Assembly (NCBI RefSeq): GCF_025345565.1
Contig: NZ_CP054475.1
Coordinates: 1,197,501-1,261,500 of the forward strand
Origin: Thalassolituus hydrocarboniclasticus
GTDB taxonomy: Bacteria; Pseudomonadota; Gammaproteobacteria; Pseudomonadales; Oceanobacteraceae
Length of the DNA stretch: 64,000 nt
Direction: 5' to 3'
The notes beneath the pieces are model-generated. The model worked only from the letters and a program-made list of their open reading frames with translations, ran no database searches and had not been told where the DNA came from. This document shows, in pieces, positions 1 through 64,000 of this stretch (the stretch's first letter is position 1; each line of letters starts with the position of its first letter). Position numbers and translations under genes: made by a program.

Positions 1-949
1 TGTATAACTCTGCCGTTTCAGCCGGAATTTCGACCATCGGTAAATGACCAATTCCCGGATAAATTTTTACCTGTGCCTGTGGCAGCTTTTCTTTGAATAC
101 CTGTGCGGCTGATACATCCAGTACGCGGTCTTCCTCTCCCCAGATAATCAGCGTTGGCATGGTGACTTTTTCGCTCAGCTGTTGTTCAAACTGGCTGGCT
201 GCCAGCTCTTCGCGGGTAGCGAGCATATCGCTGAATATTTCGCGGTTAATACCTTCGCGGGCGATGGTTTTACGCACAACCACCGGACGCAGCGGCCATG
301 GCAATAGTGGTGGTTCACTCATGACGAAATTCCAGCGGTATTCAAAACTTTCTTCGTCGGTAGCGATTAACGGATTTTTGCCTTCGGCCAGCGCCTGCAT
401 ATATTCGCTTTGCTCTGGCGCATCAACACCGGCAGCATCAATTAAGGTCAGGCTGAGAATCTGTTGCGGATAGCGGGTGGCATAAATGGCACTGATGGCA
501 CCGCCCATGGAGTTACCGGCAATATGGAATTGTTCAGCGCCCGTCGCAGCCATCAGCTTATGCAGGCGTTCAGCCTGGCGGATTAAATTATAATCCTGAG
601 TTGATGGTGCCGGGGTGTCACCGTGACCGGCCAGGTCGGGAATAACCAGGTGATAATCCTGTGGCATTTCAGCGGCAAATTTCAGCCAGGTATCTTTGTT
701 GGCAGAAAAACCATGCAGCAATAAGACGGTTGGCCCTGTGCCCTGACGTTCCAGATAACGCATTTCCACATCGCCGGTATCGGCCTGTTTCAGGGTCAGG
801 TCGGCGCTGCTGCGGGCCAGGTTAATGGCTTTGTCATAAATCACTTCCTGCTGACTGGCCGAGCAGCCGCTCAACATTAATGCTGCGAAGGTCGTGGCGC
901 CGATAAGCAAGCGGGTGGACGTCTGAAACATGGCTGAGATAGGCCGCAT
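1..949 (-). CDS. Alpha/beta-hydrolase lipoprotein, lipase-like (3' end outside window)
   Basis: The reading frame starts at the ATG at 949 (or in frame at 931) and is still open at base 1, so the C-terminus is missing. About 316 codons are visible and probably only a short tail is lost. The N-terminus is a lipoprotein signal: a hydrophobic stretch at residues 14-26 and a lipobox L-S-G-C ending at Cys29. The hydrolase core shows the oxyanion-side HGF (79-81), the nucleophile elbow GNSMGG with Ser147, a GEED acid motif, and the catalytic His302 in GIGHLPM. The family contains Moraxella/Psychrobacter-type lipases and other esterases. The substrate cannot be told from sequence. It is likely an outer-membrane or periplasm-facing lipid-anchored esterase. 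Confidence 0.85.
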   Translation of the reverse strand, partial: MRPISAMFQTSTRLLIGATTFAALMLSGCSASQQEVIYDKAINLARSSADLTLKQADTGDVEMRYLERQGTGPTVLLLHGFSANKDTWLKFAAEMPQDYHLVIPDLAGHGDTPAPSTQDYNLIRQAERLHKLMAATGAEQFHIAGNSMGGAISAIYATRYPQQILSLTLIDAAGVDAPEQSEYMQALAEGKNPLIATDEESFEYRWNFVMSEPPLLPWPLRPVVVRKTIAREGINREIFSDMLATREELAASQFEQQLSEKVTMPTLIIWGEEDRVLDVSAAQVFKEKLPQAQVKIYPGIGHLPMVEIPAETAELY

Positions 950-987
950 AAAAAATACCTGTAATTTTATTATTGAAAGACGCTGGT

Positions 988-1662
988 TCAGACCGTTCTG
1001 GCACTGTCCTGCAGACGTTTGATCAGTTGCAGGGCGTGCTGCAGGGCGTCTTCGATCTGGGCTGGCGGCAGAACATGGTGAGGCCGGCAAAGCAGCAGGA
1101 TGCCATCTGCCCATTCAATGTGAAGGTGAGGATGCGCCAAAAGCCAGTCGCAGACCTCTGGTTTCAGTAAGGCCCACAGGCGTTCGCCATTCTGGCTGTG
1201 CAGCTGCCACTGGCGCAGCAGCAGGGGTTTTTGCTGTGCCGTTAATGAGGCGAGCTTCTTGTGCTGGCTTTCGGAAAACACATCTTCCTGCAACCAGCGC
1301 TTGCGACAGATGCTGAAGGCACTGGCCTCGGGCAGCGGGCAGGGCAACAGAATAACGGTCTGAGTCGACGCACCTCCGGCCCCGATCAGGCTGTAATCAA
1401 ACAGATTAAGGTAGCGGCTGTCATCGTTCTCCAGTTGCCCTTCAAGCAGATGACGGAAATGGCGGAACTGGCCAATATCCAGCAGCTGAAAGTGCGCGTC
1501 GCGGATACGCTGGCTGAGTGAGGCATAAGGCCGGTAAGCCAGTTTCAGCTGATCAGCCAGAGCCGATAATTCACTGCCTCTGCTACCTCGGTCGACTAGC
1601 ATCAGCAGCAGTAACAGGCCGATAATGGCGGCAATTATGATCAGACTCAGTAACGGCGTCAT
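988..1662 (-). CDS. Membrane-anchored protein of unknown function
   Basis: A 224-residue protein that I do not recognise. One strongly hydrophobic segment occupies residues 4-22 and is followed by a positively charged stretch, so it is probably an N-in single-span protein with a soluble C-terminal domain of about 190 residues. The soluble part is Leu/Gln/His-rich with several Trp and Cys, and I see no catalytic signature. It is co-directional with the upstream lipoprotein hydrolase (about 40 bp away) and divergent from the 3-hydroxyisobutyryl-CoA hydrolase-like gene. It has coherent codon use and a plausible membrane topology, which supports a real gene. Confidence 0.7.
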   Translation of the reverse strand: MTPLLSLIIIAAIIGLLLLLMLVDRGSRGSELSALADQLKLAYRPYASLSQRIRDAHFQLLDIGQFRHFRHLLEGQLENDDSRYLNLFDYSLIGAGGASTQTVILLPCPLPEASAFSICRKRWLQEDVFSESQHKKLASLTAQQKPLLLRQWQLHSQNGERLWALLKPEVCDWLLAHPHLHIEWADGILLLCRPHHVLPPAQIEDALQHALQLIKRLQDSARTV

Positions 1663-1700
1663 GCTGGGTGTTCACTCTGGCGTACGGTTGCTTTCCGTGT

Positions 1701-1713
1701 GAGTGTAACACTC
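1701..1713. promoter_or_regulatory. Inverted repeat in divergent intergenic region (possible operator)
   Basis: GAGTGT and ACACTC form perfect 6-bp arms around a single A. The repeat lies in the 165-bp gap between the divergent unknown gene (start 1662) and the enoyl-CoA-hydratase-family gene (start 1828). A TATGAT hexamer follows at 1717-1722, but no convincing -35 is present. Operator function is inference. Confidence 0.3.
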
Positions 1714-1827
1714 CTGTATGATGCGCGTACGGCAGCCGGATTGTCTGCCGGTTCTGCGCTGACTGAGCATTATCAGAGCCTGTTTAATAAAGATGAGCAG
1801 GCCCTGGGAACATTCAAGGAGACTGTT

Positions 1828-2952
1828 TTGACTGTTGAATCCCCGGTTTTGTTTGACACCCTGACGACCCGTTCTGGCCATAAGATTGGTGTTCTGACCC
1901 TGAATGCCCCAAAAGCCATGAATGCTGTCGATCTGACCATGGTGAATCTGATCGACAAGCAGCTGAAGCGCTGGGAAAAGAGCGACAAGCTGGTGGCGGT
2001 ACTGATGCGTGGTGCCGGTGATAAAGCCTTCTGTGCCGGTGGCGATATCCGTCAGCTGTATGACAGCATGCAGGCCGAAGGCGATGAGCATTGCCGTTAT
2101 GCCGACAATTTTTTCAGCGGCGAATATGGCAAAAACTACCGTGTTCACCTGTTTTCCAAGCCGCTGATTGCCTGGGGAAATGGCTTTGTCATGGGCGGTG
2201 GCTTAGGGCTGTTTATCGGCGCTAATCACCGCGTTGGTACTGAGACACTGAAGCTGGCCTGGCCGGAAGTCCGCATCGGTCTGTTCCCGGATGTTGCTGC
2301 CACCTGGTATCTGTCACGTTTGCCATATCCGGCGGGTCACTGGATGGGGCTGTCCGGCAGCCATATGAATGCCGTTGATTGCAAAGACCTGAAACTGACT
2401 CACTATTGCCTGCAGCACGCCCAGCTGGATGAGGTTCTGGCGCAGCTGCGTCAGCAAAACTGGAGCGATAACCAGGCCGAAAACCATTATTGCGTGCGCT
2501 CTCTGTTGCAGCAGCTTGAAGGCTCAGCAGCGGCGGAGATGCCGGCCAGCCAGCTGCAGTCGGTGCGGGCCGAACTGAATGAGCTGTTTGCCTGCGACGA
2601 TCTGAGCAAAATAGCCGCGCGTTTTGCGGCGCACAGCACAGACAACGCCTGGCTGCAGCAGGGACTGAATAACTTTAAAGCTGGTTGTCCGGCAACGGCA
2701 CATCTGATTATGGAGCAGTTGCACCGCGGCAAGCAGATGAGTTTAAAAGAGGTGGTGCAGTGGGAGCTGGTGCTGGCCTATCAGTCGGTGCGGCATCCGG
2801 ACTTTGCCGAAGGCATTCGCGCCATGGTGGTGGATAAAGATTTCAGCCCGCGCTGGCAGCACGCTCATGTGGATGATGTGCCGGCCAGCTGGATTGAGGC
2901 GTTGCTGGAATCTCCCTGGCCGCAGGATAAGCACCCGCTGGCCGGTATTTAG
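1828..2952 (+). CDS. Enoyl-CoA hydratase/isomerase family, 3-hydroxyisobutyryl-CoA hydrolase-like
   Basis: A crotonase-fold enzyme of 374 residues. It most resembles 3-hydroxyisobutyryl-CoA hydrolase, which releases 3-hydroxyisobutyrate from its CoA ester in valine degradation. Visible motifs are the first oxyanion-hole loop CAGGDIR (69-75), the second GNGFVMGGGLG (117-127), and PEVRIGLFPDV (146-156), whose Glu147 and Asp155 match the catalytic pair of the hydrolase family. Length fits the family (about 370) rather than plain enoyl-CoA hydratases (about 260). I chose the TTG at 1828 because AAGGAG lies six bases upstream. An in-frame open stretch to 1699 adds residues without family resemblance. 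No other valine-catabolic gene is adjacent, so the exact substrate is uncertain. Confidence 0.85.
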   Translation: MTVESPVLFDTLTTRSGHKIGVLTLNAPKAMNAVDLTMVNLIDKQLKRWEKSDKLVAVLMRGAGDKAFCAGGDIRQLYDSMQAEGDEHCRYADNFFSGEYGKNYRVHLFSKPLIAWGNGFVMGGGLGLFIGANHRVGTETLKLAWPEVRIGLFPDVAATWYLSRLPYPAGHWMGLSGSHMNAVDCKDLKLTHYCLQHAQLDEVLAQLRQQNWSDNQAENHYCVRSLLQQLEGSAAAEMPASQLQSVRAELNELFACDDLSKIAARFAAHSTDNAWLQQGLNNFKAGCPATAHLIMEQLHRGKQMSLKEVVQWELVLAYQSVRHPDFAEGIRAMVVDKDFSPRWQHAHVDDVPASWIEALLESPWPQDKHPLAGI

Positions 2953-2959
2953 TTGGCAC

Positions 2960-3796
2960 TCAGCGCAGCGCGTTTTGCGTGGCTTCGGCTTCTTCAGTCA
3001 GTTCCTGCCATTGGGTAACTTCATCGTCGGCATCCAGTCCCAGGCGCTGATAGGAACCCAGCTCACTGCGCTTGATCCGTGCCAGCGGGTGATCGCTGCC
3101 GTCGTAGCTTTGCAGCGTGGCAACCTGGATCAGGTCGCAGTAATCCGCACTGTCGGCCTGATGCTGCAGATTCAGATATTCTTTCGGTACATTGACCAGA
3201 TCCGGTGAAAACTCCCAGCTGCGCAAAATATAGCTGCCCAGAGACGGATGCAGTTTTTCCAGTACCAGATCCAGTGAGAAGCTGTCGTTGAGCAGGTCGC
3301 TGTGATTTTCGGCATAAGCCAGAATCGGCAGCATACCGATCTGATGTACTAGTCCGGCGAGCATGGCCTGATCGGGCTGCAATTTAGTGAAATGCCGTGC
3401 CAGCACCTGAGCCGATGAGGCGATCTCCATGGCCCGTGCCCAGCATTCGCGCATGCGTTTATCAATAATGTCGTGGGTGGCCTGAAACATCTGCTCCATG
3501 GCCAGGCCGATGGCCAGATTACTGGTGAAATCGATACCCAGGCGCGAAATAGCGGTGCCAAGGTCGGTGACCGGGCTGTTGGCGCGAATTAACGGGCTGT
3601 TGGTTACCTTGATAATGCGCGCACTGAGCGCCGGGTCCTGAGCGATGATCTGACTCAGCTGGGGAATGGTGGCGTTGGCATCTTCTGCCACTTCGCGTAC
3701 ACGTAAAGCAATCTCGGGCAGGGTGGGCAGCACCAGTTCGTCCTTCTTGATCTGGGCTACGATATCGTCTTTTACCTGTTGTGCCAGGTTGCTCAT
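2960..3796 (-). CDS. HDOD domain protein
   Basis: A 278-residue cytoplasmic protein made almost entirely of one HDOD domain, a degenerate relative of HD phosphohydrolases used in signalling. It begins with a helical lead (residues 1-25), then the HDOD core with PTLPEIALRVREVAEDANATI, the ARIIKVTNSPL segment, and the LVHQIGMLPIL region. The hydrolytic His-Asp pair of true HD enzymes is not preserved, as is typical of the family. No receiver or GGDEF/EAL partner domain is fused. Its stop lies seven bases from the convergent hydrolase-like gene, and it is co-directional with ygfZ downstream of it in transcription order. Targets are unknown. Confidence 0.9.
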   Translation of the reverse strand: MSNLAQQVKDDIVAQIKKDELVLPTLPEIALRVREVAEDANATIPQLSQIIAQDPALSARIIKVTNSPLIRANSPVTDLGTAISRLGIDFTSNLAIGLAMEQMFQATHDIIDKRMRECWARAMEIASSAQVLARHFTKLQPDQAMLAGLVHQIGMLPILAYAENHSDLLNDSFSLDLVLEKLHPSLGSYILRSWEFSPDLVNVPKEYLNLQHQADSADYCDLIQVATLQSYDGSDHPLARIKRSELGSYQRLGLDADDEVTQWQELTEEAEATQNALR

Positions 3797-3833
3797 GGGC
3801 CGGCCTCTTAAGCGCTCCGGCCCTGTGGCCGGA

Positions 3834-4844
3834 TCAGTTGTCTGTGATGGCAGGATCAGCGTCGCTGTTATTCTGCTCAGTTGTGCCTTCAGTATAGGAA
3901 AGACGGGCGAGAGTGACGGGAATTTCCCCGGCTTTTATGCCGCTTTCCGGCCAGTCACTGTTCATTACCGCCAGGCCAAGGCGGCCGCACCAGGCGGCAA
4001 TGTCGCCCAGCGTCTTACCGTTACTGTCCTGTAGCGGTGTCATGATGCCGATAACTTCATCCTGCGTTGTGCTGACGGCGACCAGATTCTTTTTGCTTTT
4101 GCCCAGATACTGCAGACGCGCCACGATCTCCTGACCGGTATAGCAACCTTTGCGGAAGCTGATGCCCTCATGGATATGCCAGTCGATAAACTGTGGCACC
4201 CAGGCTTCGCGGCTGGCTTCTTCGACCCAGACAATGCCTTCGGCAATGTCGCCCAGCCACCATTGCTGCTCGGCAATAAGTTCCGGGGCCTGTTGGAGTT
4301 GGGCGTTGGCTTTTTCTGCTGGCAGCCAGTATTCAACGCGGCCATCCGGCCAGTGCAGGGTCAGGCTGTTATCACTGCTGTCGTGCTGCAGCAGGCGGCC
4401 ATCGCTCAGGCTGTCAGGGTTGTCGTCGTACGCAGACAGCTTGGCAGGCACATCGGCAGGTACGTCGGCAGTAACCAGCCAGTCGTCCAGATGTTCTGTC
4501 ATGGCAACCTTAAAAAACACCGCGTAGCGTGCCAGATGCTGGCGTAGCGCGCTGACCTGAGCCCGAGGCAGGCGCAGCCAGACGCTGTCGCCATGGCGGG
4601 CAATCACAAAGTTCGCCACCATGCGGCCTTTGGCAGTACAGCAAGCGCCCAGAGTCCAGCGGTCTGCTTTAAGGCTGGTCATATCGCAGGTTAATTGTCC
4701 CTGCAGAAAGCGTTCACTGTCCGGGCCGCTGATTTCCAGCAGGGCAAAGGCGGAAAGCCAGGTCAGCCCCTGTGTGGCAGGTTGCTCCGGGATGAACCCC
4801 TGCGGGTCAATTTGGCCGGGAAGTACGATGGATGCTTCAGACAT
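3834..4844 (-). CDS. ygfZ: tRNA-modifying / folate-binding protein YgfZ
   Basis: A 336-residue GcvT-like protein that binds tetrahydrofolate and supports biogenesis or repair of certain Fe-S enzymes, such as MiaB, in E. coli. The family signature K-G-C-Y-T-G-Q-E is intact at residues 232-239, including the conserved Cys, and is followed by the IVARLQYLGK segment. The N-terminal part carries the GPDSERFLQGQLTCD stretch typical of the aminomethyltransferase fold. As in many gammaproteobacteria it sits divergently next to sdhE, another flavoprotein/Fe-S enzyme assembly factor (233 bp between the start codons). HDOD follows on the same strand. Length and motifs are normal. Confidence 0.95.
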   Translation of the reverse strand: MSEASIVLPGQIDPQGFIPEQPATQGLTWLSAFALLEISGPDSERFLQGQLTCDMTSLKADRWTLGACCTAKGRMVANFVIARHGDSVWLRLPRAQVSALRQHLARYAVFFKVAMTEHLDDWLVTADVPADVPAKLSAYDDNPDSLSDGRLLQHDSSDNSLTLHWPDGRVEYWLPAEKANAQLQQAPELIAEQQWWLGDIAEGIVWVEEASREAWVPQFIDWHIHEGISFRKGCYTGQEIVARLQYLGKSKKNLVAVSTTQDEVIGIMTPLQDSNGKTLGDIAAWCGRLGLAVMNSDWPESGIKAGEIPVTLARLSYTEGTTEQNNSDADPAITDN

Positions 4845-5076
4845 AATGAATACGGGTCTTGTGTCGGTGATAACAATATGGCCGCAGTTTACTGCAAATT
4901 GGTCATACTCTTAACGTTGCAGATTGTGTGGCTATCGGGCTTATACCACCGTCGGGATAGCGGTATCCGCTGCCAGCTTTGATATACTGCGGTTTTATCA
5001 CCGGCGTGGCCGCACCCTGCGACTGCTGCCGTTTACCTTCTGTTGTTTACTTTTATTGTTTATCTGGGAGTTCCGA

Positions 5077-5331
5077 GTGTCTGACGAAATTGAAGCAAAA
5101 CGCGTCCGCTGGCATAGCCGCCGGGGCATGCTGGAGCTGGACGTATTACTGGTTCCTTTTGCCGAAGAAGCTTTTACCGGCCTGAGCGCGGACGATCAGG
5201 CCCGCTACCGTCAGCTGCTGGAATGTGAAGATCCGGACCTGTTTACCTGGTTTATGGAGCATCAGGTTCCGGATAATGCCGATCTGGCTCGCATTATTGA
5301 ACTGGTGCGGGAGCATGCCCGCAACCGCTGA
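5077..5331 (+). CDS. sdhE: Succinate dehydrogenase FAD assembly factor SdhE
   Basis: A small 84-residue protein that promotes covalent flavinylation of SdhA and fumarate reductase. The diagnostic R-G-M-L-E motif (RGxxE) is at residues 16-20, near the start as expected, and the rest is the usual five-helix acidic domain with DLFTWF. I place the start at the GTG at 5077 because GGGAG lies at 5066-5070 with good spacing and gives the normal family length. The upstream open frame back to 4924 is not family-like. The 3' end overlaps the ygfX-like gene, matching the conserved sdhE-ygfX pair. Confidence 0.93.
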   Translation: MSDEIEAKRVRWHSRRGMLELDVLLVPFAEEAFTGLSADDQARYRQLLECEDPDLFTWFMEHQVPDNADLARIIELVREHARNR

Positions 5332-5707
5332 GTGGGTACTGCAGTCATCGCGCCGTCAACGCTGGCTCGATGGCGTCTTTCTGTTGTTTTCCCTGCTGAT
5401 TCTTGTCTGGCTGCTGCCGTTTTTGTGGTGGTTATGTGCGGCATTTTTCCTGTTGGTTCTGACAGCCTGGGGCTGGCGCCAACCTGTGGTGCGTAAACTC
5501 GGTTATGACAGCCGTGGCTGGTGGTTTGAGTATCGTGGTCGCAGGCTGCCGGTGCGCTGGCGCAGTGGCAGTGTAAGGCGGGCGGATGTGCTGATACTGG
5601 AGTGGTCGTTCTGGCCCTGGCAGCGGCTGATGATCCGGCCTGACAGCCTGAGCAGTGCGGAGGATTACCGCCGCCTGACGGCGGCGTTATATAACGATCT
5701 GCACTGA
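5315..5707 (+). CDS. YgfX-like inner-membrane protein (CptA family)
   Basis: 130 residues, starting at the ATG at 5315 inside the end of sdhE (17-bp overlap, translational coupling likely). Residues 18-52 are two closely spaced hydrophobic helices rich in Leu and Trp, followed by a basic cytoplasmic domain with LGYDSRGWWFEYRGR and a Trp-rich WSFWPWQRL segment. The layout and the position after sdhE match YgfX/CptA. In E. coli that protein was proposed to act as a toxin on MreB/FtsZ, with SdhE (CptB) as the antidote. The toxin role is debated and cannot be judged here. It is convergent with nadB, with 41 bp between the stops. Confidence 0.8.
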   Translation: MPATAEWVLQSSRRQRWLDGVFLLFSLLILVWLLPFLWWLCAAFFLLVLTAWGWRQPVVRKLGYDSRGWWFEYRGRRLPVRWRSGSVRRADVLILEWSFWPWQRLMIRPDSLSSAEDYRRLTAALYNDLH

Positions 5708-5748
5708 TGCTCCGGGTTTGAGCGGGTTCAGATCCGGGCAGAGCCAGC

Positions 5749-7356
5749 TCAGAGTTCGCCCAGTTCTTTCAGATATTTAGGCGTCAGCACGGTATCGAAG
5801 GCGCGTGGCAGCGGTTGCGGATAGTCACGGCTGAAATGCAGGCCGCGGCTTTCTTTGCGCAGCAGTGCCGAGCGGATGATCACGTCGGCCACATCCACCA
5901 GATTGCGCAGCTCAAGTAAGTCATTACTTACCCGGTAGTTGCTGTAAAACTCCTGAATCTCCTGCCGCAGCATCTGCACCCGGTGCTTGGCGCGCACCAG
6001 ACGTTTGGTGGTGCGTACAATGCCAACGTAGTCCCACATAAAGCGTCGTAACTCGTCCCAGTTATGGGCAATTACCACGTCTTCATCGGAATCAGTCACC
6101 TGGCTGGCATCCCAGGCCGGCGCCTTGGGGGCCGGTTCGTTACGGTCGATATTGGCGGCAATATGCGCCGCGGCGGAGCGGGCAAACACCAGGCACTCAA
6201 GCAGCGAATTGCTGGCCAGGCGGTTGGCCCCGTGCAGACCGGTGCTGGCGGTTTCGCCGATGGCATACAGGTTTTCGATATCGGTGCGGCCATGGATATC
6301 GGTTACCACGCCACCACAGGTGTAGTGCGCCGCCGGTACCACCGGAATCGGCTGGCGGGTAATGTCGATACCCAGTTCCAGACAGCGTTCATAAATAGTA
6401 GGGAAGTGCTCTTTGATAAAGTCAGCCGGTTTGTGGCTGATATCGAGGAACAGGCAGTCAGCACCGATGCGCTTCATCTCATGGTCGATGGCGCGGGCGA
6501 CGATATCCCGTGGTGCCAGTTCGGCGCGTTTATCGAAGCGCTGCATAAAGCGCTGGCCGTTGGGCAGCAACAGCTTGCCACCTTCACCGCGCACCGCTTC
6601 GGTAATCAGGAAGGATTTGGCCTGCGGGTGATACAGGCAGGTCGGGTGGAACTGATTGAATTCCATATTGGCGACGCGGCAACCGGCGCGCCAGGCCATG
6701 GCGATGCCATCGCCGGAAGCGCCGTCCGGATTACTGGTGTACAGATACACCTTGCTGGCGCCACCGGTGGCAAGCACCACCGAGCGGGCGGTAATGACGT
6801 CGACATCGCCGGTATCGTTATTGAGGAAATAGGCACCGATACAGCCATGACCGCCGCTGCCGAGTTTTTCGCGGGTGATCAGATCAATGGCGATGTAGTT
6901 CTGCAGCAGCTTGAGGTTGGGCTTTTCTTTCGCCCGTGCCAGCAGCGTATCGGAGATGGCATGGCCGGTCGCATCGGCGGCGTGAATGATGCGCCGTGCG
7001 CTGTGGCCACCTTCGCGGGTCAGGTGAAAATGATCCGGACTGTCCTGGGTAAAAGGCACGCCGATATCAATCAGCCACTGGATGGCTGCGGTGGAGTTTT
7101 CCACGGTAAAACGCACGCTGGGTTCATGACACAGACCGGCACCGGCGATCAGGGTGTCCTGCACGTGGGCTTCAACACTGTCGTCTTCATCCAGCACCGC
7201 CGCCACGCCGCCCTGGGCCCAGCGGGTGGAGCCGGCATCCAGGCTGTCTTTGCTGATGATGGCGGCATTGATGTGATCAGGCAGCGACAGACCCAGCGTC
7301 AGGCCGGCGGCACCGCTGCCAATAATAAGAACATCGAAAGAGAAAGATTGGCTCAT
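5749..7356 (-). CDS. nadB: L-aspartate oxidase
   Basis: A 535-residue flavoenzyme that oxidises L-aspartate to iminoaspartate, the first step of de novo NAD synthesis with NadA. The FAD dinucleotide motif GSGAAG is at residues 13-18, followed by the STRWAQGG segment. The [14 protein letters not shown] substrate/FAD loop, the fumarate-reductase-like HPT motif (FHPTCLYHP) and the [16 protein letters not shown]-terminal FAD segment are all present. Full length for the family. It is divergent from the rpoE operon, an arrangement shared with Pseudomonas and E. coli (nadB/rpoE). Confidence 0.97.
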
Positions 7357-7502
7357 GCTTTATTGTACGTATCAAAGTGGTGGGCACTATAATGCCGCCG
7401 CGGTGGCTTATGCCAGTGCCGGACGGGCCATAACGGACGCTGTACGGGGAAGAACTTTCCGTCCGTCATCGGCCACATTTGCCAGCCATGATACACTCTG
7501 GC

Positions 7503-7530
7503 GGAACTAATCCGAACAAATCCCCTCTAT
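7503..7530 (+). promoter_or_regulatory. Candidate sigma-E type autoregulatory promoter of rpoE
   Basis: GGAACTA at 7503-7509, a 16-base spacer and TCTAT at 7526-7530 resemble the extracytoplasmic sigma-E/AlgU promoter (GGAACTT ... TCTGA). It lies about 47 bases upstream of the rpoE start. Autoregulation of rpoE operons is well known. The -10 match here is imperfect, so this is a candidate only. A second GAACTT at 7452-7457 has no matching -10. Confidence 0.4.
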
Positions 7531-7576
7531 CCTCCCAGAACCAGGTCGACACACTGGCATACAGGAGGCTGGGTAG

Positions 7577-8227
7577 ATGAGCTTAGCAATGGCTGTAGAG
7601 ACACAGCGCACGACAGCGGAAAAAAGCATGACAGATCAACAATCTACAGATCGGCAACTGGTTGCCCGCGTACAGAAGGGCGACCGGCGCGCGTTCGATC
7701 TGCTGGTCATCAAATATCAGCACCGCATTCTGGCGCTGGTCGGACGCTTTGTGCCCGACTTTGCTGAAGCTCAGGACGTTACTCAGGAAGCCTTTATCAA
7801 GGCCTACCGGGCGCTGCCCGGCTTTCGTGGTGAAAGTCAGTTTTATACCTGGATGTACCGCATCGCAGTGAATACGGCAAAAAATTATCTGGTCAGCCGT
7901 GGGCGTAAAACACCGACCCGCGATATTGATCTGGATGATGCCGAGTTTTTTGCTGACGAAGCTAACATGAAAGATATCGAAACTCCGGATGGTCTGCTGC
8001 AGCGCGATCAGTTGCAGAAAGTGGTGTTTGACGCCATCGAAGCCCTGCCGGAGGAGCTGCGTATGGCGGTAACCCTGCGTGAGCTTGAAGGTATGAGCTA
8101 TGAAGAAATTGCCGAGGTGATGGAATGTCCGATCGGCACCGTACGGTCGCGTATCTTCCGCGCCCGTGAAGCCATTGACCGCAAAATGCAGCCACTGCTG
8201 GCCGATACCGCCAGCGCCATTGCCTGA
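7577..8227 (+). CDS. rpoE: RNA polymerase sigma-E factor (RpoE/AlgU)
   Basis: An extracytoplasmic-function sigma factor that directs the envelope-stress regulon. Region 2 shows FDLLVIKYQHRI, the EAQDVTQEAFIKAYRAL helix and the FYTWMYRIAVNTAKN core. Region 4 shows LPEELRMAVTLRELEGMSYEEIAEVM followed by C-P-I-G-T-V-R-S-R-I-F-R-A-R. AGGAGG at 7563-7568 sits eight bases before the ATG at 7577, which argues for this start and a 17-residue N-terminal extension compared with AlgU/RpoE. The ATG at 7628 would give the classical start but has a weaker ribosome-binding site. It leads an operon with its anti-sigma factor, RseB, RseC and MucD. The product is normally held inactive by MucA/RseA at the inner membrane. 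Confidence 0.97.
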   Translation: MSLAMAVETQRTTAEKSMTDQQSTDRQLVARVQKGDRRAFDLLVIKYQHRILALVGRFVPDFAEAQDVTQEAFIKAYRALPGFRGESQFYTWMYRIAVNTAKNYLVSRGRKTPTRDIDLDDAEFFADEANMKDIETPDGLLQRDQLQKVVFDAIEALPEELRMAVTLRELEGMSYEEIAEVMECPIGTVRSRIFRAREAIDRKMQPLLADTASAIA

Positions 8228-8245
8228 CCGGGAGGATAGCAACCG

Positions 8246-8821
8246 ATGAATGAACGCATGAACGAATCCTTATCCGCCCTGATGGACGGTGAAACCGACG
8301 AACTGGAAGTCCGCCGTTTACTTAATCAGCTCGAGCAGGACGATGAACTGCGCGGTACCTGGCAGCGTTATCAGATGATTGGTTCACTGATGCGCGGTGA
8401 GCCTGCCGCGGCTGTTGATCTGTCACGTGGCATTATGCAGGCGCTGGATGGCGAGCCGATGGATGAAGTGAGCCGTCCACAGCCGGTCGCCGCCAGCAGC
8501 CACCGCTTCCGCTGGCTGGCCTCCACTGCCGTTGCTGCATCGGTGACGCTGGCAGTGCTGGTTGGCGTACGTATGAATACGGCCGATCCTGTGGCACTGG
8601 TCGCCGAACAGCAAACGCAGGCGCCAGCGCCGGTGCAGCTGGCTTCCGCACCGGTACAGGCACTGTCCGAAGCGGATGCGGCACAGCTTGAAGCTGCCCA
8701 GCGTAAACTGCAGGAGTACGTGCTGCAGCATACCGAACAGGCCACCATGACCGGTAGCCGCGCGGCTATTCCTTTTGCCCGTGTGGTGGATTTCCAGCAA
8801 CCTGCTGAGGGCAGCAAATGA
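8246..8821 (+). CDS. rseA: Anti-sigma-E factor RseA/MucA
   Basis: A 191-residue single-span inner-membrane anti-sigma factor that sequesters RpoE. The N-terminal cytoplasmic domain (about residues 1-75) has the family pattern LSALMDGETDELEVRRLL and WQRYQMIGSLMRGE. A transmembrane helix lies near residues 88-107. The periplasmic part is Ala/Gln-rich with two short helices, as expected for the RseB-binding and DegS/RseP cleavage region. GGAGG at 8230-8234 precedes the ATG at 8246. The stop overlaps the rseB start (ATGA), indicating coupled translation. No truncation like the mucA22-type mucoid alleles is visible. Confidence 0.93.
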   Translation: MNERMNESLSALMDGETDELEVRRLLNQLEQDDELRGTWQRYQMIGSLMRGEPAAAVDLSRGIMQALDGEPMDEVSRPQPVAASSHRFRWLASTAVAASVTLAVLVGVRMNTADPVALVAEQQTQAPAPVQLASAPVQALSEADAAQLEAAQRKLQEYVLQHTEQATMTGSRAAIPFARVVDFQQPAEGSK

Positions 8822-9900
8822 GGGCAGGCAGACTACTGCTTACCCTGAGTTTCAGTCTGCTCGTGCTTAGCACGCAGGCTGAGGAAGGCGCCCGGGGCTG
8901 GCTGGAACGCATGACCCAGGCCTTTCAGCAACAGAATTACCGTGGTGTGCTTATGTATGGCGACGGCCAGCAATGGCAAACCCTCGCCATCACCCACGCA
9001 GTCATTGATGGTGTGGAGCAGGAAAAACTGCAGCACCTTACCGGCCTGCCGCGCAAAATGGTGCGTCATGGCCATGACATCGTCTGCATTCATCCCGGCG
9101 ATCACTCTCCACGCCTGAACAGCGAACTCAGCAATCCATTGCACGGTTTTTCCCGGGTAATGGATGTTGATGGCCAGTACCACTTTACTTTAGGTGGCGT
9201 TGAACGCATTGCCGGCCGCTTTGCTCAGCGGCTGCAGGTAACGCCTGTGGATGCCGACCGCTATGGTTATCAGCTCTGGCTTGATCAGGTTACCGGTCTG
9301 CTGCTGCGCTCTGATCTGCTGAATCATCAGCAACAGGTGCTGGAGCGTTTCCAGTTTGCCCAGATTGAAATTGGGGCTGACATCCCGGCAAGCGCCTTTG
9401 AGCCTGATGATCAGGGACATAAACTGACTCTTTACCCTGTTTCCCCCGACCATGAGCAGATCAGTACGGCCGGTATTGGCTGGTTACCTGGTTGGGTTCC
9501 GTCTGGTTTTCATATTACGGCAGTGATTCAGGCCGGATCGCCGCAGCCGCAAATGGCGGCTGAACAGAATAATGAGTCAGTTAAGGCCATGAGCAAACTG
9601 CCGGTACGCCTGATGTACAGCGATGGTCTGGCGGCGTTTACCCTGTTTATTGATCCGGTCAGCCAGGAGCATCTGCCGGAAATGACCAGCCGCTGGGGCG
9701 CAACAGCAGCGGTTGTGCGCTATCGTGATCATTCCGCCAGCGCGGATGATGGTGACAGTCCGGGGCGCTTACGGGTGACGGTAGTCGGTGAATTACCGGC
9801 CGATACTATGATCCGTATCGCGACATCGGTCATTCCCGCAACACTGGCAGAACAGAATACCGACAGCGTAAACAGCGCGCTTTCCGCGGCAGAGGAATAA
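8818..9900 (+). CDS. rseB: Periplasmic regulator RseB/MucB
   Basis: 360 residues with a Sec signal peptide (hydrophobic residues 6-17, cleavage near QAEE). RseB/MucB binds the periplasmic domain of RseA/MucA, shields it from DegS-type cleavage, and senses lipopolysaccharide or lipoprotein signals. The N-terminal LolA-like domain begins WLERMTQAFQQQNYRGVLMY. The C-terminal domain contains the W-L-P-G-W-V-P-S-G-F segment typical of MucB. It overlaps rseA by four bases and is followed after seven bases by rseC. Length is slightly above the usual 310-320, with a longer C-terminal tail. Confidence 0.92.
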   Translation: MRAGRLLLTLSFSLLVLSTQAEEGARGWLERMTQAFQQQNYRGVLMYGDGQQWQTLAITHAVIDGVEQEKLQHLTGLPRKMVRHGHDIVCIHPGDHSPRLNSELSNPLHGFSRVMDVDGQYHFTLGGVERIAGRFAQRLQVTPVDADRYGYQLWLDQVTGLLLRSDLLNHQQQVLERFQFAQIEIGADIPASAFEPDDQGHKLTLYPVSPDHEQISTAGIGWLPGWVPSGFHITAVIQAGSPQPQMAAEQNNESVKAMSKLPVRLMYSDGLAAFTLFIDPVSQEHLPEMTSRWGATAAVVRYRDHSASADDGDSPGRLRVTVVGELPADTMIRIATSVIPATLAEQNTDSVNSALSAAEE

Positions 9901-9907
9901 GCAGACG

Positions 9908-10354
9908 ATGAGTCAGGAAATCGTTGAAGTTATAGAGCAGGGCGATGGCGGTATCTGGGTTGAAGCCGTACAGCGCAGCGCCTGCAACAGCTGTAATGCC
10001 CGTTCTGGTTGTGGCCAGCACAGCCTGAGTAAGCTCGGTCGGCCGATGCGCCTCTGGGTGAGTACTGAACAGAAATTAAAACCAGGTCAGCAGGTGGTGC
10101 TGACGCTGCCCGACGGTAGTCTGGCACTGAGTGCACTGGCTATGTATGGCTTGCCCTTACTGGGCCTGATTGGCGGCGCGGTTATCGGCCAGCTGAGCGG
10201 CGGTGATGGCTGGGCCGGTGTGGCTGCACTCGCCGGGCTGGCGGGCGGTTTTGCTCTGGCACGCAGGCTGGCGGCACGCTACGAGTCGCAATGGCAGCCG
10301 GCTTTGCAGCCTGGTTGTGAACGTATCCCTATGATCCACTCAGAACACGTTTGA
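9908..10354 (+). CDS. rseC: RseC/MucC family inner-membrane regulator
   Basis: 148 residues. The N-terminal domain carries the conserved cysteine cluster of the family, C26-x2-C29-x5-C35, in a C-N-S-C-N-A-R-S-G-C context. It is followed by two hydrophobic helices (about residues 76-98 and 103-122) and a short basic tail. RseC/MucC modulates sigma-E activity and, in enterics, influences SoxR reduction with the Rsx complex. The mechanism is not settled. It lies within the rpoE operon between rseB and mucD, with short spacers. Confidence 0.9.
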   Translation: MSQEIVEVIEQGDGGIWVEAVQRSACNSCNARSGCGQHSLSKLGRPMRLWVSTEQKLKPGQQVVLTLPDGSLALSALAMYGLPLLGLIGGAVIGQLSGGDGWAGVAALAGLAGGFALARRLAARYESQWQPALQPGCERIPMIHSEHV

Positions 10355-10367
10355 GCAAGGAAAAACC

Positions 10368-11756
10368 ATGACACAGATGATCCGTATGTTAGTGCTGCCT
10401 CTGCTGTTACTGGCCTCTGTGGCCCGGGCGGAGTTACCCGATTTCCGTGACCTAGTGAAGGAAACTTCGCCGGCCGTGGTCAATATCAGTACTGTGCAAC
10501 ATATGCAGAATAACGGCTTTCAGCAGCGTTATGGTCTGCCGGAAGATGTGCCGGAAATTTTCCGCCACTTCTTCGGTGCGCCGGGGCAGGGCCCTCGTGG
10601 CGGTGAACAGGAGCGCGCATCGCTCGGCTCCGGTTTTATCGTTTCCAAAGATGGCTACATCCTGACGAATAATCATGTGATCAAGGATGCTGACGAAATT
10701 GTTGTGCGTCTTAATGATCGCCGTGAGCTGGAAGCCAAACTGATTGGTGCCGATGAAAGCTCTGATCTGGCATTGCTGAAAGTTGAAGCCAAGAATCTGC
10801 CAATCGTAGAACTGGGCGATTCCGATGCGCTGGAAGTGGGCGAATGGGTTGTCGCTATTGGTTCACCTTTTGGTTTTGATTACTCGGTGACCGCCGGCAT
10901 TGTCAGTGCCAAAGGCCGCAGCCTGCCGAACGAAAACTATGTGCCTTTTATCCAGACTGACGTGGCCATTAACCCGGGTAACTCCGGCGGTCCGCTGTTT
11001 AATCTGGATGGCAAGGTTGTGGGTATTAACTCCCAGATCTACACCCGCTCCGGTGGTTTTATGGGCGTGTCCTTTGCCATTCCTATCAATGTGGCCATGG
11101 ATGTTGCCGATCAGCTGAAAGAAAAAGGCAAAGTCAGCCGCGGCTGGCTGGGTGTGGTGATTCAGGAGGTCAGCAAAGATCTGGCAGAATCCTTTGGTCT
11201 GGAAAAAGCAGCCGGTGCGCTGGTCGCACAGATTGTGCCTGGCAGTCCGGCGGAAGCGGCAGGCCTGAAAAATGGCGACATCATTACCCACTTCAACGGC
11301 AAGTCGATTTACCTGTCGTCCGATCTGCCGCATCAGGTTGGCCGGGTGAAGCCGGGCAGCAGCGTGAAGCTGGACGTGGTGCGCAACGGTAAGCGTAAGA
11401 AAATCAACGTGACCATTGGTGTACTGCCGGATGGTGATGGCGCCGAGCTGGCGCTGAATAATGCCAGTCCGAAAGAAAGCACCAGTAACCGTCTGGGTGT
11501 GGTGGTCAGCGAGTTGTCTGATGCGCAGCGTAAAAGCGTCGGTGATGGCGTTGTGGTGCGTGATGTGAAACGTGGTCCGGCGGCCTTTGCTGGCCTGGTC
11601 AACGGTGACGTTATTACCATGATTGCCGGTGAACCGGTGCGTAATATGGATGACTTTAATAAGGTCGTTGCCAAGTTGCCGGCCAACCGCAGTGTGCCGA
11701 TGCGCATTGTGCGCCGCGGCGCGGCGATGTTTATCCCGCTGCGGATTACCGAGTAA
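10368..11756 (+). CDS. mucD: Periplasmic serine protease MucD (DegP/HtrA family)
   Basis: 462 residues: a signal peptide (1-21, cleaved after A-R-A), a trypsin-like protease domain and two PDZ domains (about 255-345 and 365-455). The catalytic triad is visible as His103 in TNNHV, Asp133 in SSDLALLKV and Ser206 in NPGNSGGPL. HtrA proteases degrade or refold misfolded envelope proteins. In Pseudomonas, MucD also limits AlgU activation. AAGGAAAAACC precedes the ATG. It is the last gene of the rpoE operon, followed by a strong hairpin. Confidence 0.97.
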   Translation: MTQMIRMLVLPLLLLASVARAELPDFRDLVKETSPAVVNISTVQHMQNNGFQQRYGLPEDVPEIFRHFFGAPGQGPRGGEQERASLGSGFIVSKDGYILTNNHVIKDADEIVVRLNDRRELEAKLIGADESSDLALLKVEAKNLPIVELGDSDALEVGEWVVAIGSPFGFDYSVTAGIVSAKGRSLPNENYVPFIQTDVAINPGNSGGPLFNLDGKVVGINSQIYTRSGGFMGVSFAIPINVAMDVADQLKEKGKVSRGWLGVVIQEVSKDLAESFGLEKAAGALVAQIVPGSPAEAAGLKNGDIITHFNGKSIYLSSDLPHQVGRVKPGSSVKLDVVRNGKRKKINVTIGVLPDGDGAELALNNASPKESTSNRLGVVVSELSDAQRKSVGDGVVVRDVKRGPAAFAGLVNGDVITMIAGEPVRNMDDFNKVVAKLPANRSVPMRIVRRGAAMFIPLRITE

Positions 11757-11768
11757 TTGCAGCAACAG

Positions 11769-11800
11769 ACAAAGCCCGGCACTGGCCGGGCTTTGTCGTT
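11769..11800 (+). terminator. Hairpin terminator after mucD
   Basis: A perfect 12-bp stem (11769-11780 with 11785-11796, ACAAAGCCCGGC and its complement) closes a four-base ACTG loop and is followed by a short T-containing stretch. It lies 12 bases after the mucD stop and separates the rpoE operon from lepA. The T-tract is weak, so termination may be partial. Confidence 0.7.
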
Positions 11801-11909
11801 TATGGCTGTCGGCCAACATAAGCTGTGTCAGATTGCGTACAAAATAGCCTTTGCCCCGCCTTTCAAGTAAAATCGCCCACCATTTCAATTAACAACCGGG
11901 TTGTATTCT

Positions 11910-13709
11910 GTGAGCCAGCTGGACCACATTCGTAACTTTTCCATCATTGCCCATATCGACCACGGCAAATCCACTCTTTCAGATCGTTTTATTCAGGTAT
12001 GTGGCGGCCTTTCCGACCGGGAAATGCAGGCGCAGGTACTGGATTCGATGGATATTGAGCGTGAGCGTGGCATTACCATCAAAGCCCAGAGCGTGACGCT
12101 GGACTATAAAGCCCGCAATGGTGAGGTTTACCAGCTGAACTTTATTGATACTCCGGGACACGTGGACTTCAGCTATGAAGTCAGCCGTTCGCTGTCGGCC
12201 TGTGAAGGGGCGCTGCTGGTGGTGGATGCTGCTCAGGGTGTTGAAGCCCAGTCGGTCGCCAACTGCTATACCGCCATTGAGCAGGGGCTGGAAGTTCGCC
12301 CGGTTCTGAACAAGATGGATCTGCCGCAGGCCGATCCGGATAAAGTCGCACAGGAAATCGAAGAGATTATCGGCCTGGATGCGACCGATGCCGTGCGTTG
12401 CAGCGCCAAAAGCGGCCTGAACATCGAAGATGTGCTGGAAGATCTGGTGGCTAATATCCCGCCGCCGGAAGGTGACCCGGATGCCCCGTTGCAGGCGCTG
12501 ATCATCGACTCCTGGTTCGATTCTTATCTGGGCGTTGTCTCCCTGATCCGGGTGAAAAACGGCAGCATCAAGAAAGGCGACAAAATCCGCATGAAGTCCA
12601 CCGGCCGTGACCACCTGGTGGACGGCATTGGTATCTTTACGCCGAAAATGACTCCGACCGGTGAACTGGGTACCGGTGAAGTGGGTTATATGGTCGGCAG
12701 CATCAAAGATATTCACGGTGCGCCGGTGGGCGATACCATCGTCAGCGCGAAATTCCCTGATGTCGATGCATTACCGGGTTTCCAGAAAGTGAAGCCGCAG
12801 GTGTATGCCGGTCTGTTCCCGGTATCTTCCGACGATTTTGAAGCCTTCCGCGATGCGCTGGAAAAACTGTCGCTGAACGATGCGTCGCTGTTTTATGAGC
12901 CGGAAAATTCCGATGCACTGGGCTTTGGTTTCCGCTGTGGTTTCCTTGGCATGCTGCATATGGAAATTATTCAGGAGCGTCTGGAGCGCGAATACGACCT
13001 CGACCTTATTACCACTGCACCGACGGTAATTTACGAGGTGGTGAATAAAAAAGGCGAAGTGCTGATGGTGGATAACCCATCAAAGCTGCCTGATCCTGGC
13101 GTTATTGATGAAATGCGCGAGCCGATTGCCGAATGTAATATTCTGGTGCCACAGGAATATCTGGGTAACGTGATTACCCTGTGTATCGAAAAACGTGGTG
13201 TGCAGGTGGATATGCAGTACACCGGCACGCAGGTGGCGCTGAAATATGAAATTCCGCTGGCCGAAGTGGTGATGGATTTCTTTGACCGTCTGAAATCGGC
13301 CAGCCGTGGTTTTGCCTCACTCGATTATAACTTTACCCGTTTCCAGGAAGCGCCGCTGGTGCGTCTGGATGTACTGGTTAACGGTGAACGCGTGGATGCG
13401 CTGGCGGTGATTATGCACCGTGATAACGTTCGTCGTCGTGGTGCGTCGCTGACCGAAAAAATGAAAGAGCTGATTCCGCGGCAGATGTTCGATGTAGCGA
13501 TTCAGGCGGCCATGGGTAATCAGGTGGTTGCCCGGACCACGGTAAAAGCGCTGCGTAAGAACGTAACCGCCAAATGTTATGGTGGTGACGTCAGCCGTAA
13601 GAAAAAACTGCTGCAGAAGCAGAAAGAAGGTAAAAAACGAATGAAACAAATCGGCAGTGTGGAAATCCCACAATCTGCCTTCCTAGCCGTTCTGAAAGTG
13701 GATGATTAA
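11910..13709 (+). CDS. lepA: Elongation factor 4 (LepA)
   Basis: A translational GTPase of 599 residues that binds ribosomes and remodels or back-translocates stalled complexes. The G1 motif AHIDHGKST is at residues 14-22, the G2/G3 elements appear as ERERGITI and [10 protein letters not shown], and G4 is NKMDLP. The C-terminal LepA-specific domain ends with [19 protein letters not shown] use the GTG at 11910 because it gives the family length and the expected [14 protein letters not shown] start. A TTG at 11901 is in frame. Signal peptidase lepB, its usual downstream partner, is absent: the DUF4845 gene follows immediately. Confidence 0.97.
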
Positions 13710-13710
13710 T

Positions 13711-14073
13711 ATGCGTCGTCAGCGTGGTCTCTCAATCGTATCGATTCTGGTTGTCTTGTTTGTGGGTATTCTTCTGGTTAAAGGAGCCATTACCCTGATC
13801 CCGATGTACTGGGATAACAAACTGATCGGGACCATTCTGGAGAGTGTGCCGAAAGACCGGGAATTCAGTCTTGATATGCGGCCTAAAGACTTTCAGCGAC
13901 TGCTGGAAGCGCGGCTGCAGGACAATAATATTAAAGCCAGTCTTGATGATCTGAAAATCCGTAAAGGAAACCAGGGATTCACTCTGGACTGGACCTATGA
14001 AGCCCGTGATACCTACCTCGGGAATATCGATATGGTGGTTCGCTTCCAAGTGCAAAAAGATTTTACTCAGTGA
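13711..14073 (+). CDS. DUF4845 membrane protein
   Basis: About 120 residues, starting at the ATG at 13711 one base after the lepA stop (an in-frame ATG at 13702 is an alternative). A single hydrophobic helix at residues 8-28 with the G-L-S-I-V prepilin-like lead is followed by a small soluble domain ending in the phrase [17 protein letters not shown]. This is the DUF4845 protein that lies upstream of rnc in many gammaproteobacteria. Its function is unknown. The end overlaps the rnc start (GTGA), so translation is probably coupled. Confidence 0.88.
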
Positions 14074-14786
14074 ATAATCCCCTCGTTAAATTATCTCAGC
14101 GCCTGGGCTATAACTTCCGCGATGAATCGCTGGTTATGCTGGCGCTGACACACCGCAGTAAAGGCATCAGTAACAATGAGCGGCTGGAGTTTCTCGGCGA
14201 CTCTATTCTGAATTTTGTCGTCGCTGAAGATTTATACCGCCGGTTTCCTCAGGCTAAAGAAGGCAAGCTGAGTCGCCTGCGCGCGCGCATGGTAAAAGGC
14301 GAGACGCTGGCGGTGATTGCCCGTGAATTTGATCTCGGTGATTTTCTGTTACTCGGCTCAGGTGAATTAAAAAGTGGTGGTCACCGTCGTGAATCCATTC
14401 TGGCCGATACCGTTGAAGCCTTAATTGGTGCCATGTATCTGGACTCTGGCCTGGACGTCGCCCGCGAGCGCATTCTGTCCTGGTACGCTACCCGTCTGGA
14501 TGCCTTAACGCTGGAAGATCCGATTAAAGATCCGAAGACCCGTCTGCAGGAATACCAGCAGGGGCGTAAATCCAGCCTGCCGAAATATGAAGTCCTGAGT
14601 GTTGAAGGCCCGACCAACGAGCAGGTATTTACCGTCGAGTGCCGCATTCCTGAACTGGCTGATGCCATTGTTGCCCTGGGCAGCAGCCGCCGTGGTGCCG
14701 AGCAAAGCGCCGCCGCTCAGGTTCTGACTATACTGGGCATTGATGAATCAGCAGAGCCTGCGCATGACGCAGGAGAGGAAGAATAA
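14070..14786 (+). CDS. rnc: Ribonuclease III
   Basis: 238 residues with a GTG start overlapping the upstream stop. Ribonuclease III cleaves double-stranded RNA in rRNA precursors and regulatory RNAs. The signature [12 protein letters not shown] carries catalytic Glu40 and Asp44. The second catalytic pair lies in the [15 protein letters not shown] segment. A C-terminal dsRNA-binding domain (about 155-225) has KTRLQEYQQ and the terminal [16 protein letters not shown] helix. The stop overlaps the era start by one base (TAATG), the classical rnc-era coupling. Confidence 0.97.
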
Positions 14787-15682
14787 TGACACAACGTACC
14801 GGCTATGTAGCCATCGTTGGCCGCCCGAATGTGGGCAAATCCACACTGCTGAACCGCATCCTCGGGCAGAAATTATCCATTACCTCGCGTAAACCGCAGA
14901 CTACCCGTCACCAGATTTTAGGCATCAAAACCGAAGGGGATGTGCAGGTCGTTTATGTCGATACCCCGGGAATGCATAAGCATCAGGAAAAAGCGATTAA
15001 CCGCTATATGAACAAAGCGGCAACCACGGCCGTAAAAGACGTGGACCTGATTCTGATGCTGGTTGACCGTACACGCTGGACCGAAGAAGACGAGATGGTG
15101 CTGCAGGCCATTAAATCCCAGCGCGCTCCGGTGGTTCTGGTGGTGAATAAAGTCGATTTTGTGCGCGAAAAAGAAGAGTTGCTGCCCGTGCTGCAGGAAC
15201 TCAGCAGTCGCCACAATTTTGACCAGATTATTCCGGTCAGCGCCAAAACCGGCCATAACGTTGAACGGCTGGAAAACCTGATCGAAAGCTATCTGCCGGA
15301 AAACCAATACTTCTTTCCGGAAGATCAGATCACTGACCGCAGCTCACGCTTTCTGGCGGCTGAACTGGTGCGTGAAAAAATCATGCGTCAGCTGGGCGAC
15401 GAGCTGCCTTATGCGATGACGGTTGAGATCGAAGAGTTTGTGCACACCGGTACGTTAATCGAAATCAGTGCTCTGATTCTGGTGGAGCGCGCTTCGCAGA
15501 AAGCCATTGTTATCGGCGATGGTGGTTACCGTATCAAGCAGATTGGTCAGGAAGCCCGTAAAGATATGGAGCAGCTGTTCGACTGCAAAGTCATGCTCAA
15601 GCTCTGGGTTAAAGTCAAAGCCGGCTGGTCCGATGACGAGCGTGCCCTGCGCAGTCTGGGTTACGACGACCGCATCGGTTAA
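14786..15682 (+). CDS. era: GTPase Era
   Basis: 298 residues. Era is an essential GTPase that binds the 3' end of 16S rRNA and gates 30S maturation. The P-loop GRPNVGKST is at 12-20, G3 is DTPGMH, and G4 is NKVD. The C-terminal KH domain includes [22 protein letters not shown] and the [13 protein letters not shown] loop. It is translationally coupled to rnc and followed three bases later by recO. Full length and all motifs intact. Confidence 0.97.
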
Positions 15683-15685
15683 GCC

Positions 15686-16357
15686 ATGAAGACGCTGTTT
15701 GTACTGCAGCGTCAGCCCCTGCGCGAGCAGGAATGGCTGCTGGACATCTTCAGTGCAGAGCAGGGACGGCTGAGTGTGGTTGCCGGTCGCAGTCAGCCAC
15801 AGCCCGACCTGCATCAGCGCTATCAGGGTGACTGGGCCCGTGCCGAAGACTGGCCACAGTTACGCGGCTTGCGCAGTCTGCAGCGTTACACTCTGCCGGG
15901 ACAGCATATCTACTGCGGTCTGTATCTTGCTGAATTACTGGTGCGGCTTCTGCCACGTCACGATCCTCAGCCGGAACTGTTTCTTACCTACGCCAGAACC
16001 CTCGAAGGCCTGCAGCATCCCGGTTTGCCGGACCCCTGGTTACGCCTGTTTGAATATCAGCTGTTACAGGCGCTCGGCTATGGTTTCTCCTGGCAACAGG
16101 ATCGGGATGGACGACCGGTCAATGCTGCTGAATTCTACCGATTTATTGCCCGCGAAGGCTTTGTGCGTGCGGATGCTTCCGTCGTTCCGGCGCAGAAGCA
16201 GCCGTTGTTCTCCGGTGAATATTTACTCGAGCTTGGACAAGGCCGGGCGCAGCGGCCACAATGCTGGGCGGCGGCCAAGCAGGTGCTGCGCTGTGCGCTC
16301 GAAGACCTGCTGGAGCGGCCACTGATCAGCCGCGAACTGTTTCAGCCGGGCCGCTAA
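15686..16357 (+). CDS. recO: DNA repair protein RecO
   Basis: 223 residues. RecO works with RecF and RecR to load RecA on SSB-coated DNA. The N-terminal OB-fold part has the typical [24 protein letters not shown] lead, and the helical C-terminal part has [15 protein letters not shown] and [12 protein letters not shown]. Position directly after era is conserved in gammaproteobacteria. The zinc-finger cysteines present in some RecO proteins are not seen, which is usual for this lineage. Confidence 0.93.
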
Positions 16358-16416
16358 ATTCATCAGTATTATTAACATCATTCAGTAATGCCTGTTCAGA
16401 CAAGAGGGAAGTCCCT

Positions 16417-17163
16417 GTGAAAAATGCTCAACGCGTCCTGCTGGGCGTGAATATCGACCACGTTGCCACCCTGCGTCAGGCGCGCGGCACCATTTATCCT
16501 GACCCGGTACAGGCGGCGTTTCTGGCCGAGGAGGCCGGTGCAGACGGCATTACCATTCACCCGCGGGAAGACCGTCGTCATATTCAGACCCGTGATGTGT
16601 ATGTGCTGGCCGAAACCCTCTCCACCCGTATGAATCTGGAAATGGCGGTTACCGATGCCATGCTGGAACTGGCTGAGGAAGTTTGCCCGCCCTGTACCTG
16701 TCTGGTGCCGGAAAAGCGTGAAGAGCTGACCACCGAAGGCGGTCTGGATGTGATCGGTCAGGAAGCCCATATCCGTGCGGCGGTTGAGCGTTTGCAGGCG
16801 ATTAACAGTGAAGTATCGCTGTTTATCGATCCGGATTTTGCCCAGATCGATGCCACGCTGCGTGTTGGCGCACCGGTGATTGAACTGCATACCGGCCGTT
16901 ACGCCGATGCCAAAACCGAAGCTGAGCAACAGCTTGAGCTGAAGCGTATTCAGGAAGCGGCCGCCTATGCCCATGAGCGTGGCCTGATTGTGAATGCCGG
17001 CCACGGCCTGCATTACCACAATGTGGAAGCCATCGCCGCGATTCCCTGCATGAACGAGCTGAACATCGGTCATGCCATTGTTGCCCGCGCATTATTTGTC
17101 GGTCTGAAAGAAGCGGTACGCGAAATGCGTGATCTGCTGGCTGCGGCCACGCAGCGTGGCTGA
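16417..17163 (+). CDS. pdxJ: Pyridoxine 5'-phosphate synthase
   Basis: 248 residues. PdxJ condenses 1-deoxyxylulose 5-phosphate with 3-amino-2-oxopropyl phosphate in vitamin B6 synthesis. Signature segments are the N-terminal [17 protein letters not shown], the [12 protein letters not shown] loop, and [12 protein letters not shown] chose the GTG at 16417, which has GAGGG at 16404-16408 and gives the family length. The open frame back to 16261 overlaps recO. It is followed by acpS after 11 bases, the same order as in Pseudomonas and E. coli. Confidence 0.96.
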
Positions 17164-17174
17164 AGGCTGTTAGC

Positions 17175-17582
17175 GTGGCGCAGGCTGATGAACTGAAACA
17201 GGTGCCGGGCGTGATTGCCATCGGCACCGACCTGCTCGACAGCAGCCGTATCGGGCAGGCGCTTGAGCGCCATGGCGAGCGTTTTGTGCAGCGTATTCTG
17301 ACCCCGGCCGAGCAGACGTTATATCGTTCGCGCGCCAATCCCCTTAACTTTCTGGCCAAACAATATGCCGCCAAAGAAGCGCTGGCCAAAGCGCTGGGCA
17401 CCGGCATTGCCAAAGGGGTGGGGTTTCAGCAGCTGGAAATACTGCGTGATGAACTGGGGGCGCCGCAGGTATTGCTGCATGCGGCTGCCGCAGAACGTTT
17501 GCAGTTTCTGGGCGGGCAACGTGCGCTGGTCAGCCTGTCCGATGAAGGCGACTGGATTCAGGCCTTTGCACTGCTGAGTTAA
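17175..17582 (+). CDS. acpS: Holo-[acyl-carrier-protein] synthase
   Basis: 135 residues with a GTG start. AcpS transfers the 4'-phosphopantetheine arm from CoA to acyl carrier protein. The magnesium-binding segment IGTDLLDSSRI is near the N-terminus, and the second signature FLAKQYAAKEALAKALGTG contains the conserved Lys-Glu pair. Length is slightly above E. coli AcpS because of a short N-terminal extension. It closes the rnc-era-recO-pdxJ-acpS cluster and is convergent with the BarA-type kinase, with only eight bases between the stops. Confidence 0.95.
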   Translation: MAQADELKQVPGVIAIGTDLLDSSRIGQALERHGERFVQRILTPAEQTLYRSRANPLNFLAKQYAAKEALAKALGTGIAKGVGFQQLEILRDELGAPQVLLHAAAAERLQFLGGQRALVSLSDEGDWIQAFALLS

Positions 17583-17590
17583 ACGCTGCG

Positions 17591-20422
17591 TCAGGCGCTG
17601 GTGAACTGTTCGCTGCGTACAGCAGAGGCCTCCGCCAGCGTGGTTTTCCAGTCGTTACTTTGTGCCCACTGCTGCAGATTGGCGACATCTTCCACCAGTT
17701 GCCGCATCAGTGCCGGCAGTTCGGGCTGACGGTTGGCTTTTAAGGCCGTTTCAAAGGTTTCCAGCGTGCTGCGCAGGCAGGGAACACCGCAGTAGCGGGT
17801 CGCGCCGTGAACCCGGTGTACACGCTCCAGCAGATTATCCATATCTTCTTCTTCCCAGGCATCGACAATATGCTGCATATCCTGTTGCAGTGAATCCAGC
17901 AGCATGCGGAACATGTCCTGCGCCAGATCGACCTTGTGGTTGGCGTGGCGTAAGGCGGTTGCGGCATCAAATATCCATTCGCACTGGCTCTTCGATGGCG
18001 GCGAGGCCTCAGCCGCGGCAGCCGGGCTGAGTGAGCGGTAACCGGTCCAGCGCTCAACGCAGGCGGCCAGCTGCTCCTGGCTGATGGGTTTGGTCTGATA
18101 ATCATTCATGCCGGCTTTGATCAGGGCTTCTTTCTCATCGGCCATGGCGTGTGCGGTCAGAGCGATAACCGGCAGGGCACCTTTGCCCGGCAGCATGCGG
18201 ATCTGTTCGGTGGCTTCCAGACCATTCATGCCCGGCATCTGAATATCCATAAACACCATATCGACGGTCTGCTGCTGCACAATATCGATGGCATCACGGC
18301 CGCTGCTGGCGGCAATAACACGGATGCCCAGCTCCTGCAGCAGTGTGACCACCAGTTTCAGATTGGCGCTGTTGTCGTCCACAGCCAGTACGCTGGGTGG
18401 TTCATGGACAATATTCTGGTTGTGATTGCCGGGCAGGGTGTCACTGAACTCGGCGCCGTCATTCCCGAGTGCCCGGCACAGAGCCTGATGCAGACGCTTG
18501 TGCAGGAAAGGCTGACTGAGACTGCTGCTGGCGCCCTGTTGCTTCAGTTGCTCCAGATGCTCGTGGCTGACGCTGTCGATCAGGGCAATCAGCGGTAAGC
18601 CATAATGGGTCAATTGCTGCATAAACAGGCGTTGCTGCGGGTCGTTGATGTGCTGACGGCTGACGGCGACGATCAGTGCCTGCAGTTCATGCTCATTGCT
18701 GTTCAGCGCTTCCAGTAATTGCTGACGGTTTTCGCAGTCATGGTGTTCAATCTGCCACTGATTCAGCAGGGCGCCGGTATTCATCCGGTTGAGCAGTGAG
18801 GGCTCCAGCAAGGCAACGCGCTGGCCGCTGAGTAATGGCAGATTGTTTGCGGCAACGTCGGGGGTGCTTACCTGAATATGAAAACTGAAGGTTGAGCCGC
18901 GGCCTTCGTGGCTGTTAACCCGGATCTCACCATGCATGGCTTCGACCAGAGCGCGGGAAATAATCAGCCCGAGGCCGGTACCGCCAAACTGGCGTGCGGT
19001 ACTGGCATCGGCCTGGGTGAAAGCATTAAAGATCTTATTAATCTGCTCTTCAGTCATGCCGATACCGGAATCCTGAATTTCAAACTTGATGCTGGCGCGT
19101 TTATCGCTTTGGCTGATCAGCGATACGCGCACGCTGACACTGCCGCGCTCGGTAAATTTAATGGCGTTATTGATCAGGTTGGTCAGGATTTGTTTCAGGC
19201 GTAAGGGATCGCTTTCGATCAGCAGCGGTACGTCTGAGTAAATCAGGTGGCTGAGTTCCAGTTCTTTCTGAAAGGCGGCCGGAGCCAGTACCGTCATCAC
19301 ATCTTCCAGTACATCACGCAGATTGAATGCGGTGTGTTCGATAATGAGTTTGCCGGCATCGATTTTCGACAGATCGAGGATATCGTTAATGATGTTCAGC
19401 AGATCGGCGGAGGATTTGCGGATGGTATCCAGATAGTCAGCCTGACGCTCATCTACATGAGTGCGTACCAGCAGGTCACTGAAACCGATAATGCCGTTCA
19501 GTGGCGTACGGATTTCATGGCTGACGTTGGCCAGGAACTCGGACTTCATGCGGCTGGCCTCGAGGGCTTCTTTACGGCCGATGGTCAGTTCGCGGTTGCG
19601 GATTTCCATTTCATCCAGCGTTTCCTGCAGATCCTGTGTCGCCTGTTCCAGGTTTTGCTGATGTTCGGTATTCACGCGCTGCAGTGCACTGGCCATGGCA
19701 TTGATACCGGAAGCCAGCTGCTGGAATTCGCCGCCGCTGTTGATATGAATACGGCTTTCCAGTTTGCCGTCTTCCAGCTCACCAATGGCTTTGACGATGC
19801 GCCCCATAGGCTCAGAAACCTGACGACTGAAGCGGATAGCGACAAAGGTACAGGTCAGCAGCGCCAGTAAAATAACGCTGAGCGACGAGGCAATATGCTG
19901 GTAACGAAGCAGCTGGGTGTTGCTGCTCGACAGTTCCAGTTCGGCCCAGCCCAGCAGTTTGATCTGGCGGCTTTCTTCGGCATAGAACTGATCGGACAGC
20001 TGGTCAGGAATCACCAGATTCTGGGCAAATATCGGCGCCCGTACCCGAACCGAGCCTTCGGTACGCAGCAACTGCAGCTGGTTATCCTGCAGCTCGGCTG
20101 AGCCGATACGTTCGGTCAGCATTTTCGGTCCGGCATGAGCCAGAATTTCCACATCCTGGTTATAGATACTCACCGAGCGGACGTCTTTTTCTTCCAGCAT
20201 GTTGTTGGCGATGTTCTGCAGAATGCCGACATTGCCGGTCATGACACCGTATTCACAGGTCGGGGCCAGCTGCTTGGCCATCGCCAGTGCACGCTGATCG
20301 AGCAGGTCATTGAGGTCGCGTGCACGCTCTGTCATAAAGAAAATGCCCAATACGACGGAAACAATAATGCCCGGCAGCAAGGCGAGAAACAGAATACGGC
20401 TCTGGATGGTCCAGTTTTTCAT
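17591..20422 (-). CDS. barA: Hybrid sensor histidine kinase BarA/GacS
   Basis: A tripartite sensor kinase of 943 residues. In order: a first transmembrane helix (about 10-30), a periplasmic sensor region (to about 175), a second helix (about 178-198), HAMP (about 198-250), coiled coil, HisKA with H302 in NVSHEIRTPLNG, an ATPase domain with N, G1 and G2 boxes, a degenerate receiver-like segment, a true receiver with VDDNSANLKL and DMVFMDIQMPGMNG, and a C-terminal Hpt with HRVHGATRYCG. BarA/GacS phosphorylates UvrY/GacA and drives CsrB-type small RNAs. The response regulator is not in the window. The cysM-rlmD-relA-mazG run that follows divergently matches the Pseudomonas gacS neighbourhood. 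An ATG at 20428 is an alternative start. Confidence 0.93.
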   Translation of the reverse strand: MKNWTIQSRILFLALLPGIIVSVVLGIFFMTERARDLNDLLDQRALAMAKQLAPTCEYGVMTGNVGILQNIANNMLEEKDVRSVSIYNQDVEILAHAGPKMLTERIGSAELQDNQLQLLRTEGSVRVRAPIFAQNLVIPDQLSDQFYAEESRQIKLLGWAELELSSSNTQLLRYQHIASSLSVILLALLTCTFVAIRFSRQVSEPMGRIVKAIGELEDGKLESRIHINSGGEFQQLASGINAMASALQRVNTEHQQNLEQATQDLQETLDEMEIRNRELTIGRKEALEASRMKSEFLANVSHEIRTPLNGIIGFSDLLVRTHVDERQADYLDTIRKSSADLLNIINDILDLSKIDAGKLIIEHTAFNLRDVLEDVMTVLAPAAFQKELELSHLIYSDVPLLIESDPLRLKQILTNLINNAIKFTERGSVSVRVSLISQSDKRASIKFEIQDSGIGMTEEQINKIFNAFTQADASTARQFGGTGLGLIISRALVEAMHGEIRVNSHEGRGSTFSFHIQVSTPDVAANNLPLLSGQRVALLEPSLLNRMNTGALLNQWQIEHHDCENRQQLLEALNSNEHELQALIVAVSRQHINDPQQRLFMQQLTHYGLPLIALIDSVSHEHLEQLKQQGASSSLSQPFLHKRLHQALCRALGNDGAEFSDTLPGNHNQNIVHEPPSVLAVDDNSANLKLVVTLLQELGIRVIAASSGRDAIDIVQQQTVDMVFMDIQMPGMNGLEATEQIRMLPGKGALPVIALTAHAMADEKEALIKAGMNDYQTKPISQEQLAACVERWTGYRSLSPAAAAEASPPSKSQCEWIFDAATALRHANHKVDLAQDMFRMLLDSLQQDMQHIVDAWEEEDMDNLLERVHRVHGATRYCGVPCLRSTLETFETALKANRQPELPALMRQLVEDVANLQQWAQSNDWKTTLAEASAVRSEQFTSA

Positions 20423-20602
20423 GCACACAACTTAAAGAAAGGTAAAGCCGTAGAGTAAAGGGCGTGCAGGGCCGGTGCAATCGTGGTTTCAGGGCGGAAG
20501 GCGCCGGATGTAGCCAGATATAACGAAATCACCAATTGATATTACGTTCAGGTGAGGTGCAAAGGTAAACTACGCGCTCTTTGGTTATAAGTAGAGATCG
20601 CC

Positions 20603-21505
20603 GTGACCGATATTCAGTACCCGACCATCGCCGACTGCGTGGGCAATACTCCGCTGGTGCGCCTGCAGCGTTTATTACCGGCAGACAGCAGCAATACCAT
20701 TCTGCTCAAGCTGGAAGGTAATAACCCGGCCGGCTCGGTGAAAGATCGTCCGGCGCTATCCATGATCGAACGCGCCGAACAGCGTGGTGATATTCAGCCC
20801 GGCGACACCTTAATTGAGGCCACCAGTGGCAATACCGGTATCGCGCTGGCGATGGCGGCTGCCATTAAGGGCTACCGCATGATTCTGATTATGCCTGACA
20901 GTGCCACCATGGAGCGGCGCTGGGCGATGGAAGCCTATGGCGCAGAACTGATTCTGGTCGACAGTGGTATGGAAGGCGCCCGCGATCTGGCACTGGCGAT
21001 GGAAGCGCGTGGCGAAGGCAAAGTACTTAACCAGTTTGGTAATGGCGATAACCCCGAGGCGCATTATCACAGCACCGGGCCGGAAATCTGGGCACAGACC
21101 GCTGGGCGCATCACCCACTTTGTCAGCTCAATGGGTACCACGGGAACCATTATGGGAACCTCACGTTACCTGAAGGAACAGAACCCGGCAGTGCAGATTG
21201 TGGGTCTGCAACCGGAAGACGGTTCGGCTATTCCCGGCATCCGTCGCTGGCCGCAGGAATATCTGCCGACCATCTTTGATGCCCGTCAGGTGGATCTGGT
21301 GATGGACATCAGTCAGCAGGAAGCCGAGCACTGTATGCGCGAACTGGCGCGGCGTGAAGGAATCTTCTGCGGCGTCTCTTCCGGTGGTGCGGTGGCCGGT
21401 GCCCTGCGCCTGGCGCAAACGCTGGAAAATGCCACTATTGTTGCCATCATCTGCGACCGTGGTGATCGTTACCTCTCGTCCGGTGTCTTTGCTCCTGAAG
21501 AGTGA
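20603..21505 (+). CDS. cysM: Cysteine synthase B (O-acetylserine sulfhydrylase)
   Basis: 300 residues with a GTG start. CysM makes cysteine from O-acetylserine and sulfide, or S-sulfocysteine from thiosulfate. The PLP lysine is K47 in NNPAGSVKDRP. The phosphate-binding GTTGT loop and the EATSGNTGIALA segment are intact. The CysM-type SMGTTGTIMG and P-G-I-R-R-W-P regions favour CysM over CysK. It stands alone after a 180-bp gap divergent from barA and is followed by a hairpin. Confidence 0.95.
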   Translation: MTDIQYPTIADCVGNTPLVRLQRLLPADSSNTILLKLEGNNPAGSVKDRPALSMIERAEQRGDIQPGDTLIEATSGNTGIALAMAAAIKGYRMILIMPDSATMERRWAMEAYGAELILVDSGMEGARDLALAMEARGEGKVLNQFGNGDNPEAHYHSTGPEIWAQTAGRITHFVSSMGTTGTIMGTSRYLKEQNPAVQIVGLQPEDGSAIPGIRRWPQEYLPTIFDARQVDLVMDISQQEAEHCMRELARREGIFCGVSSGGAVAGALRLAQTLENATIVAIICDRGDRYLSSGVFAPEE

Positions 21506-21512
21506 ATTTTAT

Positions 21513-21550
21513 GCAGCGGCTGATCCGGTCAGCCGCTGCGCGATTTGTTC
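21513..21550 (+). terminator. Hairpin terminator after cysM
   Basis: A perfect 11-bp stem, GCAGCGGCTGA (21513-21523) with its complement at 21529-21539, and a five-base loop lie eight bases after the cysM stop. The following GCGATTTGTTCC is only a weak T-tract. The remaining gap to 21716 shows no gene that I can support. Confidence 0.6.
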
Positions 21551-21716
21551 CTCCCGGACCCTGGGCACCTCCGAATCATTCTGCACAGCTTCGCGTGAGT
21601 GCTGCAGAGATATTCAGAGGTACCCTTGAATATTTCCCCTTCGCCCCAATCTTGTGCGCCAGATGCCACGTCGTGCTGCTGTGCATGATACTGGCTGGTC
21701 ATTAAAGGAGTGCCTG

Positions 21717-23048
21717 GTGAAACCAGCAGATAAACAACGGCGCCTGACGCTGTCGGTGGATAACCTGACCTCGGAAGGGGAAGGGGTGGCGCGGCTGGGT
21801 CGCGATGTCTATTTTGTTCCCGGTGCTTTGCCCGGCGAAGAAGCCGAAGTGGTGCTCGATGGCCGCCGCCGCAAGGTGTGGCAGACCCGTTTGCTGAATC
21901 TGATTAAAACCTCCCCTGAACGCGTAACCCCCGACTGTCCGCATTACCAGCGCTGTGGCGGCTGTGATCTGCAGCATCTGGCCTATGACGCTCAGGTGGC
22001 GTTTAAGCAGGAGCGCGTGGCGCGTGAGCTGAGCCGTCAGGGCGTTGAGGTGCCAGAGTGGTCGGCGCCGATTGTGGCTGAACCCTGGCATTACCGCCGC
22101 AAAGCGCGCCTCGGTGTGCGTTACAGCAAAGACAGCCGTGAGAATTTTGTTGGCTTCCGCGAAGCCTCGTCTGCGCATATCAGCAATGTTGACCGTTGTC
22201 TGGTGTTGCCCGAACACCCGGCCCTCGACTGGGCAGCCTGGCGTGAACAGATTAACTGCCTTGATGCGCGCGCAGTCATTACCCAGATTGAAGCCATTGC
22301 TGCTGATAATGCGCTGGCACTGGTATTGCGCATTCTGAAGCCTTTATCGCCGGGCGATGAGAAAAAACTGTGCAGCTTTGCCGCAGGGCTCAATATGGAT
22401 GGCCTGCTGCCGTTACAGCTGTGGCTGAAAAGCGAACGCGATGCGCCGGCGCAGCTGCTGTGGCCAGAACAGGCTGAGCCTTTGCATCATCAGGTTGATG
22501 ATCTGGCACTGCGGCTGGAACTCAGCGACTTTGTGCAGGTCAATGGCGCGGTCAATCGTGCCATGGTGCAGCAGGCGCTGGACTGGCTGCAGCCCGGTGC
22601 CGATGAAGTTATCTGGGATCTGTTTGCCGGTCATGGCAACTTCAGTATGCCGCTGGCGAAACGCTCGCAGCAGGTACTGGCGGTGGAGGTAGAGCAAAGT
22701 ATGGTAGACAGTCTGGCCGCACAGGCGTCCAATCTGGCCTTACCTTTGCAGGCGATTCAGGCCGATTTAAGCGGCGCCGGTGGTCTGGCGGATTTGCCTG
22801 AGCCGCAGGCGGTGCTGCTGGATCCGCCCCGCGCCGGAGCGGCCGGAGTGATGAACGAACTTATTGCACGCCGGGTGCCGCGCATTCTCTATGTGTCCTG
22901 CGATGCGGCAACTCTGGCACGGGATCTGAATGTGCTGGCGGCGGCTGGTTATCAGGTCCGGCAGGCGGGGATTATGGATATGTTCCCGCAGACTCACCAT
23001 GTAGAAACCATGGTATTACTGGAAAGAAAGGCTAAGCGTCATGGTTAA
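21717..23048 (+). CDS. rlmD: 23S rRNA (uracil(1939)-C5)-methyltransferase RlmD
   Basis: 443 residues. RlmD (RumA) methylates U1939 of 23S rRNA using S-adenosylmethionine. A TRAM domain at about 10-60 is followed by the Fe-S cysteines C74, C80, C83 and C161. The SAM domain carries DLFAGHGNFSMPLA and the LDPPRAGAAG motif, and the catalytic cysteine is in LYVSCDAATLARDL. I chose the GTG at 21717 with AAGGAG six bases upstream. The frame open from 21654 lacks a ribosome-binding site. The gene overlaps relA by eight bases. Confidence 0.96.
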   Translation: MKPADKQRRLTLSVDNLTSEGEGVARLGRDVYFVPGALPGEEAEVVLDGRRRKVWQTRLLNLIKTSPERVTPDCPHYQRCGGCDLQHLAYDAQVAFKQERVARELSRQGVEVPEWSAPIVAEPWHYRRKARLGVRYSKDSRENFVGFREASSAHISNVDRCLVLPEHPALDWAAWREQINCLDARAVITQIEAIAADNALALVLRILKPLSPGDEKKLCSFAAGLNMDGLLPLQLWLKSERDAPAQLLWPEQAEPLHHQVDDLALRLELSDFVQVNGAVNRAMVQQALDWLQPGADEVIWDLFAGHGNFSMPLAKRSQQVLAVEVEQSMVDSLAAQASNLALPLQAIQADLSGAGGLADLPEPQAVLLDPPRAGAAGVMNELIARRVPRILYVSCDAATLARDLNVLAAAGYQVRQAGIMDMFPQTHHVETMVLLERKAKRHG

Positions 23049-25290
23049 GGTCAGAGATGATCATCCGTTGTTACATGATGGATCGCTCGATGTTTCACGT
23101 TGGCTGGACAGCATCCAGCAGGCGTACGATGTAAAAGACCCGGAAACGCTCGGGCGCGCGCTGACACTGGCAAAACAGCTGTCAGACGAAGCCATTGCCA
23201 ACCGCACCTACTGGTCAATCGACAGTGTGCAGATGGGTATTGAAATGGCGCAGATTCTGCTGGATCTGCGTCTCGATACCGAGTCGCTGGTGGCTGCCAT
23301 TCTCTACCGTGCGGTGCGTGAAGGGCGTCTGGCGTTGCAGCGTGTGGAACGCGATTTTGGCGCCGAAGTCGCCAAGCTGATTGAAGGCGTGCTGCGCATG
23401 GCGGCGATCAGCGCAATCCAGAATTCGCGCGACGAAGTGGTGCTGGGCCAGCGTCAGGCACAGGTTGAAAACCTGCGCAAAATGCTGGTGGCAATGATCG
23501 ATGATGTACGTGTCGCGCTGATCAAGCTGGCCGAGCGGACCTCGGCTATCCGGGCGGTGAAAGATGGCCCGGAAGACAAGCGCCGCAAGGTCGCCGAAGA
23601 AGTCTTCAATATCTATGCGCCGCTGGCCCATCGTCTGGGTATTGGTCACCTGAAGTGGGAGCTTGAGGACCTGGCGTTCCGCTATATGCAGCCGGAGGCT
23701 TATAAAAAGATTGCCGGCCTGCTGGATGAAAAACGTCTTGCCCGTCAGGACTATATCGAGACCGTGGTACAGCGCCTGCGTGATGACCTGCTCGGTGCCG
23801 GCATCAAATGCGATGTTTACGGCCGCGCCAAGCATATCTACAGCATCTGGCGGAAGATGAGCCGCAAGAACCTCGACTTCTCGCAGATTTACGATATCCG
23901 CGCGGTGCGTATTCTGGTGCCGGAACTGAAAGACTGTTACGCCGCACTGGGCATAGTGCACACCCTCTGGCGCCATATCCCGAACGAATTCGACGACTAT
24001 ATCGCCAACCCGAAAGAGAACGGTTACCGCTCGCTGCATACCGCTGTGATCGGCCCGGAAGGCAAGGTGCTGGAAGTACAGATCCGTACTCACAATATGC
24101 ACGAAGATGCGGAGCTTGGGGTTTGTGCGCACTGGCTGTACAAAGGCACCGACCTCAACGCCAAAGATCAGGGCTACGAGCAGAAAATTGCCTGGCTGCG
24201 TCAGGTGCTGGAATGGCACGAAGAACTGGACGATCTGCCGGAGCTGGTGGGCGAACTGCGCGCCGACATCAACCCCGACCGCATTTATGTGTTCACTCCC
24301 GAAGGTCATGTGGTGGATTTACCGCCGCGCGCCACGCCGGTGGATTTTGCCTATCGCGTGCATACCGAAGTCGGTAATAAATGCCGTGGTGCCAAGGTCA
24401 ATGGCCGTATTGTGCCGCTGACCTATCTGCTGAAAAACGGCGAGCAGGTCGAAATTCTGACCAACGCTAATGCGCATCCGAGCCGCGACTGGTTGTATCC
24501 GGAATCCGGTTATATTCATACCACCCGCGCGCGCGCCAAAGTGGCGCACTGGTTCAAGCTGCAGGCGCGCGATCAGAATATCGATGAAGGCCGCCAGCTG
24601 GTCTTGCGTGAGCTGGATCGTCTGGATCTGGTGAACGAACCACTGACCGATGTCGCCAAAGACATGAATATGAAGACGGTGGACGATATGTTCGCCGCCG
24701 TCGGTGCCGGAGATCTGCGCGTTGGCCAGATCGTGCATAACGTGCTGAAAAAAGCCGATACCGGCAACAGCCAGCAGGAATTGCCGCTGGCGCGTAAGCC
24801 GGAGCACAGTGAGCGTCATGCCAAGGCCGACGATATTTATATCGACGGTGTCGGCAATCTGCTGACACAGCTGGCGCAGTGCTGTCAGCCGGTGCCGGGT
24901 GACGACATCCGTGGCTATATCACCGTCGGGCGTGGTGTGACCGTACACCGCAGTGACTGCGATAACCTGCTGCATCTTGAAGCGATGGAGCCGCAGCGTC
25001 TGTTGCAGGTCAGTTGGGGGAATAAGCCGAACAGCACCTATCCGGTGGATATGCTGATTCAGGCTTATGACCGCACCGGTTTGCTGCGCGATGTCAGTTC
25101 GGTACTGGCCAATGAACGCATCAATGTACTGTCGGTGAATACCCAGTCCAATCAGGGTGAAAACACCGCCAATATGCAGCTGACTGTCGAAGTAGAGAGT
25201 CTTGAGCGCTTTGCCCGGCTGATGAGCAAAATTGCACAACTGCCAAATGTGATTTCTGCCCGCCGGGTACGTGGAGGCCATGGCTCATGA
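23041..25290 (+). CDS. relA: GTP pyrophosphokinase RelA
   Basis: 749 residues. RelA makes (p)ppGpp on stalled ribosomes. The N-terminal HD domain is degenerate: the HDxxED hydrolase motif is replaced in the AAILYRAVREG region, so this is a synthetase-only RelA, not SpoT. The synthetase domain contains EFDDYIANPKENGYRSLHT with the acidic ExDD element of RelA-type enzymes. TGS (about 405-465), helical/zinc-finger-like and C-terminal ACT (about 665-745) domains follow. It overlaps rlmD upstream and mazG downstream (ATGA), as in Pseudomonas. Confidence 0.97.
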   Translation: MVKVRDDHPLLHDGSLDVSRWLDSIQQAYDVKDPETLGRALTLAKQLSDEAIANRTYWSIDSVQMGIEMAQILLDLRLDTESLVAAILYRAVREGRLALQRVERDFGAEVAKLIEGVLRMAAISAIQNSRDEVVLGQRQAQVENLRKMLVAMIDDVRVALIKLAERTSAIRAVKDGPEDKRRKVAEEVFNIYAPLAHRLGIGHLKWELEDLAFRYMQPEAYKKIAGLLDEKRLARQDYIETVVQRLRDDLLGAGIKCDVYGRAKHIYSIWRKMSRKNLDFSQIYDIRAVRILVPELKDCYAALGIVHTLWRHIPNEFDDYIANPKENGYRSLHTAVIGPEGKVLEVQIRTHNMHEDAELGVCAHWLYKGTDLNAKDQGYEQKIAWLRQVLEWHEELDDLPELVGELRADINPDRIYVFTPEGHVVDLPPRATPVDFAYRVHTEVGNKCRGAKVNGRIVPLTYLLKNGEQVEILTNANAHPSRDWLYPESGYIHTTRARAKVAHWFKLQARDQNIDEGRQLVLRELDRLDLVNEPLTDVAKDMNMKTVDDMFAAVGAGDLRVGQIVHNVLKKADTGNSQQELPLARKPEHSERHAKADDIYIDGVGNLLTQLAQCCQPVPGDDIRGYITVGRGVTVHRSDCDNLLHLEAMEPQRLLQVSWGNKPNSTYPVDMLIQAYDRTGLLRDVSSVLANERINVLSVNTQSNQGENTANMQLTVEVESLERFARLMSKIAQLPNVISARRVRGGHGS

Positions 25291-26111
25291 GTTATGGCCT
25301 TGATGATCTGCTGTACCTGATGCGCCGTCTGCGTGATCCGCAGACCGGCTGCCCCTGGGATCTGAAGCAGGATTTTGCCACCATTCTGCCGCACACCCTG
25401 GAAGAAGCTTATGAGGTGGCTGATGCGATTGAGCGTCAGGACTGGCCGCATCTGGAAGAAGAGCTGGGCGACCTGCTGTTTCAGGTGATTTTTTACGGTC
25501 AGATGGGCGATGAACGGCAGCTGTTTAACCTTAACTCGATTATTCACCGCCTGGTGGAAAAGCTGATCCGCCGTCATCCGCACGTGTTTCCGCAGGGCAC
25601 ACTGCACAGCGAGCGGGACCCTTCGGTCAGCCCGCAAGAGGCAGAGATCAACGCCAACTGGGATCTGATCAAACAGCAGGAAAAAGCACTCAAACCCGCA
25701 GCGCAGAATATGCCTTCCGGTTTACTGGCCGATGTCCCGGCCACGCTGCCGGCCCTTAACCGGGCGGTCAAATTACAGAAAAAAGCCTCAAAAGTGGGCT
25801 TTGACTGGCCGGATGTGCAGGGCGTGCTGGATAAAATCCGTGAAGAGCTGGCCGAGGTCGAAGCCGAAATCGCTGCAGCCGACCCAGAGCGGCTGGAGCA
25901 CGAAGTGGGCGATCTGTTATTTGCCGTCAGTAATCTGGCCCGGCATTTAAAGGTGGATGCGGAAGTCGCGCTGCGTGGCACCAATGCCCGTTTCTGTTCG
26001 CGCTTCGCTCAGGTCGAAGCGCAGGTTGAACGCCTGGGCGGCTGGGACAACGCCAGCGCCGCCGAAATGGAAGCCGCCTGGCAGGCTGCCAAGCAGCAGG
26101 AAAAACACTGA
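25287..26111 (+). CDS. mazG: Nucleoside triphosphate pyrophosphohydrolase MazG
   Basis: 274 residues with two MazG domains. The enzyme hydrolyses NTPs and dNTPs to monophosphates and in E. coli lowers ppGpp levels. The N-terminal repeat has CPWDLKQDFATILPHTLEEA and LEEELGDLLFQVIF. The C-terminal repeat has KVGFDWPDVQGVLDKIREELAE and LEHEVGDLLFAVSNLAR, both with the E-x-x-E ... E-x-x-D metal pattern. The start overlaps the relA stop by four bases, so it is probably translationally coupled, consistent with a ppGpp-related role. The stop lies inside a hairpin shared with the convergent gene. Confidence 0.95.
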   Translation: MSYGLDDLLYLMRRLRDPQTGCPWDLKQDFATILPHTLEEAYEVADAIERQDWPHLEEELGDLLFQVIFYGQMGDERQLFNLNSIIHRLVEKLIRRHPHVFPQGTLHSERDPSVSPQEAEINANWDLIKQQEKALKPAAQNMPSGLLADVPATLPALNRAVKLQKKASKVGFDWPDVQGVLDKIREELAEVEAEIAAADPERLEHEVGDLLFAVSNLARHLKVDAEVALRGTNARFCSRFAQVEAQVERLGGWDNASAAEMEAAWQAAKQQEKH

Positions 26112-26139
26112 AGCCATACCGCTCAGTGTTTGCCTTTTT
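26103..26139. terminator. Shared hairpin between convergent mazG and the small minus-strand gene
   Basis: AAACACTGA (26103-26111) pairs perfectly with TCAGTGTTT (26123-26131) across an 11-base loop, followed on the plus strand by GCCTTTTT. The TGA in the left arm is the mazG stop. The TCA at the start of the right arm is the minus-strand gene's stop, so both stop codons are part of the stem. It can serve both directions. Confidence 0.6.
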
Positions 26140-26455
26140 GCAGGCTGTTCAGATGCTTGCGGGTCAGCTGCAGGAATTGCGGTGTCGGCCCGACATCTTC
26201 AAATACCGGATAACCTTCTTCATCCTGAGCAACGACTTTATCCCCGGCAATATAAGGAAAACCACTGGTCAGATCCGATAATGCTGCGCTGACCAGATCG
26301 CGCAGAATGCGTTCTTTTGTGCTGCCGGGAAACATTTCTGCAAGCGCTTCAAGCCGGGCTGCGTCTTTTACATTTAATGGCAATTCATAGCGGGCGGCGG
26401 TCAGCGGTTCACCGAATTCTTTTTCCCAGTGGCGTAATAATTCAGAGGCTTTCAT
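26123..26455 (-). CDS. Small conserved protein of unknown function
   Basis: 110 residues, starting at the ATG at 26455 with AAGGAA seven bases upstream. An in-frame open stretch to 26527 is less likely. The protein is soluble with no signal peptide. It has a helical N-terminus (MKASELLRHWEKEFG), a middle resembling a ribbon-helix-helix-like helical hairpin (VKDAARLEALAEMFPGSTKERILRD), and an acidic C-terminus ending VGPTPQFLQLTRKHLNSL. I recall similar pseudomonad proteins being labelled 'type 1 pili tip component', but nothing in the sequence supports a pilus role. It is convergent with mazG and divergent from ppc. Confidence 0.75.
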   Translation of the reverse strand: MKASELLRHWEKEFGEPLTAARYELPLNVKDAARLEALAEMFPGSTKERILRDLVSAALSDLTSGFPYIAGDKVVAQDEEGYPVFEDVGPTPQFLQLTRKHLNSLQKGKH

Positions 26456-26623
26456 CGGACGTTCCTTTTTCTCTGGCTGTTTTATCAGAATAGAATGAAA
26501 AAAAGCCGCTGCCCTGTTACTGAACAAAGTGTTACCAAAATGCAGTGAAAGTCACCCTGCGTAACTTCTTGCTATCTGTCTGTTTTTCCGCACACTGAAT
26601 AAAACGATCTGACAGGAGTAGGT

Positions 26624-29278
26624 ATGAGTGCTACGGATGCTTTTGAATTGGATGCTTTGTTACGCGACAAAGTAAAACTGCTGGGCAACCTGCTGGGTAA
26701 AACCATCGAAAATCAGTACGGCAGCAGTATGCTGAAACGTATTGAGGATATCCGTAAGCAGGCCAAAAAAGCGCGCAATGGCGATGAGGCCGAACGCGAC
26801 CGTTTACTGGCACTGCTGAAAACCATGCCGGATGATGCACTGGTGCCGGTGGTACGTGGTTTTAATCAGTTTCTTAATCTGGCTAATATTGCCGAACAGC
26901 AGCACGGCGCCAGCTGGCGGCGCAGTGATTTTCTGCACGATGATGTCGAGCAGATGTTCAGTAATTTACTCGACCGCTTACAACAGAAAGGCATTGCCGG
27001 ACTGGATCTCAGTCAGAAAGTTGCCGATGTGAATATTGAGCTGGTGCTCACCGCTCATCCGACCGAAATTACCCGCCGTACCCTGATCCAGAAATACGAT
27101 CTGATTGCCCGCCTGTTGCAGCAGCGTGATGACCTGCGCGACGGCCATCCGCAATTGCTGGAAATAGAGCAGCAGCTGGCGTCGGTGGTGGAAGAAATCT
27201 GGCACAGCGATGAAATCCGTCAGGTACGGCCAACCGCCGTGGACGAAGCCAAATGGGGTTTCGCGGTGATTGAAAATTCGCTCTGGTATGCGGTGCCACA
27301 GTTATTACGCAATCTGGATGATGAACTGCGTGAGCGTGGCAGCAGTGCATTACCGCTGACGGCTGCTCCTGTGCGGTTTTCTTCGTGGATGGGCGGCGAC
27401 CGTGACGGCAATCCGAATGTCACTTCTGCCGTTACCCGTGAGGTTTTATTTCTGGCACGCTGGATGGCGGCGGATTTATTCCTGCGTGACATTGAACAAT
27501 TAGGCATGCAATTGTCGATGACGGCCGCCTCGGCGGAATTACGCCGCGCTTATCCGGATAATCTGCACGAACCTTATCGCGCCTGTATGCATCAGCTGCG
27601 CCATCGGTTGGAGCAGACCAAACTCTGGGCAGCCGCCAAAGCCCGTGGGGCGGAAAGCGATTACGAACCTCTGCTGGAAGACGATGAATTACTGCAGCCA
27701 TTAATGCTCTGTTACAACAGTCTGGTAGAGCAGGGGCTGGATACGGTGGCCAATGGTTCGTTGCTTGATACCCTGCGCCGGGTTGCCTGTTTCGGACTGG
27801 CGCTGGTGAAACTGGATGTGCGTCAGGAATCGACCCGTCATGCCGATGTGCTGCAGGAAATCTGCGCTTTTTATAACTGGGGTGATTACAAATCCTGGGA
27901 TGAAGAAAAGAAACAACAGTTCCTGCTGAATGAACTCGCATCCCGCCGCCCGTTAATTCCAACGCGCTGGACACCCAGTGCCGAGGCGCAGGAAGTACTC
28001 GATACTATGAGTGTGCTGGCGACCCGCGCCGGTGATGGTGTCTCCTGTTACATTATTTCCATGGCCAGTGAGCCATCGGATATTCTGGCAGTAGCCTTGT
28101 TATTACAGGCCTGTGGTGTGCGCGACCATATGCCGGTGGTGCCATTATTTGAGACCCTCAGCGATCTTGAACAGTCGGCGCCGCGCATGGAAAAACTCTG
28201 GTCGGTGGACTGGTATCGCCAGTACTGTAAAGGTCATCAACAGGTGATGATTGGTTATTCCGATTCCTCTAAGGATGCCGGTCAGCTGGCGGCTGTCTGG
28301 GCGCAGTACCGGGCACAGGAAGCGTTGTCAAAAACGGCACAGGATAAAGGCATTAAGCTGCGTTTGTTTCATGGTCGTGGCGGCAGTGTTGGCCGCGGCG
28401 GCGGTCCTGCCCACCGGGCAATTCTGTCGCAGCCACCGGGGTCGGTACTGGGTGGCTTGCGGGTAACCGAACAGGGCGAAATGATCCGTTTTAAATTCGG
28501 TTTGCCGGAAGTGGCGGTACGCAACCTTAAGGTTTATGTTTCTGCGGTGCTGGAGGCCAATCTGTTACCGCCGGAAGCCGCACAGCCACAATGGCGTGAG
28601 CGGATGGAGCAACTGGCCAGTGCCGGGGTTAAATCTTACCGCGCCATGGTGCGCGATACGCCGGACTTTGTGCGTTATTTCCGCGCTGCAACGCCGGAGC
28701 AGGAACTGGGTAAATTGTCATTAGGCAGTCGCCCTGCGCGCCGTAAAAGCGGTGGTGGTATTGAAACACTGCGCGCTATTCCGTGGATTTTTGCCTGGAC
28801 GCAAATGCGCTTAATGCTGCCGGCCTGGCTGGGTTCGGATGAGGCACTGGCACAGCCGGTCAATAATGGCGAGCTGCCACAGCTGCAATCGATGTATGCA
28901 CAGTGGCCGTTTTTCCGCACCTATATCGATATGCTGGAAATGGTGATCTCGAAAGCCGATCCGGCCATTGCTCAGTATTATGAAAGTCGTCTGGTTGGTG
29001 CGGAGTTACAACCGCTTGGCAGTCAGCTGCGCATCCGTTTACAGAAAATCCGTGAGCTGGTGCTGGCGATTAAAGATCAGCAGACTCTGCTGCAGGATAA
29101 TCTGGCCTTACAGCACTCGATGAGTGTGCGTAATCCATATACAGATCCGCTGCATTATCTGCAGGCCGAATTACTGTACCGTGAGCGACAGGATCAGGAT
29201 GTGGTCAGTAAAGAAGTGGAGCGCGCATTGAAAGTTACGATGGCTGGTATTGCTGCTGGGATGCGTAACACCGGTTAA
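26624..29278 (+). CDS. ppc: Phosphoenolpyruvate carboxylase
   Basis: 884 residues. The enzyme carboxylates PEP to oxaloacetate, refilling the TCA cycle. Catalytic H145 lies in VLTAHPTEITRRT. The glycine-rich loop FHGRGGSVGRGGGPAH and the region around RAIPWIFAWTQ are intact. The C-terminus ends in the conserved M-R-N-T-G tetrapeptide region that forms part of the active and allosteric sites. AGGAG at 26614-26618 precedes the ATG. It stands as a single transcription unit upstream of adk. Confidence 0.98.
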   Translation: MSATDAFELDALLRDKVKLLGNLLGKTIENQYGSSMLKRIEDIRKQAKKARNGDEAERDRLLALLKTMPDDALVPVVRGFNQFLNLANIAEQQHGASWRRSDFLHDDVEQMFSNLLDRLQQKGIAGLDLSQKVADVNIELVLTAHPTEITRRTLIQKYDLIARLLQQRDDLRDGHPQLLEIEQQLASVVEEIWHSDEIRQVRPTAVDEAKWGFAVIENSLWYAVPQLLRNLDDELRERGSSALPLTAAPVRFSSWMGGDRDGNPNVTSAVTREVLFLARWMAADLFLRDIEQLGMQLSMTAASAELRRAYPDNLHEPYRACMHQLRHRLEQTKLWAAAKARGAESDYEPLLEDDELLQPLMLCYNSLVEQGLDTVANGSLLDTLRRVACFGLALVKLDVRQESTRHADVLQEICAFYNWGDYKSWDEEKKQQFLLNELASRRPLIPTRWTPSAEAQEVLDTMSVLATRAGDGVSCYIISMASEPSDILAVALLLQACGVRDHMPVVPLFETLSDLEQSAPRMEKLWSVDWYRQYCKGHQQVMIGYSDSSKDAGQLAAVWAQYRAQEALSKTAQDKGIKLRLFHGRGGSVGRGGGPAHRAILSQPPGSVLGGLRVTEQGEMIRFKFGLPEVAVRNLKVYVSAVLEANLLPPEAAQPQWRERMEQLASAGVKSYRAMVRDTPDFVRYFRAATPEQELGKLSLGSRPARRKSGGGIETLRAIPWIFAWTQMRLMLPAWLGSDEALAQPVNNGELPQLQSMYAQWPFFRTYIDMLEMVISKADPAIAQYYESRLVGAELQPLGSQLRIRLQKIRELVLAIKDQQTLLQDNLALQHSMSVRNPYTDPLHYLQAELLYRERQDQDVVSKEVERALKVTMAGIAAGMRNTG

Positions 29279-29317
29279 GCACTACCTTAAGTGTCAGGTG
29301 GCGTGCTGTTCTATACC

Positions 29318-29346
29318 AAAGTCGGGCATTCTCTGCCCGGCTTTTT
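29318..29346 (+). terminator. Rho-independent terminator after ppc
   Basis: An 11-bp stem with one G-U wobble (29318-29328 with 29334-29344) and a TTCTC loop is followed by TTTTT. It lies 39 bases after the ppc stop and isolates ppc from adk. Confidence 0.8.
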
Positions 29347-29434
29347 CATCACAATCACTTGAGCAAGAGCCCGGCTCGGAGTAAGGTTAGGCCTATTTTT
29401 TCCGTGACTGGTTGAAAAATAACCAATTTTTTGA

Positions 29435-30130
<696 letters not shown>

Positions 30131-30149
30131 AATTATTCTGAAAGTTTAA

Positions 30150-30172
30150 AAAGGGCTCCGGCCCTTTTTTTG
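30150..30172 (+). terminator. Rho-independent terminator after adk
   Basis: AAAGGGC (30150-30156), loop TCCG, GCCCTTT (30161-30167) and continuing Ts. It begins 20 bases after the adk stop. Strong canonical form. Confidence 0.85.
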
Positions 30173-30202
30173 TGTCTGTCTTTCGGTTCTGGCAGGGTAA
30201 AT

Positions 30203-30222
30203 ATGAGGTATGAGTACCTCAT
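30203..30222. repeat. Perfect 8-bp inverted repeat
   Basis: ATGAGGTA and TACCTCAT flank a four-base TGAG spacer, 31 bases beyond the adk terminator. It has no T-tract, so it looks more like an operator or RNA hairpin than a terminator. Role unknown. Confidence 0.4.
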
Positions 30223-30775
30223 TCCGGTATTGTTCTATTCGTTAAGGCTCTGTATTTGCGTTGTTCTGCATCCGGCGATACTGCGAATGTCTCCGGCGCT
30301 TCATTATCGCAGCGCTATTAATTCTTACCGGGCGGACTAATTGCCCTGACAGTTTTTTAATAGATTCAATAACTTAAAAGCAGTGGTGTGCACCATAAAG
30401 GATCATGAGTATTTGTAATTAACAGGTGTCTCATGGTGGATGTTGCATTGTTATGTTTGTCTGGACCCTGAAATAAAGCTGTCGGGGTATTTAAAACCTC
30501 GCCGGTTGAACAGAGCAGGTTGGTCACCTTGCTGAAAGCATCTTATCTTTCTGCTGATTGATGAACTGCCTTTCAGCGTCCTGAATATTCTCAGCAGATT
30601 AAATCATGCCTTCTTAAACAGACCACCAAAAGTATCATCCGTATGTAAAAGGCATATCTATTTACAGAAATGATTGCTGCATAAAACAAAATAGAGACCT
30701 CAATAGGCAAAAACGGGTCATAAATACTGTTGATGCATCATTATTTTTTGGTTTTCGATAATAAAAATACTATTA

Positions 30776-30804
30776 TTGCATTCGTTAGCTTATGCACTTA
30801 TATA
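30776..30804 (+). promoter_or_regulatory. Candidate sigma-70 promoter of the AlgP-like gene
   Basis: TTGCAT (30776-30781), a 17-base spacer and TATATA (30799-30804) lie about 50 bases before the start codon, in an AT-rich context. Spacing and hexamers are good by eye. Confidence 0.5.
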
Positions 30805-30855
30805 TTTTGTGCTAGCGTTACCCTACCTGATCAGGAATATTAGAGGAATTCACCC

Positions 30856-31716
30856 ATGGCCAGACCTAAAAAAGCTCCAGCCAAACGCGGTCGTAAGCCT
30901 GCAGCTGCTAAAGCAGTTGCAGCTAAAACCGCTGCGGCAGTACCTGCGGTTGTTGCTTCTGCAGTAAAAGCATCTGAAAAAGCCCATGCAGCGGTTACCG
31001 CTCAACAGGCTAAAGTTGATGCCGCTGCAACTAAAGCAACCGCTGCAAAAGAAAAAGCAAACGCTAAACCAACGCCTGCTGCTAAGCGTGCCGTGGCTGC
31101 TGCTAACGCTAAAGTAAAAGCAGAAAATACCAAGCTGCAGGCTCTGAAAGCTGAAGCGCGTACTGCAACTGTTGCTGTTAAAGCTGCACAGATCGAAGCT
31201 AAAGCAGAAGAAGTGGCAGCAAAAGCCATTGCTGCTGTTGAAGCATTTGAAGAGTCTCTGGTTGCTAAAGCAGAAGCTGACCTGGCGAAAGCTGTTGCGG
31301 CATTTGAAGCCAAATGGCGTAAAGCCCGTGGCAAACAGGACGCTGCAAAAGTTAAAGCTCATGCCGCTAAAGAGCATGGCAAAGCGTCTGCCGCTGCGAA
31401 AAAGCTTAAAGCTAAAGCAACTGCTACCGCCAAAGCTGCAACCCCTGCTGCTCCTAAAAAGCGTGGTCGTCCGGCTAAAGCGAAAACTGCCGCAGCTTCA
31501 GCTGCACCTAAAAAACGTGGTCGTCCGGCTAAGGCCGCTCCGGCTGCAACCGCTGCTCCTAAAAAGCGCGGTCGTCCGGCTAAAGCAGCCGCTGCGGCTG
31601 CAGCCGCTGGTGCCGCACCTAAGCGTCGTGGTCGCCCGGCGAAGGCTAAACCAGCAGCAGCGGCTGCCGGTACAGCGCCTAAGCGTCGTGGTCGTCCGCC
31701 AAAAGCAGCAAGCTGA
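30856..31716 (+). CDS. AlgP-like / histone H1-like DNA-binding protein
   Basis: 286 residues, almost entirely Ala, Lys, Arg, Pro and Gly. An N-terminal basic patch (A-K-R-G-R-K-P) is followed by a long Ala/Lys/Glu helical region (about 20-195) and a C-terminal tail with five tandem AT-hook-like R-G-R-P cores at 203-206, 221-224, 238-241, 258-261 and 278-281, each preceded by K-K/R. The family includes Pseudomonas AlgP (AlgR3), which binds DNA and was linked to alginate gene regulation. AGAGGA lies eight bases before the ATG. Codon use is skewed to GCT/GCA/AAA, as in the highly expressed genes here. It interrupts the adk-tsaB adjacency that I recall from Pseudomonas. Confidence 0.85.
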   Translation: MARPKKAPAKRGRKPAAAKAVAAKTAAAVPAVVASAVKASEKAHAAVTAQQAKVDAAATKATAAKEKANAKPTPAAKRAVAAANAKVKAENTKLQALKAEARTATVAVKAAQIEAKAEEVAAKAIAAVEAFEESLVAKAEADLAKAVAAFEAKWRKARGKQDAAKVKAHAAKEHGKASAAAKKLKAKATATAKAATPAAPKKRGRPAKAKTAAASAAPKKRGRPAKAAPAATAAPKKRGRPAKAAAAAAAAGAAPKRRGRPAKAKPAAAAAGTAPKRRGRPPKAAS

Positions 31717-31727
31717 TTGTTGTTATG

Positions 31728-31756
31728 AAAAAACCCGGCATTGCCGGGTTTTTTTT
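31728..31756 (+). terminator. Rho-independent terminator after the AlgP-like gene
   Basis: AAAAAACCCGGC (31728-31739), a three-base loop and GCCGGGTTTTTT (31743-31754) form a 12-bp stem with a long T-tract, 12 bases after the stop codon. Confidence 0.88.
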
Positions 31757-31866
31757 GCCTGTCATTTTTGTCTGGCGATGATTGCCGGCCGCAGTCCATG
31801 ATGAGACTGGATGGCAGCTTTATGCCCTGTGGTATACTGCCGCGCCTGTTCGTTGCGGAAAGTCTT

Positions 31867-32562
31867 ATGTCCTGCTTATTGATCGTTGATGCCTCATCCT
31901 CTCTGTGTTCCGTTGCCCTTAGCCGTGGTTCGGAATCCTGGTCGTTATGTGAAGACCAGCCGCGTCGTCATGCGCAGCGTTTATTACCGATGGTGGATGA
32001 GTTATTAGCTCAGGCCGGCGTAAAAAAAACCGAACTGGATGGAATTGCTTACGGACGCGGACCGGGCTCTTTTACCGGAATCCGGATTGCTGCTTCGGTT
32101 CTGCAGGGAATCGCTTTTGCACTGGAGCTTCCCGTCTGTGGTATTTCCTCTTTGCAGAGTGTGGCTTTAAAAGCTCTACAGACTACTACTTCGCAGGATC
32201 ACGTAATGGCCATTATGGATGCGCATATGGGCGAAGTTTTCTGGGGACATTTTCAGCGGGAAGGCGAACTTTGCCGGTTGATTGGAGCCGAACACGTCGG
32301 TAGCCCTGAACAATGCCTGCAGGCGCTGAAAGCGTTTGACGGTATCGTTGCAGGGGATGGCCTGACATTGCCTGCATTTTCGGCCTGTGAGCAGGAGTGG
32401 GCTGGTGTACAGCCGCAGGCGGATATTATGCTGACGCTGGCTGAGGCTGCCTGGCAACGCGGTGAATTTGGCAGTGCCGAACAGCACCCGCCGGTTTATC
32501 TGCGTGATTCTGTTGCCTGGAAAAAGCTGGATGAGCAGCCAAGTCTGTTACGCCGCGATTAA
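31867..32562 (+). CDS. tsaB: tRNA threonylcarbamoyladenosine biosynthesis protein TsaB
   Basis: 231 residues. TsaB (YeaZ) is the inactive ASKHA paralogue that scaffolds TsaD and TsaE for the t6A37 modification of ANN-decoding tRNAs. The N-terminus LLIVDASSSLCSVAL is the phosphate-1 region, and the signature GRGPGSFTGIRIAASVLQGIA is intact. I chose the ATG at 31867 with GGAAAG upstream and family-like length. The frame is open to 31741 but that overlaps the preceding terminator. It is followed by uppP after 92 bases. Confidence 0.95.
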   Translation: MSCLLIVDASSSLCSVALSRGSESWSLCEDQPRRHAQRLLPMVDELLAQAGVKKTELDGIAYGRGPGSFTGIRIAASVLQGIAFALELPVCGISSLQSVALKALQTTTSQDHVMAIMDAHMGEVFWGHFQREGELCRLIGAEHVGSPEQCLQALKAFDGIVAGDGLTLPAFSACEQEWAGVQPQADIMLTLAEAAWQRGEFGSAEQHPPVYLRDSVAWKKLDEQPSLLRRD

Positions 32563-32654
32563 TCGTTTCCCGGAATTGTTGTCGAGCAACATTGTGTATT
32601 ACGGGCTTGTTGAACAACGATCAGCAGGCCCGGTTATTTTTAAGGAAGAGCATT

Positions 32655-33452
32655 GTGGATCTGATTGAGATCATTGTACTGGCGGTACTGCAGGGGTTAA
32701 CTGAGTTTTTACCTATTTCCAGCTCGGCCCATCTTATTCTGCCATCACAGATTCTTGGTTGGCAGGATCAGGGACTGGCATTTGATGTAGCCGTGCACGT
32801 GGGCACTCTGGCAGCGGTCATGTTTTATTTCCGCCAGGATATTCACAGGCTGATCAGTGCATGGTTTAAAAGTGGCTGGACGGCAAAGCCCAGTGCTGAT
32901 GCAAAACTCGCCTGGTATGTCGGGCTGGCAACCATTCCTGCCGGTTTGGCCGGGGTATTATTGGGCGACTGGATTGAAGCTAATCTGCGTTCGGTTGAAG
33001 TGATTGCCTGGGCCACGATCGGGTTTGGTATTTTATTGGGCATTGCTGACCAGAAACGTGGAAAGGGCATCAGCCTGGCAAAAATGACGCTGACGATGGC
33101 GCTGGTGATTGGTGTTGCCCAGGCTCTGGCATTAATACCCGGCACATCGCGTTCAGGTATCACGATGACGGCGGCATTATTGCTCGGTCTGCACCGGGTT
33201 GATGCGGCGCGATTTTCTTTTCTGTTGTCAATTCCGTTAATTCTGGCGGCTGGTGGTTTAAAAACCATTGAGCTGAGTCAGTCGCTGTTACCGGTTGACT
33301 GGACATCACTGGCTTTGGGCGCAGCACTGTCAGCGGTCAGTGCCTGGGTATGTATTTATTACTTCCTGGCTTTTATTAACCGCATCGGCATGCTGCCCTT
33401 TGTTCTTTACCGCCTGGTTCTGGGTGGCGTGTTGCTGCTGTTTTTTGTCTGA
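32655..33452 (+). CDS. uppP: Undecaprenyl-diphosphatase UppP (BacA)
   Basis: 265 residues, a polytopic inner-membrane phosphatase that recycles the undecaprenyl carrier lipid for peptidoglycan and O-antigen synthesis. Both active-site motifs are present: the N-terminal QGLTEFLPISSSAHL and the later PGTSRSGITMTAALLLG. Roughly seven to eight hydrophobic segments are seen. The GTG at 32655 has AAGGAAG close upstream and gives the usual length. Overproduction confers bacitracin resistance in other bacteria, hence the older name. Confidence 0.96.
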   Translation: MDLIEIIVLAVLQGLTEFLPISSSAHLILPSQILGWQDQGLAFDVAVHVGTLAAVMFYFRQDIHRLISAWFKSGWTAKPSADAKLAWYVGLATIPAGLAGVLLGDWIEANLRSVEVIAWATIGFGILLGIADQKRGKGISLAKMTLTMALVIGVAQALALIPGTSRSGITMTAALLLGLHRVDAARFSFLLSIPLILAAGGLKTIELSQSLLPVDWTSLALGAALSAVSAWVCIYYFLAFINRIGMLPFVLYRLVLGGVLLLFFV

Positions 33453-33465
33453 GAACGGATAGGTT

Positions 33466-34269
33466 GTGACTGAACTAATCAATCTGGTGCGTGAATCGGA
33501 CAGCGAAGTCCGCGAACTGTGTGAACGCTACGGCCTGACACTGGCACCTAAATCTCTGTTGCAGCAGGATGGTTTTCACCTGTGCTTTGACTATGACGGA
33601 CTGAGCCTGCGTCAGGGCAATAATCTGCGCACCGCGGTGCGTGTTGATTTTTCTGCCGGAGCTGCGGCGCACCGGCGTAAATTTGGCGGCGGTCTGGGGC
33701 AGGATATTGCCAAAGCGGTGGGAGTGAGTGGTTCGTACAAACCCTCAGTGCTGGATGCCACGGCAGGTCTTGGTCGTGACAGCTTTGTGCTGGCGACTCT
33801 GGGCTGCACAGTACGTGCTCACGAGCGTCAGCCTGTGGTCGCGGCTTTATTGGCTGATGGTCTGGCGCGGGGCGCTAACGATGCGGAAGTCGCCGATATT
33901 ATTGCCCGTATTGAATTGCATTTTGGCAGCAGTCACGATCTGCTGGTGCCTGAATCCGATCCGCAGCGGCAACCGGATGTGGTGTATCTCGATCCGATGT
34001 TTGATCACGACCCGAAAGCAACGGCGCAGGTTAAAAAAGATATGCAGGCGTTCCGCGATGTCGTGGGGCAGGACACCGATGCCGATGATCTGCTCGAACG
34101 TGCCCTGGCCTGTGCCCGTTGCCGGGTGGTGGTGAAGCGCGCTCGTAAAGCCGAGCCTTTGGCAGGTAAGAAACCCACTTTTGCCTTAACCGGTAAATCC
34201 AACCGCTTTGATGTCTATGTAAAAGCCAAAGTTACTCCCTGGAATCCAGAAGGTACTGACGCTGAATAA
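33466..34269 (+). CDS. rsmJ: 16S rRNA (guanine(1516)-N2)-methyltransferase RsmJ
   Basis: 267 residues with a GTG start. RsmJ methylates G1516 of 16S rRNA. The SAM-binding motif is VLDATAGLGRDSFVLA, and the catalytic motif is D-V-V-Y-L-D-P-M-F near residue 169, typical of the family. The central R-V-D-F-S-A-G-A-A-A-H-R-R-K-F-G-G-G segment is also characteristic. It follows uppP by 13 bases and ends at a terminator shared with plsB. Confidence 0.94.
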   Translation: MTELINLVRESDSEVRELCERYGLTLAPKSLLQQDGFHLCFDYDGLSLRQGNNLRTAVRVDFSAGAAAHRRKFGGGLGQDIAKAVGVSGSYKPSVLDATAGLGRDSFVLATLGCTVRAHERQPVVAALLADGLARGANDAEVADIIARIELHFGSSHDLLVPESDPQRQPDVVYLDPMFDHDPKATAQVKKDMQAFRDVVGQDTDADDLLERALACARCRVVVKRARKAEPLAGKKPTFALTGKSNRFDVYVKAKVTPWNPEGTDAE

Positions 34270-34294
34270 GCGCTTTGCTACAGATTACAGATAT

Positions 34295-34322
34295 AAAAAA
34301 ACCGGCAGATGCCGGTTTTTTT
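34295..34322. terminator. Bidirectional terminator between rsmJ and plsB
   Basis: AAAAAAACCGGC (34295-34306), AGAT loop, GCCGGTTTTTTT (34311-34322). The A-run on one side and the T-run on the other make it usable from both convergent genes. Confidence 0.88.
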
Positions 34323-34338
34323 TATGCTCTGAGCAGGT

Positions 34339-36792
34339 TTAAACGCTGCGCAGAATACTCTGGCGCAGAGCACCGTCCAGCACTTCTTCCAGTGCGCCGG
34401 TCAGCGCATCCAGTTCATTGCTGAATGTCAGTTTATCGTCGCTGTTTTTCGCCAGCAGCTTTTCACTGACCAGTTGCTGAATCAGGGTGCGGAACAGCGA
34501 TTTATCAAAGAACTCCGGCGCATTAATGCCGTACAGCAGGCTGATACGCTGTGCCAGCAGGGTGCACTGTTCTTCCAGTTCTTTGGCGCTGAGTTCGCCT
34601 GAACCTTTACGGCTGAGCACGCTCAGGGTGAGGAAGTAGCGTTCCAGCGTCTGCATCACGTTAGCCGCCAGTCCTTCGAGCAGAGCATGCTCATTACTGC
34701 TGGCCGGCGTGGCGTGGTAACCCTTATCGTTCAGATGCAGATAACCGCAGTCAACCAGAGCGTCGAGCCAACGCTGTACTTCACCGCTCAGTTCGCTGCT
34801 GTTCCAGTGCAGGAATAATTCAGCCTGCAGGTAAGGATAGAAGCTGGCGACCATCGCCTGCACCTGCTCGCGGCTATAGCGCTGATTATTGACGAACAGA
34901 CAGGCCAGCAGTGATGGCAGGGCAATTAAATGCAGTACGTTGTTGCGATAGTAGGTCAGGGTAACGGCCTGACGGTCGCTGGTCTGAATCAGATCGCCCA
35001 GCGGGTGTTTGGAACGCGATACAGCATCCAGTTTTTCGGCATAGGCCAGCCACTCAGCACCATTGCCGTCCGGTAACGCGGTCAGTTTGCTGTATGGGTT
35101 TTGTGCCAGCAGATTACGGTAGGATTCCATCTGTACAATCAGCTGCTGCTCATCCATTGCCTGACGTGGTGCCGACAGAATGCTCAGGGCAATAAGGTTG
35201 ATCGGGTTAACCGAGGCCGCGCTGTTGATTCCGGTGACCACTTCTTTGGCCAGCTGGTCCACCACCTTCGGTGCCCATTCCGGACGGTAATCACAGGTGC
35301 TGTAGTCTTCCGTGCGCCATTCAGGACGCTGCTCGTTAAGGAATTCGGTGAAGTAAATCGGCTCGCCGAAAGTAACGTTAACTTTTCCGAAGGAACGTTT
35401 AAAAGAACGCAGTGTACCCACCACGCCCAGCAGGCTTTCTTTTTTCTTCTGCTGGCCACGTAATTCGCCCAGATAACTGTTGGCTTCAAATACTTTCTCG
35501 TAACCGGTGTACACAGGTACAAACATAATCGGCTTGCGTGAATCGCGCAGATAGCTGCGCAGGGTCATGGCCAGCATACCGGCTTTCGGGCTCAGGGTGC
35601 GGCCGGTACGTGAGCGTCCGCCTTCAACGAAATATTCGGTGGCGTAACCGCCTGAGAATACCGAGTGCAGGTATTCATCAAAAACCGCAGCATAGAGTTT
35701 ATTGTCACGGAAGGTGCGGCGCATAAAGAAAGCACCGCCACGGCGCAGAATCGGGCCAACGACCGGCATATTAAGGTTAATACCGGCGGCAATTTGCGGC
35801 AGTTGCAGACCGTGGTGATACAGAACGTAAGACAACAACAGGTAATCGATATGGCTGCGATGGCAGGGCACATAGATAATTTCGTTGTCTTTGCTGATGT
35901 CTTTCAGGTTTTCGATATTGTGCAGCGAAATACCATCGTAAATTTTATTCCATACCCAGGTCAGCAATACATCCAGAAAGCGTACGTTGGTGTAGGAAAT
36001 ATTGGAGGCAATCTCATCGGCATATTTCAGCGCTTTTTGCTGTGCCTTGGCTTTGCTGATGCCCTGGGTCGCTACTTCTTCTTCAATGGCTTTCAGCACC
36101 AGCGGCTTGTGCGGAATCTGATGCACCAGAGTGCGGCGGTGGGATAAATCCGGTCCCAGTACCGAGGCGGAAACCTGACGGTTATGCACACGCAATACGC
36201 GGGCGACTTTACGCGCCAGCATTTCCGGCGATTTGCCCGGCTCGTACAGTTCACGCAGCGACATCGGCCGGCTGAAATGCACAAAGGTATTACGGCCGTT
36301 GAGTAAAATGGCCATCAGGGTAAATAAACGGCCACCCAGCGTACCGCTGTTCTGCAGCCAGATGCGCAGGAAAGAGCCTTCTTTTTCCGGTGCCCGTCCC
36401 CAGAATACCCGCACAGGAACAACCTGAATATCGCGCTCATCCTGCTCTGCCAGCCATTCGGCCTGACGGATCAGCTGCTTGGCGACAATGGGTGTGCCCT
36501 GCTTGCGGAAAGGAGTTCCGGCACGGCGATAAATATTAAAAAACGGCTTACCCGGCAGACGGCGTTCAATACGGTCAAGGTGTGGGCTGCCCCAGCCAAG
36601 CTTGCTGACTTCAGCGTCGATCACCAGTTGCTCGGCATGGGACGGGTAGAGCATGGCATAGATGATGGGCTTGTCAGGATCCAGGTTGAAGTCTTTAATG
36701 TCCGGCCCGATGATCTGGGTTTTGATAACGCCATACAGCAGTTTTTGTTGCCAGCGAAACAGGGTACTGCGGATTTTTTTAATAATATTCAT
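34339..36792 (-). CDS. plsB: Glycerol-3-phosphate 1-O-acyltransferase PlsB
   Basis: 817 residues. A membrane-bound enzyme that makes lysophosphatidic acid from glycerol-3-phosphate and acyl-ACP or acyl-CoA, the first step of phospholipid synthesis. The acyltransferase block I (HxxxxD) is H311-R-S-H-I-D316. Block II GGAFFMRRTF, block III FVEGGRSRTGR and block IV PIMFVPVYTGYEKV follow in order. N- and C-terminal helical regions match the long E. coli type (about 807 residues). It is convergent with rsmJ. In Pseudomonas the same rsmJ-plsB-ABC transporter neighbourhood is seen, as I recall it. Confidence 0.97.
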   Translation of the reverse strand: MNIIKKIRSTLFRWQQKLLYGVIKTQIIGPDIKDFNLDPDKPIIYAMLYPSHAEQLVIDAEVSKLGWGSPHLDRIERRLPGKPFFNIYRRAGTPFRKQGTPIVAKQLIRQAEWLAEQDERDIQVVPVRVFWGRAPEKEGSFLRIWLQNSGTLGGRLFTLMAILLNGRNTFVHFSRPMSLRELYEPGKSPEMLARKVARVLRVHNRQVSASVLGPDLSHRRTLVHQIPHKPLVLKAIEEEVATQGISKAKAQQKALKYADEIASNISYTNVRFLDVLLTWVWNKIYDGISLHNIENLKDISKDNEIIYVPCHRSHIDYLLLSYVLYHHGLQLPQIAAGINLNMPVVGPILRRGGAFFMRRTFRDNKLYAAVFDEYLHSVFSGGYATEYFVEGGRSRTGRTLSPKAGMLAMTLRSYLRDSRKPIMFVPVYTGYEKVFEANSYLGELRGQQKKKESLLGVVGTLRSFKRSFGKVNVTFGEPIYFTEFLNEQRPEWRTEDYSTCDYRPEWAPKVVDQLAKEVVTGINSAASVNPINLIALSILSAPRQAMDEQQLIVQMESYRNLLAQNPYSKLTALPDGNGAEWLAYAEKLDAVSRSKHPLGDLIQTSDRQAVTLTYYRNNVLHLIALPSLLACLFVNNQRYSREQVQAMVASFYPYLQAELFLHWNSSELSGEVQRWLDALVDCGYLHLNDKGYHATPASSNEHALLEGLAANVMQTLERYFLTLSVLSRKGSGELSAKELEEQCTLLAQRISLLYGINAPEFFDKSLFRTLIQQLVSEKLLAKNSDDKLTFSNELDALTGALEEVLDGALRQSILRSV

Positions 36793-37152
36793 AGTCAGTC
36801 TCTGGTGTGTCTGCGGGTCGTGACGCCCCCGCGTTGTAAATGCCTGCGGAGTTTACCCTGCAAGTCTGCAGGTTTAAACGGTCTGATCGTGCGGGCTGTG
36901 ACCTGATTGGCAGTCATGGGCAGAGAATGGGTTGTTGTCTGTCGCGCCCTGGTTATCTGTTGGCCGGATTGGATGGATTATTGCGCCGGAATGGCTGTAT
37001 GGCACTTGTCTGTAGCGCGGGTTGGTAATTTGCGGAAACAAAATGCCATCTTCGTGGTCTGGTTTTTACCTTTATTAAGGCAGTCAAGCGCGGCAGGCAG
37101 GTGCAGCAAGCGCTGGTTGCAGCCTTCTGTCGTAGCAGAATAGGGAGTTGAT
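36793..37152. other. Divergent intergenic region plsB / ABC transporter
   Basis: 360 bases without a supportable gene. It must hold the promoters for plsB (minus) and the ABC operon (plus), but I cannot point to clear -35/-10 pairs. AGGGAG (37142-37147) is the ribosome-binding site for the downstream ATPase. Nothing else stands out. Confidence 0.4.
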
Positions 37153-38070
37153 ATGATTGAAGTGAAACATCTTACCAAGCGTTTCGGCAGTTTTACTGCG
37201 GTAAACGATCTCTCTTTTGAAGTCAGGCCCGGTGAAGTACTGGGTTTTCTCGGGCCAAATGGTGCCGGTAAATCAACCACTATGAAAATGCTGACGGGGT
37301 TTCTGCCGCCAACCTCCGGCACGGTCTGTATTGGTGGTTATGACGTGACGAAGCATCCGGTAGCGGTAAAGCGCCAGATCGGTTATCTGCCGGAAGGCGC
37401 TCCCAGTTATGGTGATATGAGCGTGCTGGCATTTCTGCGTTTTATTGGTGAGGTGCGCGGTTATCGTGGTGCCGAGCTGCGTCAGCGTCTGGCCCGTGTA
37501 GTTGAGCAGGTTGGCCTGCAGGAAGTACTTAAACAGGCAATACAAACCTTATCTAAAGGCTATAAGCGCCGCGTTGGTCTGGCGCAAACGCTGTTACACG
37601 ATCCGGCCATTATGATTCTGGACGAACCAACTGACGGTCTCGATCCGAACCAGAAGCAGCAGGTGCGTCAGCTGATCACTGATCTGGCCGAAGATAAAAT
37701 GGTGATTATTTCCACCCATATTCTTGAAGAAGTCTCAGCGGTTTGTTCACGCGCCATGATTATTGCCGGAGGCAGGAAGGTTGCCGATGGCACGCCGGCC
37801 GAACTCGAAGCCCGCTCACGTTATCATCAGGCCATTTCGGTGCGTTTTCAGCAGCCGGTTAATGCTGCCGCCGCTTTTTCTGCATTGCCTGAAATCAATG
37901 AAGTCGATGAGCTGGAGCAGGGGCAAAGCTACCTGTTATTCCCGCAGCCGGACGCCCGTCCGTATCACGCGGTGAATGCCCTGATCGAACAGCAGGGTTG
38001 GGATGTGGACACGCTGCACATTGAGCGTGGCCGCCTGGATGATGTTTTCCGTCAGCTGACCGGAGTCTGA
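37153..38070 (+). CDS. ABC transporter ATP-binding protein (GldA-like)
   Basis: 305 residues. Walker A GPNGAGKST is at 34-42, the signature is the variant LSKGY at 133-137, and Walker B/D-loop is ILDEPTDGLD at 155-164. The C-terminal extension of about 85 residues is typical of the CcmA/GldA class of ABC-2 exporters. It heads a three-gene unit with an ABC-2 permease (six bases away) and a GldG-type auxiliary protein. In gliding Bacteroidetes the homologues support motility. In gammaproteobacteria the substrate is unknown. Confidence 0.92.
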   Translation: MIEVKHLTKRFGSFTAVNDLSFEVRPGEVLGFLGPNGAGKSTTMKMLTGFLPPTSGTVCIGGYDVTKHPVAVKRQIGYLPEGAPSYGDMSVLAFLRFIGEVRGYRGAELRQRLARVVEQVGLQEVLKQAIQTLSKGYKRRVGLAQTLLHDPAIMILDEPTDGLDPNQKQQVRQLITDLAEDKMVIISTHILEEVSAVCSRAMIIAGGRKVADGTPAELEARSRYHQAISVRFQQPVNAAAAFSALPEINEVDELEQGQSYLLFPQPDARPYHAVNALIEQQGWDVDTLHIERGRLDDVFRQLTGV

Positions 38071-38076
38071 TACGTC

Positions 38077-38811
38077 ATGAACACATTATTTACCATTTGT
38101 AAGCGCGAATTTTCTGCTTATTTTGCAACACCGGTTGCCTACGTTTTTATTTTTATCTTTCTGGTGATGTCCGGCGTGTTTACCTTTTATTTGGGTAACT
38201 TCTATCAGCGCGGGCAAGCCGATTTATTGCCTTTTTTCAATTTTCACCCCTGGCTGTATTTATTTTTTATGCCGGCGGTGGCAATGGGGTTATGGTCGCA
38301 GGAGCGCCAGCTGGGCACCATTGAACTGCTGATGACGCTGCCTGTTACGCTGTGGCAGGCGGTACTGGGAAAATTCCTCGCCGCATGGCTTTTTGCCGGT
38401 CTGGCGTTGCTGTTAACCCTGCCTTTGTGGATAACCGTTAATTATCTGGGCACACCGGATAATGGTGTGATTCTGGCCAGCTATCTCGGCAGCTGGCTGA
38501 TGGCCGGTGCTTTTATAGCGGTCGGTTCCTGTATGTCGGCTTTCAGCCGTAATCAGATCGTTGCCTTTATTCTGACCGTGGTGGTGTGCTTTGTGCTGAT
38601 GCTGAGTGGCTTTCCGCTGGTGCTGGATTTTTTCCGCGGCTGGGCCTCTGAAGGCTTGCTGGATCTGATTGCCAGCCTGAGTTTCCTTACGCACTTTGAA
38701 GCCCTGGCGCGTGGTGTGGTCGATATCCGCGACCTGCTGTATTTCGTACTGGTGATTGCTGTGTGGCTGCTGGCGACAACGCAGGTTTTAACCGTTAAAA
38801 AATCCGTATAA
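38077..38811 (+). CDS. ABC-2 type permease (GldF-like)
   Basis: 244 residues with six hydrophobic segments: about 13-35, 58-80, 100-122, 135-158, 165-188 and 220-240. The opening phrase C-K-R-E-F-S-A-Y-F-A-T-P-V-A-Y and the internal S-Q-E-R-Q-L-G-T-I-E-L-L-M-T-L-P are characteristic of the GldF/NosY-like permease family. It is co-transcribed with the upstream ATPase and downstream GldG-like protein. Substrate unknown. Confidence 0.9.
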   Translation: MNTLFTICKREFSAYFATPVAYVFIFIFLVMSGVFTFYLGNFYQRGQADLLPFFNFHPWLYLFFMPAVAMGLWSQERQLGTIELLMTLPVTLWQAVLGKFLAAWLFAGLALLLTLPLWITVNYLGTPDNGVILASYLGSWLMAGAFIAVGSCMSAFSRNQIVAFILTVVVCFVLMLSGFPLVLDFFRGWASEGLLDLIASLSFLTHFEALARGVVDIRDLLYFVLVIAVWLLATTQVLTVKKSV

Positions 38812-38829
38812 ACAGGGCAGGAGACCGAT

Positions 38830-40764
38830 ATGAAATTCAAACTGTTTTCACTCCTGGCACTGTTGCTGGGCTTTATTGGCGGAGCGTTTTTACTGAACCA
38901 GTTGGGCAGCAGCGCACGTCTCGATTTAACCGAACAGAAACTCTACACGCTGTCAGAGGGAACGCGGAATATTCTGGCGCAGCTGGAACAGCCGGTTGAG
39001 CTGGAGTTGTATTTCTCGCAGAAAGCCAGCGCCGACCTGGTAAAAGTGCGCGCTTATCAGCAGCGTGTGCGGGAATTGCTGGATGAATATGTAATGCTGG
39101 CAGGCGGTAAACTCAGTCTGAAAGTCATTGACCCGGCGCCATTCTCGGAAGAAGAAGATCAGGCCACCGCTTATGGCCTGCAGGCCGTGCCGGTATCGGT
39201 CAGTGGCGATAATCTGTATTTCGGTCTGGTGGCCAAAACTCAGTTGCCGCAAGCCACAGAAAGTCAGGGCGCTAATGAGCAAACAGCAGGTGAGCAGGCT
39301 TCAGGAGAGCAGACTGCAACCGAGCCAACAGCGGCAGTCAAAGAGAACGTTGCGCAGCTGCCTTTTCTGCAGCCTGACCGCGAAGCCTTTCTTGAGTATG
39401 AAATCACCCAGCTGATTTATCAGGTACAGCAGAGCAAGCCTGTGGTGATCGGCTTACTCAGCGGACTGGATGTGCGCGGTGGCTTTAATCCACAAACCGG
39501 CCGCCCGGCGCCAGCCTGGATGGCGGTTGATCAGCTGGATGGCCCCTATGAGGTACGTTCACTGACGGCCGGACTGGATCATATCGAGGACGATATTGAT
39601 CTGTTGTTATTGATTCAGCCGCCGGAGCTGACCGACAGCGCGCTGTATGCCATTGACCAGTTTGCGTTAAAAGGCGGACGCGTATTAGCGTTTCTTGATC
39701 CGGTTGCTGAAACCGCACCGAATGGCGGCCTGATGGGAATGGGCGACAGCGGCTCGGCCAGCAGTCTTAATAAACTCCTGCAAAACTGGGGGGTGGGCTG
39801 GAACCCGGATCAGGTGGTGCTGGATGCTGCCAATGCGCTGGTGGTGAATCAGGGGCCGGGGCGTCCGCCGCTGCGCCACTTTGGTTTGCTGGCGCTGCAT
39901 CCGGAAAGCCTGAACGCCGATGATGTGGTCACCGCTCAGCTGGAAGCCATTAACCTCAGCAGTGTTGGGCATTTTACCGCACTTGAAAATGCGACCAGCA
40001 GCGTTGAGCCCTGGTTGTACAGCAGTCACGATTCAATGCTGACTGATGCCAACCGGCTGCGCATGGGCGGCGATTTAATGGCGCTGCAGCGTGACTTTGT
40101 ACCAGCCAATGAAGAATTTAATCTGGCCATACGTGTGCAGGGCAAAGCGGATTCTGCCTTCCCGGATGGTGTTGATGGCGTTAAAGCCGACACTCATCTG
40201 GCCTCAACGGAGCGTCTGGCGGTCACGTTGGTGGCCGATACTGACGTGCTGTCTGACCGTTTATGGGTGCAGGTGCAGAACTTCTTTGGTCAGCGCATCG
40301 CCTCGCCCTGGGCAGATAACGGCGCCCTGCTGGTGAATCTGGCCGATCATCTGGGCGGCAGTGCTGACCTGATCAGCCTGCGTGCCCGTGGACAATACAA
40401 CCGTCCCTTTGAACGGGTGAATACTTTGCGCCGCGATGCCGAACAGCAGTTTCTGGCCAGCGAGCAGCGCCTGCAGCAGGAACTGGAAGAAACCGAGCAG
40501 CAGCTCAGTGCTCTGCAGGACCAGCGTGACGGTGATAATGGCGTGCTGACGCTGTCGGCAGAGCAGCAGGCCGCGCTGGAGCAGTTTCAGCAGAAGAAAA
40601 TCGAAATCCGCAAAGAACTGCGTAATGTGCAGCATGAGCTGGATAAAGATATCGAAGCGCTGGGCATGCGCCTGAAAGTACTGAATATCTTTGTGCTGCC
40701 GCTGCTGTTTACCCTGTTGTTGTGGGGGCTGGTAGCCTGGCAGCGGCGTCGCCAGAGCCTCTGA
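38830..40764 (+). CDS. GldG-family ABC auxiliary protein
   Basis: 644 residues. An N-terminal transmembrane helix (about 6-24) is followed by the GldG/ABC-type uncharacterised domain starting A-R-L-D-L-T-E-Q-K-L-Y-T-L-S-E-G-T. A low-complexity Glu/Gln/Thr/Ala linker lies near 140-175. A large periplasmic-type domain, a coiled coil (about 530-610) and a C-terminal transmembrane helix (about 617-637) complete the protein. GGAG precedes the ATG. It is an unusual partner for ABC-2 exporters and may act as a periplasmic adaptor. Function is inferred from family only. Confidence 0.88.
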   Translation: MKFKLFSLLALLLGFIGGAFLLNQLGSSARLDLTEQKLYTLSEGTRNILAQLEQPVELELYFSQKASADLVKVRAYQQRVRELLDEYVMLAGGKLSLKVIDPAPFSEEEDQATAYGLQAVPVSVSGDNLYFGLVAKTQLPQATESQGANEQTAGEQASGEQTATEPTAAVKENVAQLPFLQPDREAFLEYEITQLIYQVQQSKPVVIGLLSGLDVRGGFNPQTGRPAPAWMAVDQLDGPYEVRSLTAGLDHIEDDIDLLLLIQPPELTDSALYAIDQFALKGGRVLAFLDPVAETAPNGGLMGMGDSGSASSLNKLLQNWGVGWNPDQVVLDAANALVVNQGPGRPPLRHFGLLALHPESLNADDVVTAQLEAINLSSVGHFTALENATSSVEPWLYSSHDSMLTDANRLRMGGDLMALQRDFVPANEEFNLAIRVQGKADSAFPDGVDGVKADTHLASTERLAVTLVADTDVLSDRLWVQVQNFFGQRIASPWADNGALLVNLADHLGGSADLISLRARGQYNRPFERVNTLRRDAEQQFLASEQRLQQELEETEQQLSALQDQRDGDNGVLTLSAEQQAALEQFQQKKIEIRKELRNVQHELDKDIEALGMRLKVLNIFVLPLLFTLLLWGLVAWQRRRQSL

Positions 40765-40786
40765 TCATTTGATCAAAAGTGCCAAT

Positions 40787-40815
40787 AAAGAAGCCGGGTT
40801 AAGCCCGGCTTCTTT
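40787..40815. terminator. Terminator between the ABC operon and convergent slyX
   Basis: AAAGAAGCCGGG (40787-40798) pairs perfectly with CCCGGCTTCTTT (40804-40815) around a five-base loop. The weak T/A tracts on both sides suggest use from both strands. Confidence 0.75.
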
Positions 40816-40847
40816 ATGTCTGCCCGTTACTGCACCGCTATGGGTTA

Positions 40848-41075
40848 TCAGTAATGCGGCGGTGGTGGCTCATCGGCCATTGCTTCACCGGCAGAAGGGT
40901 TCTGTTGCAGTTGCTCCAGCTTACGGTGCATCAGCTGCATGGCCTGTTTGGCCAGCAGGAATTCCTGGCTCAGGGTTGATACCTGGTCATTCAGGCCATC
41001 GATGGTGTCTTCCAGGAAGGCGATGCGCATTTCCAGTTCATCAATGCGTTGCTGTGCCTGTGGCGGTTGGCTCAT
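40848..41075 (-). CDS. slyX: SlyX family protein
   Basis: 75 residues forming one long amphipathic coiled coil (heptads through [23 protein letters not shown]) and ending in the conserved PPPPHY tail. This is the SlyX family. Its function is unknown despite the association of slyX with slyD in enterics. It is convergent with the ABC operon and divergent from the cold-shock-domain gene. Confidence 0.92.
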
Positions 41076-41208
41076 AGGTGTGTTTATACCCTTTAGCTAT
41101 CGTGTTGATTTTTTTAATGAATTGGGCTTTCATAGCCCACTTGTCAAAGGCCCGTGGGCCAACGATTTTGTTACAGCTGTGATATTAACGAGTGATACGA
41201 GAGAACGC

Positions 41209-41700
41209 ATGGGTAAATTGATATTACGTAAAATTATTGTGGCGCTGGTGTTCGCTGCGATTGTTCCTTTCATTGTTGCCGGCTTGTTTACTTCGCTGGT
41301 GACTGGTCTTCAACTCACCGATGGTACGGCGCTGACCGCCGATAACCTGATGAATGTTGCCGGTATGACCGAACTGCTGCTGGTGGTTGCTGTTCTGACA
41401 CTGGTGACCAGCTTGCTGTCTGCGCAGTTTGTTCCTTCCCGTCGTCGTCGTTTCCGTTCCAGTGGTACTGTGGTGGAAAGCGATGTGGAAGATGGTCGTG
41501 AGCGCGGTGTGGTTAAGTGGTTCAACGTGAAAAAAGGGTTTGGCTTTATTACCTGGGATCAGGGCGAAGATGTGTTTGTGCATTTCCGTTCTATCCGCGG
41601 TCAGGGGCACCGCTCTCTGACGGAAGGTCAGCGCGTGAAATTCACTGTGGTGCGTGGTCAGAAGGGCCCGCAGGCAGAAGATGTTTCAGCGGTTCGCTGA
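41209..41700 (+). CDS. Membrane-anchored cold-shock-domain protein
   Basis: 163 residues, starting at the ATG at 41209. Two hydrophobic helices (about 9-32 and 53-72) form a hairpin in the inner membrane. A basic R-R-R-R-F-R patch (78-83) follows, and residues 99-161 are a complete CspA-like cold-shock domain with RNP1 KGFGFI (109-114) and RNP2 VFVHF (122-126). Ordinary Csp proteins are free cytosolic single domains of about 70 residues. Here the RNA-binding domain would be tethered to the cytoplasmic membrane face. The gene stands alone, with inverted repeats in the leader and a very strong terminator. Confidence 0.9.
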
Positions 41701-41712
41701 AGCCTGAAACCG

Positions 41713-41748
41713 ATACAAAAAAAGCGGCTGTTGCCGCTTTTTTTGTAT
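41713..41748. terminator. 16-bp perfect bidirectional terminator
   Basis: A perfect 16-bp stem (41713-41728 with 41733-41748) has seven A before and seven T after the GCGGC/GCCGC core, with loop TGTT. It ends the cold-shock-domain gene on the plus strand and the suhB/small-ORF transcript on the minus strand. Confidence 0.92.
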
Positions 41749-41766
41749 CTGCAGTTTTCAGTTCTG

Positions 41767-41895
41767 CTATGCCTTGTGGCTTTGTGCCTGACTGATGGGC
41801 TGGGTATCGGTTTGATGCAGGCCGGGCTCATCGCAGCCCTGAGGCTCGGCGAACCATTGCAGAATCAGAGTGAAATATTGCCAGAGCAGTGTCAT
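41767..41895 (-). CDS. Putative 42-residue small protein downstream of suhB
   Basis: A 42-codon frame from ATG at 41895 to TAG at 41767. GGGAGGA ends six bases before the ATG, one of the best ribosome-binding sites in the window. The peptide starts with a hydrophobic, Trp/Phe-rich stretch (MTLLWQYFTLILQWF, residues 1-15) that could be membrane-associated, followed by a Gln/His/acidic tail with a single Cys. It lies 69 bases after suhB on the same strand and before the shared terminator, so it is probably co-transcribed. I do not recognise a family. The strong ribosome-binding site is the main support. Confidence 0.5.
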   Translation of the reverse strand: MTLLWQYFTLILQWFAEPQGCDEPGLHQTDTQPISQAQSHKA

Positions 41896-41964
41896 AGCGA
41901 GTCCTCCCGCGTTGTCTTATCTGAGTGTAGACAGGGCGCGGGAGGTTGCCAGCAGGCTGAGGTC

Positions 41965-42738
41965 TCAGTCTTTGGCGAGCAGGGCTTTCAGCAGGCGTGG
42001 GTTACTGACCACCAGATTGGCCGGAGCGCGCAGCAATGGCTGGCCGCTCACTTCTGACAGCAGACAACCGGCTTCGGAAGCCAGCAGGCCGGCAGCGTTC
42101 AGGGCAAACTCATCAACGTTGCTCAGCAGGGCACCCTGGAAGCGGTCAGCAGCTACGTAGCAGATAGACAGAGCGTTGGAGCCGATGTTGCGCAGATCAA
42201 AGCTCTTGGACATCAGACGCTGTAAACGCTGCAGCTGATCGAAGGCGGCTTCGTTGTTGCCCATTGGCTGGGTGTAACCAACGATGGCGTCGCTCAGGCT
42301 GTTTACGTTGCCGGTGCGGATGCGGCGGTTGTTCAGCTGGGCACCACGGCCACGGGAAGCGGTGAATTCATCACCATTGATAGGATTGAGGATCACCGAG
42401 TGTTCTGCTTTGCCGTTTTGCATGCAGCAGACGATGATGGCAAAAGATGGGATACCTACGCGGAAGTTGGAGATGTCGTCGATGACGCACACCTGCCACA
42501 CAGGCTGGTTGGCCTGTTCGCCGTTCTGACCGGTTTCACGGCCGTAAAAATTGTGCTCAGGCAGGGCTTTCTTCAGCTCAAAAATAATGCCTTTTTCCAG
42601 ACCAATGGTGCAGTCTGCCACAAACTTTGCTTTCTCCTGATCCGTGCTTTTGTACGAATCGAAGCGGTCCAGGCGACGGACCAGATCTTGACCAGCATTA
42701 CGCGCAGCGCGCAACGCCAAGTTCACCATGGGTTGCAT
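41965..42738 (-). CDS. suhB: SuhB homologue with degenerate inositol-monophosphatase active site
   Basis: 257 residues. The fold and many family segments are clear: the MQPM-N-ALRAAR start, F-T-A-S-R-G-R-G-A-Q-L-N, and the terminal lysine-rich helix. Position next to trmJ-cysE-iscR identifies it as suhB. Yet the metal-binding motifs of the phosphatase are lost: the GEE element is G-R-E-T-G (66-70), the DPLDGT motif is replaced by the shortened V-I-D-D-I-S-N-F (85-92), and WDxAAG is F-A-L-N-A-A-G (211-217). In E. coli SuhB joins the Nus complex for rRNA antitermination independently of phosphatase activity, so this protein may keep only that role. No frameshift or stop is seen, so it is not a pseudogene. 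Confidence 0.9.
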   Translation of the reverse strand: MQPMVNLALRAARNAGQDLVRRLDRFDSYKSTDQEKAKFVADCTIGLEKGIIFELKKALPEHNFYGRETGQNGEQANQPVWQVCVIDDISNFRVGIPSFAIIVCCMQNGKAEHSVILNPINGDEFTASRGRGAQLNNRRIRTGNVNSLSDAIVGYTQPMGNNEAAFDQLQRLQRLMSKSFDLRNIGSNALSICYVAADRFQGALLSNVDEFALNAAGLLASEAGCLLSEVSGQPLLRAPANLVVSNPRLLKALLAKD

Positions 42739-42784
42739 AGGGATCGCTATCTCTTAAAGTTAAAGAACATTTTTCGGGCGCGGG

Positions 42785-42813
42785 ATTATATCAGCACCTG
42801 ACTGGTTAGCGAA
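42785..42813 (-). promoter_or_regulatory. Candidate suhB promoter
   Basis: On the minus strand TTCGCT (42813-42808), a 17-base spacer and a perfect TATAAT (42790-42785) lie about 47 bases upstream of the suhB start. The -10 is ideal and the -35 is weak. Confidence 0.5.
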
Positions 42814-42820
42814 GCCCGTT

Positions 42821-42848
42821 TTGCGTTACACTTCGTGCCCCTTATTCT
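42821..42848 (+). promoter_or_regulatory. Candidate trmJ promoter
   Basis: TTGCGT (42821-42826), a 16-base spacer and TATTCT (42843-42848), about 113 bases before the trmJ start, back to back with the suhB promoter. Moderate match only. Confidence 0.3.
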
Positions 42849-42960
42849 GTACCGGCCTGTTTCCGCTGATGCTCCGTTGTGAGGTTAACCTGCGGAACGC
42901 ATGGATTTCAGTCCGGCCGCCATTCTCTGATAAGCGCCGTTGCGGCGCAGACAAGGCGTT

Positions 42961-43746
42961 ATGCTCGATAAAATCCGTATCGTAATGGTTAATACCACCC
43001 ACTCCGGCAATATCGGAGCGGCCGCCCGTGCAATGAAAAACATGGGGCTGAGCCGGCTGGTGCTGGTTGACCCGATCGCCAGCATTGACGAAGAGGCGAT
43101 CCAGCGTTCGTCGCGTGCAGAAGATATTCTGCACAACGCGGTCATCGTACCGACGCTGGAAGACGCCATTGCCGACTGTGGTCTGGTGATTGGCACCAGC
43201 GCCCGCAGTCGCCATATTCCCTGGCCGCTGATGTCGCCGCGCCAGTCGGCTGCGAAAGCCGCAGAAATGATTCCCGCCGGTAATGAAGTGGCGCTGGTGT
43301 TCGGCCGTGAATCCCGTGGCCTGACCAATGAAGAGCTGCACCTGTGTACCGCGCACGTGCATATTCCGACCGACGAAAACTTCTCATCCCTGAACGTTGC
43401 CCAGGCCATTCAGGTGCTGTGCTATGAAATGCGTTTGGCGCTGGTGGCGGATGATTTCCGCGCCGAAGCCGAAGCGGAAGATGAGGCCGGAGCCTGGGGC
43501 GTGCCCTGGGATTATCCGCTGGCAACCCAGGGCGAGCTGGATGGACTGTTCCGTCATATGGAAACTGTGCTCATTGATATCGGCTTCCTTGACCCCAATA
43601 CTCCGAAGCACCTGATGTCCCGTATGCGCCGCCTGTATCAGCGCGCTGCACCGGACAAAACAGAAGTGAATATTTTGCGTGGCATCCTGGCGGCGGTACA
43701 GCGTCAGGGCGACGCCAGCCATAAAACACAAGGGGATACTGAGTGA
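42961..43746 (+). CDS. trmJ: tRNA (cytidine/uridine-2'-O-)-methyltransferase TrmJ
   Basis: 261 residues, a SPOUT-class methyltransferase that modifies position 32 of several tRNAs. The N-terminal SPOUT domain begins [25 protein letters not shown] and contains the knot segment [19 protein letters not shown] and [12 protein letters not shown] use the ATG at 42961 rather than the in-frame ATG at 42940. The stop overlaps the cysE start. The suhB/trmJ-cysE-iscR order is conserved in pseudomonads. Confidence 0.95.
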
Positions 43747-44558
43747 TCAGACAACTGCGTGAAGACATTGCCAGTGTATTTGAACGTGACCCGGCCGCGC
43801 GCAATACCTTTGAGGTGATCACCACCTATCCGGGGTTGCATGCTCTGCTGCACTACCGGGTGGCCAACTGGCTGTGGCGCAAGGGCTTTAAATGGCTGGC
43901 GCGTATGCTGTCGACCTTCAGTCGCTGGATGACCGGTATTGAGATTCATCCGGGGGCAACCATTGGCCGGCGTTTCTTTATTGACCATGGCATGGGCGTG
44001 GTGATTGGTGAGACTGCTGAAATCGGCGATGACTGCACCCTGTATCACGGCGTGACGCTGGGCGGTACCACCTGGAATAAAGGCAAGCGCCACCCGACCC
44101 TGCAAAATGGTGTGGTGGTCGGTGCCGGCGCCAAGGTGCTGGGGCCGATTATCGTCGGTGAGAACGCCCGTATCGGCTCCAATGCCGTAGTAACCAAAGA
44201 AGTTCCGGCTGGGGCAACGGTGGTTGGTATTCCTGGCCGTATTGTGCGTAAAGCGAGCACGGCTGAAGATGAGCAGCGGCGCAAAATCGCCGAGAAAATC
44301 GGTTTCGATGCCTATGGTATGGCCGACGAAATGCCCGATCCGATTGCCCGTTCCATCCATAACCTGATGGATCACATGCATGCGGTGGACCGTAAAATCG
44401 ACACCATGTGCAAAGCGTTGCACGATCTGGGTGACCGCACCTGCTCTGAGGCGCTGCCACAGCTTGAAGCGGAAACCTTTGTCAGCCTCAGTGAAACCGT
44501 CAACAGTGAGGATGCAGAAGTTGCAGGCAATGCCGATCAGGATGCCGGTAAGCACTGA
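43743..44558 (+). CDS. cysE: Serine O-acetyltransferase
   Basis: 271 residues with a GTG start overlapping trmJ. CysE makes O-acetylserine, the carbon skeleton for cysteine and substrate of CysM. The N-terminal helical part is short (R-Q-L-R-E-D-I start), and the left-handed beta-helix shows hexapeptide repeats from [11 protein letters not shown] through [18 protein letters not shown] and G-A-K-V-L-G-P-I. The C-terminal tail beyond residue 190 is longer than in the minimal family. It is paired with iscR-iscS, linking cysteine supply to sulfur mobilisation. Confidence 0.95.
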
Positions 44559-44599
44559 AACCCGTCCGGCGTGTTTTGTTGTGTAAAGGCATGCAGGCT

Positions 44600-44633
44600 A
44601 AAGTTGACTGAAATAGTCGGATATACGCATAAT
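44600..44633 (+). promoter_or_regulatory. iscR promoter with overlapping IscR type-1 site
   Basis: TTGACT (44604-44609) and CATAAT (44628-44633) form the promoter. Overlapping it, 44600-44624 matches the IscR type-1 consensus (ATASYYGACTRWWWYAGTCRRSTAT) at about 23 of 25 positions: half-sites GACT and AGTC separated by GAAAT, followed by GGATAT. Holo-IscR is known to repress iscR through such a site, so [2Fe-2S]-dependent autorepression is expected here. Confidence 0.85.
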
Positions 44634-44662
44634 GCCACCACGATTTATGTGGGGGATACACC

Positions 44663-45148
44663 ATGCGTTTAACAACCAAAGGCCGCTACGCGGTGACGGC
44701 CATGCTGGATCTGGCGATCCATGCGCAGACCGGGCCGGTGAGCCTGAACGATATTTCCGGTCGCCAGGGCATCTCCCTGTCTTATCTGGAGCAGTTGTTT
44801 GCCAAGTTGCGCCGCGGTGGCCTGGTCGCCAGTGTACGTGGTCCGGGTGGTGGTTATCGTCTGAGCCGTGATGGCAGTGAAATCAATGTGGCTGAAGTGG
44901 TGGACGCGGTGAATGAATCCATGGATGCCACGCGCTGTAATCGTCGCGGTGACTGTCAGGATGGCGAAGAGTGCCTGACTCATCATTTATGGCTGGAGCT
45001 GAGTGATCAGATTCATGCCTTTCTGCGTGGCATTACGCTGGCGCAGCTGATTCAGCGTAAAGAGATCCGCAACACCGCGGATCGTCAGGACAGTAATGTG
45101 CGCAACCGTATTGAAGCGGTACTGAGTACAGAAGACATTGCCGGCTGA
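44663..45148 (+). CDS. iscR: Fe-S cluster regulator IscR
   Basis: 161 residues, an Rrf2-family winged-helix regulator. The DNA-binding domain begins [18 protein letters not shown] with the wing G-G-G-Y-R-L-S-R. Cluster ligands are C92, C98 and C104, with His107, exactly the IscR pattern, so it can carry a [2Fe-2S] cluster. A type-1 operator lies in its own promoter. It is followed by iscS after 123 bases, but the usual iscU-iscA-hscB-hscA-fdx genes do not follow. Confidence 0.96.
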
Positions 45149-45271
45149 TAGCCGGCCTGACCCGGTAATCCTCTTAGCCGGAGCGCTCTTCCTGATCTGA
45201 GCGCCCTTGACCTGAGCGCTGCAGCGCGGACAATGCGCGGCCTCAGGTTTCAGAATTTTCAGCGGTGAGTC

Positions 45272-46432
45272 ATGAAATCCCTCTATCTCGATTATGCAGC
45301 GACCACGCCGGTCGACCCCCGTGTTGCCCAGGTGATGGCAGCTTGCCTGACCCAGGATGGCACCTTCGGTAATCCGGCATCGCGCTCCCACCGTTACGGC
45401 TGGCAGGCGGAGCAGATGGTGGAAAATGCCCGGCGTCAGCTGGCCGACCTGCTCGCTGCCGATCCGCGTGAAATCGTCTGGACCTCGGGTGCCACCGAAT
45501 CCAACAACCTGGCCTTAAAAGGTTTGGTCGAAGCGCTGCGTGCTGACGATGCCGCCCGCCCGCTGCATATCATTACCTCAGCGATTGAGCATAAGGCGGT
45601 ACTGGATGTCTGTGCCTGGTTGCAGACTCATCAGCAGGTTGAGGTCACTTATCTGACTCCGGATGCCGATGGTCTTGTTGGTGTGCAGCAGGTAGCTGAC
45701 GCACTGCGCGACGATACCTGTCTGGTCAGCCTGATGGCGGTCAATAACGAGCTGGGCACAATCACTGATATCGCGGCAATCGGCGCGTTGCTAAAAGATC
45801 ATCCGGCGTATCTGCATGTGGATGCCGCTCAGGCGCTGGGTAAAATTGCTGTGAGCGTCAAAGACTGGCAGGTCGATCTGTTGTCGGTGTCAGCGCATAA
45901 ATTCTATGGCCCGAAAGGCATTGGCGCGCTCTATGTGCGCCGTGAACCGCAGGTCAAACTGGCGGCGCAGATGCACGGCGGTGGCCATGAGCGCGGTATG
46001 CGTTCCGGCACGCTGCCAACCCATCAGCTGGCGGGGCTGGGCGAAGCTGCACGTCTGGTGCAGGAAGAGCTGGCGGCCGATGAGGCCCGTATCGGCGCAT
46101 TGCGTGATCAGCTGTGGAGTGGATTGCAGGCCTTGGGTGGGGTGTACCTGAATGGCCATGCGCAGCAGCGTACCGCCAATCATCTGAACGTCAGTTTTGA
46201 CGGTGTGGATGGTGAGATCCTGCTGGCCTCACTGGCTAAGGTGGCGGTGTCTTCCGGTTCGGCCTGTAACTCGGCGACGGTGGCGCCTTCCTATGTGCTG
46301 AAGGCCATTGGCCGCAGTGATGCGCTGGCCCATGCCGGTCTGCGTTTCAGTCTCGGCCGTTTTACCACGGCTGAAGAGATCGGTTTTGCCCTCAGTGAAG
46401 TTACACGTGTGGTGCAGATGCTGCGCGGCTGA
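45272..46432 (+). CDS. iscS: Cysteine desulfurase (IscS-like, short C-terminus)
   Basis: 386 residues. A class V aminotransferase-fold PLP enzyme that converts cysteine to alanine and a persulfide. The PLP lysine is K210 in SVSAHKFYGPKG. The persulfide cysteine is C332 in S-S-G-S-A-C-N-S, on the flexible loop of group I desulfurases. The protein ends at V-V-Q-M-L-R-G, lacking the roughly 20-residue tail that in E. coli IscS (404 residues) ends ...E-W-A-H-H and contributes to IscU binding. IscU and the other ISC genes are also missing downstream, where ndk follows after 144 bases. It may serve tRNA thiolation or feed another scaffold. Confidence 0.92.
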   Translation: MKSLYLDYAATTPVDPRVAQVMAACLTQDGTFGNPASRSHRYGWQAEQMVENARRQLADLLAADPREIVWTSGATESNNLALKGLVEALRADDAARPLHIITSAIEHKAVLDVCAWLQTHQQVEVTYLTPDADGLVGVQQVADALRDDTCLVSLMAVNNELGTITDIAAIGALLKDHPAYLHVDAAQALGKIAVSVKDWQVDLLSVSAHKFYGPKGIGALYVRREPQVKLAAQMHGGGHERGMRSGTLPTHQLAGLGEAARLVQEELAADEARIGALRDQLWSGLQALGGVYLNGHAQQRTANHLNVSFDGVDGEILLASLAKVAVSSGSACNSATVAPSYVLKAIGRSDALAHAGLRFSLGRFTTAEEIGFALSEVTRVVQMLRG

Positions 46433-46496
46433 TCGCTGAGTTCCGTATTTCCTGCCGCTGGCGGTCAAATAATCCGCCAGCGCGCCCGCGTACGCG

Positions 46497-46525
46497 TACA
46501 ACTTTAATGAAAAGGTGCGTATAAT
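46497..46525 (+). promoter_or_regulatory. Candidate ndk promoter
   Basis: A perfect TATAAT at 46520-46525, about 50 bases before the ndk start, with TACAAC (46497-46502) at 17-base spacing as a poor -35. An independent promoter fits the gap after iscS and the different codon bias of ndk. Confidence 0.45.
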
Positions 46526-46576
46526 CCGCGGGTTTTATTTTCCGTAACCCTGATAATTTACCCTTGGGAGCTAAAA

Positions 46577-47002
46577 ATGGCTGTTGAACGCACTCTGTCC
46601 ATCGTTAAACCAGACGCTGTGGCCAAAAACGTAATCGGTGAAATCCTGACCCGTTTCGAAAAAGCTGGCCTGAAAGTTGTTGCCGCTAAAATGATCAAAC
46701 TGGACGACGAAAAAGCGGGCGGTTTCTACGCAGAGCACAAAGAGCGTCCTTTCTTCAAAGATCTGGTGTCTTTCATGACTTCTGGTCCTGTTGTTGTACA
46801 GGTTCTGGAAGGCGAAAACGCTATCGCTGCTAACCGCGAACTGATGGGTGCTACCAACCCTAAAGAAGCTGCTGCCGGTACTATCCGCGCTGACTTCGCT
46901 GAAAGCATCGATGCTAACGCAGTACACGGTTCTGACTCTGCAGCTTCTGCTGAGCGCGAAATCGCTTACTTCTTCGCTGCCGACGAAATCTGCTCACGTT
47001 AA
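46577..47002 (+). CDS. ndk: Nucleoside diphosphate kinase
   Basis: 141 residues. Transfers the gamma phosphate from ATP to NDPs through phosphohistidine H117 in the signature NAVHGSDS. The N-terminus [12 protein letters not shown] is typical. GGGAG precedes the ATG. Codon use is strongly optimised (GCT, GGT, CTG, GAA), indicating high expression. As in pseudomonads it precedes rlmN, but here it directly follows iscS. Confidence 0.98.
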
Positions 47003-47085
47003 TGAGCGGAACTCAGAGGGCAGGAATGCCCTCTGATCAATCCTCCGGGATGCACCAGTGCCAACAGGCCTCAGGTAACCAATTG

Positions 47086-48216
47086 ATGTCCGAAACACCA
47101 GAAAAAATTAATCTGTTGGGCTTATCGCCCGCCAAAATGGAAGCCTTCTTCGCGGATATGGGCGAGAAGAAATTCCGTGCTCAGCAAATGCTGAAATGGA
47201 TTCATCAATATGGCGAAGCCAACTTCGACAACATGACCAACATGGGCAAGCCCTTGCGTGCGCGCATGGCCGAAGTGTGTGAGATCCGCCTGCCGGAAGT
47301 GATTTACGAAGATTTCTCCAAAGACGGCACCCGTAAGTGGGTGATGCGTATGGATGGCGGCAGTGCCGTCGAAACCGTTTATATCCCGGAAAAAGACCGG
47401 GGTACCCTGTGTGTGAGCTCGCAGATTGGTTGTTCCCTCGACTGCAGTTTCTGCTCCACCGGTAAACAGGGTTTTAACCGCGACCTCAGCGTGGCGGAAA
47501 TTATTGGTCAGGTCTACGTGGCAGCCATGAGCTTCCATGCACCGGGCGAGCGTCGCGAACGCCGCATTACCAATGTGGTGATGATGGGCATGGGCGAGCC
47601 GCTGCTGAACTTCGACAACGTGGTCGATGCGATGAACCTGATGATGGACGACAACGCCTATGGCTTGTCCAAGCGTCGTGTCACCCTGAGCACCTCCGGC
47701 GTCGTGCCGATGATGGATAAGCTTGGCGATGTTACCGATGTATCGCTGGCAGTATCGCTGCACGCACCGAATGACGAGCTGCGTAACCAGCTGGTGCCAA
47801 TCAATAAAAAATATCCGATTAAAGAGCTGATTGCGGCCACTAACCGTTATCTGGCGAAACTGCCGGACCGCCGTAAAGCCACCATCGAATACACCATGAT
47901 GGAAGGCGTTAACGACGAGATGGAACACGCCGAGCAGCTGTCTGTGCTGATGAAACAGGTGCCGTGCAAAATCAACCTGATTCCGTTTAACCCGTTCCCT
48001 AACTCCGGCTACAAACGCCCGAGTAACAATCGTGTGTACCGCTTCCGCGATTATCTGGTGAATCAGGGGCATATTGTCACCATCCGCTCGACCCGTGGCG
48101 ATGACATCGACGCCGCCTGTGGTCAGCTGGTGGGCAAAGTTCAGGACCGCACGCGCCGCAGTGAGCGTTATATCAATGCGGTGCAGATCGACGAGTCTTC
48201 ACAGGGCAACCAATAA
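47086..48216 (+). CDS. rlmN: 23S rRNA/tRNA (adenine-C2)-methyltransferase RlmN
   Basis: 376 residues, a dual-specificity radical-SAM methyltransferase for A2503 of 23S rRNA and A37 of tRNAs. The radical-SAM cysteines C116-x3-C120-x2-C123 lie in [13 protein letters not shown]. The SAM-binding [14 protein letters not shown] and the C-terminal [10 protein letters not shown] with the acceptor cysteine are present. I use the ATG at 47086 (M-S-E-T-P-E-K-I-N start), giving family length. The open frame back to 47002 starts at the ndk stop. It abuts pilW without a gap. Confidence 0.96.
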
Positions 48217-49032
48217 ATGACCGGGATGGGCATGAAAAAATTAATCACCACACGCGCAGCGAGCCTGTTGATAGTGCTGCTGAGTCTGACACTGGCTTCC
48301 TGCGTTACCGTCACTGAAAGTCGTTTTACCAAGAAAAAATCGCCGGAAAAGGCGGTGGAAAATTACACCCAGCTGGGCCTGGGTTACCTGCAGAAGGGCC
48401 GTCCGGACTGGGCGCGTCAGCGTCTGCAGAAAGCGCTGGCGATTAACCCTGATCACGCGCCGGCCAACGATGCTATGGGCCTGGTCTGGCAGACCGAAGG
48501 CGAGATGGATCTGGCCGAAGAATATTTTCAGAAGGCACTGAGTAACGACAGCAGCTTTACTCTGGCACGTCACCATTTAGGGCGTTTGTATGTGCAGATG
48601 AAGCGTTACGACGAAGCCGACGACAATCTCCAGCAGGTCACCAATGACCGTTACTACGATAACCGTGCTTCGGCCTACAACGATCTGGCGTTGAATGCTT
48701 ATCGTCAGGGTAACGCTGAGCAGGCGATCGAGCGCTACGGCCAGACCCTGCGCATTGCTCCGTACAATATTGATGCGCTGGTGAATGTCTCGACCCTGCT
48801 GTTTGAAGCGCAGCGTTATGATGAGTCGCTGAAATACTACGACCGCTTTGAGCGTCTGGTGCAGCGCGAGCAGGCACGGCAGACCGCCCACACCCTGTGG
48901 CTGGGCATCAAACTGGCGACTCTGCAGCAGAACACCCAGCGGGCGATTGCGCTGGCGACCGACCTGAAGCGTAATTTCCCGGAATCGGTTGAATACCGTC
49001 TGTATCAGGACTCCCTGTCCGGAGCCAAATAA
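48217..49032 (+). CDS. pilW: Type IV pilus biogenesis lipoprotein PilW/PilF
   Basis: 271 residues. A lipoprotein signal with lipobox L-A-S-C (Cys29) is followed by about six TPR repeats (for example ENYTQLGLGYLQKGRPDWAR and ASAYNDLALNAYRQGNAEQA). This is the pilotin (PilF in Pseudomonas, PilW in Neisseria) that delivers the secretin PilQ to the outer membrane. Internal ATGs at 48226 and 48232 are alternative starts. The start abuts the rlmN stop and the ispG start directly follows its stop. The rodZ gene that usually lies between pilF and ispG is missing. Confidence 0.92.
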   Translation: MTGMGMKKLITTRAASLLIVLLSLTLASCVTVTESRFTKKKSPEKAVENYTQLGLGYLQKGRPDWARQRLQKALAINPDHAPANDAMGLVWQTEGEMDLAEEYFQKALSNDSSFTLARHHLGRLYVQMKRYDEADDNLQQVTNDRYYDNRASAYNDLALNAYRQGNAEQAIERYGQTLRIAPYNIDALVNVSTLLFEAQRYDESLKYYDRFERLVQREQARQTAHTLWLGIKLATLQQNTQRAIALATDLKRNFPESVEYRLYQDSLSGAK

Positions 49033-50151
49033 ATGAGCATGCATTTCGAAAATCCCATCAAGCGTCGTCAAAGCCGCAAAATCTGGGTTGGTGATGTGCC
49101 GGTCGGCGGTGATGCGCCGATTGCCATTCAGACCATGACCAACACCGAAACCACCGATGTGGCGGCCACTGTGGCGCAGATTCAGCGCGCTCAGGATGCC
49201 GGTGCCGATATCGTGCGCGTTTCTGTACCGACCATGGACGCGGCGGAAGCCTTTGGCAAAATCCGCAAAGAAGTGAATATTCCGCTGGTGGCAGACATTC
49301 ACTTTGACTACAAAATCGCTCTGCGCGTCGCTGATCTGGGTGTTGACTGTCTGCGTATCAACCCCGGTAATATCGGCCGTGAAGACCGTGTGCGCGCGGT
49401 GGTGGATGCGGCGCGTCATAACGGCATTCCGATCCGTATCGGGGTGAATGCCGGATCACTGGAAAAAGACCTGCAGAAGAAATACGGCGAGCCGACCCCG
49501 GCCGCGCTGGTGGAATCGGCCATGCGCCATATCGATATTCTCGATCGCCTGAACTTCCCGGATTTCAAACTCAGCCTGAAAGCCTCCGACATCTTTATGA
49601 CCGTGGCGGCTTACAAGCAGATTGCCAGCCAGATTGAGCAGCCGCTGCACCTTGGCATCACCGAAGCCGGTGGCCTGCGTGGTGGTACGGTTAAATCGTC
49701 TATTGGTCTTGGCCTGCTGCTGTGGGAAGGCATCGGTGACACCATTCGCGTATCGCTGGCGGCCGATCCGATTGAAGAAGTAAAAGTGGGCTGGGACATG
49801 CTCAAATCGCTGAAGCTGCGTTCGCGCGGCATCAACTTTATTGCCTGTCCGAGCTGCTCACGTCAGAACTTCGACGTGATCAAAACCATGAACGAGCTGG
49901 AAATGCGCGTTGATGATATCCGCACTGATATGAGTGTGGCGGTGATTGGCTGTGTGGTGAATGGCCCCGGCGAATCCAAGGAAACCGATATCGGTCTGGC
50001 CGGTGGCCAGCCGAATCTGGTGTATATCGACGGTAAACCAGCCGGCAAACTGAGTAACGAGACTCTGGTGGATGACCTTGAGCGGATGATCCGCGAACGC
50101 GCCGCCAGCCTCGATGAAGAACGCAAAAATCTGATTGCCAGCGACAGCTGA
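49033..50151 (+). CDS. ispG: 4-hydroxy-3-methylbut-2-enyl diphosphate synthase IspG
   Basis: 372 residues. A [4Fe-4S] enzyme of the MEP isoprenoid pathway. The TIM-barrel N-terminal domain has [10 protein letters not shown] and L-R-I-N-P-G-N-I-G. The cluster ligands are C272 and C275 in A-C-P-S-C-S-R, C307 in G-C-V-V-N-G-P-G-E and the following Glu314. It directly follows pilW and precedes hisS by 27 bases. Confidence 0.97.
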
Positions 50152-50178
50152 GCGCTGACCCAGACAAGAACGGATATT

Positions 50179-51459
50179 ATGGCAACGAAAATCCAGGCCA
50201 TTCGTGGCATGAACGACATCCTGCCGGCTCAGAGCCCGGTATGGCAGTATCTCGAAGGCACAGTGAAAGACCTGCTGGCTTCTTACGGTTATGACGAAAT
50301 CCGCATGCCGATTGTGGAGCAGACCGCGCTGTTCAAACGCTCTATCGGCGAAGTCACCGACATCGTCGAAAAAGAGATGTACACCTTCGACGATCGCAAC
50401 GGTGACAGCCTGACCCTGCGTCCGGAAGGCACCGCCAGCTGTGTGCGCGCCTGTGAAGAACACGGTCTGCTGTACAACCAGACGCAGCGTCTGTGGTACA
50501 CCGGCCCGATGTTCCGTCACGAGCGTCCGCAGAAAGGCCGTTACCGCCAGTTCTACCAGATTGGTGTGGAAACCTTTGGCATGGCCACCGCCGATATCGA
50601 TGCCGAAGTTATCCTGATGACCGCCCGTCTGTGGCAGCAGCTGGGCCTGACCGATGCGGTTACCCTGCAACTGAACACCCTGGGCTCCAACGCAGCGCGT
50701 GCCAACTACCGCGATGCCCTGGTGGCCTACCTGAGCGAGCGCAAAGACCAGCTGGACGAAGACAGCCAGCGCCGTCTGGAAACCAATCCGCTGCGTGTGC
50801 TCGACAGCAAAGATCAGAACACCCAGGCACTGCTGGCCGATGCGCCACAGCTGCACGATTACCTCGACGACGAAAGCCGCGAGCATTTTGCGCTGCTGCG
50901 CAGCATCCTTGATGCCGCCGGGGTGAAGTACGAAATCAACCAGCGTCTGGTGCGCGGTCTCGATTATTACTGTAAAACCGTGTTCGAGTGGGTCACCGAC
51001 AAACTCGGCTCGCAGGGCACTGTCTGTGCCGGTGGCCGTTACGACGGCCTGGTTGAGCAACTGGGTGGCAAGCCAACCCCGGCGGTCGGTTTTGCTATGG
51101 GCGTTGAGCGTCTGATTCTGCTGCTGGAAACACTGGAGCTGATTCCGGCCGAAGTGCTGCAGACCATCGATGTATACATCTGTCCGGTCGGTGAGGGCAG
51201 TGCTCAGGTGGCGCTGCTGCTGGCAGACCGTCTGCGCGACGAGCACAGCTGGTTACGCATTCAGACCCACTGCGGTGGTGGCAGCTTCAAGAGCCAGATG
51301 AAAAAAGCCGACAAGAGCGGTGCACATCTGGCACTGTTGCTGGGCGAAGATGAAATCGCCAAGGGTACAGTGACCGTTAAAGATCTGCGCGGTGACGGTG
51401 GCCAGCAGACGCTGGCACTGGACGACGTGGGCGAGTGGCTGGCACAAGAAACTTTTTAA
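50179..51459 (+). CDS. hisS: Histidyl-tRNA synthetase
   Basis: 426 residues, a class II synthetase. Motif 1 region ([12 protein letters not shown]), motif 2 with [15 protein letters not shown] and [14 protein letters not shown], the histidine-specific [15 protein letters not shown], and motif 3 ([11 protein letters not shown]) are all present. The C-terminal anticodon domain is complete. It lies in the conserved ispG-hisS-yfgM-bamB-der run. Confidence 0.98.
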
Positions 51460-51503
51460 TAACCAATAACTCACAATATTCGTTTTTTTGGGGAAGTGGA
51501 CGC

Positions 51504-52166
51504 ATGACTGAATATCGTACGGATGAAGAACAGGCAGAACTGCTGAAAAAATGGTGGGCAGAGAACGGTAAAAGCCTGCTGGCGACCATCGTGATTGTTG
51601 CCGGTGGCTGGTTTGGCTGGAACAGCTGGCAGGCCAATCAGCAGGCGACTGCCGAAGCGGCATCAACCCTGTATTCACAGCTGGTTGATAAAGTTGCGCA
51701 GCCGGTTGCACAGCAGGATGAAGCGGCTAAAGCCGAGATGGAAGCGCTGGCGACCCAGCTGAAAAAAGACTTTGGTAACACCAGCTATGGTCAGTTTGGT
51801 GCTCTGTTCCTGGCGCGCTTTGCTGCCGATGCCGGTGACTTTGATACCGCAGCGGCGGAACTGAACAGTGTGATTGCCACCGCTGACGAAGGTCCGATCA
51901 AGTTTACCGCTCAGGCGCGTCTGGCTAATGTCCTGATTCAGCAGGAAAAAATGGATGAAGCACTGGCGCTGGTTGCCACCGTGCCGGACGCTGCCTATGC
52001 CGTGCAGTTTGAAGAAGCCAAAGGCGATGCTCTGTTCCGTAAAGGTGAGCTGAGCGAGGCCCGTGCGGCTTATATCCGTGCGCAGGAAGCAGCAACCAAT
52101 CTGGGTCTGAACACCCAGCAGCTGCAGCGTAAGATTGATAATCTGGCTGCGAGCGGAGACGCCTGA
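51504..52166 (+). CDS. yfgM: YfgM family ancillary SecYEG/chaperone protein
   Basis: 220 residues, starting at the ATG at 51504 with GGGGAAG upstream. A short cytoplasmic N-terminus (TEYRTDEEQAELLKKWWAENGK) precedes one transmembrane helix (about 24-42) and a periplasmic TPR-like domain. YfgM associates with SecYEG and PpiD and links translocation to periplasmic chaperones. In E. coli it is also tied to Rcs stress control. The stop overlaps the bamB start by one base (TGATG). Confidence 0.92.
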   Translation: MTEYRTDEEQAELLKKWWAENGKSLLATIVIVAGGWFGWNSWQANQQATAEAASTLYSQLVDKVAQPVAQQDEAAKAEMEALATQLKKDFGNTSYGQFGALFLARFAADAGDFDTAAAELNSVIATADEGPIKFTAQARLANVLIQQEKMDEALALVATVPDAAYAVQFEEAKGDALFRKGELSEARAAYIRAQEAATNLGLNTQQLQRKIDNLAASGDA

Positions 52167-53404
52167 TGCGCCTGAGTCCTGTTTTCGTCCTGTTGAGTGC
52201 TCTGCTGGCTGTGCAGCTGAGTGGTTGTGCCAGTCAGCCAGACAATCAGGCAGAAGCAGCGAATGCTGCCGACGAGACAGGGCTGCCGGATTACAACGAC
52301 AAAACCGACATCGCCATCGAATGGCGTAAGCAGCTTGGTGTGGGTGCTGGTACGGCTTATACCCGTCTGCGCCCGGTGGTGAGCGGCGATACCGTGTTTA
52401 TGGCTGACACTTCCGGTGAGGTCTATGCCCTCGATCTGGCCGATGGCAGCGAACAGTGGAATGTGGACCTGGAGCAGCCGGTAACGGCAGGTGTGGCGCA
52501 AGACAACGGTCAGTTGTTTGTTGCCACCCGTGACGGTTTCCTGCATTGCCTGAACAGTGCCGACGGCAGCGAAATCTGGCGTTCACGCATGACCAGTGAG
52601 TCTGTTGCGCCGGCGGGTACCGATGGTAAGCGGGTGTTTGTCCACACCGTTGATGGTCGTGTCACCGCCTTTGAGCGTGCCGATGGTAAACAGGCCTGGT
52701 CCTACGAAACTGCCATGCCGGTACTGACCGTGCGCGGCACCGGCACACCGCTGGTGCTGGATCAGCTGGTGATTACCGGTTTTGCCACCGGCAAACTGGT
52801 GGCACTGGATAAGACTCTCGGCATTCCGCGCTGGGACGTGCGTCTGGCGTCGCCGGATGGCCGCTCTGAGCTGGAGCGTCTGGTGGATGTTGATGGCGCA
52901 CCGATCTGGGATAACGGCATTATCTATGCGGCCAGCTACCACGGCAAACTGGCTGCCGTGTCGCTCAATGGCGAAACCCGCTGGGAAGAAGAGGGTTCAA
53001 CCTACACCAGTCCTGAACTGGCGCTGGGTAACCTGTACCTGACCCTCGACAGTGATCATATCCAGTCCTATGACATGATCAGTGGCGCACCGGTGTGGAC
53101 CCAGAAAGCACTGCAGGGCCGCCGTCTCGGGCAGACCACGGCTTATGGCAGCTGGTTGGCGGTCGCTGATGGTGAAGGTTATCTGCACATTATGAATCAG
53201 GTGGATGGCGAGCTGGTAGGACGTAAACTGTTGCGCCCTAAACCACTGCACGTCAACTATCCTAATCAGAGTGAAAGCACCAACTGGCGTGCGCTGCGTG
53301 GCCGTGATCTGGGCATCCGCAGTCCGTTAGTCGCCACTGATAAAGGCTTACTGGTGTACAGCAACACCGGTGAACTGTTGCTGCTGAGCGTTCAGAGCGA
53401 CTGA
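52166..53404 (+). CDS. bamB: Outer membrane assembly lipoprotein BamB
   Basis: 412 residues. A lipoprotein signal with lipobox L-S-G-C (Cys21) is followed by an eight-bladed beta-propeller of PQQ-like repeats (A-L-D-L-A-D-G-S-E-Q-W-N, C-L-N-S-A-D-G-S-E-I-W-R, A-F-E-R-A-D-G-K-Q-A-W-S and others). BamB is a subunit of the BAM complex that inserts outer-membrane proteins. It is coupled to yfgM and upstream of der, as in E. coli and Pseudomonas. Confidence 0.96.
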   Translation: MRLSPVFVLLSALLAVQLSGCASQPDNQAEAANAADETGLPDYNDKTDIAIEWRKQLGVGAGTAYTRLRPVVSGDTVFMADTSGEVYALDLADGSEQWNVDLEQPVTAGVAQDNGQLFVATRDGFLHCLNSADGSEIWRSRMTSESVAPAGTDGKRVFVHTVDGRVTAFERADGKQAWSYETAMPVLTVRGTGTPLVLDQLVITGFATGKLVALDKTLGIPRWDVRLASPDGRSELERLVDVDGAPIWDNGIIYAASYHGKLAAVSLNGETRWEEEGSTYTSPELALGNLYLTLDSDHIQSYDMISGAPVWTQKALQGRRLGQTTAYGSWLAVADGEGYLHIMNQVDGELVGRKLLRPKPLHVNYPNQSESTNWRALRGRDLGIRSPLVATDKGLLVYSNTGELLLLSVQSD

Positions 53405-53435
53405 CGCAGGCGGCATCAGCCAATGTTTTTTACCG

Positions 53436-53464
53436 GGCGTCGTATAGCGACGCCTGTTTTATTT
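53436..53464 (+). terminator. Hairpin terminator or attenuator between bamB and der
   Basis: GGCGTCG (53436-53442) pairs with CGACGCC (53448-53454) around TATAG and is followed by TGTTTTATTT. It lies in the 81-bp bamB-der gap and may partly terminate bamB transcription ahead of der. Confidence 0.6.
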
Positions 53465-53485
53465 CTTAAATGAGGTTTTCTGATC

Positions 53486-54970
53486 ATGGTCCCTGTGATT
53501 GCTCTGGTCGGACGTCCCAACGTGGGCAAGTCCACGCTGTTTAACCGTCTGACCAAAAGCCGTGATGCGCTGGTGGCTGAAATTGCCGGCCTGACCCGTG
53601 ACCGTAAGTACGGTGAGGGCAAGGTTGGTGATGTGCCATTCATCGTGATTGATACCGGTGGTATCAGCGGCCAGGAAGAGGGCATCGACGAGGCCATGGC
53701 CGCGCAAAGCTTTCAGGCCATTAAAGACGCCGATATCGTTTTCTTTATGGTCGATGTTGGCGCCGGTATTACCAATGGCGACCGTATGATTGCCGAATAT
53801 CTGCGCCGCAGCGGCAAAGACGCTTATCTGGTGGCCAACAAGATCGACGGTAAAAACCCCGATCTGGTGCTGGGTGAATTCTTTGAACTGGGCATGGGCG
53901 AACCGCTGCCGATTGCGGCCGCGCATAACCGTGGCATCAGCGCGCTGGTTGAATATGTGCTGGGCGAACTGCCGCAGGACGATGACGACTACTTCCGTGA
54001 ACTGGCCGGCGAAGAAGCCCCGGTACACGAAGAGCTCGACGTTAAAGGGATTAAAATTGCCGTCGTAGGCCGCCCGAATGTGGGCAAATCGACTCTGGTT
54101 AACCGTTTTCTCGGTGAAGACCGGGTGGTGGTGTACGACGAAGCCGGTACCACGCGCGACAGTATTTATATTCCCTACGAGCGTCACGGTCAGGAATACA
54201 CCCTGATTGATACCGCCGGTGTACGCCGCCGTAAGAATATTTCCGAAGCCGCGGAAAAATTCTCCATTATTAAAACCCTGCAGGCCATTCAGGACTGTCA
54301 TGTCTGTATTCTGGTGCTCGATGCCCGTACCGGTATCGTCGAGCAGGATTTACATATGCTCAGCTTCGTACTGAACTCCGGCCGGGCGCTGGTGATTGCC
54401 ATCAATAAATGGGATGGCATGGAAGCGGACGCCAAAGAGCGGGTAAAAACCGAAATTGACCGCCGTTTCGATTTCTTAACCTTTGCTGAAATGCATTTTA
54501 TTTCGGCATTGCACGGCACCGGCGTGGGTAATCTGTACGATTCGGTTGATCAGGCTTACCAGTCATCCATGGCGAAATGGCAGACCAATATGCTGACCCG
54601 TATTCTGGAAGACGCCACGGCCAGCCATCAGCCACCGGTTGTACGCAACCGCCGGCCAAAACTGCGCTATGCCCACCAGGGTGGTTCTAACCCACCGATT
54701 ATTGTGGTGCACGGTAATCTGGCGAAAGAATTGCCGGAAGACTACAAACGCTATCTGGCCAATACCTTCCGCCGCGTGCTGGAAATTAAGGGTACGCCGA
54801 TCCGTATGGAATTCCGTCAGGGCGATAACCCGTATTCCGGCAAAGAGAAAGAAATCCGTCACAGCAGTAAAAAGCGTGCGGATGCGGTCGAACGGACAGA
54901 AAATAAACGTAAGATTAAGATTGAAAAAGCACGTAAGCAATTACGTAAGAGCTATAAAAAACCGACCTGA
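53486..54970 (+). CDS. der: Ribosome assembly GTPase Der (EngA)
   Basis: 494 residues. Der has two tandem GTPase domains, with P-loops G-R-P-N-V-G-K-S-T at 9-17 and 195-203, followed by a KH-like C-terminal domain and a basic Lys/Arg tail. It is essential for 50S subunit maturation. The G4 motifs are N-K-I-D and N-K-W-D. It ends the ndk-der block, followed by a UUCG-loop terminator. Confidence 0.97.
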
Positions 54971-54982
54971 TAAAGTTTTACC

Positions 54983-55014
54983 AATAAAAAAGGAGCTTCG
55001 GCTCCTTTTTTATT
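54983..55014. terminator. UUCG tetraloop terminator after der
   Basis: A perfect 14-bp stem (54983-54996 with 55001-55014) is capped by TTCG, with A-run and T-run on opposite sides. It ends der and can also act for the convergent acetyltransferase gene. Confidence 0.9.
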
Positions 55015-55052
55015 GTGTGTCTTTTATTGCGTGATTTTTATGAAAGCTTTTT

Positions 55053-55499
55053 TCAGTCGCGTGTCAGCGTCATGGGTATAAAGCGGATGCCATTGAATTC
55101 TGATTCCTCGCCCGTCGCCTTAAAGCCAGAGCGGCGGTAGAAGCCGGCCGCATTCAGTGACGAGCGCAGGCTGATTTCTTTAGCGCTGGTGGATGCCAGT
55201 ACGGCGTCCAGCAGTTGTTTTCCGAGGCCGCAGCCCTGAGCCTGTTTCGCTACGAACAGGTGGGTCAGATAATTGCCATCACGCAGGGCTGCAAAGCCAA
55301 CCAGTTGATGAGCGTTCAGCGCCTTCAGTGTGACGAAACGGCTTTCATCCATGGTTGTTGCTATATCCGGCAGAACGCGCTGTTTATATTCACGCTGACC
55401 GTCGGCGCTGAATAAGGGCAGTACATCAATCTCGGAGATCGCTGAAATTAATGCCTGGATAGTTTCGGTATCGGCGCTTGTTGCTTTCTGAATATCCAT
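55053..55499 (-). CDS. GNAT family N-acetyltransferase
   Basis: 148 residues, starting at the ATG at 55499. A single GNAT domain: motif A is L-F-V-A-K-Q-A-Q-G-C-G-L-G-K-Q-L-L (Q/R-x-x-G-x-G at 88-93), and motif B is N-A-A-G-F-Y-R-R-S-G-F. The N-terminal I-Q-K-A-T lead and F-V-T-L-K region match small-molecule or protein acetyltransferases of the ElaA/YafP type. Substrate unknown. It lies 70 bases downstream of the GFA-type gene on the same strand and could share its LexA-box promoter. Confidence 0.88.
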   Translation of the reverse strand: MDIQKATSADTETIQALISAISEIDVLPLFSADGQREYKQRVLPDIATTMDESRFVTLKALNAHQLVGFAALRDGNYLTHLFVAKQAQGCGLGKQLLDAVLASTSAKEISLRSSLNAAGFYRRSGFKATGEESEFNGIRFIPMTLTRD

Positions 55500-55569
55500 T
55501 TTCTTTCTGCTGTGTGGTAACAGGGCGGCGCTTATCGTCACCCTGATGCCGGAGAATAACACGGCTTTT

Positions 55570-55965
55570 TCAGCTGTGCGGATGCTCCTGAAATTGTTTT
55601 GCTTCATCGCCTATCTTATACCAGTGCGGCTTTTCTTTAACGAACTCATGAAAGCTGTTACTGAGATTCAGTTCATCGTCAAAGCAGTTCGCAGATACCG
55701 GAAAGGTTTCGTTGTCGGAGGTTACCTCGCCCAACGATGTACCGCATTTTGAGCAAAAGCAACGGTTGTACATATAGGGCGCTTCCGGTTTGTAGGTGCT
55801 GATTACATCAGCGCCGGAGGTCAGCTGAAAAGCATCGCGCTTAACAAATACCAGAGCACTGGCCCCGACTTTGCGGCAGCGGGTGCAGTGGCAGGTTCCC
55901 ATCATGGTCGGTGGGCTGGACAGGGTGAATTTTACGGCTCCGCAGCAGCAGCTACCATGCAACAT
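55570..55965 (-). CDS. GFA / CENP-V family zinc protein
   Basis: 131 residues with the full GFA zinc pattern: G-S-C-C-C-G-A-V near the N-terminus (C6 and C8), T-C-H-C-T-R-C-R-K (C25, C27, C30 region), and C-F-C-S-K-C-G-T-S-L. The family was named after a glutathione-dependent formaldehyde-activating enzyme, but most members have no proven reaction. GAGGGAT lies six bases before the ATG. A near-consensus LexA box sits 32-51 bases upstream, suggesting DNA-damage control. Confidence 0.9.
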   Translation of the reverse strand: MLHGSCCCGAVKFTLSSPPTMMGTCHCTRCRKVGASALVFVKRDAFQLTSGADVISTYKPEAPYMYNRCFCSKCGTSLGEVTSDNETFPVSANCFDDELNLSNSFHEFVKEKPHWYKIGDEAKQFQEHPHS

Positions 55966-55996
55966 AATGTGATCCCTCGGTTATGAATAAGGCTTG

Positions 55997-56016
55997 TACT
56001 GTATTTATATACAGTC
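55997..56016 (-). promoter_or_regulatory. LexA (SOS) box upstream of the GFA-type gene
   Basis: CTGTATTTATATACAG (55999-56014) is a perfect CTGT-N8-ACAG LexA site, and the flanking bases also match the TACTG(TA)5CAGTA consensus at 19 of 20. It lies in the 75-bp gap between the YceK-like gene and the GFA-type gene. On the minus strand TTGCAA (56025-56020) and TACAGT at 17-base spacing could be a promoter that the box overlaps. Confidence 0.75.
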
Positions 56017-56040
56017 CTTATTGCAAGGGGCAGGGAGACT

Positions 56041-56388
56041 TTATTCAGCCTTGTCTGCCATGCTGCTGTTTTCCGGCTGCAGGGCATCGTAAGGCAGCAG
56101 GAGAGTATCAAGGGTTATATCAACCGGCAGAGCAATCAGGGTGAACAGCGGGCAAACAACAGACATCCAGCAAAACACCATTTCGCCGCTGGCTTCGCCG
56201 GTCTGGCCGTCCAGGCCAAGCAACAGCAGACTTCCCTGAGTACCCGGATAGTAGCGCGCATCAACCGGACTGCTGTCTGAGCGGGCAATGACTGTACCGC
56301 AACCATTTAACAATACCAGACTGATAAGCATCATCATGGTCAGAACACGGGTGCGCAGAGCATCGCTTTGCGTGGCGAACACATGCAT
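56041..56388 (-). CDS. YceK/YidQ family lipoprotein
   Basis: About 115 residues if started at the ATG at 56388. A lipoprotein signal (L-I-S-L-V-L-L-N-G-C) is followed by the family pattern C-G-T-V-I-A-R, Y-Y-P-G-T-Q-G, and the C-terminal L-I-A-L-P-V-D-I-T-L-D-T-L-L-L-P-Y-D. This is the YceK/YidQ family (DUF1375), small outer-membrane lipoproteins of unknown function. The start is uncertain: an upstream ATG at 56472 is in frame and a later ATG cluster just before the hydrophobic core is also possible. Confidence 0.82.
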   Translation of the reverse strand: MHVFATQSDALRTRVLTMMMLISLVLLNGCGTVIARSDSSPVDARYYPGTQGSLLLLGLDGQTGEASGEMVFCWMSVVCPLFTLIALPVDITLDTLLLPYDALQPENSSMADKAE

Positions 56389-56584
56389 TAAATTAATATC
56401 CCTGCAGTTTGCGGAAGGCTGATCATAGAGTGCTTTGTTGTTCAGAGCGAATTCCGCGCGGTGCAGCATCAATGGCGGGGTAAAAGCTTTATCGTCAGCA
56501 GCAAAAAATTTCGCTGAGCCAAAATCCGGCCATTGCTAATATCGCTGCCCCTTAACTCAGGCTCCGACTGCGCCAGTGTGATCC

Positions 56585-57436
56585 ATGCAGCTGATCTCTT
56601 TTGATCCTTACCGCACACTTCATTTCGCCCAAACCCAGTATCTGAAACCGGAACTGATGAATCATCATCTCGATCTGCTGATCGCGGCTGATGGCATTCT
56701 GTTTCCGCAATACTGGCAGGTGAACGCGCTGCTGTATGGCTTAAAAAAGCGCATATTTCCCAGCCCGGCGAGTTACTACATCGGCCATGATAAGGTCGAA
56801 ATGACACGCTGCTTTCAGACCATCGCGCCGCAGCATGTGCCCTGGACCCTGATCGAAGCCAATACCCCGGCCAATGCCGAACGGGTATGGGATACCTTAC
56901 CTTTGCCTTTCGTCGCCAAAATTCCCAAAAGCAGTATGGGAGATGGTGTATTCCTGATTGAAACCCAGGCTGACTGGAAGCGCTATCTGGCACTGTCACC
57001 GGTGATTTATGCGCAGGAATATCTGCCCATTGACCGTGACCTGCGCATCGTCTGGGTGGGCGATCGCATTATTGGCGGTTACTGGCGGATTCAGGCCGAT
57101 CGTGGTTTTTATAACAATGTCGCCAAGGGCGGCCAGATTGAAGCCGGTATTCTGCCGCCGGAAGCCTGTGCGCTGGTTGAGAAGCTGGCTCTGGGGCTTG
57201 GCATTGACCACGGCGGGTTCGATATTGCCATGGTCGGCCATTATCCCTATGTGTTCGAGTTTAACCGTCTGTTCGGCAATCAGGGCCTCAGCGGCCTGCA
57301 GGGCAGGATTGATGATGCCATCCACGACTATCTGGGACGCATCTGGCACGACGGCGAGCCGGACTCTCCTGACCCTTTCAAAAACCCGGATCAGCCTCCC
57401 GGCATGGGCGGGCCGGACTTACCTCAGGTGGTGTAA
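56585..57436 (+). CDS. RimK-like ATP-grasp protein of unknown substrate
   Basis: 283 residues. ATP-grasp signatures are visible: F-V-A-K-I-P-K-S-S-M-G-D-G-V-F-L-I-E (109-126) with the glycine-rich loop, A-Q-E-Y-L-P-I-D-R-D-L-R-I-V-W-V (143-158), and the metal-binding E-F-N at 225-227. The closest folds are RimK and glutathione synthetase type carboxylate-amine ligases. A Pro/Asp-rich tail (255-283) has a phosphate-like composition but no clear motif. It is an orphan upstream of dnaE. A peptide- or amino-acid-ligating reaction is likely, but the substrate is unknown. Confidence 0.85.
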   Translation: MQLISFDPYRTLHFAQTQYLKPELMNHHLDLLIAADGILFPQYWQVNALLYGLKKRIFPSPASYYIGHDKVEMTRCFQTIAPQHVPWTLIEANTPANAERVWDTLPLPFVAKIPKSSMGDGVFLIETQADWKRYLALSPVIYAQEYLPIDRDLRIVWVGDRIIGGYWRIQADRGFYNNVAKGGQIEAGILPPEACALVEKLALGLGIDHGGFDIAMVGHYPYVFEFNRLFGNQGLSGLQGRIDDAIHDYLGRIWHDGEPDSPDPFKNPDQPPGMGGPDLPQVV

Positions 57437-57537
57437 GCCGCAGCGCCATGGGGCTGTGCTGAATCCGGCGCACAACTGAATCCAATGGGCGCAAAATCCG
57501 TTACAATGCTCCCTTTTGCTGGTCAGGGCGTCCGTTC

Positions 57538-60500
57538 ATGTCACAGGGCTTTGTACACCTCCGGGTTCACTCCGAATTTTCGCTGTACGACAGCACCATC
57601 CGCGTTAAAAAGCTGATTGGTAAAGTCGCGGAGCTGGGTATGCCGGCGGTCGCGCTGACCGATCAGGCGAATATGTACGCCTTGGTTAAGTTCTACAAAA
57701 GCGCCATGGACGCCGGGGTTAAGCCGGTACTGGGCGCTGACCTGTGGCTGGAAAACCCGGATGACAACACCCAGCCGTTCCGCATCACCGCACTCTGTCT
57801 GAACCCCGATGGTTATCTGGGGCTGCGCGAACTGATCTCCCGTGCTTACGCCAAAAACCAGCATTACGATAAAGCCATTGTTAAAAAAGAATGGCTGTTC
57901 GAGAAAAATGCCGGACTGATTATTTTATCCGGCGGGCGCGACGGCGATGTCGGCCAGCGGGTTATTAAAGGCAAAGTATCCGACGCCGAAATTCTGGTGC
58001 GCGAATATCTGCAGCACTTTCCCGACCGTTTTTATGTTGAATTACAGCGTACCGGCCGTCCCGGTGAAGAAGCGGTTATCCGCGCCGGTATCGCTATGTC
58101 AGCGCGCTGCGGTGTGCCGCTGGTTGCCACCAATGACGTGCGCTTTTTAGCCGCCGAGGATTTTGAAGCTCACGAAACCCGTGTTGCTATTGGTCAGGGC
58201 TACGCGCTGGAAGATAAACGCCGGCCGCGCGAATATACCGAGCAGCAGTATTTCCGCAGTGCAGAAGAAATGGCGGAACTGTTTAAGGATATTCCATCGG
58301 CCATCGACAATACCGTCGAAATTGCCAAACGCTGTACGGTAGAAGTGTTACTGGGCAAATACTTCCTGCCGGATTATCCGATTCCGGAAGGTATGAGCGA
58401 GGCGGATTTTTTCCGCAAGATTTCTCAGGTCGGTCTGGAAGAACGTCTGGATATTATTCTGGCCGGGCTGGATAAAAACTCGGAAGAATATGCCGAAAAG
58501 CGTAAACCCTATGATGACCGTCTGAATTTCGAGCTGGATATTATTATCCAGATGGGGTTCCCCGGTTACTTCCTGATCGTAATGGACTTTATTCAGTGGG
58601 CCAAAGACCACGATATTCCGGTCGGTCCGGGCCGTGGTTCCGGTGCCGGCTCGCTGGTGGCCTACGCTCAGAAAATTACCGACCTCGATCCGCTTGAATA
58701 CGATCTGCTGTTCGAACGATTTCTGAACCCGGAACGGGTATCCATGCCCGACTTCGATATCGACTTCTGTATGGAAAACCGTGAGCAGGTCATTGCTTAC
58801 GTAGCCGACACCTATGGCCGTGAAGCGGTATCGCAGATTGTGACCTTCGGCACCATGGCGGCAAAAGCGGTGGTGCGCGATGTGGCGCGGGCGCAGGGTA
58901 AATCCTTCGGTCTGGCCGATAAATTATCCAAATTAATTCCCGGCGATCCGGGTATGACGCTGGAAAAAGCACTGGCGTCGGAAGCTTTGTTAAAAGAGTT
59001 CCTCGACGAAGACGAAGAAGCCCAGGAAATCTGGGAAATGGCACTCAAGCTAGAAGGTATTGCCCGTCAGACCGGTAAGCACGCCGGTGGTGTGGTGATC
59101 GCGCCAACCAAATTAACCGATTTTTCGGCCACCGCCTGTGAGCCTGACGGCACCGGTCTGGTGACACAATTCGATAAAAACGATGTGGAAGAAGCGGGTC
59201 TGGTGAAGTTCGACTTCCTCGGTCTGCGCACCCTGACCATTATCGACTGGGCGCTGAAAACCATTAACAGCAAACGCGCCAAAGAAAATCTGCCACCGGT
59301 CGATATCAGTCAGATTCCGCTCGACGATGAGCCGTCGTATAAATTATTAAAAGCCGCCCAGACCACCGCAGTATTCCAGCTGGAATCGCGCGGCATGAAA
59401 GATCTTATCCGCCGCCTGCAGCCGGATAATATCGAAGATATGATCGCACTGGTGGCCCTGTTCCGTCCGGGGCCACTGGAATCAGGCATGGTGGACGACT
59501 TTATTAACCGTAAACACGGTCGCGCCAAAGTTGCTTACCCGCACCCTGACTTTGAACACGAAAGCCTGAAAGAAACGCTGGAGCCGACCTACGGCGTTAT
59601 CGTTTATCAGGAACAGGTAATGCAGATCGCCCAGATCCTGGCCGGTTATACCCTCGGCGGCGCGGATATGCTGCGTCGTGCGATGGGTAAGAAAAAGCCG
59701 GAAGAAATGGCCAAGCAGCGCGACACCTTCCGTGACGGTGCGGTTTCGCAGGGCGTTGATCCTGATCTGGCGATGAAAATTTTCGACCTGGTGGAAAAAT
59801 TCGCCGGTTACGGTTTTAACAAATCGCACTCCGCCGCTTATGCGGTGGTGTCTTATCAGACACTGTGGTTAAAACAGCATTACCCGGCGCCGTTTATGGC
59901 TGCGGTTCTGACTTCCGATATGCAGAACACCGATAAGGTTGTGACCTTTATCGAAGAATGCCGTGAGATGGAACTGGAGCTGGTACTGCCGGATGTTAAC
60001 CAGAGCCAGTTTGGTTTTACCGTCAATGATGACGGTGCCATCGTTTATGGTCTGGGCGCGGTAAAAGGCGTGGGTGAAGGACCGATTGCGGCCATTATTG
60101 CTGCCCGCAGCGAAGGGCCTTTTAAAGATTTATTCGATTTCTGCCAGCGTGTTGACGGCAAAAAAATTAATAAGCGTGTGCTGGAAGCCCTGGTGCGCTG
60201 CGGTGCCTTTGACCGTCTGGAAAGTACAGCACCACGTTCTGTATTAATGGCCAGCCTGGAAGATGCGATTAAGAGTGCAGGCCAGACAGCCGCTAACGAA
60301 GCGGCCGGTATGATGGATTTATTCGGTGAGGTGCAGGAGGAAGAAGCCGTTGGTGCCGACCCTTATGAACGTTACCGTCATCTGCGCGACTGGTCTTTGA
60401 AAGAACGTCTGCAGGGCGAAAAAGATACGCTGGGCTTATTTGTTACCGGCCACCCGTTCGACGAATACGAACACGAAGTGCGTAAACTGGTGCCGAATAA

Positions 60501-61032
60501 GCTGTCACACCTGCAGGAGGCCAAAGCGCCGCAAAAACTGGCCGGTCTGGTGGTGGATATGCGCGTGATGAAGAATAAACGCGGCGATAATATGTGCTTT
60601 GTTACCCTCGATGACCGCACCGGCCGGGTTGAAGTGGCGCTGTTCTCGGATATTTATGAACAGGTGCGCGAAGTCGTGGCAAAAGACCGCGTGCTGGTGG
60701 TCGAAGCGCTGGTGTCGCACGATGATTATTCCGGCGGTTTAAAAGCTACCGGGCGGGCGGCCATGGAAATCAGTCAGGCACGCCTGACCTTTGCCAAAGC
60801 GCTGCGTATCCGTGTTGATGGTGAACGTTCGGAAGATGAATTCTGCAATGATTTAAAACGCCTGCTGCAGCGTATGGATAACGGTTGCCCGGTAGTGCTG
60901 GATTTCCATAACTCGGTAGCGCGCTGTGATATTCAGCTGGGTGACAGCTGGCGCATTAATCCCAGCGATGAGCAACTGCAGGAGCTGCGTTATGCCTATG
61001 GCGATGATGCGGTGGAGTTATTATTTGCCTGA
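57538..61032 (+). CDS. dnaE: DNA polymerase III subunit alpha
   Basis: 1164 residues, the replicative polymerase catalytic subunit. The N-terminal PHP domain starts F-V-H-L-R-V-H-S-E-F-S. The polymerase active site has P-D-F-D-I-D (404-409) with the aspartates D405 and D407. Helix-hairpin-helix, OB-fold (about 985-1060) and C-terminal tau-binding regions follow. The length matches E. coli DnaE (1160). A TACAAT at 57502-57507 may be the promoter -10. Normally accA follows; here an EAL gene on the opposite strand does. Confidence 0.98.
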   Translation: MSQGFVHLRVHSEFSLYDSTIRVKKLIGKVAELGMPAVALTDQANMYALVKFYKSAMDAGVKPVLGADLWLENPDDNTQPFRITALCLNPDGYLGLRELISRAYAKNQHYDKAIVKKEWLFEKNAGLIILSGGRDGDVGQRVIKGKVSDAEILVREYLQHFPDRFYVELQRTGRPGEEAVIRAGIAMSARCGVPLVATNDVRFLAAEDFEAHETRVAIGQGYALEDKRRPREYTEQQYFRSAEEMAELFKDIPSAIDNTVEIAKRCTVEVLLGKYFLPDYPIPEGMSEADFFRKISQVGLEERLDIILAGLDKNSEEYAEKRKPYDDRLNFELDIIIQMGFPGYFLIVMDFIQWAKDHDIPVGPGRGSGAGSLVAYAQKITDLDPLEYDLLFERFLNPERVSMPDFDIDFCMENREQVIAYVADTYGREAVSQIVTFGTMAAKAVVRDVARAQGKSFGLADKLSKLIPGDPGMTLEKALASEALLKEFLDEDEEAQEIWEMALKLEGIARQTGKHAGGVVIAPTKLTDFSATACEPDGTGLVTQFDKNDVEEAGLVKFDFLGLRTLTIIDWALKTINSKRAKENLPPVDISQIPLDDEPSYKLLKAAQTTAVFQLESRGMKDLIRRLQPDNIEDMIALVALFRPGPLESGMVDDFINRKHGRAKVAYPHPDFEHESLKETLEPTYGVIVYQEQVMQIAQILAGYTLGGADMLRRAMGKKKPEEMAKQRDTFRDGAVSQGVDPDLAMKIFDLVEKFAGYGFNKSHSAAYAVVSYQTLWLKQHYPAPFMAAVLTSDMQNTDKVVTFIEECREMELELVLPDVNQSQFGFTVNDDGAIVYGLGAVKGVGEGPIAAIIAARSEGPFKDLFDFCQRVDGKKINKRVLEALVRCGAFDRLESTAPRSVLMASLEDAIKSAGQTAANEAAGMMDLFGEVQEEEAVGADPYERYRHLRDWSLKERLQGEKDTLGLFVTGHPFDEYEHEVRKLVPNKLSHLQEAKAPQKLAGLVVDMRVMKNKRGDNMCFVTLDDRTGRVEVALFSDIYEQVREVVAKDRVLVVEALVSHDDYSGGLKATGRAAMEISQARLTFAKALRIRVDGERSEDEFCNDLKRLLQRMDNGCPVVLDFHNSVARCDIQLGDSWRINPSDEQLQELRYAYGDDAVELLFA

Positions 61033-61098
61033 ATCGGTGGTGGGGCCAGCGCAGTTATAAAAGAGACCGCGATTGCCCCCGATTATCCTATTGGCTGA

Positions 61099-61863
61099 TT
61101 ATGCGGGAAAACTGACGTCAGGCAGGGTTTCAAAGCCCGGTCTGGCAAACAGGTAGCCCTGCATTAATTCAATACCGGCATCCCGTAACCAGCCATACTC
61201 TTCAGCGCTTTCAATCCCTTCTGCCAATGCCGTGATATTCAGCTCGCGGAACATTGTCAGACAGTTGCGCACAATCGTCTGGCGTGCGTTGCTCTGATGA
61301 ATATTACGGATTAATTCCATATCGAGCTTAATAATATCGGTATGAAAATCTGCCAGCAGATTCAGCCCGGAATAACCGGAGCCAAAATCATCCGTCGCTG
61401 TTATAAAACCCAGATCATGGTAATACTCAACGATGCGTTTAATATGACTGCTGTCAGAAATTTTTTCGGCTTCAGTGAATTCGAACATGATTTTATCGGT
61501 GGGAAAGCCATATTGCCGGGCGGCTTCCAGAGTGGTGCGGATACAGCGCTCGGGCTGATAAACCGCATTGGGTAAAAAATTGATGCTCAGCATGGAATCG
61601 ATACCCAGCCTGGCCGCCAGAGCGATAGCCTTGATGCGGCAGAGCTGGTCAAAGATATAACGATTTTCATCATTAATACGTGAGATCACCGAATAAGCGG
61701 ATTCGTTGTTCAGCCCGCGCACCAGAGCTTCATAACCAAAAATACTCTGTGTGCTGCAATTCACAATGGGCTGAAATGCCATGGTGAAATCAAAACCCAG
61801 AGTGCCGGCATCAGCGCACTGACTACAGAGTAATCGCTCACAGTCTGCGGTTTTATCGGTCAT
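61099..61863 (-). CDS. EAL domain cyclic-di-GMP phosphodiesterase
   Basis: 254 residues, started at the ATG at 61863 with AGGAAA upstream. A short N-terminal segment contains a C-S-Q-C pair (C13, C16), followed by a complete EAL domain: E-A-L (45-47), N95, E128, D158-D159 in D-D-F-G-S-G-Y-S-G-L, K179, E215 and Q235. All metal- and substrate-binding residues are intact, so active hydrolysis of c-di-GMP is expected. No GGDEF, PAS or transmembrane part is fused. It occupies the place where accA lies between dnaE and tilS in pseudomonads. Confidence 0.92.
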   Translation of the reverse strand: MTDKTADCERLLCSQCADAGTLGFDFTMAFQPIVNCSTQSIFGYEALVRGLNNESAYSVISRINDENRYIFDQLCRIKAIALAARLGIDSMLSINFLPNAVYQPERCIRTTLEAARQYGFPTDKIMFEFTEAEKISDSSHIKRIVEYYHDLGFITATDDFGSGYSGLNLLADFHTDIIKLDMELIRNIHQSNARQTIVRNCLTMFRELNITALAEGIESAEEYGWLRDAGIELMQGYLFARPGFETLPDVSFPA

Positions 61864-61992
61864 CGCTGTTTCCTGCACTCTGATTAATCTGTTAAGACTA
61901 GTCAGCAGATGGCATTGCCGCAATGCATAACGCGCTGGTCTTGGCCGTACAGGGTGCCTACAATCCGTCCTTTATATAACCGAAATCCTGTT

Positions 61993-63384
61993 ATGCCTGA
62001 TGCATTATTGAGCACCCTTGATAAGGCCATCGCATCGTTGTCCGGGCGCTCCGGACGGCTTGTGGTTGCTTACAGTGGCGGGCTGGACTCCACCGTGTTG
62101 CTGCATCTGTTGGCACAGAACGCAGCGCTCAAAAACCGGTTGCTGGCGCTGCATGTGCACCATGGCTTATCGGCTAATGCGGATACCTGGGCGGCCCACT
62201 GCGGGCAGCAGTGTGCGCAATTACAGGTTCCTTTCGTCTGCGAGCGGGTGGTGGTCAATAATCATGGCGCCGGTATTGAGCAGGCGGCCCGTGAGGCCCG
62301 CTATCAGGCCTTCGCCGCTCACTGTTTGCCCGGTGACACGCTGCTGCTGGCCCATCATGCTGATGATCAGGCTGAAACCTTTTTTATGCGTCTGTTGCGC
62401 GGCAGTGGCCTGACCGGTCTGGCGGCGATGGCTGCCGTGCGTGAGCTGCAGCCTGACTCTGACATTCTGCTGCTACGGCCTTTATTAAGCACCCGCCGCG
62501 CACAGCTGGAAGACTATGCCGCAGTACAGCAGCTGAGCTGGGTTGAAGATGAATCCAACGGTGATGAACGTTTTGAGCGCAACTGGTGGCGGCAGACGCT
62601 GCTGCCGCAGATTTTTGCCCGTCTGCCGGGAAGAGAGTCCGCGCTGCAGCGTTCCATTGCACAACTGCAGCAGGATCAGCAGCTGTTGGCGGAATTGCTG
62701 CAGCCGGCGGTCGAAGCCTGTTTGCGCCCCTGCCGCTGGCCTTCTGCAGCGCCACTTTCCTGTTCAATTATTGAATTACTGGCTGCACCGGCGCATCACC
62801 GGCCTTATCTGTTACGCGGCTGGCTGGCTCGCTGTGGCCTGAACACTGGTATGCCGGGTGCTGACTTTTTGCAACGGATCGAACAGGAAGTGATTGCCGC
62901 CGCTCCGGATCGCCAGCCCCAACTGCAGCTCGGCGATTTAACCATACGTCGTTTCCAGCAGCAGTTGTATCTGGTGGCTGAAATGCCGCCGTTCAGTGCT
63001 GAACCCTGTGATGTGGTTATCGCACACGACAGCCATATTCCATGGTATGACGGTGCGCTGGTTGCAGCGCCTGCGCCAGAGTGCGGCGGAAGCGTGCTGC
63101 TGCAGCCTGGAAACTACCGCCTGGTCGCGGCAAATGCCTGTCAGGGAATGACGCTGAAAATAGCCGGCAGGCCACGTAAAACGCTGAAGCATCTCTGGCA
63201 GGAGGCTGGCGTTCCTCCCTGGCTGCGGGAATGCTGGCCCGCTTTATTACGTGACGGCGAACTGTGCGCTTTGCCTGGCCTGTGTGTGGCTGAAAAGGCA
63301 TCAGCAGTGGCCGGGCAGGAGCCGGACAGTGGCGTTTTCCTGCACTGGCAGGGAATTTTTCAGGCCGGACATGATCTTACTTAA
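61993..63384 (+). CDS. tilS: tRNA(Ile)-lysidine synthase
   Basis: 463 residues. TilS converts C34 of tRNA-Ile2 to lysidine so that it decodes AUA. The PP-loop S-G-G-L-D-S is at 28-33. The A-H-H-A-D-D-Q-A-E-T motif, the R-G-S-G-L-T-G-L segment and the C-terminal TilS domains are present. I use the ATG at 61993 (M-P-D-A-L-L). The frame continues open to 61909 but overlaps the EAL gene's upstream region. A downstream pyrG, the usual neighbour, is absent. Confidence 0.95.
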   Translation: MPDALLSTLDKAIASLSGRSGRLVVAYSGGLDSTVLLHLLAQNAALKNRLLALHVHHGLSANADTWAAHCGQQCAQLQVPFVCERVVVNNHGAGIEQAAREARYQAFAAHCLPGDTLLLAHHADDQAETFFMRLLRGSGLTGLAAMAAVRELQPDSDILLLRPLLSTRRAQLEDYAAVQQLSWVEDESNGDERFERNWWRQTLLPQIFARLPGRESALQRSIAQLQQDQQLLAELLQPAVEACLRPCRWPSAAPLSCSIIELLAAPAHHRPYLLRGWLARCGLNTGMPGADFLQRIEQEVIAAAPDRQPQLQLGDLTIRRFQQQLYLVAEMPPFSAEPCDVVIAHDSHIPWYDGALVAAPAPECGGSVLLQPGNYRLVAANACQGMTLKIAGRPRKTLKHLWQEAGVPPWLRECWPALLRDGELCALPGLCVAEKASAVAGQEPDSGVFLHWQGIFQAGHDLT

Positions 63385-63485
63385 CTGGTTCTGCCGCAAT
63401 AAGCGCTACAATCTCTGCATCCGCCCGGGTCTGAGCAGGTTCTTATCACCGAGCGGTTCAGGATTATTAGACTGCAGGAGCATTT

Positions 63486-63926
63486 TTGGTTTTTATGCGT
63501 TATCCGATTGTGTTTGCAACCCTGGTGACCGGTTTGGTTCTGGTCACACTGAATGGGTCCGATAACCGTATTCTGCGTGGCAGTAAAAGCGCGTCGCAGG
63601 CGCTGCAATCCGAGCTGGGTACTGTCCGGCCGGATACTGTCATAAGCGAAAATACGGGCCCGGATGCTGTAACCAGAAAAGCAGATTCGTCTGACGCAGG
63701 ACAAACGCCAATTCATCTGAACCTTAAATTACCGGATATCGACTGGGAAGATGAGGTTTATGGTAATCCTGAAACCTTTCCCAATGTGTTCGGAAAATCA
63801 CGCAGGGAGTCTGTACTTAACTGGTCCGGACGGTTGCATATTGATGAATCAGAAGAGGCAAAAGCCAAACCTCTGAATGAAACCATCCTCGGGGCTGAAG
63901 TTGAGCTGCAACTTAAACTGCCCTGA
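63486..63926 (+). CDS. Envelope protein of unknown function
   Basis: 146 residues from a TTG at 63486 (AGGAG at 63476-63480, five-base spacing) or 143 from the ATG at 63495. A signal-anchor-like hydrophobic stretch (about 5-20) is followed by a polar domain rich in Ser, Asp and Glu, with the C-terminal phrase N-P-E-T-F-P-N-V-F-G-K-S and an E-V-E-L-Q-L-K-L-P end resembling a small beta-rich domain. I do not recognise the family. It is probably secreted or anchored in the inner membrane. Confidence 0.7.
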   Translation: MVFMRYPIVFATLVTGLVLVTLNGSDNRILRGSKSASQALQSELGTVRPDTVISENTGPDAVTRKADSSDAGQTPIHLNLKLPDIDWEDEVYGNPETFPNVFGKSRRESVLNWSGRLHIDESEEAKAKPLNETILGAEVELQLKLP

Positions 63927-64000
63927 TCTGTATCCGTGCGTGTACCTTGGGGATACCTGTTTCTTTTTGTTCGATAGTGCCAGATTTGGCCGGCCGCTTT

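Follow-up and report, generated by a model that had tools for sequence, protein, structure and literature searches.

A small-protein gene conserved downstream of suhB in Thalassolituus and related marine bacteria, with a candidate sigma-S promoter inside a hairpin predicted to gate its translation

The transposase genes of IS10 and IS50 are a precedent for the kind of gating considered here, in which a hairpin in read-through RNA closes the ribosome site of a gene. In phage T4 genes e and I-TevI, as far as the accessible text of the sources goes, long upstream transcripts hide the ribosome site in a hairpin and a late promoter lying immediately upstream gives an RNA that lacks the 5′ strand and is translated (PMC3014915, PMC2988022). 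The accessible text of the same sources names T4 soc and gene 49 as blocked by hairpins too (PMC3014915, PMC2988022). The Salmonella Gifsy-1 isrK-orf45-anrP transcript is described, in the portion of the source available, as a read-through RNA so folded that the ribosome site is blocked (PMC4825925). On the side of promoters, the available parts of two papers give CTATACT as the RpoS −10 motif of P. putida, established by gel shift and mutation (PMC11784136), and CTAtacT as the sigma-38 −10 motif of E. coli, where the sigma-38 and sigma-70 motifs overlap and CTATACT is also readable by sigma-70 (PMC3923258). Neither a bacterial precedent for the arrangement described below nor a prior report on the small gene was recognized in the literature searched, which consisted mostly of papers other than subscription ones, seen in part, so that this absence is a weak one.

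The window, i.e., the whole 64-kb stretch of Thalassolituus hydrocarboniclasticus DNA that was analyzed, contains an unlisted 42-codon frame at 41767 to 41895 on the minus strand, which is also the suhB strand; the ATG is at 41895-41893 and a TAG stop ends at 41767. The product has 42 residues, MTLLWQYFTLILQWFAEPQGCDEPGLHQTDTQPISQAQSHKA. The Shine-Dalgarno sequence GGGAGGA (41902 to 41908, minus strand) lies six bases 5′ of the ATG and mostly inside the 3′ arm of a hairpin, and frame, spacing, and motif are present just as the original prediction had described them. When the 64-kb window was scanned for GGAGG followed after 4 to 9 bases by an ATG with an open frame of at least 20 codons, four sites only were obtained, which speaks against a chance occurrence here. 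The remaining sites lead into frames of 216, 54, and 274 codons; by arithmetic on the coordinates, the 54-codon frame starts at an ATG inside the 216-codon one and in phase with it.

The start of the small open reading frame (ORF) is 69 nt from the suhB stop. On the other side, at 41712 to 41749, a bidirectional intrinsic terminator is common to both strands, serving the small ORF and a convergent plus-strand gene (41209 to 41700). Read from the sequence, it consists of GATACAAAAAAAGCGGC-AACA-GCCGCTTTTTTTGTATC, a 17-bp perfect stem with T runs in both directions. The original prediction had also placed the frame between suhB and a shared terminator on the same strand, with the shared stretch given as 16 bp. 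The automated terminator scan made no call for this 17-bp element, probably because its rule takes into account the T run past the stem. The convergent gene encodes a hydrophobic N-terminal part and a C-terminal cold-shock domain; by eye, a similar convergent gene seems to be present in many loci of the family.

The gene upstream, suhB (41965 to 42738, minus strand), encodes a protein with a strong match to the inositol-monophosphatase family and, as had been proposed, a degenerate sequence from which the catalytic motif is missing: alignment with SuhB chain 9j90 shows DPLDGTTNF replaced by CVIDDISNF and GEE replaced by GRE. The protein is the sole match at an E value of ≤1e-20 in this genome, is 100% identical to SuhB of T. 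alkanivorans TMPB967, and may be a pure Nus/antitermination factor.

Comparison of homologous loci indicates that the 42-codon frame is a genuine small-protein gene, one that is conserved among related marine bacteria. A homologue lies directly 3′ of suhB in 23 of 30 suhB loci, all from the same family (Thalassolituus, Oceanobacter, and others); one further locus, that of T. alkanivorans (G001), has a displaced ORF, and six have no ORF at that place. Profile searching found a single copy in each of 25 of the 44 family genomes, most of which either contributed a row to the profile or were identical to such a row, with G061 matched from outside the profile at an E value of 1.9e-8. The remaining 19 of the 44 gave no profile match, and the gene is therefore dispensable. 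A wider profile search of 244 genomes drawn from the order returned five matches at an E value of 0.001, all in the same family. Weak second matches inside genomes of the genus were left uncounted; the one that was read (L007) sits within a longer gene. Twenty further regions downstream of suhB were inspected (6 from the same family and 14 from others), and no homologue was recognized by eye in those 14. In G054, from another family, suhB is followed by CTATACT and by an ORF of 52 codons that has a ribosome site (L105).

The dN/dS ratio was <1 in all 14 pairs with a finite ratio, out of 20 pairs (five were saturated at synonymous sites and one was identical). Homologues are nonindependent samples; six pairs picked as roughly independent were pooled, giving 72.7 synonymous and 70.3 nonsynonymous changes (P = 2e-11 versus 25% synonymous changes expected and P = 6e-6 versus 33%). 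The window ORF and that of G001 differ by three synonymous changes and no nonsynonymous change. By these substitution counts the frame is under purifying selection. Since there are both homologues and purifying selection, the question of whether this is a gene is settled, and two expectations of the original prediction, conservation of the frame in relatives and a synonymous bias downstream of suhB, were borne out.

The core of the homologous peptides reads roughly W..L..LLQWL[AG]E.Q.CD[EQ]..LH, followed by a tail of variable length. In genus g7 the helix is four residues longer and three of four profile rows end in TCPLRRLP, which resembles the ACPLRKIA tail of the G006 peptide. The AlphaFold prediction (15 sequences) consists of a single helix at residues 3 to 16 and a low-confidence tail, with pLDDT block means of 88 and 82 over the first 20 residues. 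The hydrophobic start that had been noted in the peptide is confirmed, with a length of only about 14 residues. The modeled helix is short for a membrane span, and the peptide could have a peripheral or partner-binding role; probably, its N-terminal part is a short helix for binding to a partner or to the membrane surface, followed by a conserved polar tail (CDELxLH). No family in Pfam, NCBIfam, or PHROGs was matched by the peptides searched, no PDB sequence matched homologue profile A1, and plasmid and phage sequences contained no relative of the window peptide. These results point to a small-protein family that has no model in the libraries searched and that is conserved in marine bacteria related to Thalassolituus.

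Small size, a hydrophobic N terminus, and the tight predicted translational lock described below would suit a type I toxin-like membrane peptide, for which tight gating would be expected and which would be compatible with a gate. We consider such a function quite unlikely, given that the hydrophobic helix spans only ∼14 residues, that the polar tail is conserved, and that the gene occurs as one copy per genome without an Rfam match in the window or plasmid or phage relatives of the window peptide.

Upstream of the ORF, a heptamer of the form CTA[CT][AG][CG]T lies 31 to 50 nt 5′ of the start in 21 of 24 homologues (12 CTATACT, 5 CTACACT, 2 CTACAGT, and 2 CTATGCT), a pattern expected, by arithmetic, about once per 2,000 positions at equal base frequencies. 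The window copy, CTACACT (41924 to 41930, minus strand), is an RpoS-like −10 element located inside the hairpin. No −10 box was found in G010 within the distance searched, and the −10 anchors of G017 and G021 were placed by hand and do not fit the heptamer. A −35-like CTGGCA (41947 to 41952, minus strand), read from the sequence, agrees with TTGACA at four of six positions and lies 17 nt before TACACT. The promoter scan reported no sigma-70 consensus site (by hand count, the CTGGCA/TACACT pair has 8 of 12 matches, at a threshold of 9), and the sigma assignment is therefore one that we infer. The genome encodes rpoS (463 bits versus a cutoff of 378.7), so that both sequence features used to recognize members of an RpoS regulon, a CTATACT-like −10 element and the presence of rpoS, were found. 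The small gene thus probably has its own promoter, of the sigma-S type. From the position of the −10 element, the mRNA of this internal promoter is predicted to have a 5′ leader at 41896 to 41917 (minus strand), which would lack the 5′ hairpin arm.

The hairpin itself is formed by an inverted repeat, CCTCCCGCG ... CGCGGGAGG, with an inner TGTCT/AGACA stem (41903 to 41945, minus strand), and is predicted to lock the Shine-Dalgarno sequence in read-through RNA: the CGCGGGAGG arm contains this sequence and is predicted to pair with CCTCCCGCG. The predicted unpaired probability of the window Shine-Dalgarno sequence is 0.00 in read-through RNA; for RNA initiated downstream of the −10 element, it is 0.38. 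Across the family, it was predicted to be ≤0.10 in 18 of 24 homologues versus 4 of 19 control genes, which were the window ORFs of at least 200 codons with a Shine-Dalgarno sequence. When the 5′ part was shuffled, no more than 5 of 100 shuffles were equally locked in 15 of 24 homologues; in the other nine more than 5 were, including 31 in G009, 54 in G006, 68 in G028, and all 100 in G010. The lock is weak or partial in G013, G033, G025, G028, and G009 and is not found in G010 (together 6 of 24). At least three Shine-Dalgarno bases pair 5′ of the heptamer in 19 of 24 homologues, and in these 19 the heptamer is therefore enclosed by the hairpin.

Arm sequences differ between species and their complementarity is kept. 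Among 17 representatives (G010, with no −10 box, was set aside, and G017 and G021 entered with their hand-placed anchors), cognate arms had a mean pairing energy of −25.9 kcal/mol and exchanged arms one of −15.6 kcal/mol, and none of 20,000 permutations reached the cognate mean; likewise, none was as low when genus g7 was left out. Individually, no foreign 5′ arm was as good as the cognate one in 12 of the 17, 1 of 16 was as good in four, and 8 of 16 were as good in G028. The covarying arms take in the Shine-Dalgarno sequence, and this pattern argues that the structure is selected for. A palindrome spanning the −10 element and the start region also occupies the usual position of an operator and could be read as a DNA site for a repressor of the small promoter. 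We regard that reading as highly improbable: the arms differ strongly between genera and are still complementary, and G001 keeps a U-G pair, whereas a single repressor would be expected to keep its recognition sequence.

A Shine-Dalgarno sequence within a stem is typical of RNA thermometers and riboswitches. If transcription started further upstream, the hairpin could act in the native mRNA as such a sensor, and some homologues are predicted to have a poorly accessible ribosome site even when the arm is absent. In favor of the gate, predicted accessibility in RNA begun after the −10 element rose in 21 of 23 homologues (all but G010), although by only 0.01 in G007 and G009, and dropped in G006 and G028. 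What is conserved, moreover, is the −10 heptamer (21 of 24), enclosed in 19 of 24, which makes a start past the 5′ arm likely. The arm sequences are not conserved, and an Rfam scan of the window gave 0 matches at the gathering score. A thermometer or riboswitch is therefore improbable.

Rearranged loci separate the hairpin from suhB. In G001, a close relative, 23.7 kb lie between the end of suhB (C3:111134) and the start of the ORF (C3:134834), and the ORF keeps the hairpin and the −10 box despite this distance. The hairpin has a single change, from a C-G to a U-G pair (CCTCCCGTG with CGCGGGAGG). Since the ORF retains the repeat away from suhB, the repeat goes with the ORF rather than with suhB, and in G001 the ORF apparently requires a separate promoter. 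Conversely, no −10 heptamer was found on the suhB strand within 300 nt after suhB in nine of nine loci without the ORF. Both ends of the G001 interval (L012, L002) were read; there is an MFS-type exporter-like gene next to suhB and a TonB-type receptor-like gene next to the ORF, and the interval is possibly a siderophore island placed exactly at the suhB/ORF boundary.

These loci bear on whether the inverted repeat is instead a terminator or 3′ stabilizer of the suhB mRNA, unrelated to the small ORF. A T run follows the repeat in genus g7, where the element looks like a true terminator, and also in G032 of g2; the g7 lock, having this T run at its end, could combine both roles, terminator and lock. 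No T run follows the repeat in the window, though, and neither the repeat that stays with the displaced ORF in G001 nor the failure to find the −10 box where suhB is present and the ORF gone fits a suhB element. As a general account, this one is very unlikely.

A distinct small ORF, also conserved, follows suhB in genus g4 (L115 to L119; MTKWFDTIKSMIQQL...RRRRR). It mostly has an arginine-rich (basic) tail, and its own profile matches five of nine g4 genomes, two of them profile rows. Homology with the small gene is unsupported (hhalign probability of 0.4% in profile comparison), and the g4 ORF was retained as a positional counterpart only. It keeps CTATACT and a ribosome site, and an evident intrinsic terminator stands between suhB and the ORF in three of five loci. 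A Shine-Dalgarno lock is predicted in none of the five (unpaired probability of 0.15 to 0.52; between 39 and 84 of 100 shuffles gave values as low). Only a weak hairpin follows suhB in L116, and the ORF in L119 is displaced by 2.3 kb.

In another arrangement, the small protein would be made from the suhB operon message, with the ORF simply as the last gene and the inverted repeat incidental. The common strand, the gap of 69 nt with no evident T-run terminator in the window, and the position directly after suhB in 23 of 30 loci all agree with it. Against it are the covarying arms and the predicted locking of the Shine-Dalgarno sequence in read-through RNA, the G001 gene that kept its −10 box when unlinked from suhB, and the g4 counterpart with terminators between suhB and ORF in three of five loci. 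We judge this arrangement unlikely. Coexpression with SuhB, which the original prediction had proposed, is probably wrong on the same grounds: the Shine-Dalgarno sequence is predicted to be locked in read-through RNA with CTACACT inside the lock, and in G001 the hairpin and −10 box are kept at 23.7 kb from suhB.

We favor, as reasonably probable, a family-conserved small gene with its own, probably sigma-S, promoter embedded in a hairpin that gates translation. The proposed course is as follows. (i) RNA polymerase reading in from suhB would produce the full hairpin, and the small protein would remain untranslated. (ii) A start at the internal promoter, predicted at ∼41917, would give a leader of ∼22 nt without the 5′ arm, and the ribosome site would thereby be freed. 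(iii) The resulting message of roughly 0.2 kb, ending at the shared terminator, would be translated. Synthesis of the peptide would thus be confined to times at which its own promoter is active, plausibly stationary phase or stress.

Whether such a gate extends beyond this gene was approached through the −10 and ribosome sites of the same genome, in which the pattern CTATACT-Shine-Dalgarno-ATG has four other sites versus one for the reversed pattern. The four belong to other genes, three with long frames and one with a frame of 86 codons. A lock through pairing upstream of the heptamer is predicted at the 86-codon frame (L114, G000:C1:2820514-2820553; unpaired probability of 0.01, with 4 of 100 shuffles as low) and at L111 (0.09, with 8 of 100 as low), whereas L113 (0.26, 22 of 100) and L112 (0.77, 69 of 100) are unlocked. 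The L114 frame is unrelated to the small ORF and has a hydrophobic front part, and its CTATACT is enclosed by the predicted lock; on this structure prediction, it is possibly a second gene with the same gate. The predicted locks at L114 and L111 could be a sign that the gate is used more widely, but the number of sites (four) is too small to tell.

The broadest reading, to which we give about an even chance, is that a sigma-S promoter within a covarying hairpin constitutes a T4 lysozyme-type gate on a bacterial chromosome, with a new small-protein family strictly tied to its own promoter and insulated from suhB read-through. Lineages would then solve the same problem differently, by a lock, by a lock fused with a terminator (g7), or by a separate terminator (g4), and the gate may occur beyond this gene. 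If this is true, the promoter-inside-hairpin lock of phage T4 would also be a natural bacterial means of isolating a small gene from the read-through of its neighbor. A conserved −10 box flanked by covarying arms, with the Shine-Dalgarno sequence at their end, could then serve as a search signature in other genomes and may lead to hidden small genes with promoters of their own.

The locus shares features with several described systems. Like other unannotated bacterial small proteins (<50 amino acids), the peptide has a short helix and a flexible tail and is under purifying selection; unlike them, the window peptide is matched by no family model. As in RpoS (sigma-38) promoters, CTATACT or CTACACT is present (17 of 24 homologues) without a consensus −35 element, the difference being that the candidate promoter here is placed inside a hairpin. 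The Gifsy-1 transcript is alike, as far as its source was available, in that a fold of the read-through RNA blocks the ribosome site, but there the block is lifted in trans by the IsrK small RNA, and the available text mentions no promoter within the hairpin (PMC4825925). T4 genes e and I-TevI, in the accessible descriptions, have both a hairpin that hides the ribosome site and a promoter whose RNA lacks the 5′ strand, and by this analogy a gate working like that of gene e is likely. In contrast to T4, the gene is a small-protein gene on a bacterial chromosome, the promoter is RpoS-like rather than T4 late, the arms covary over several genera, and the gate is a prediction from sequence.
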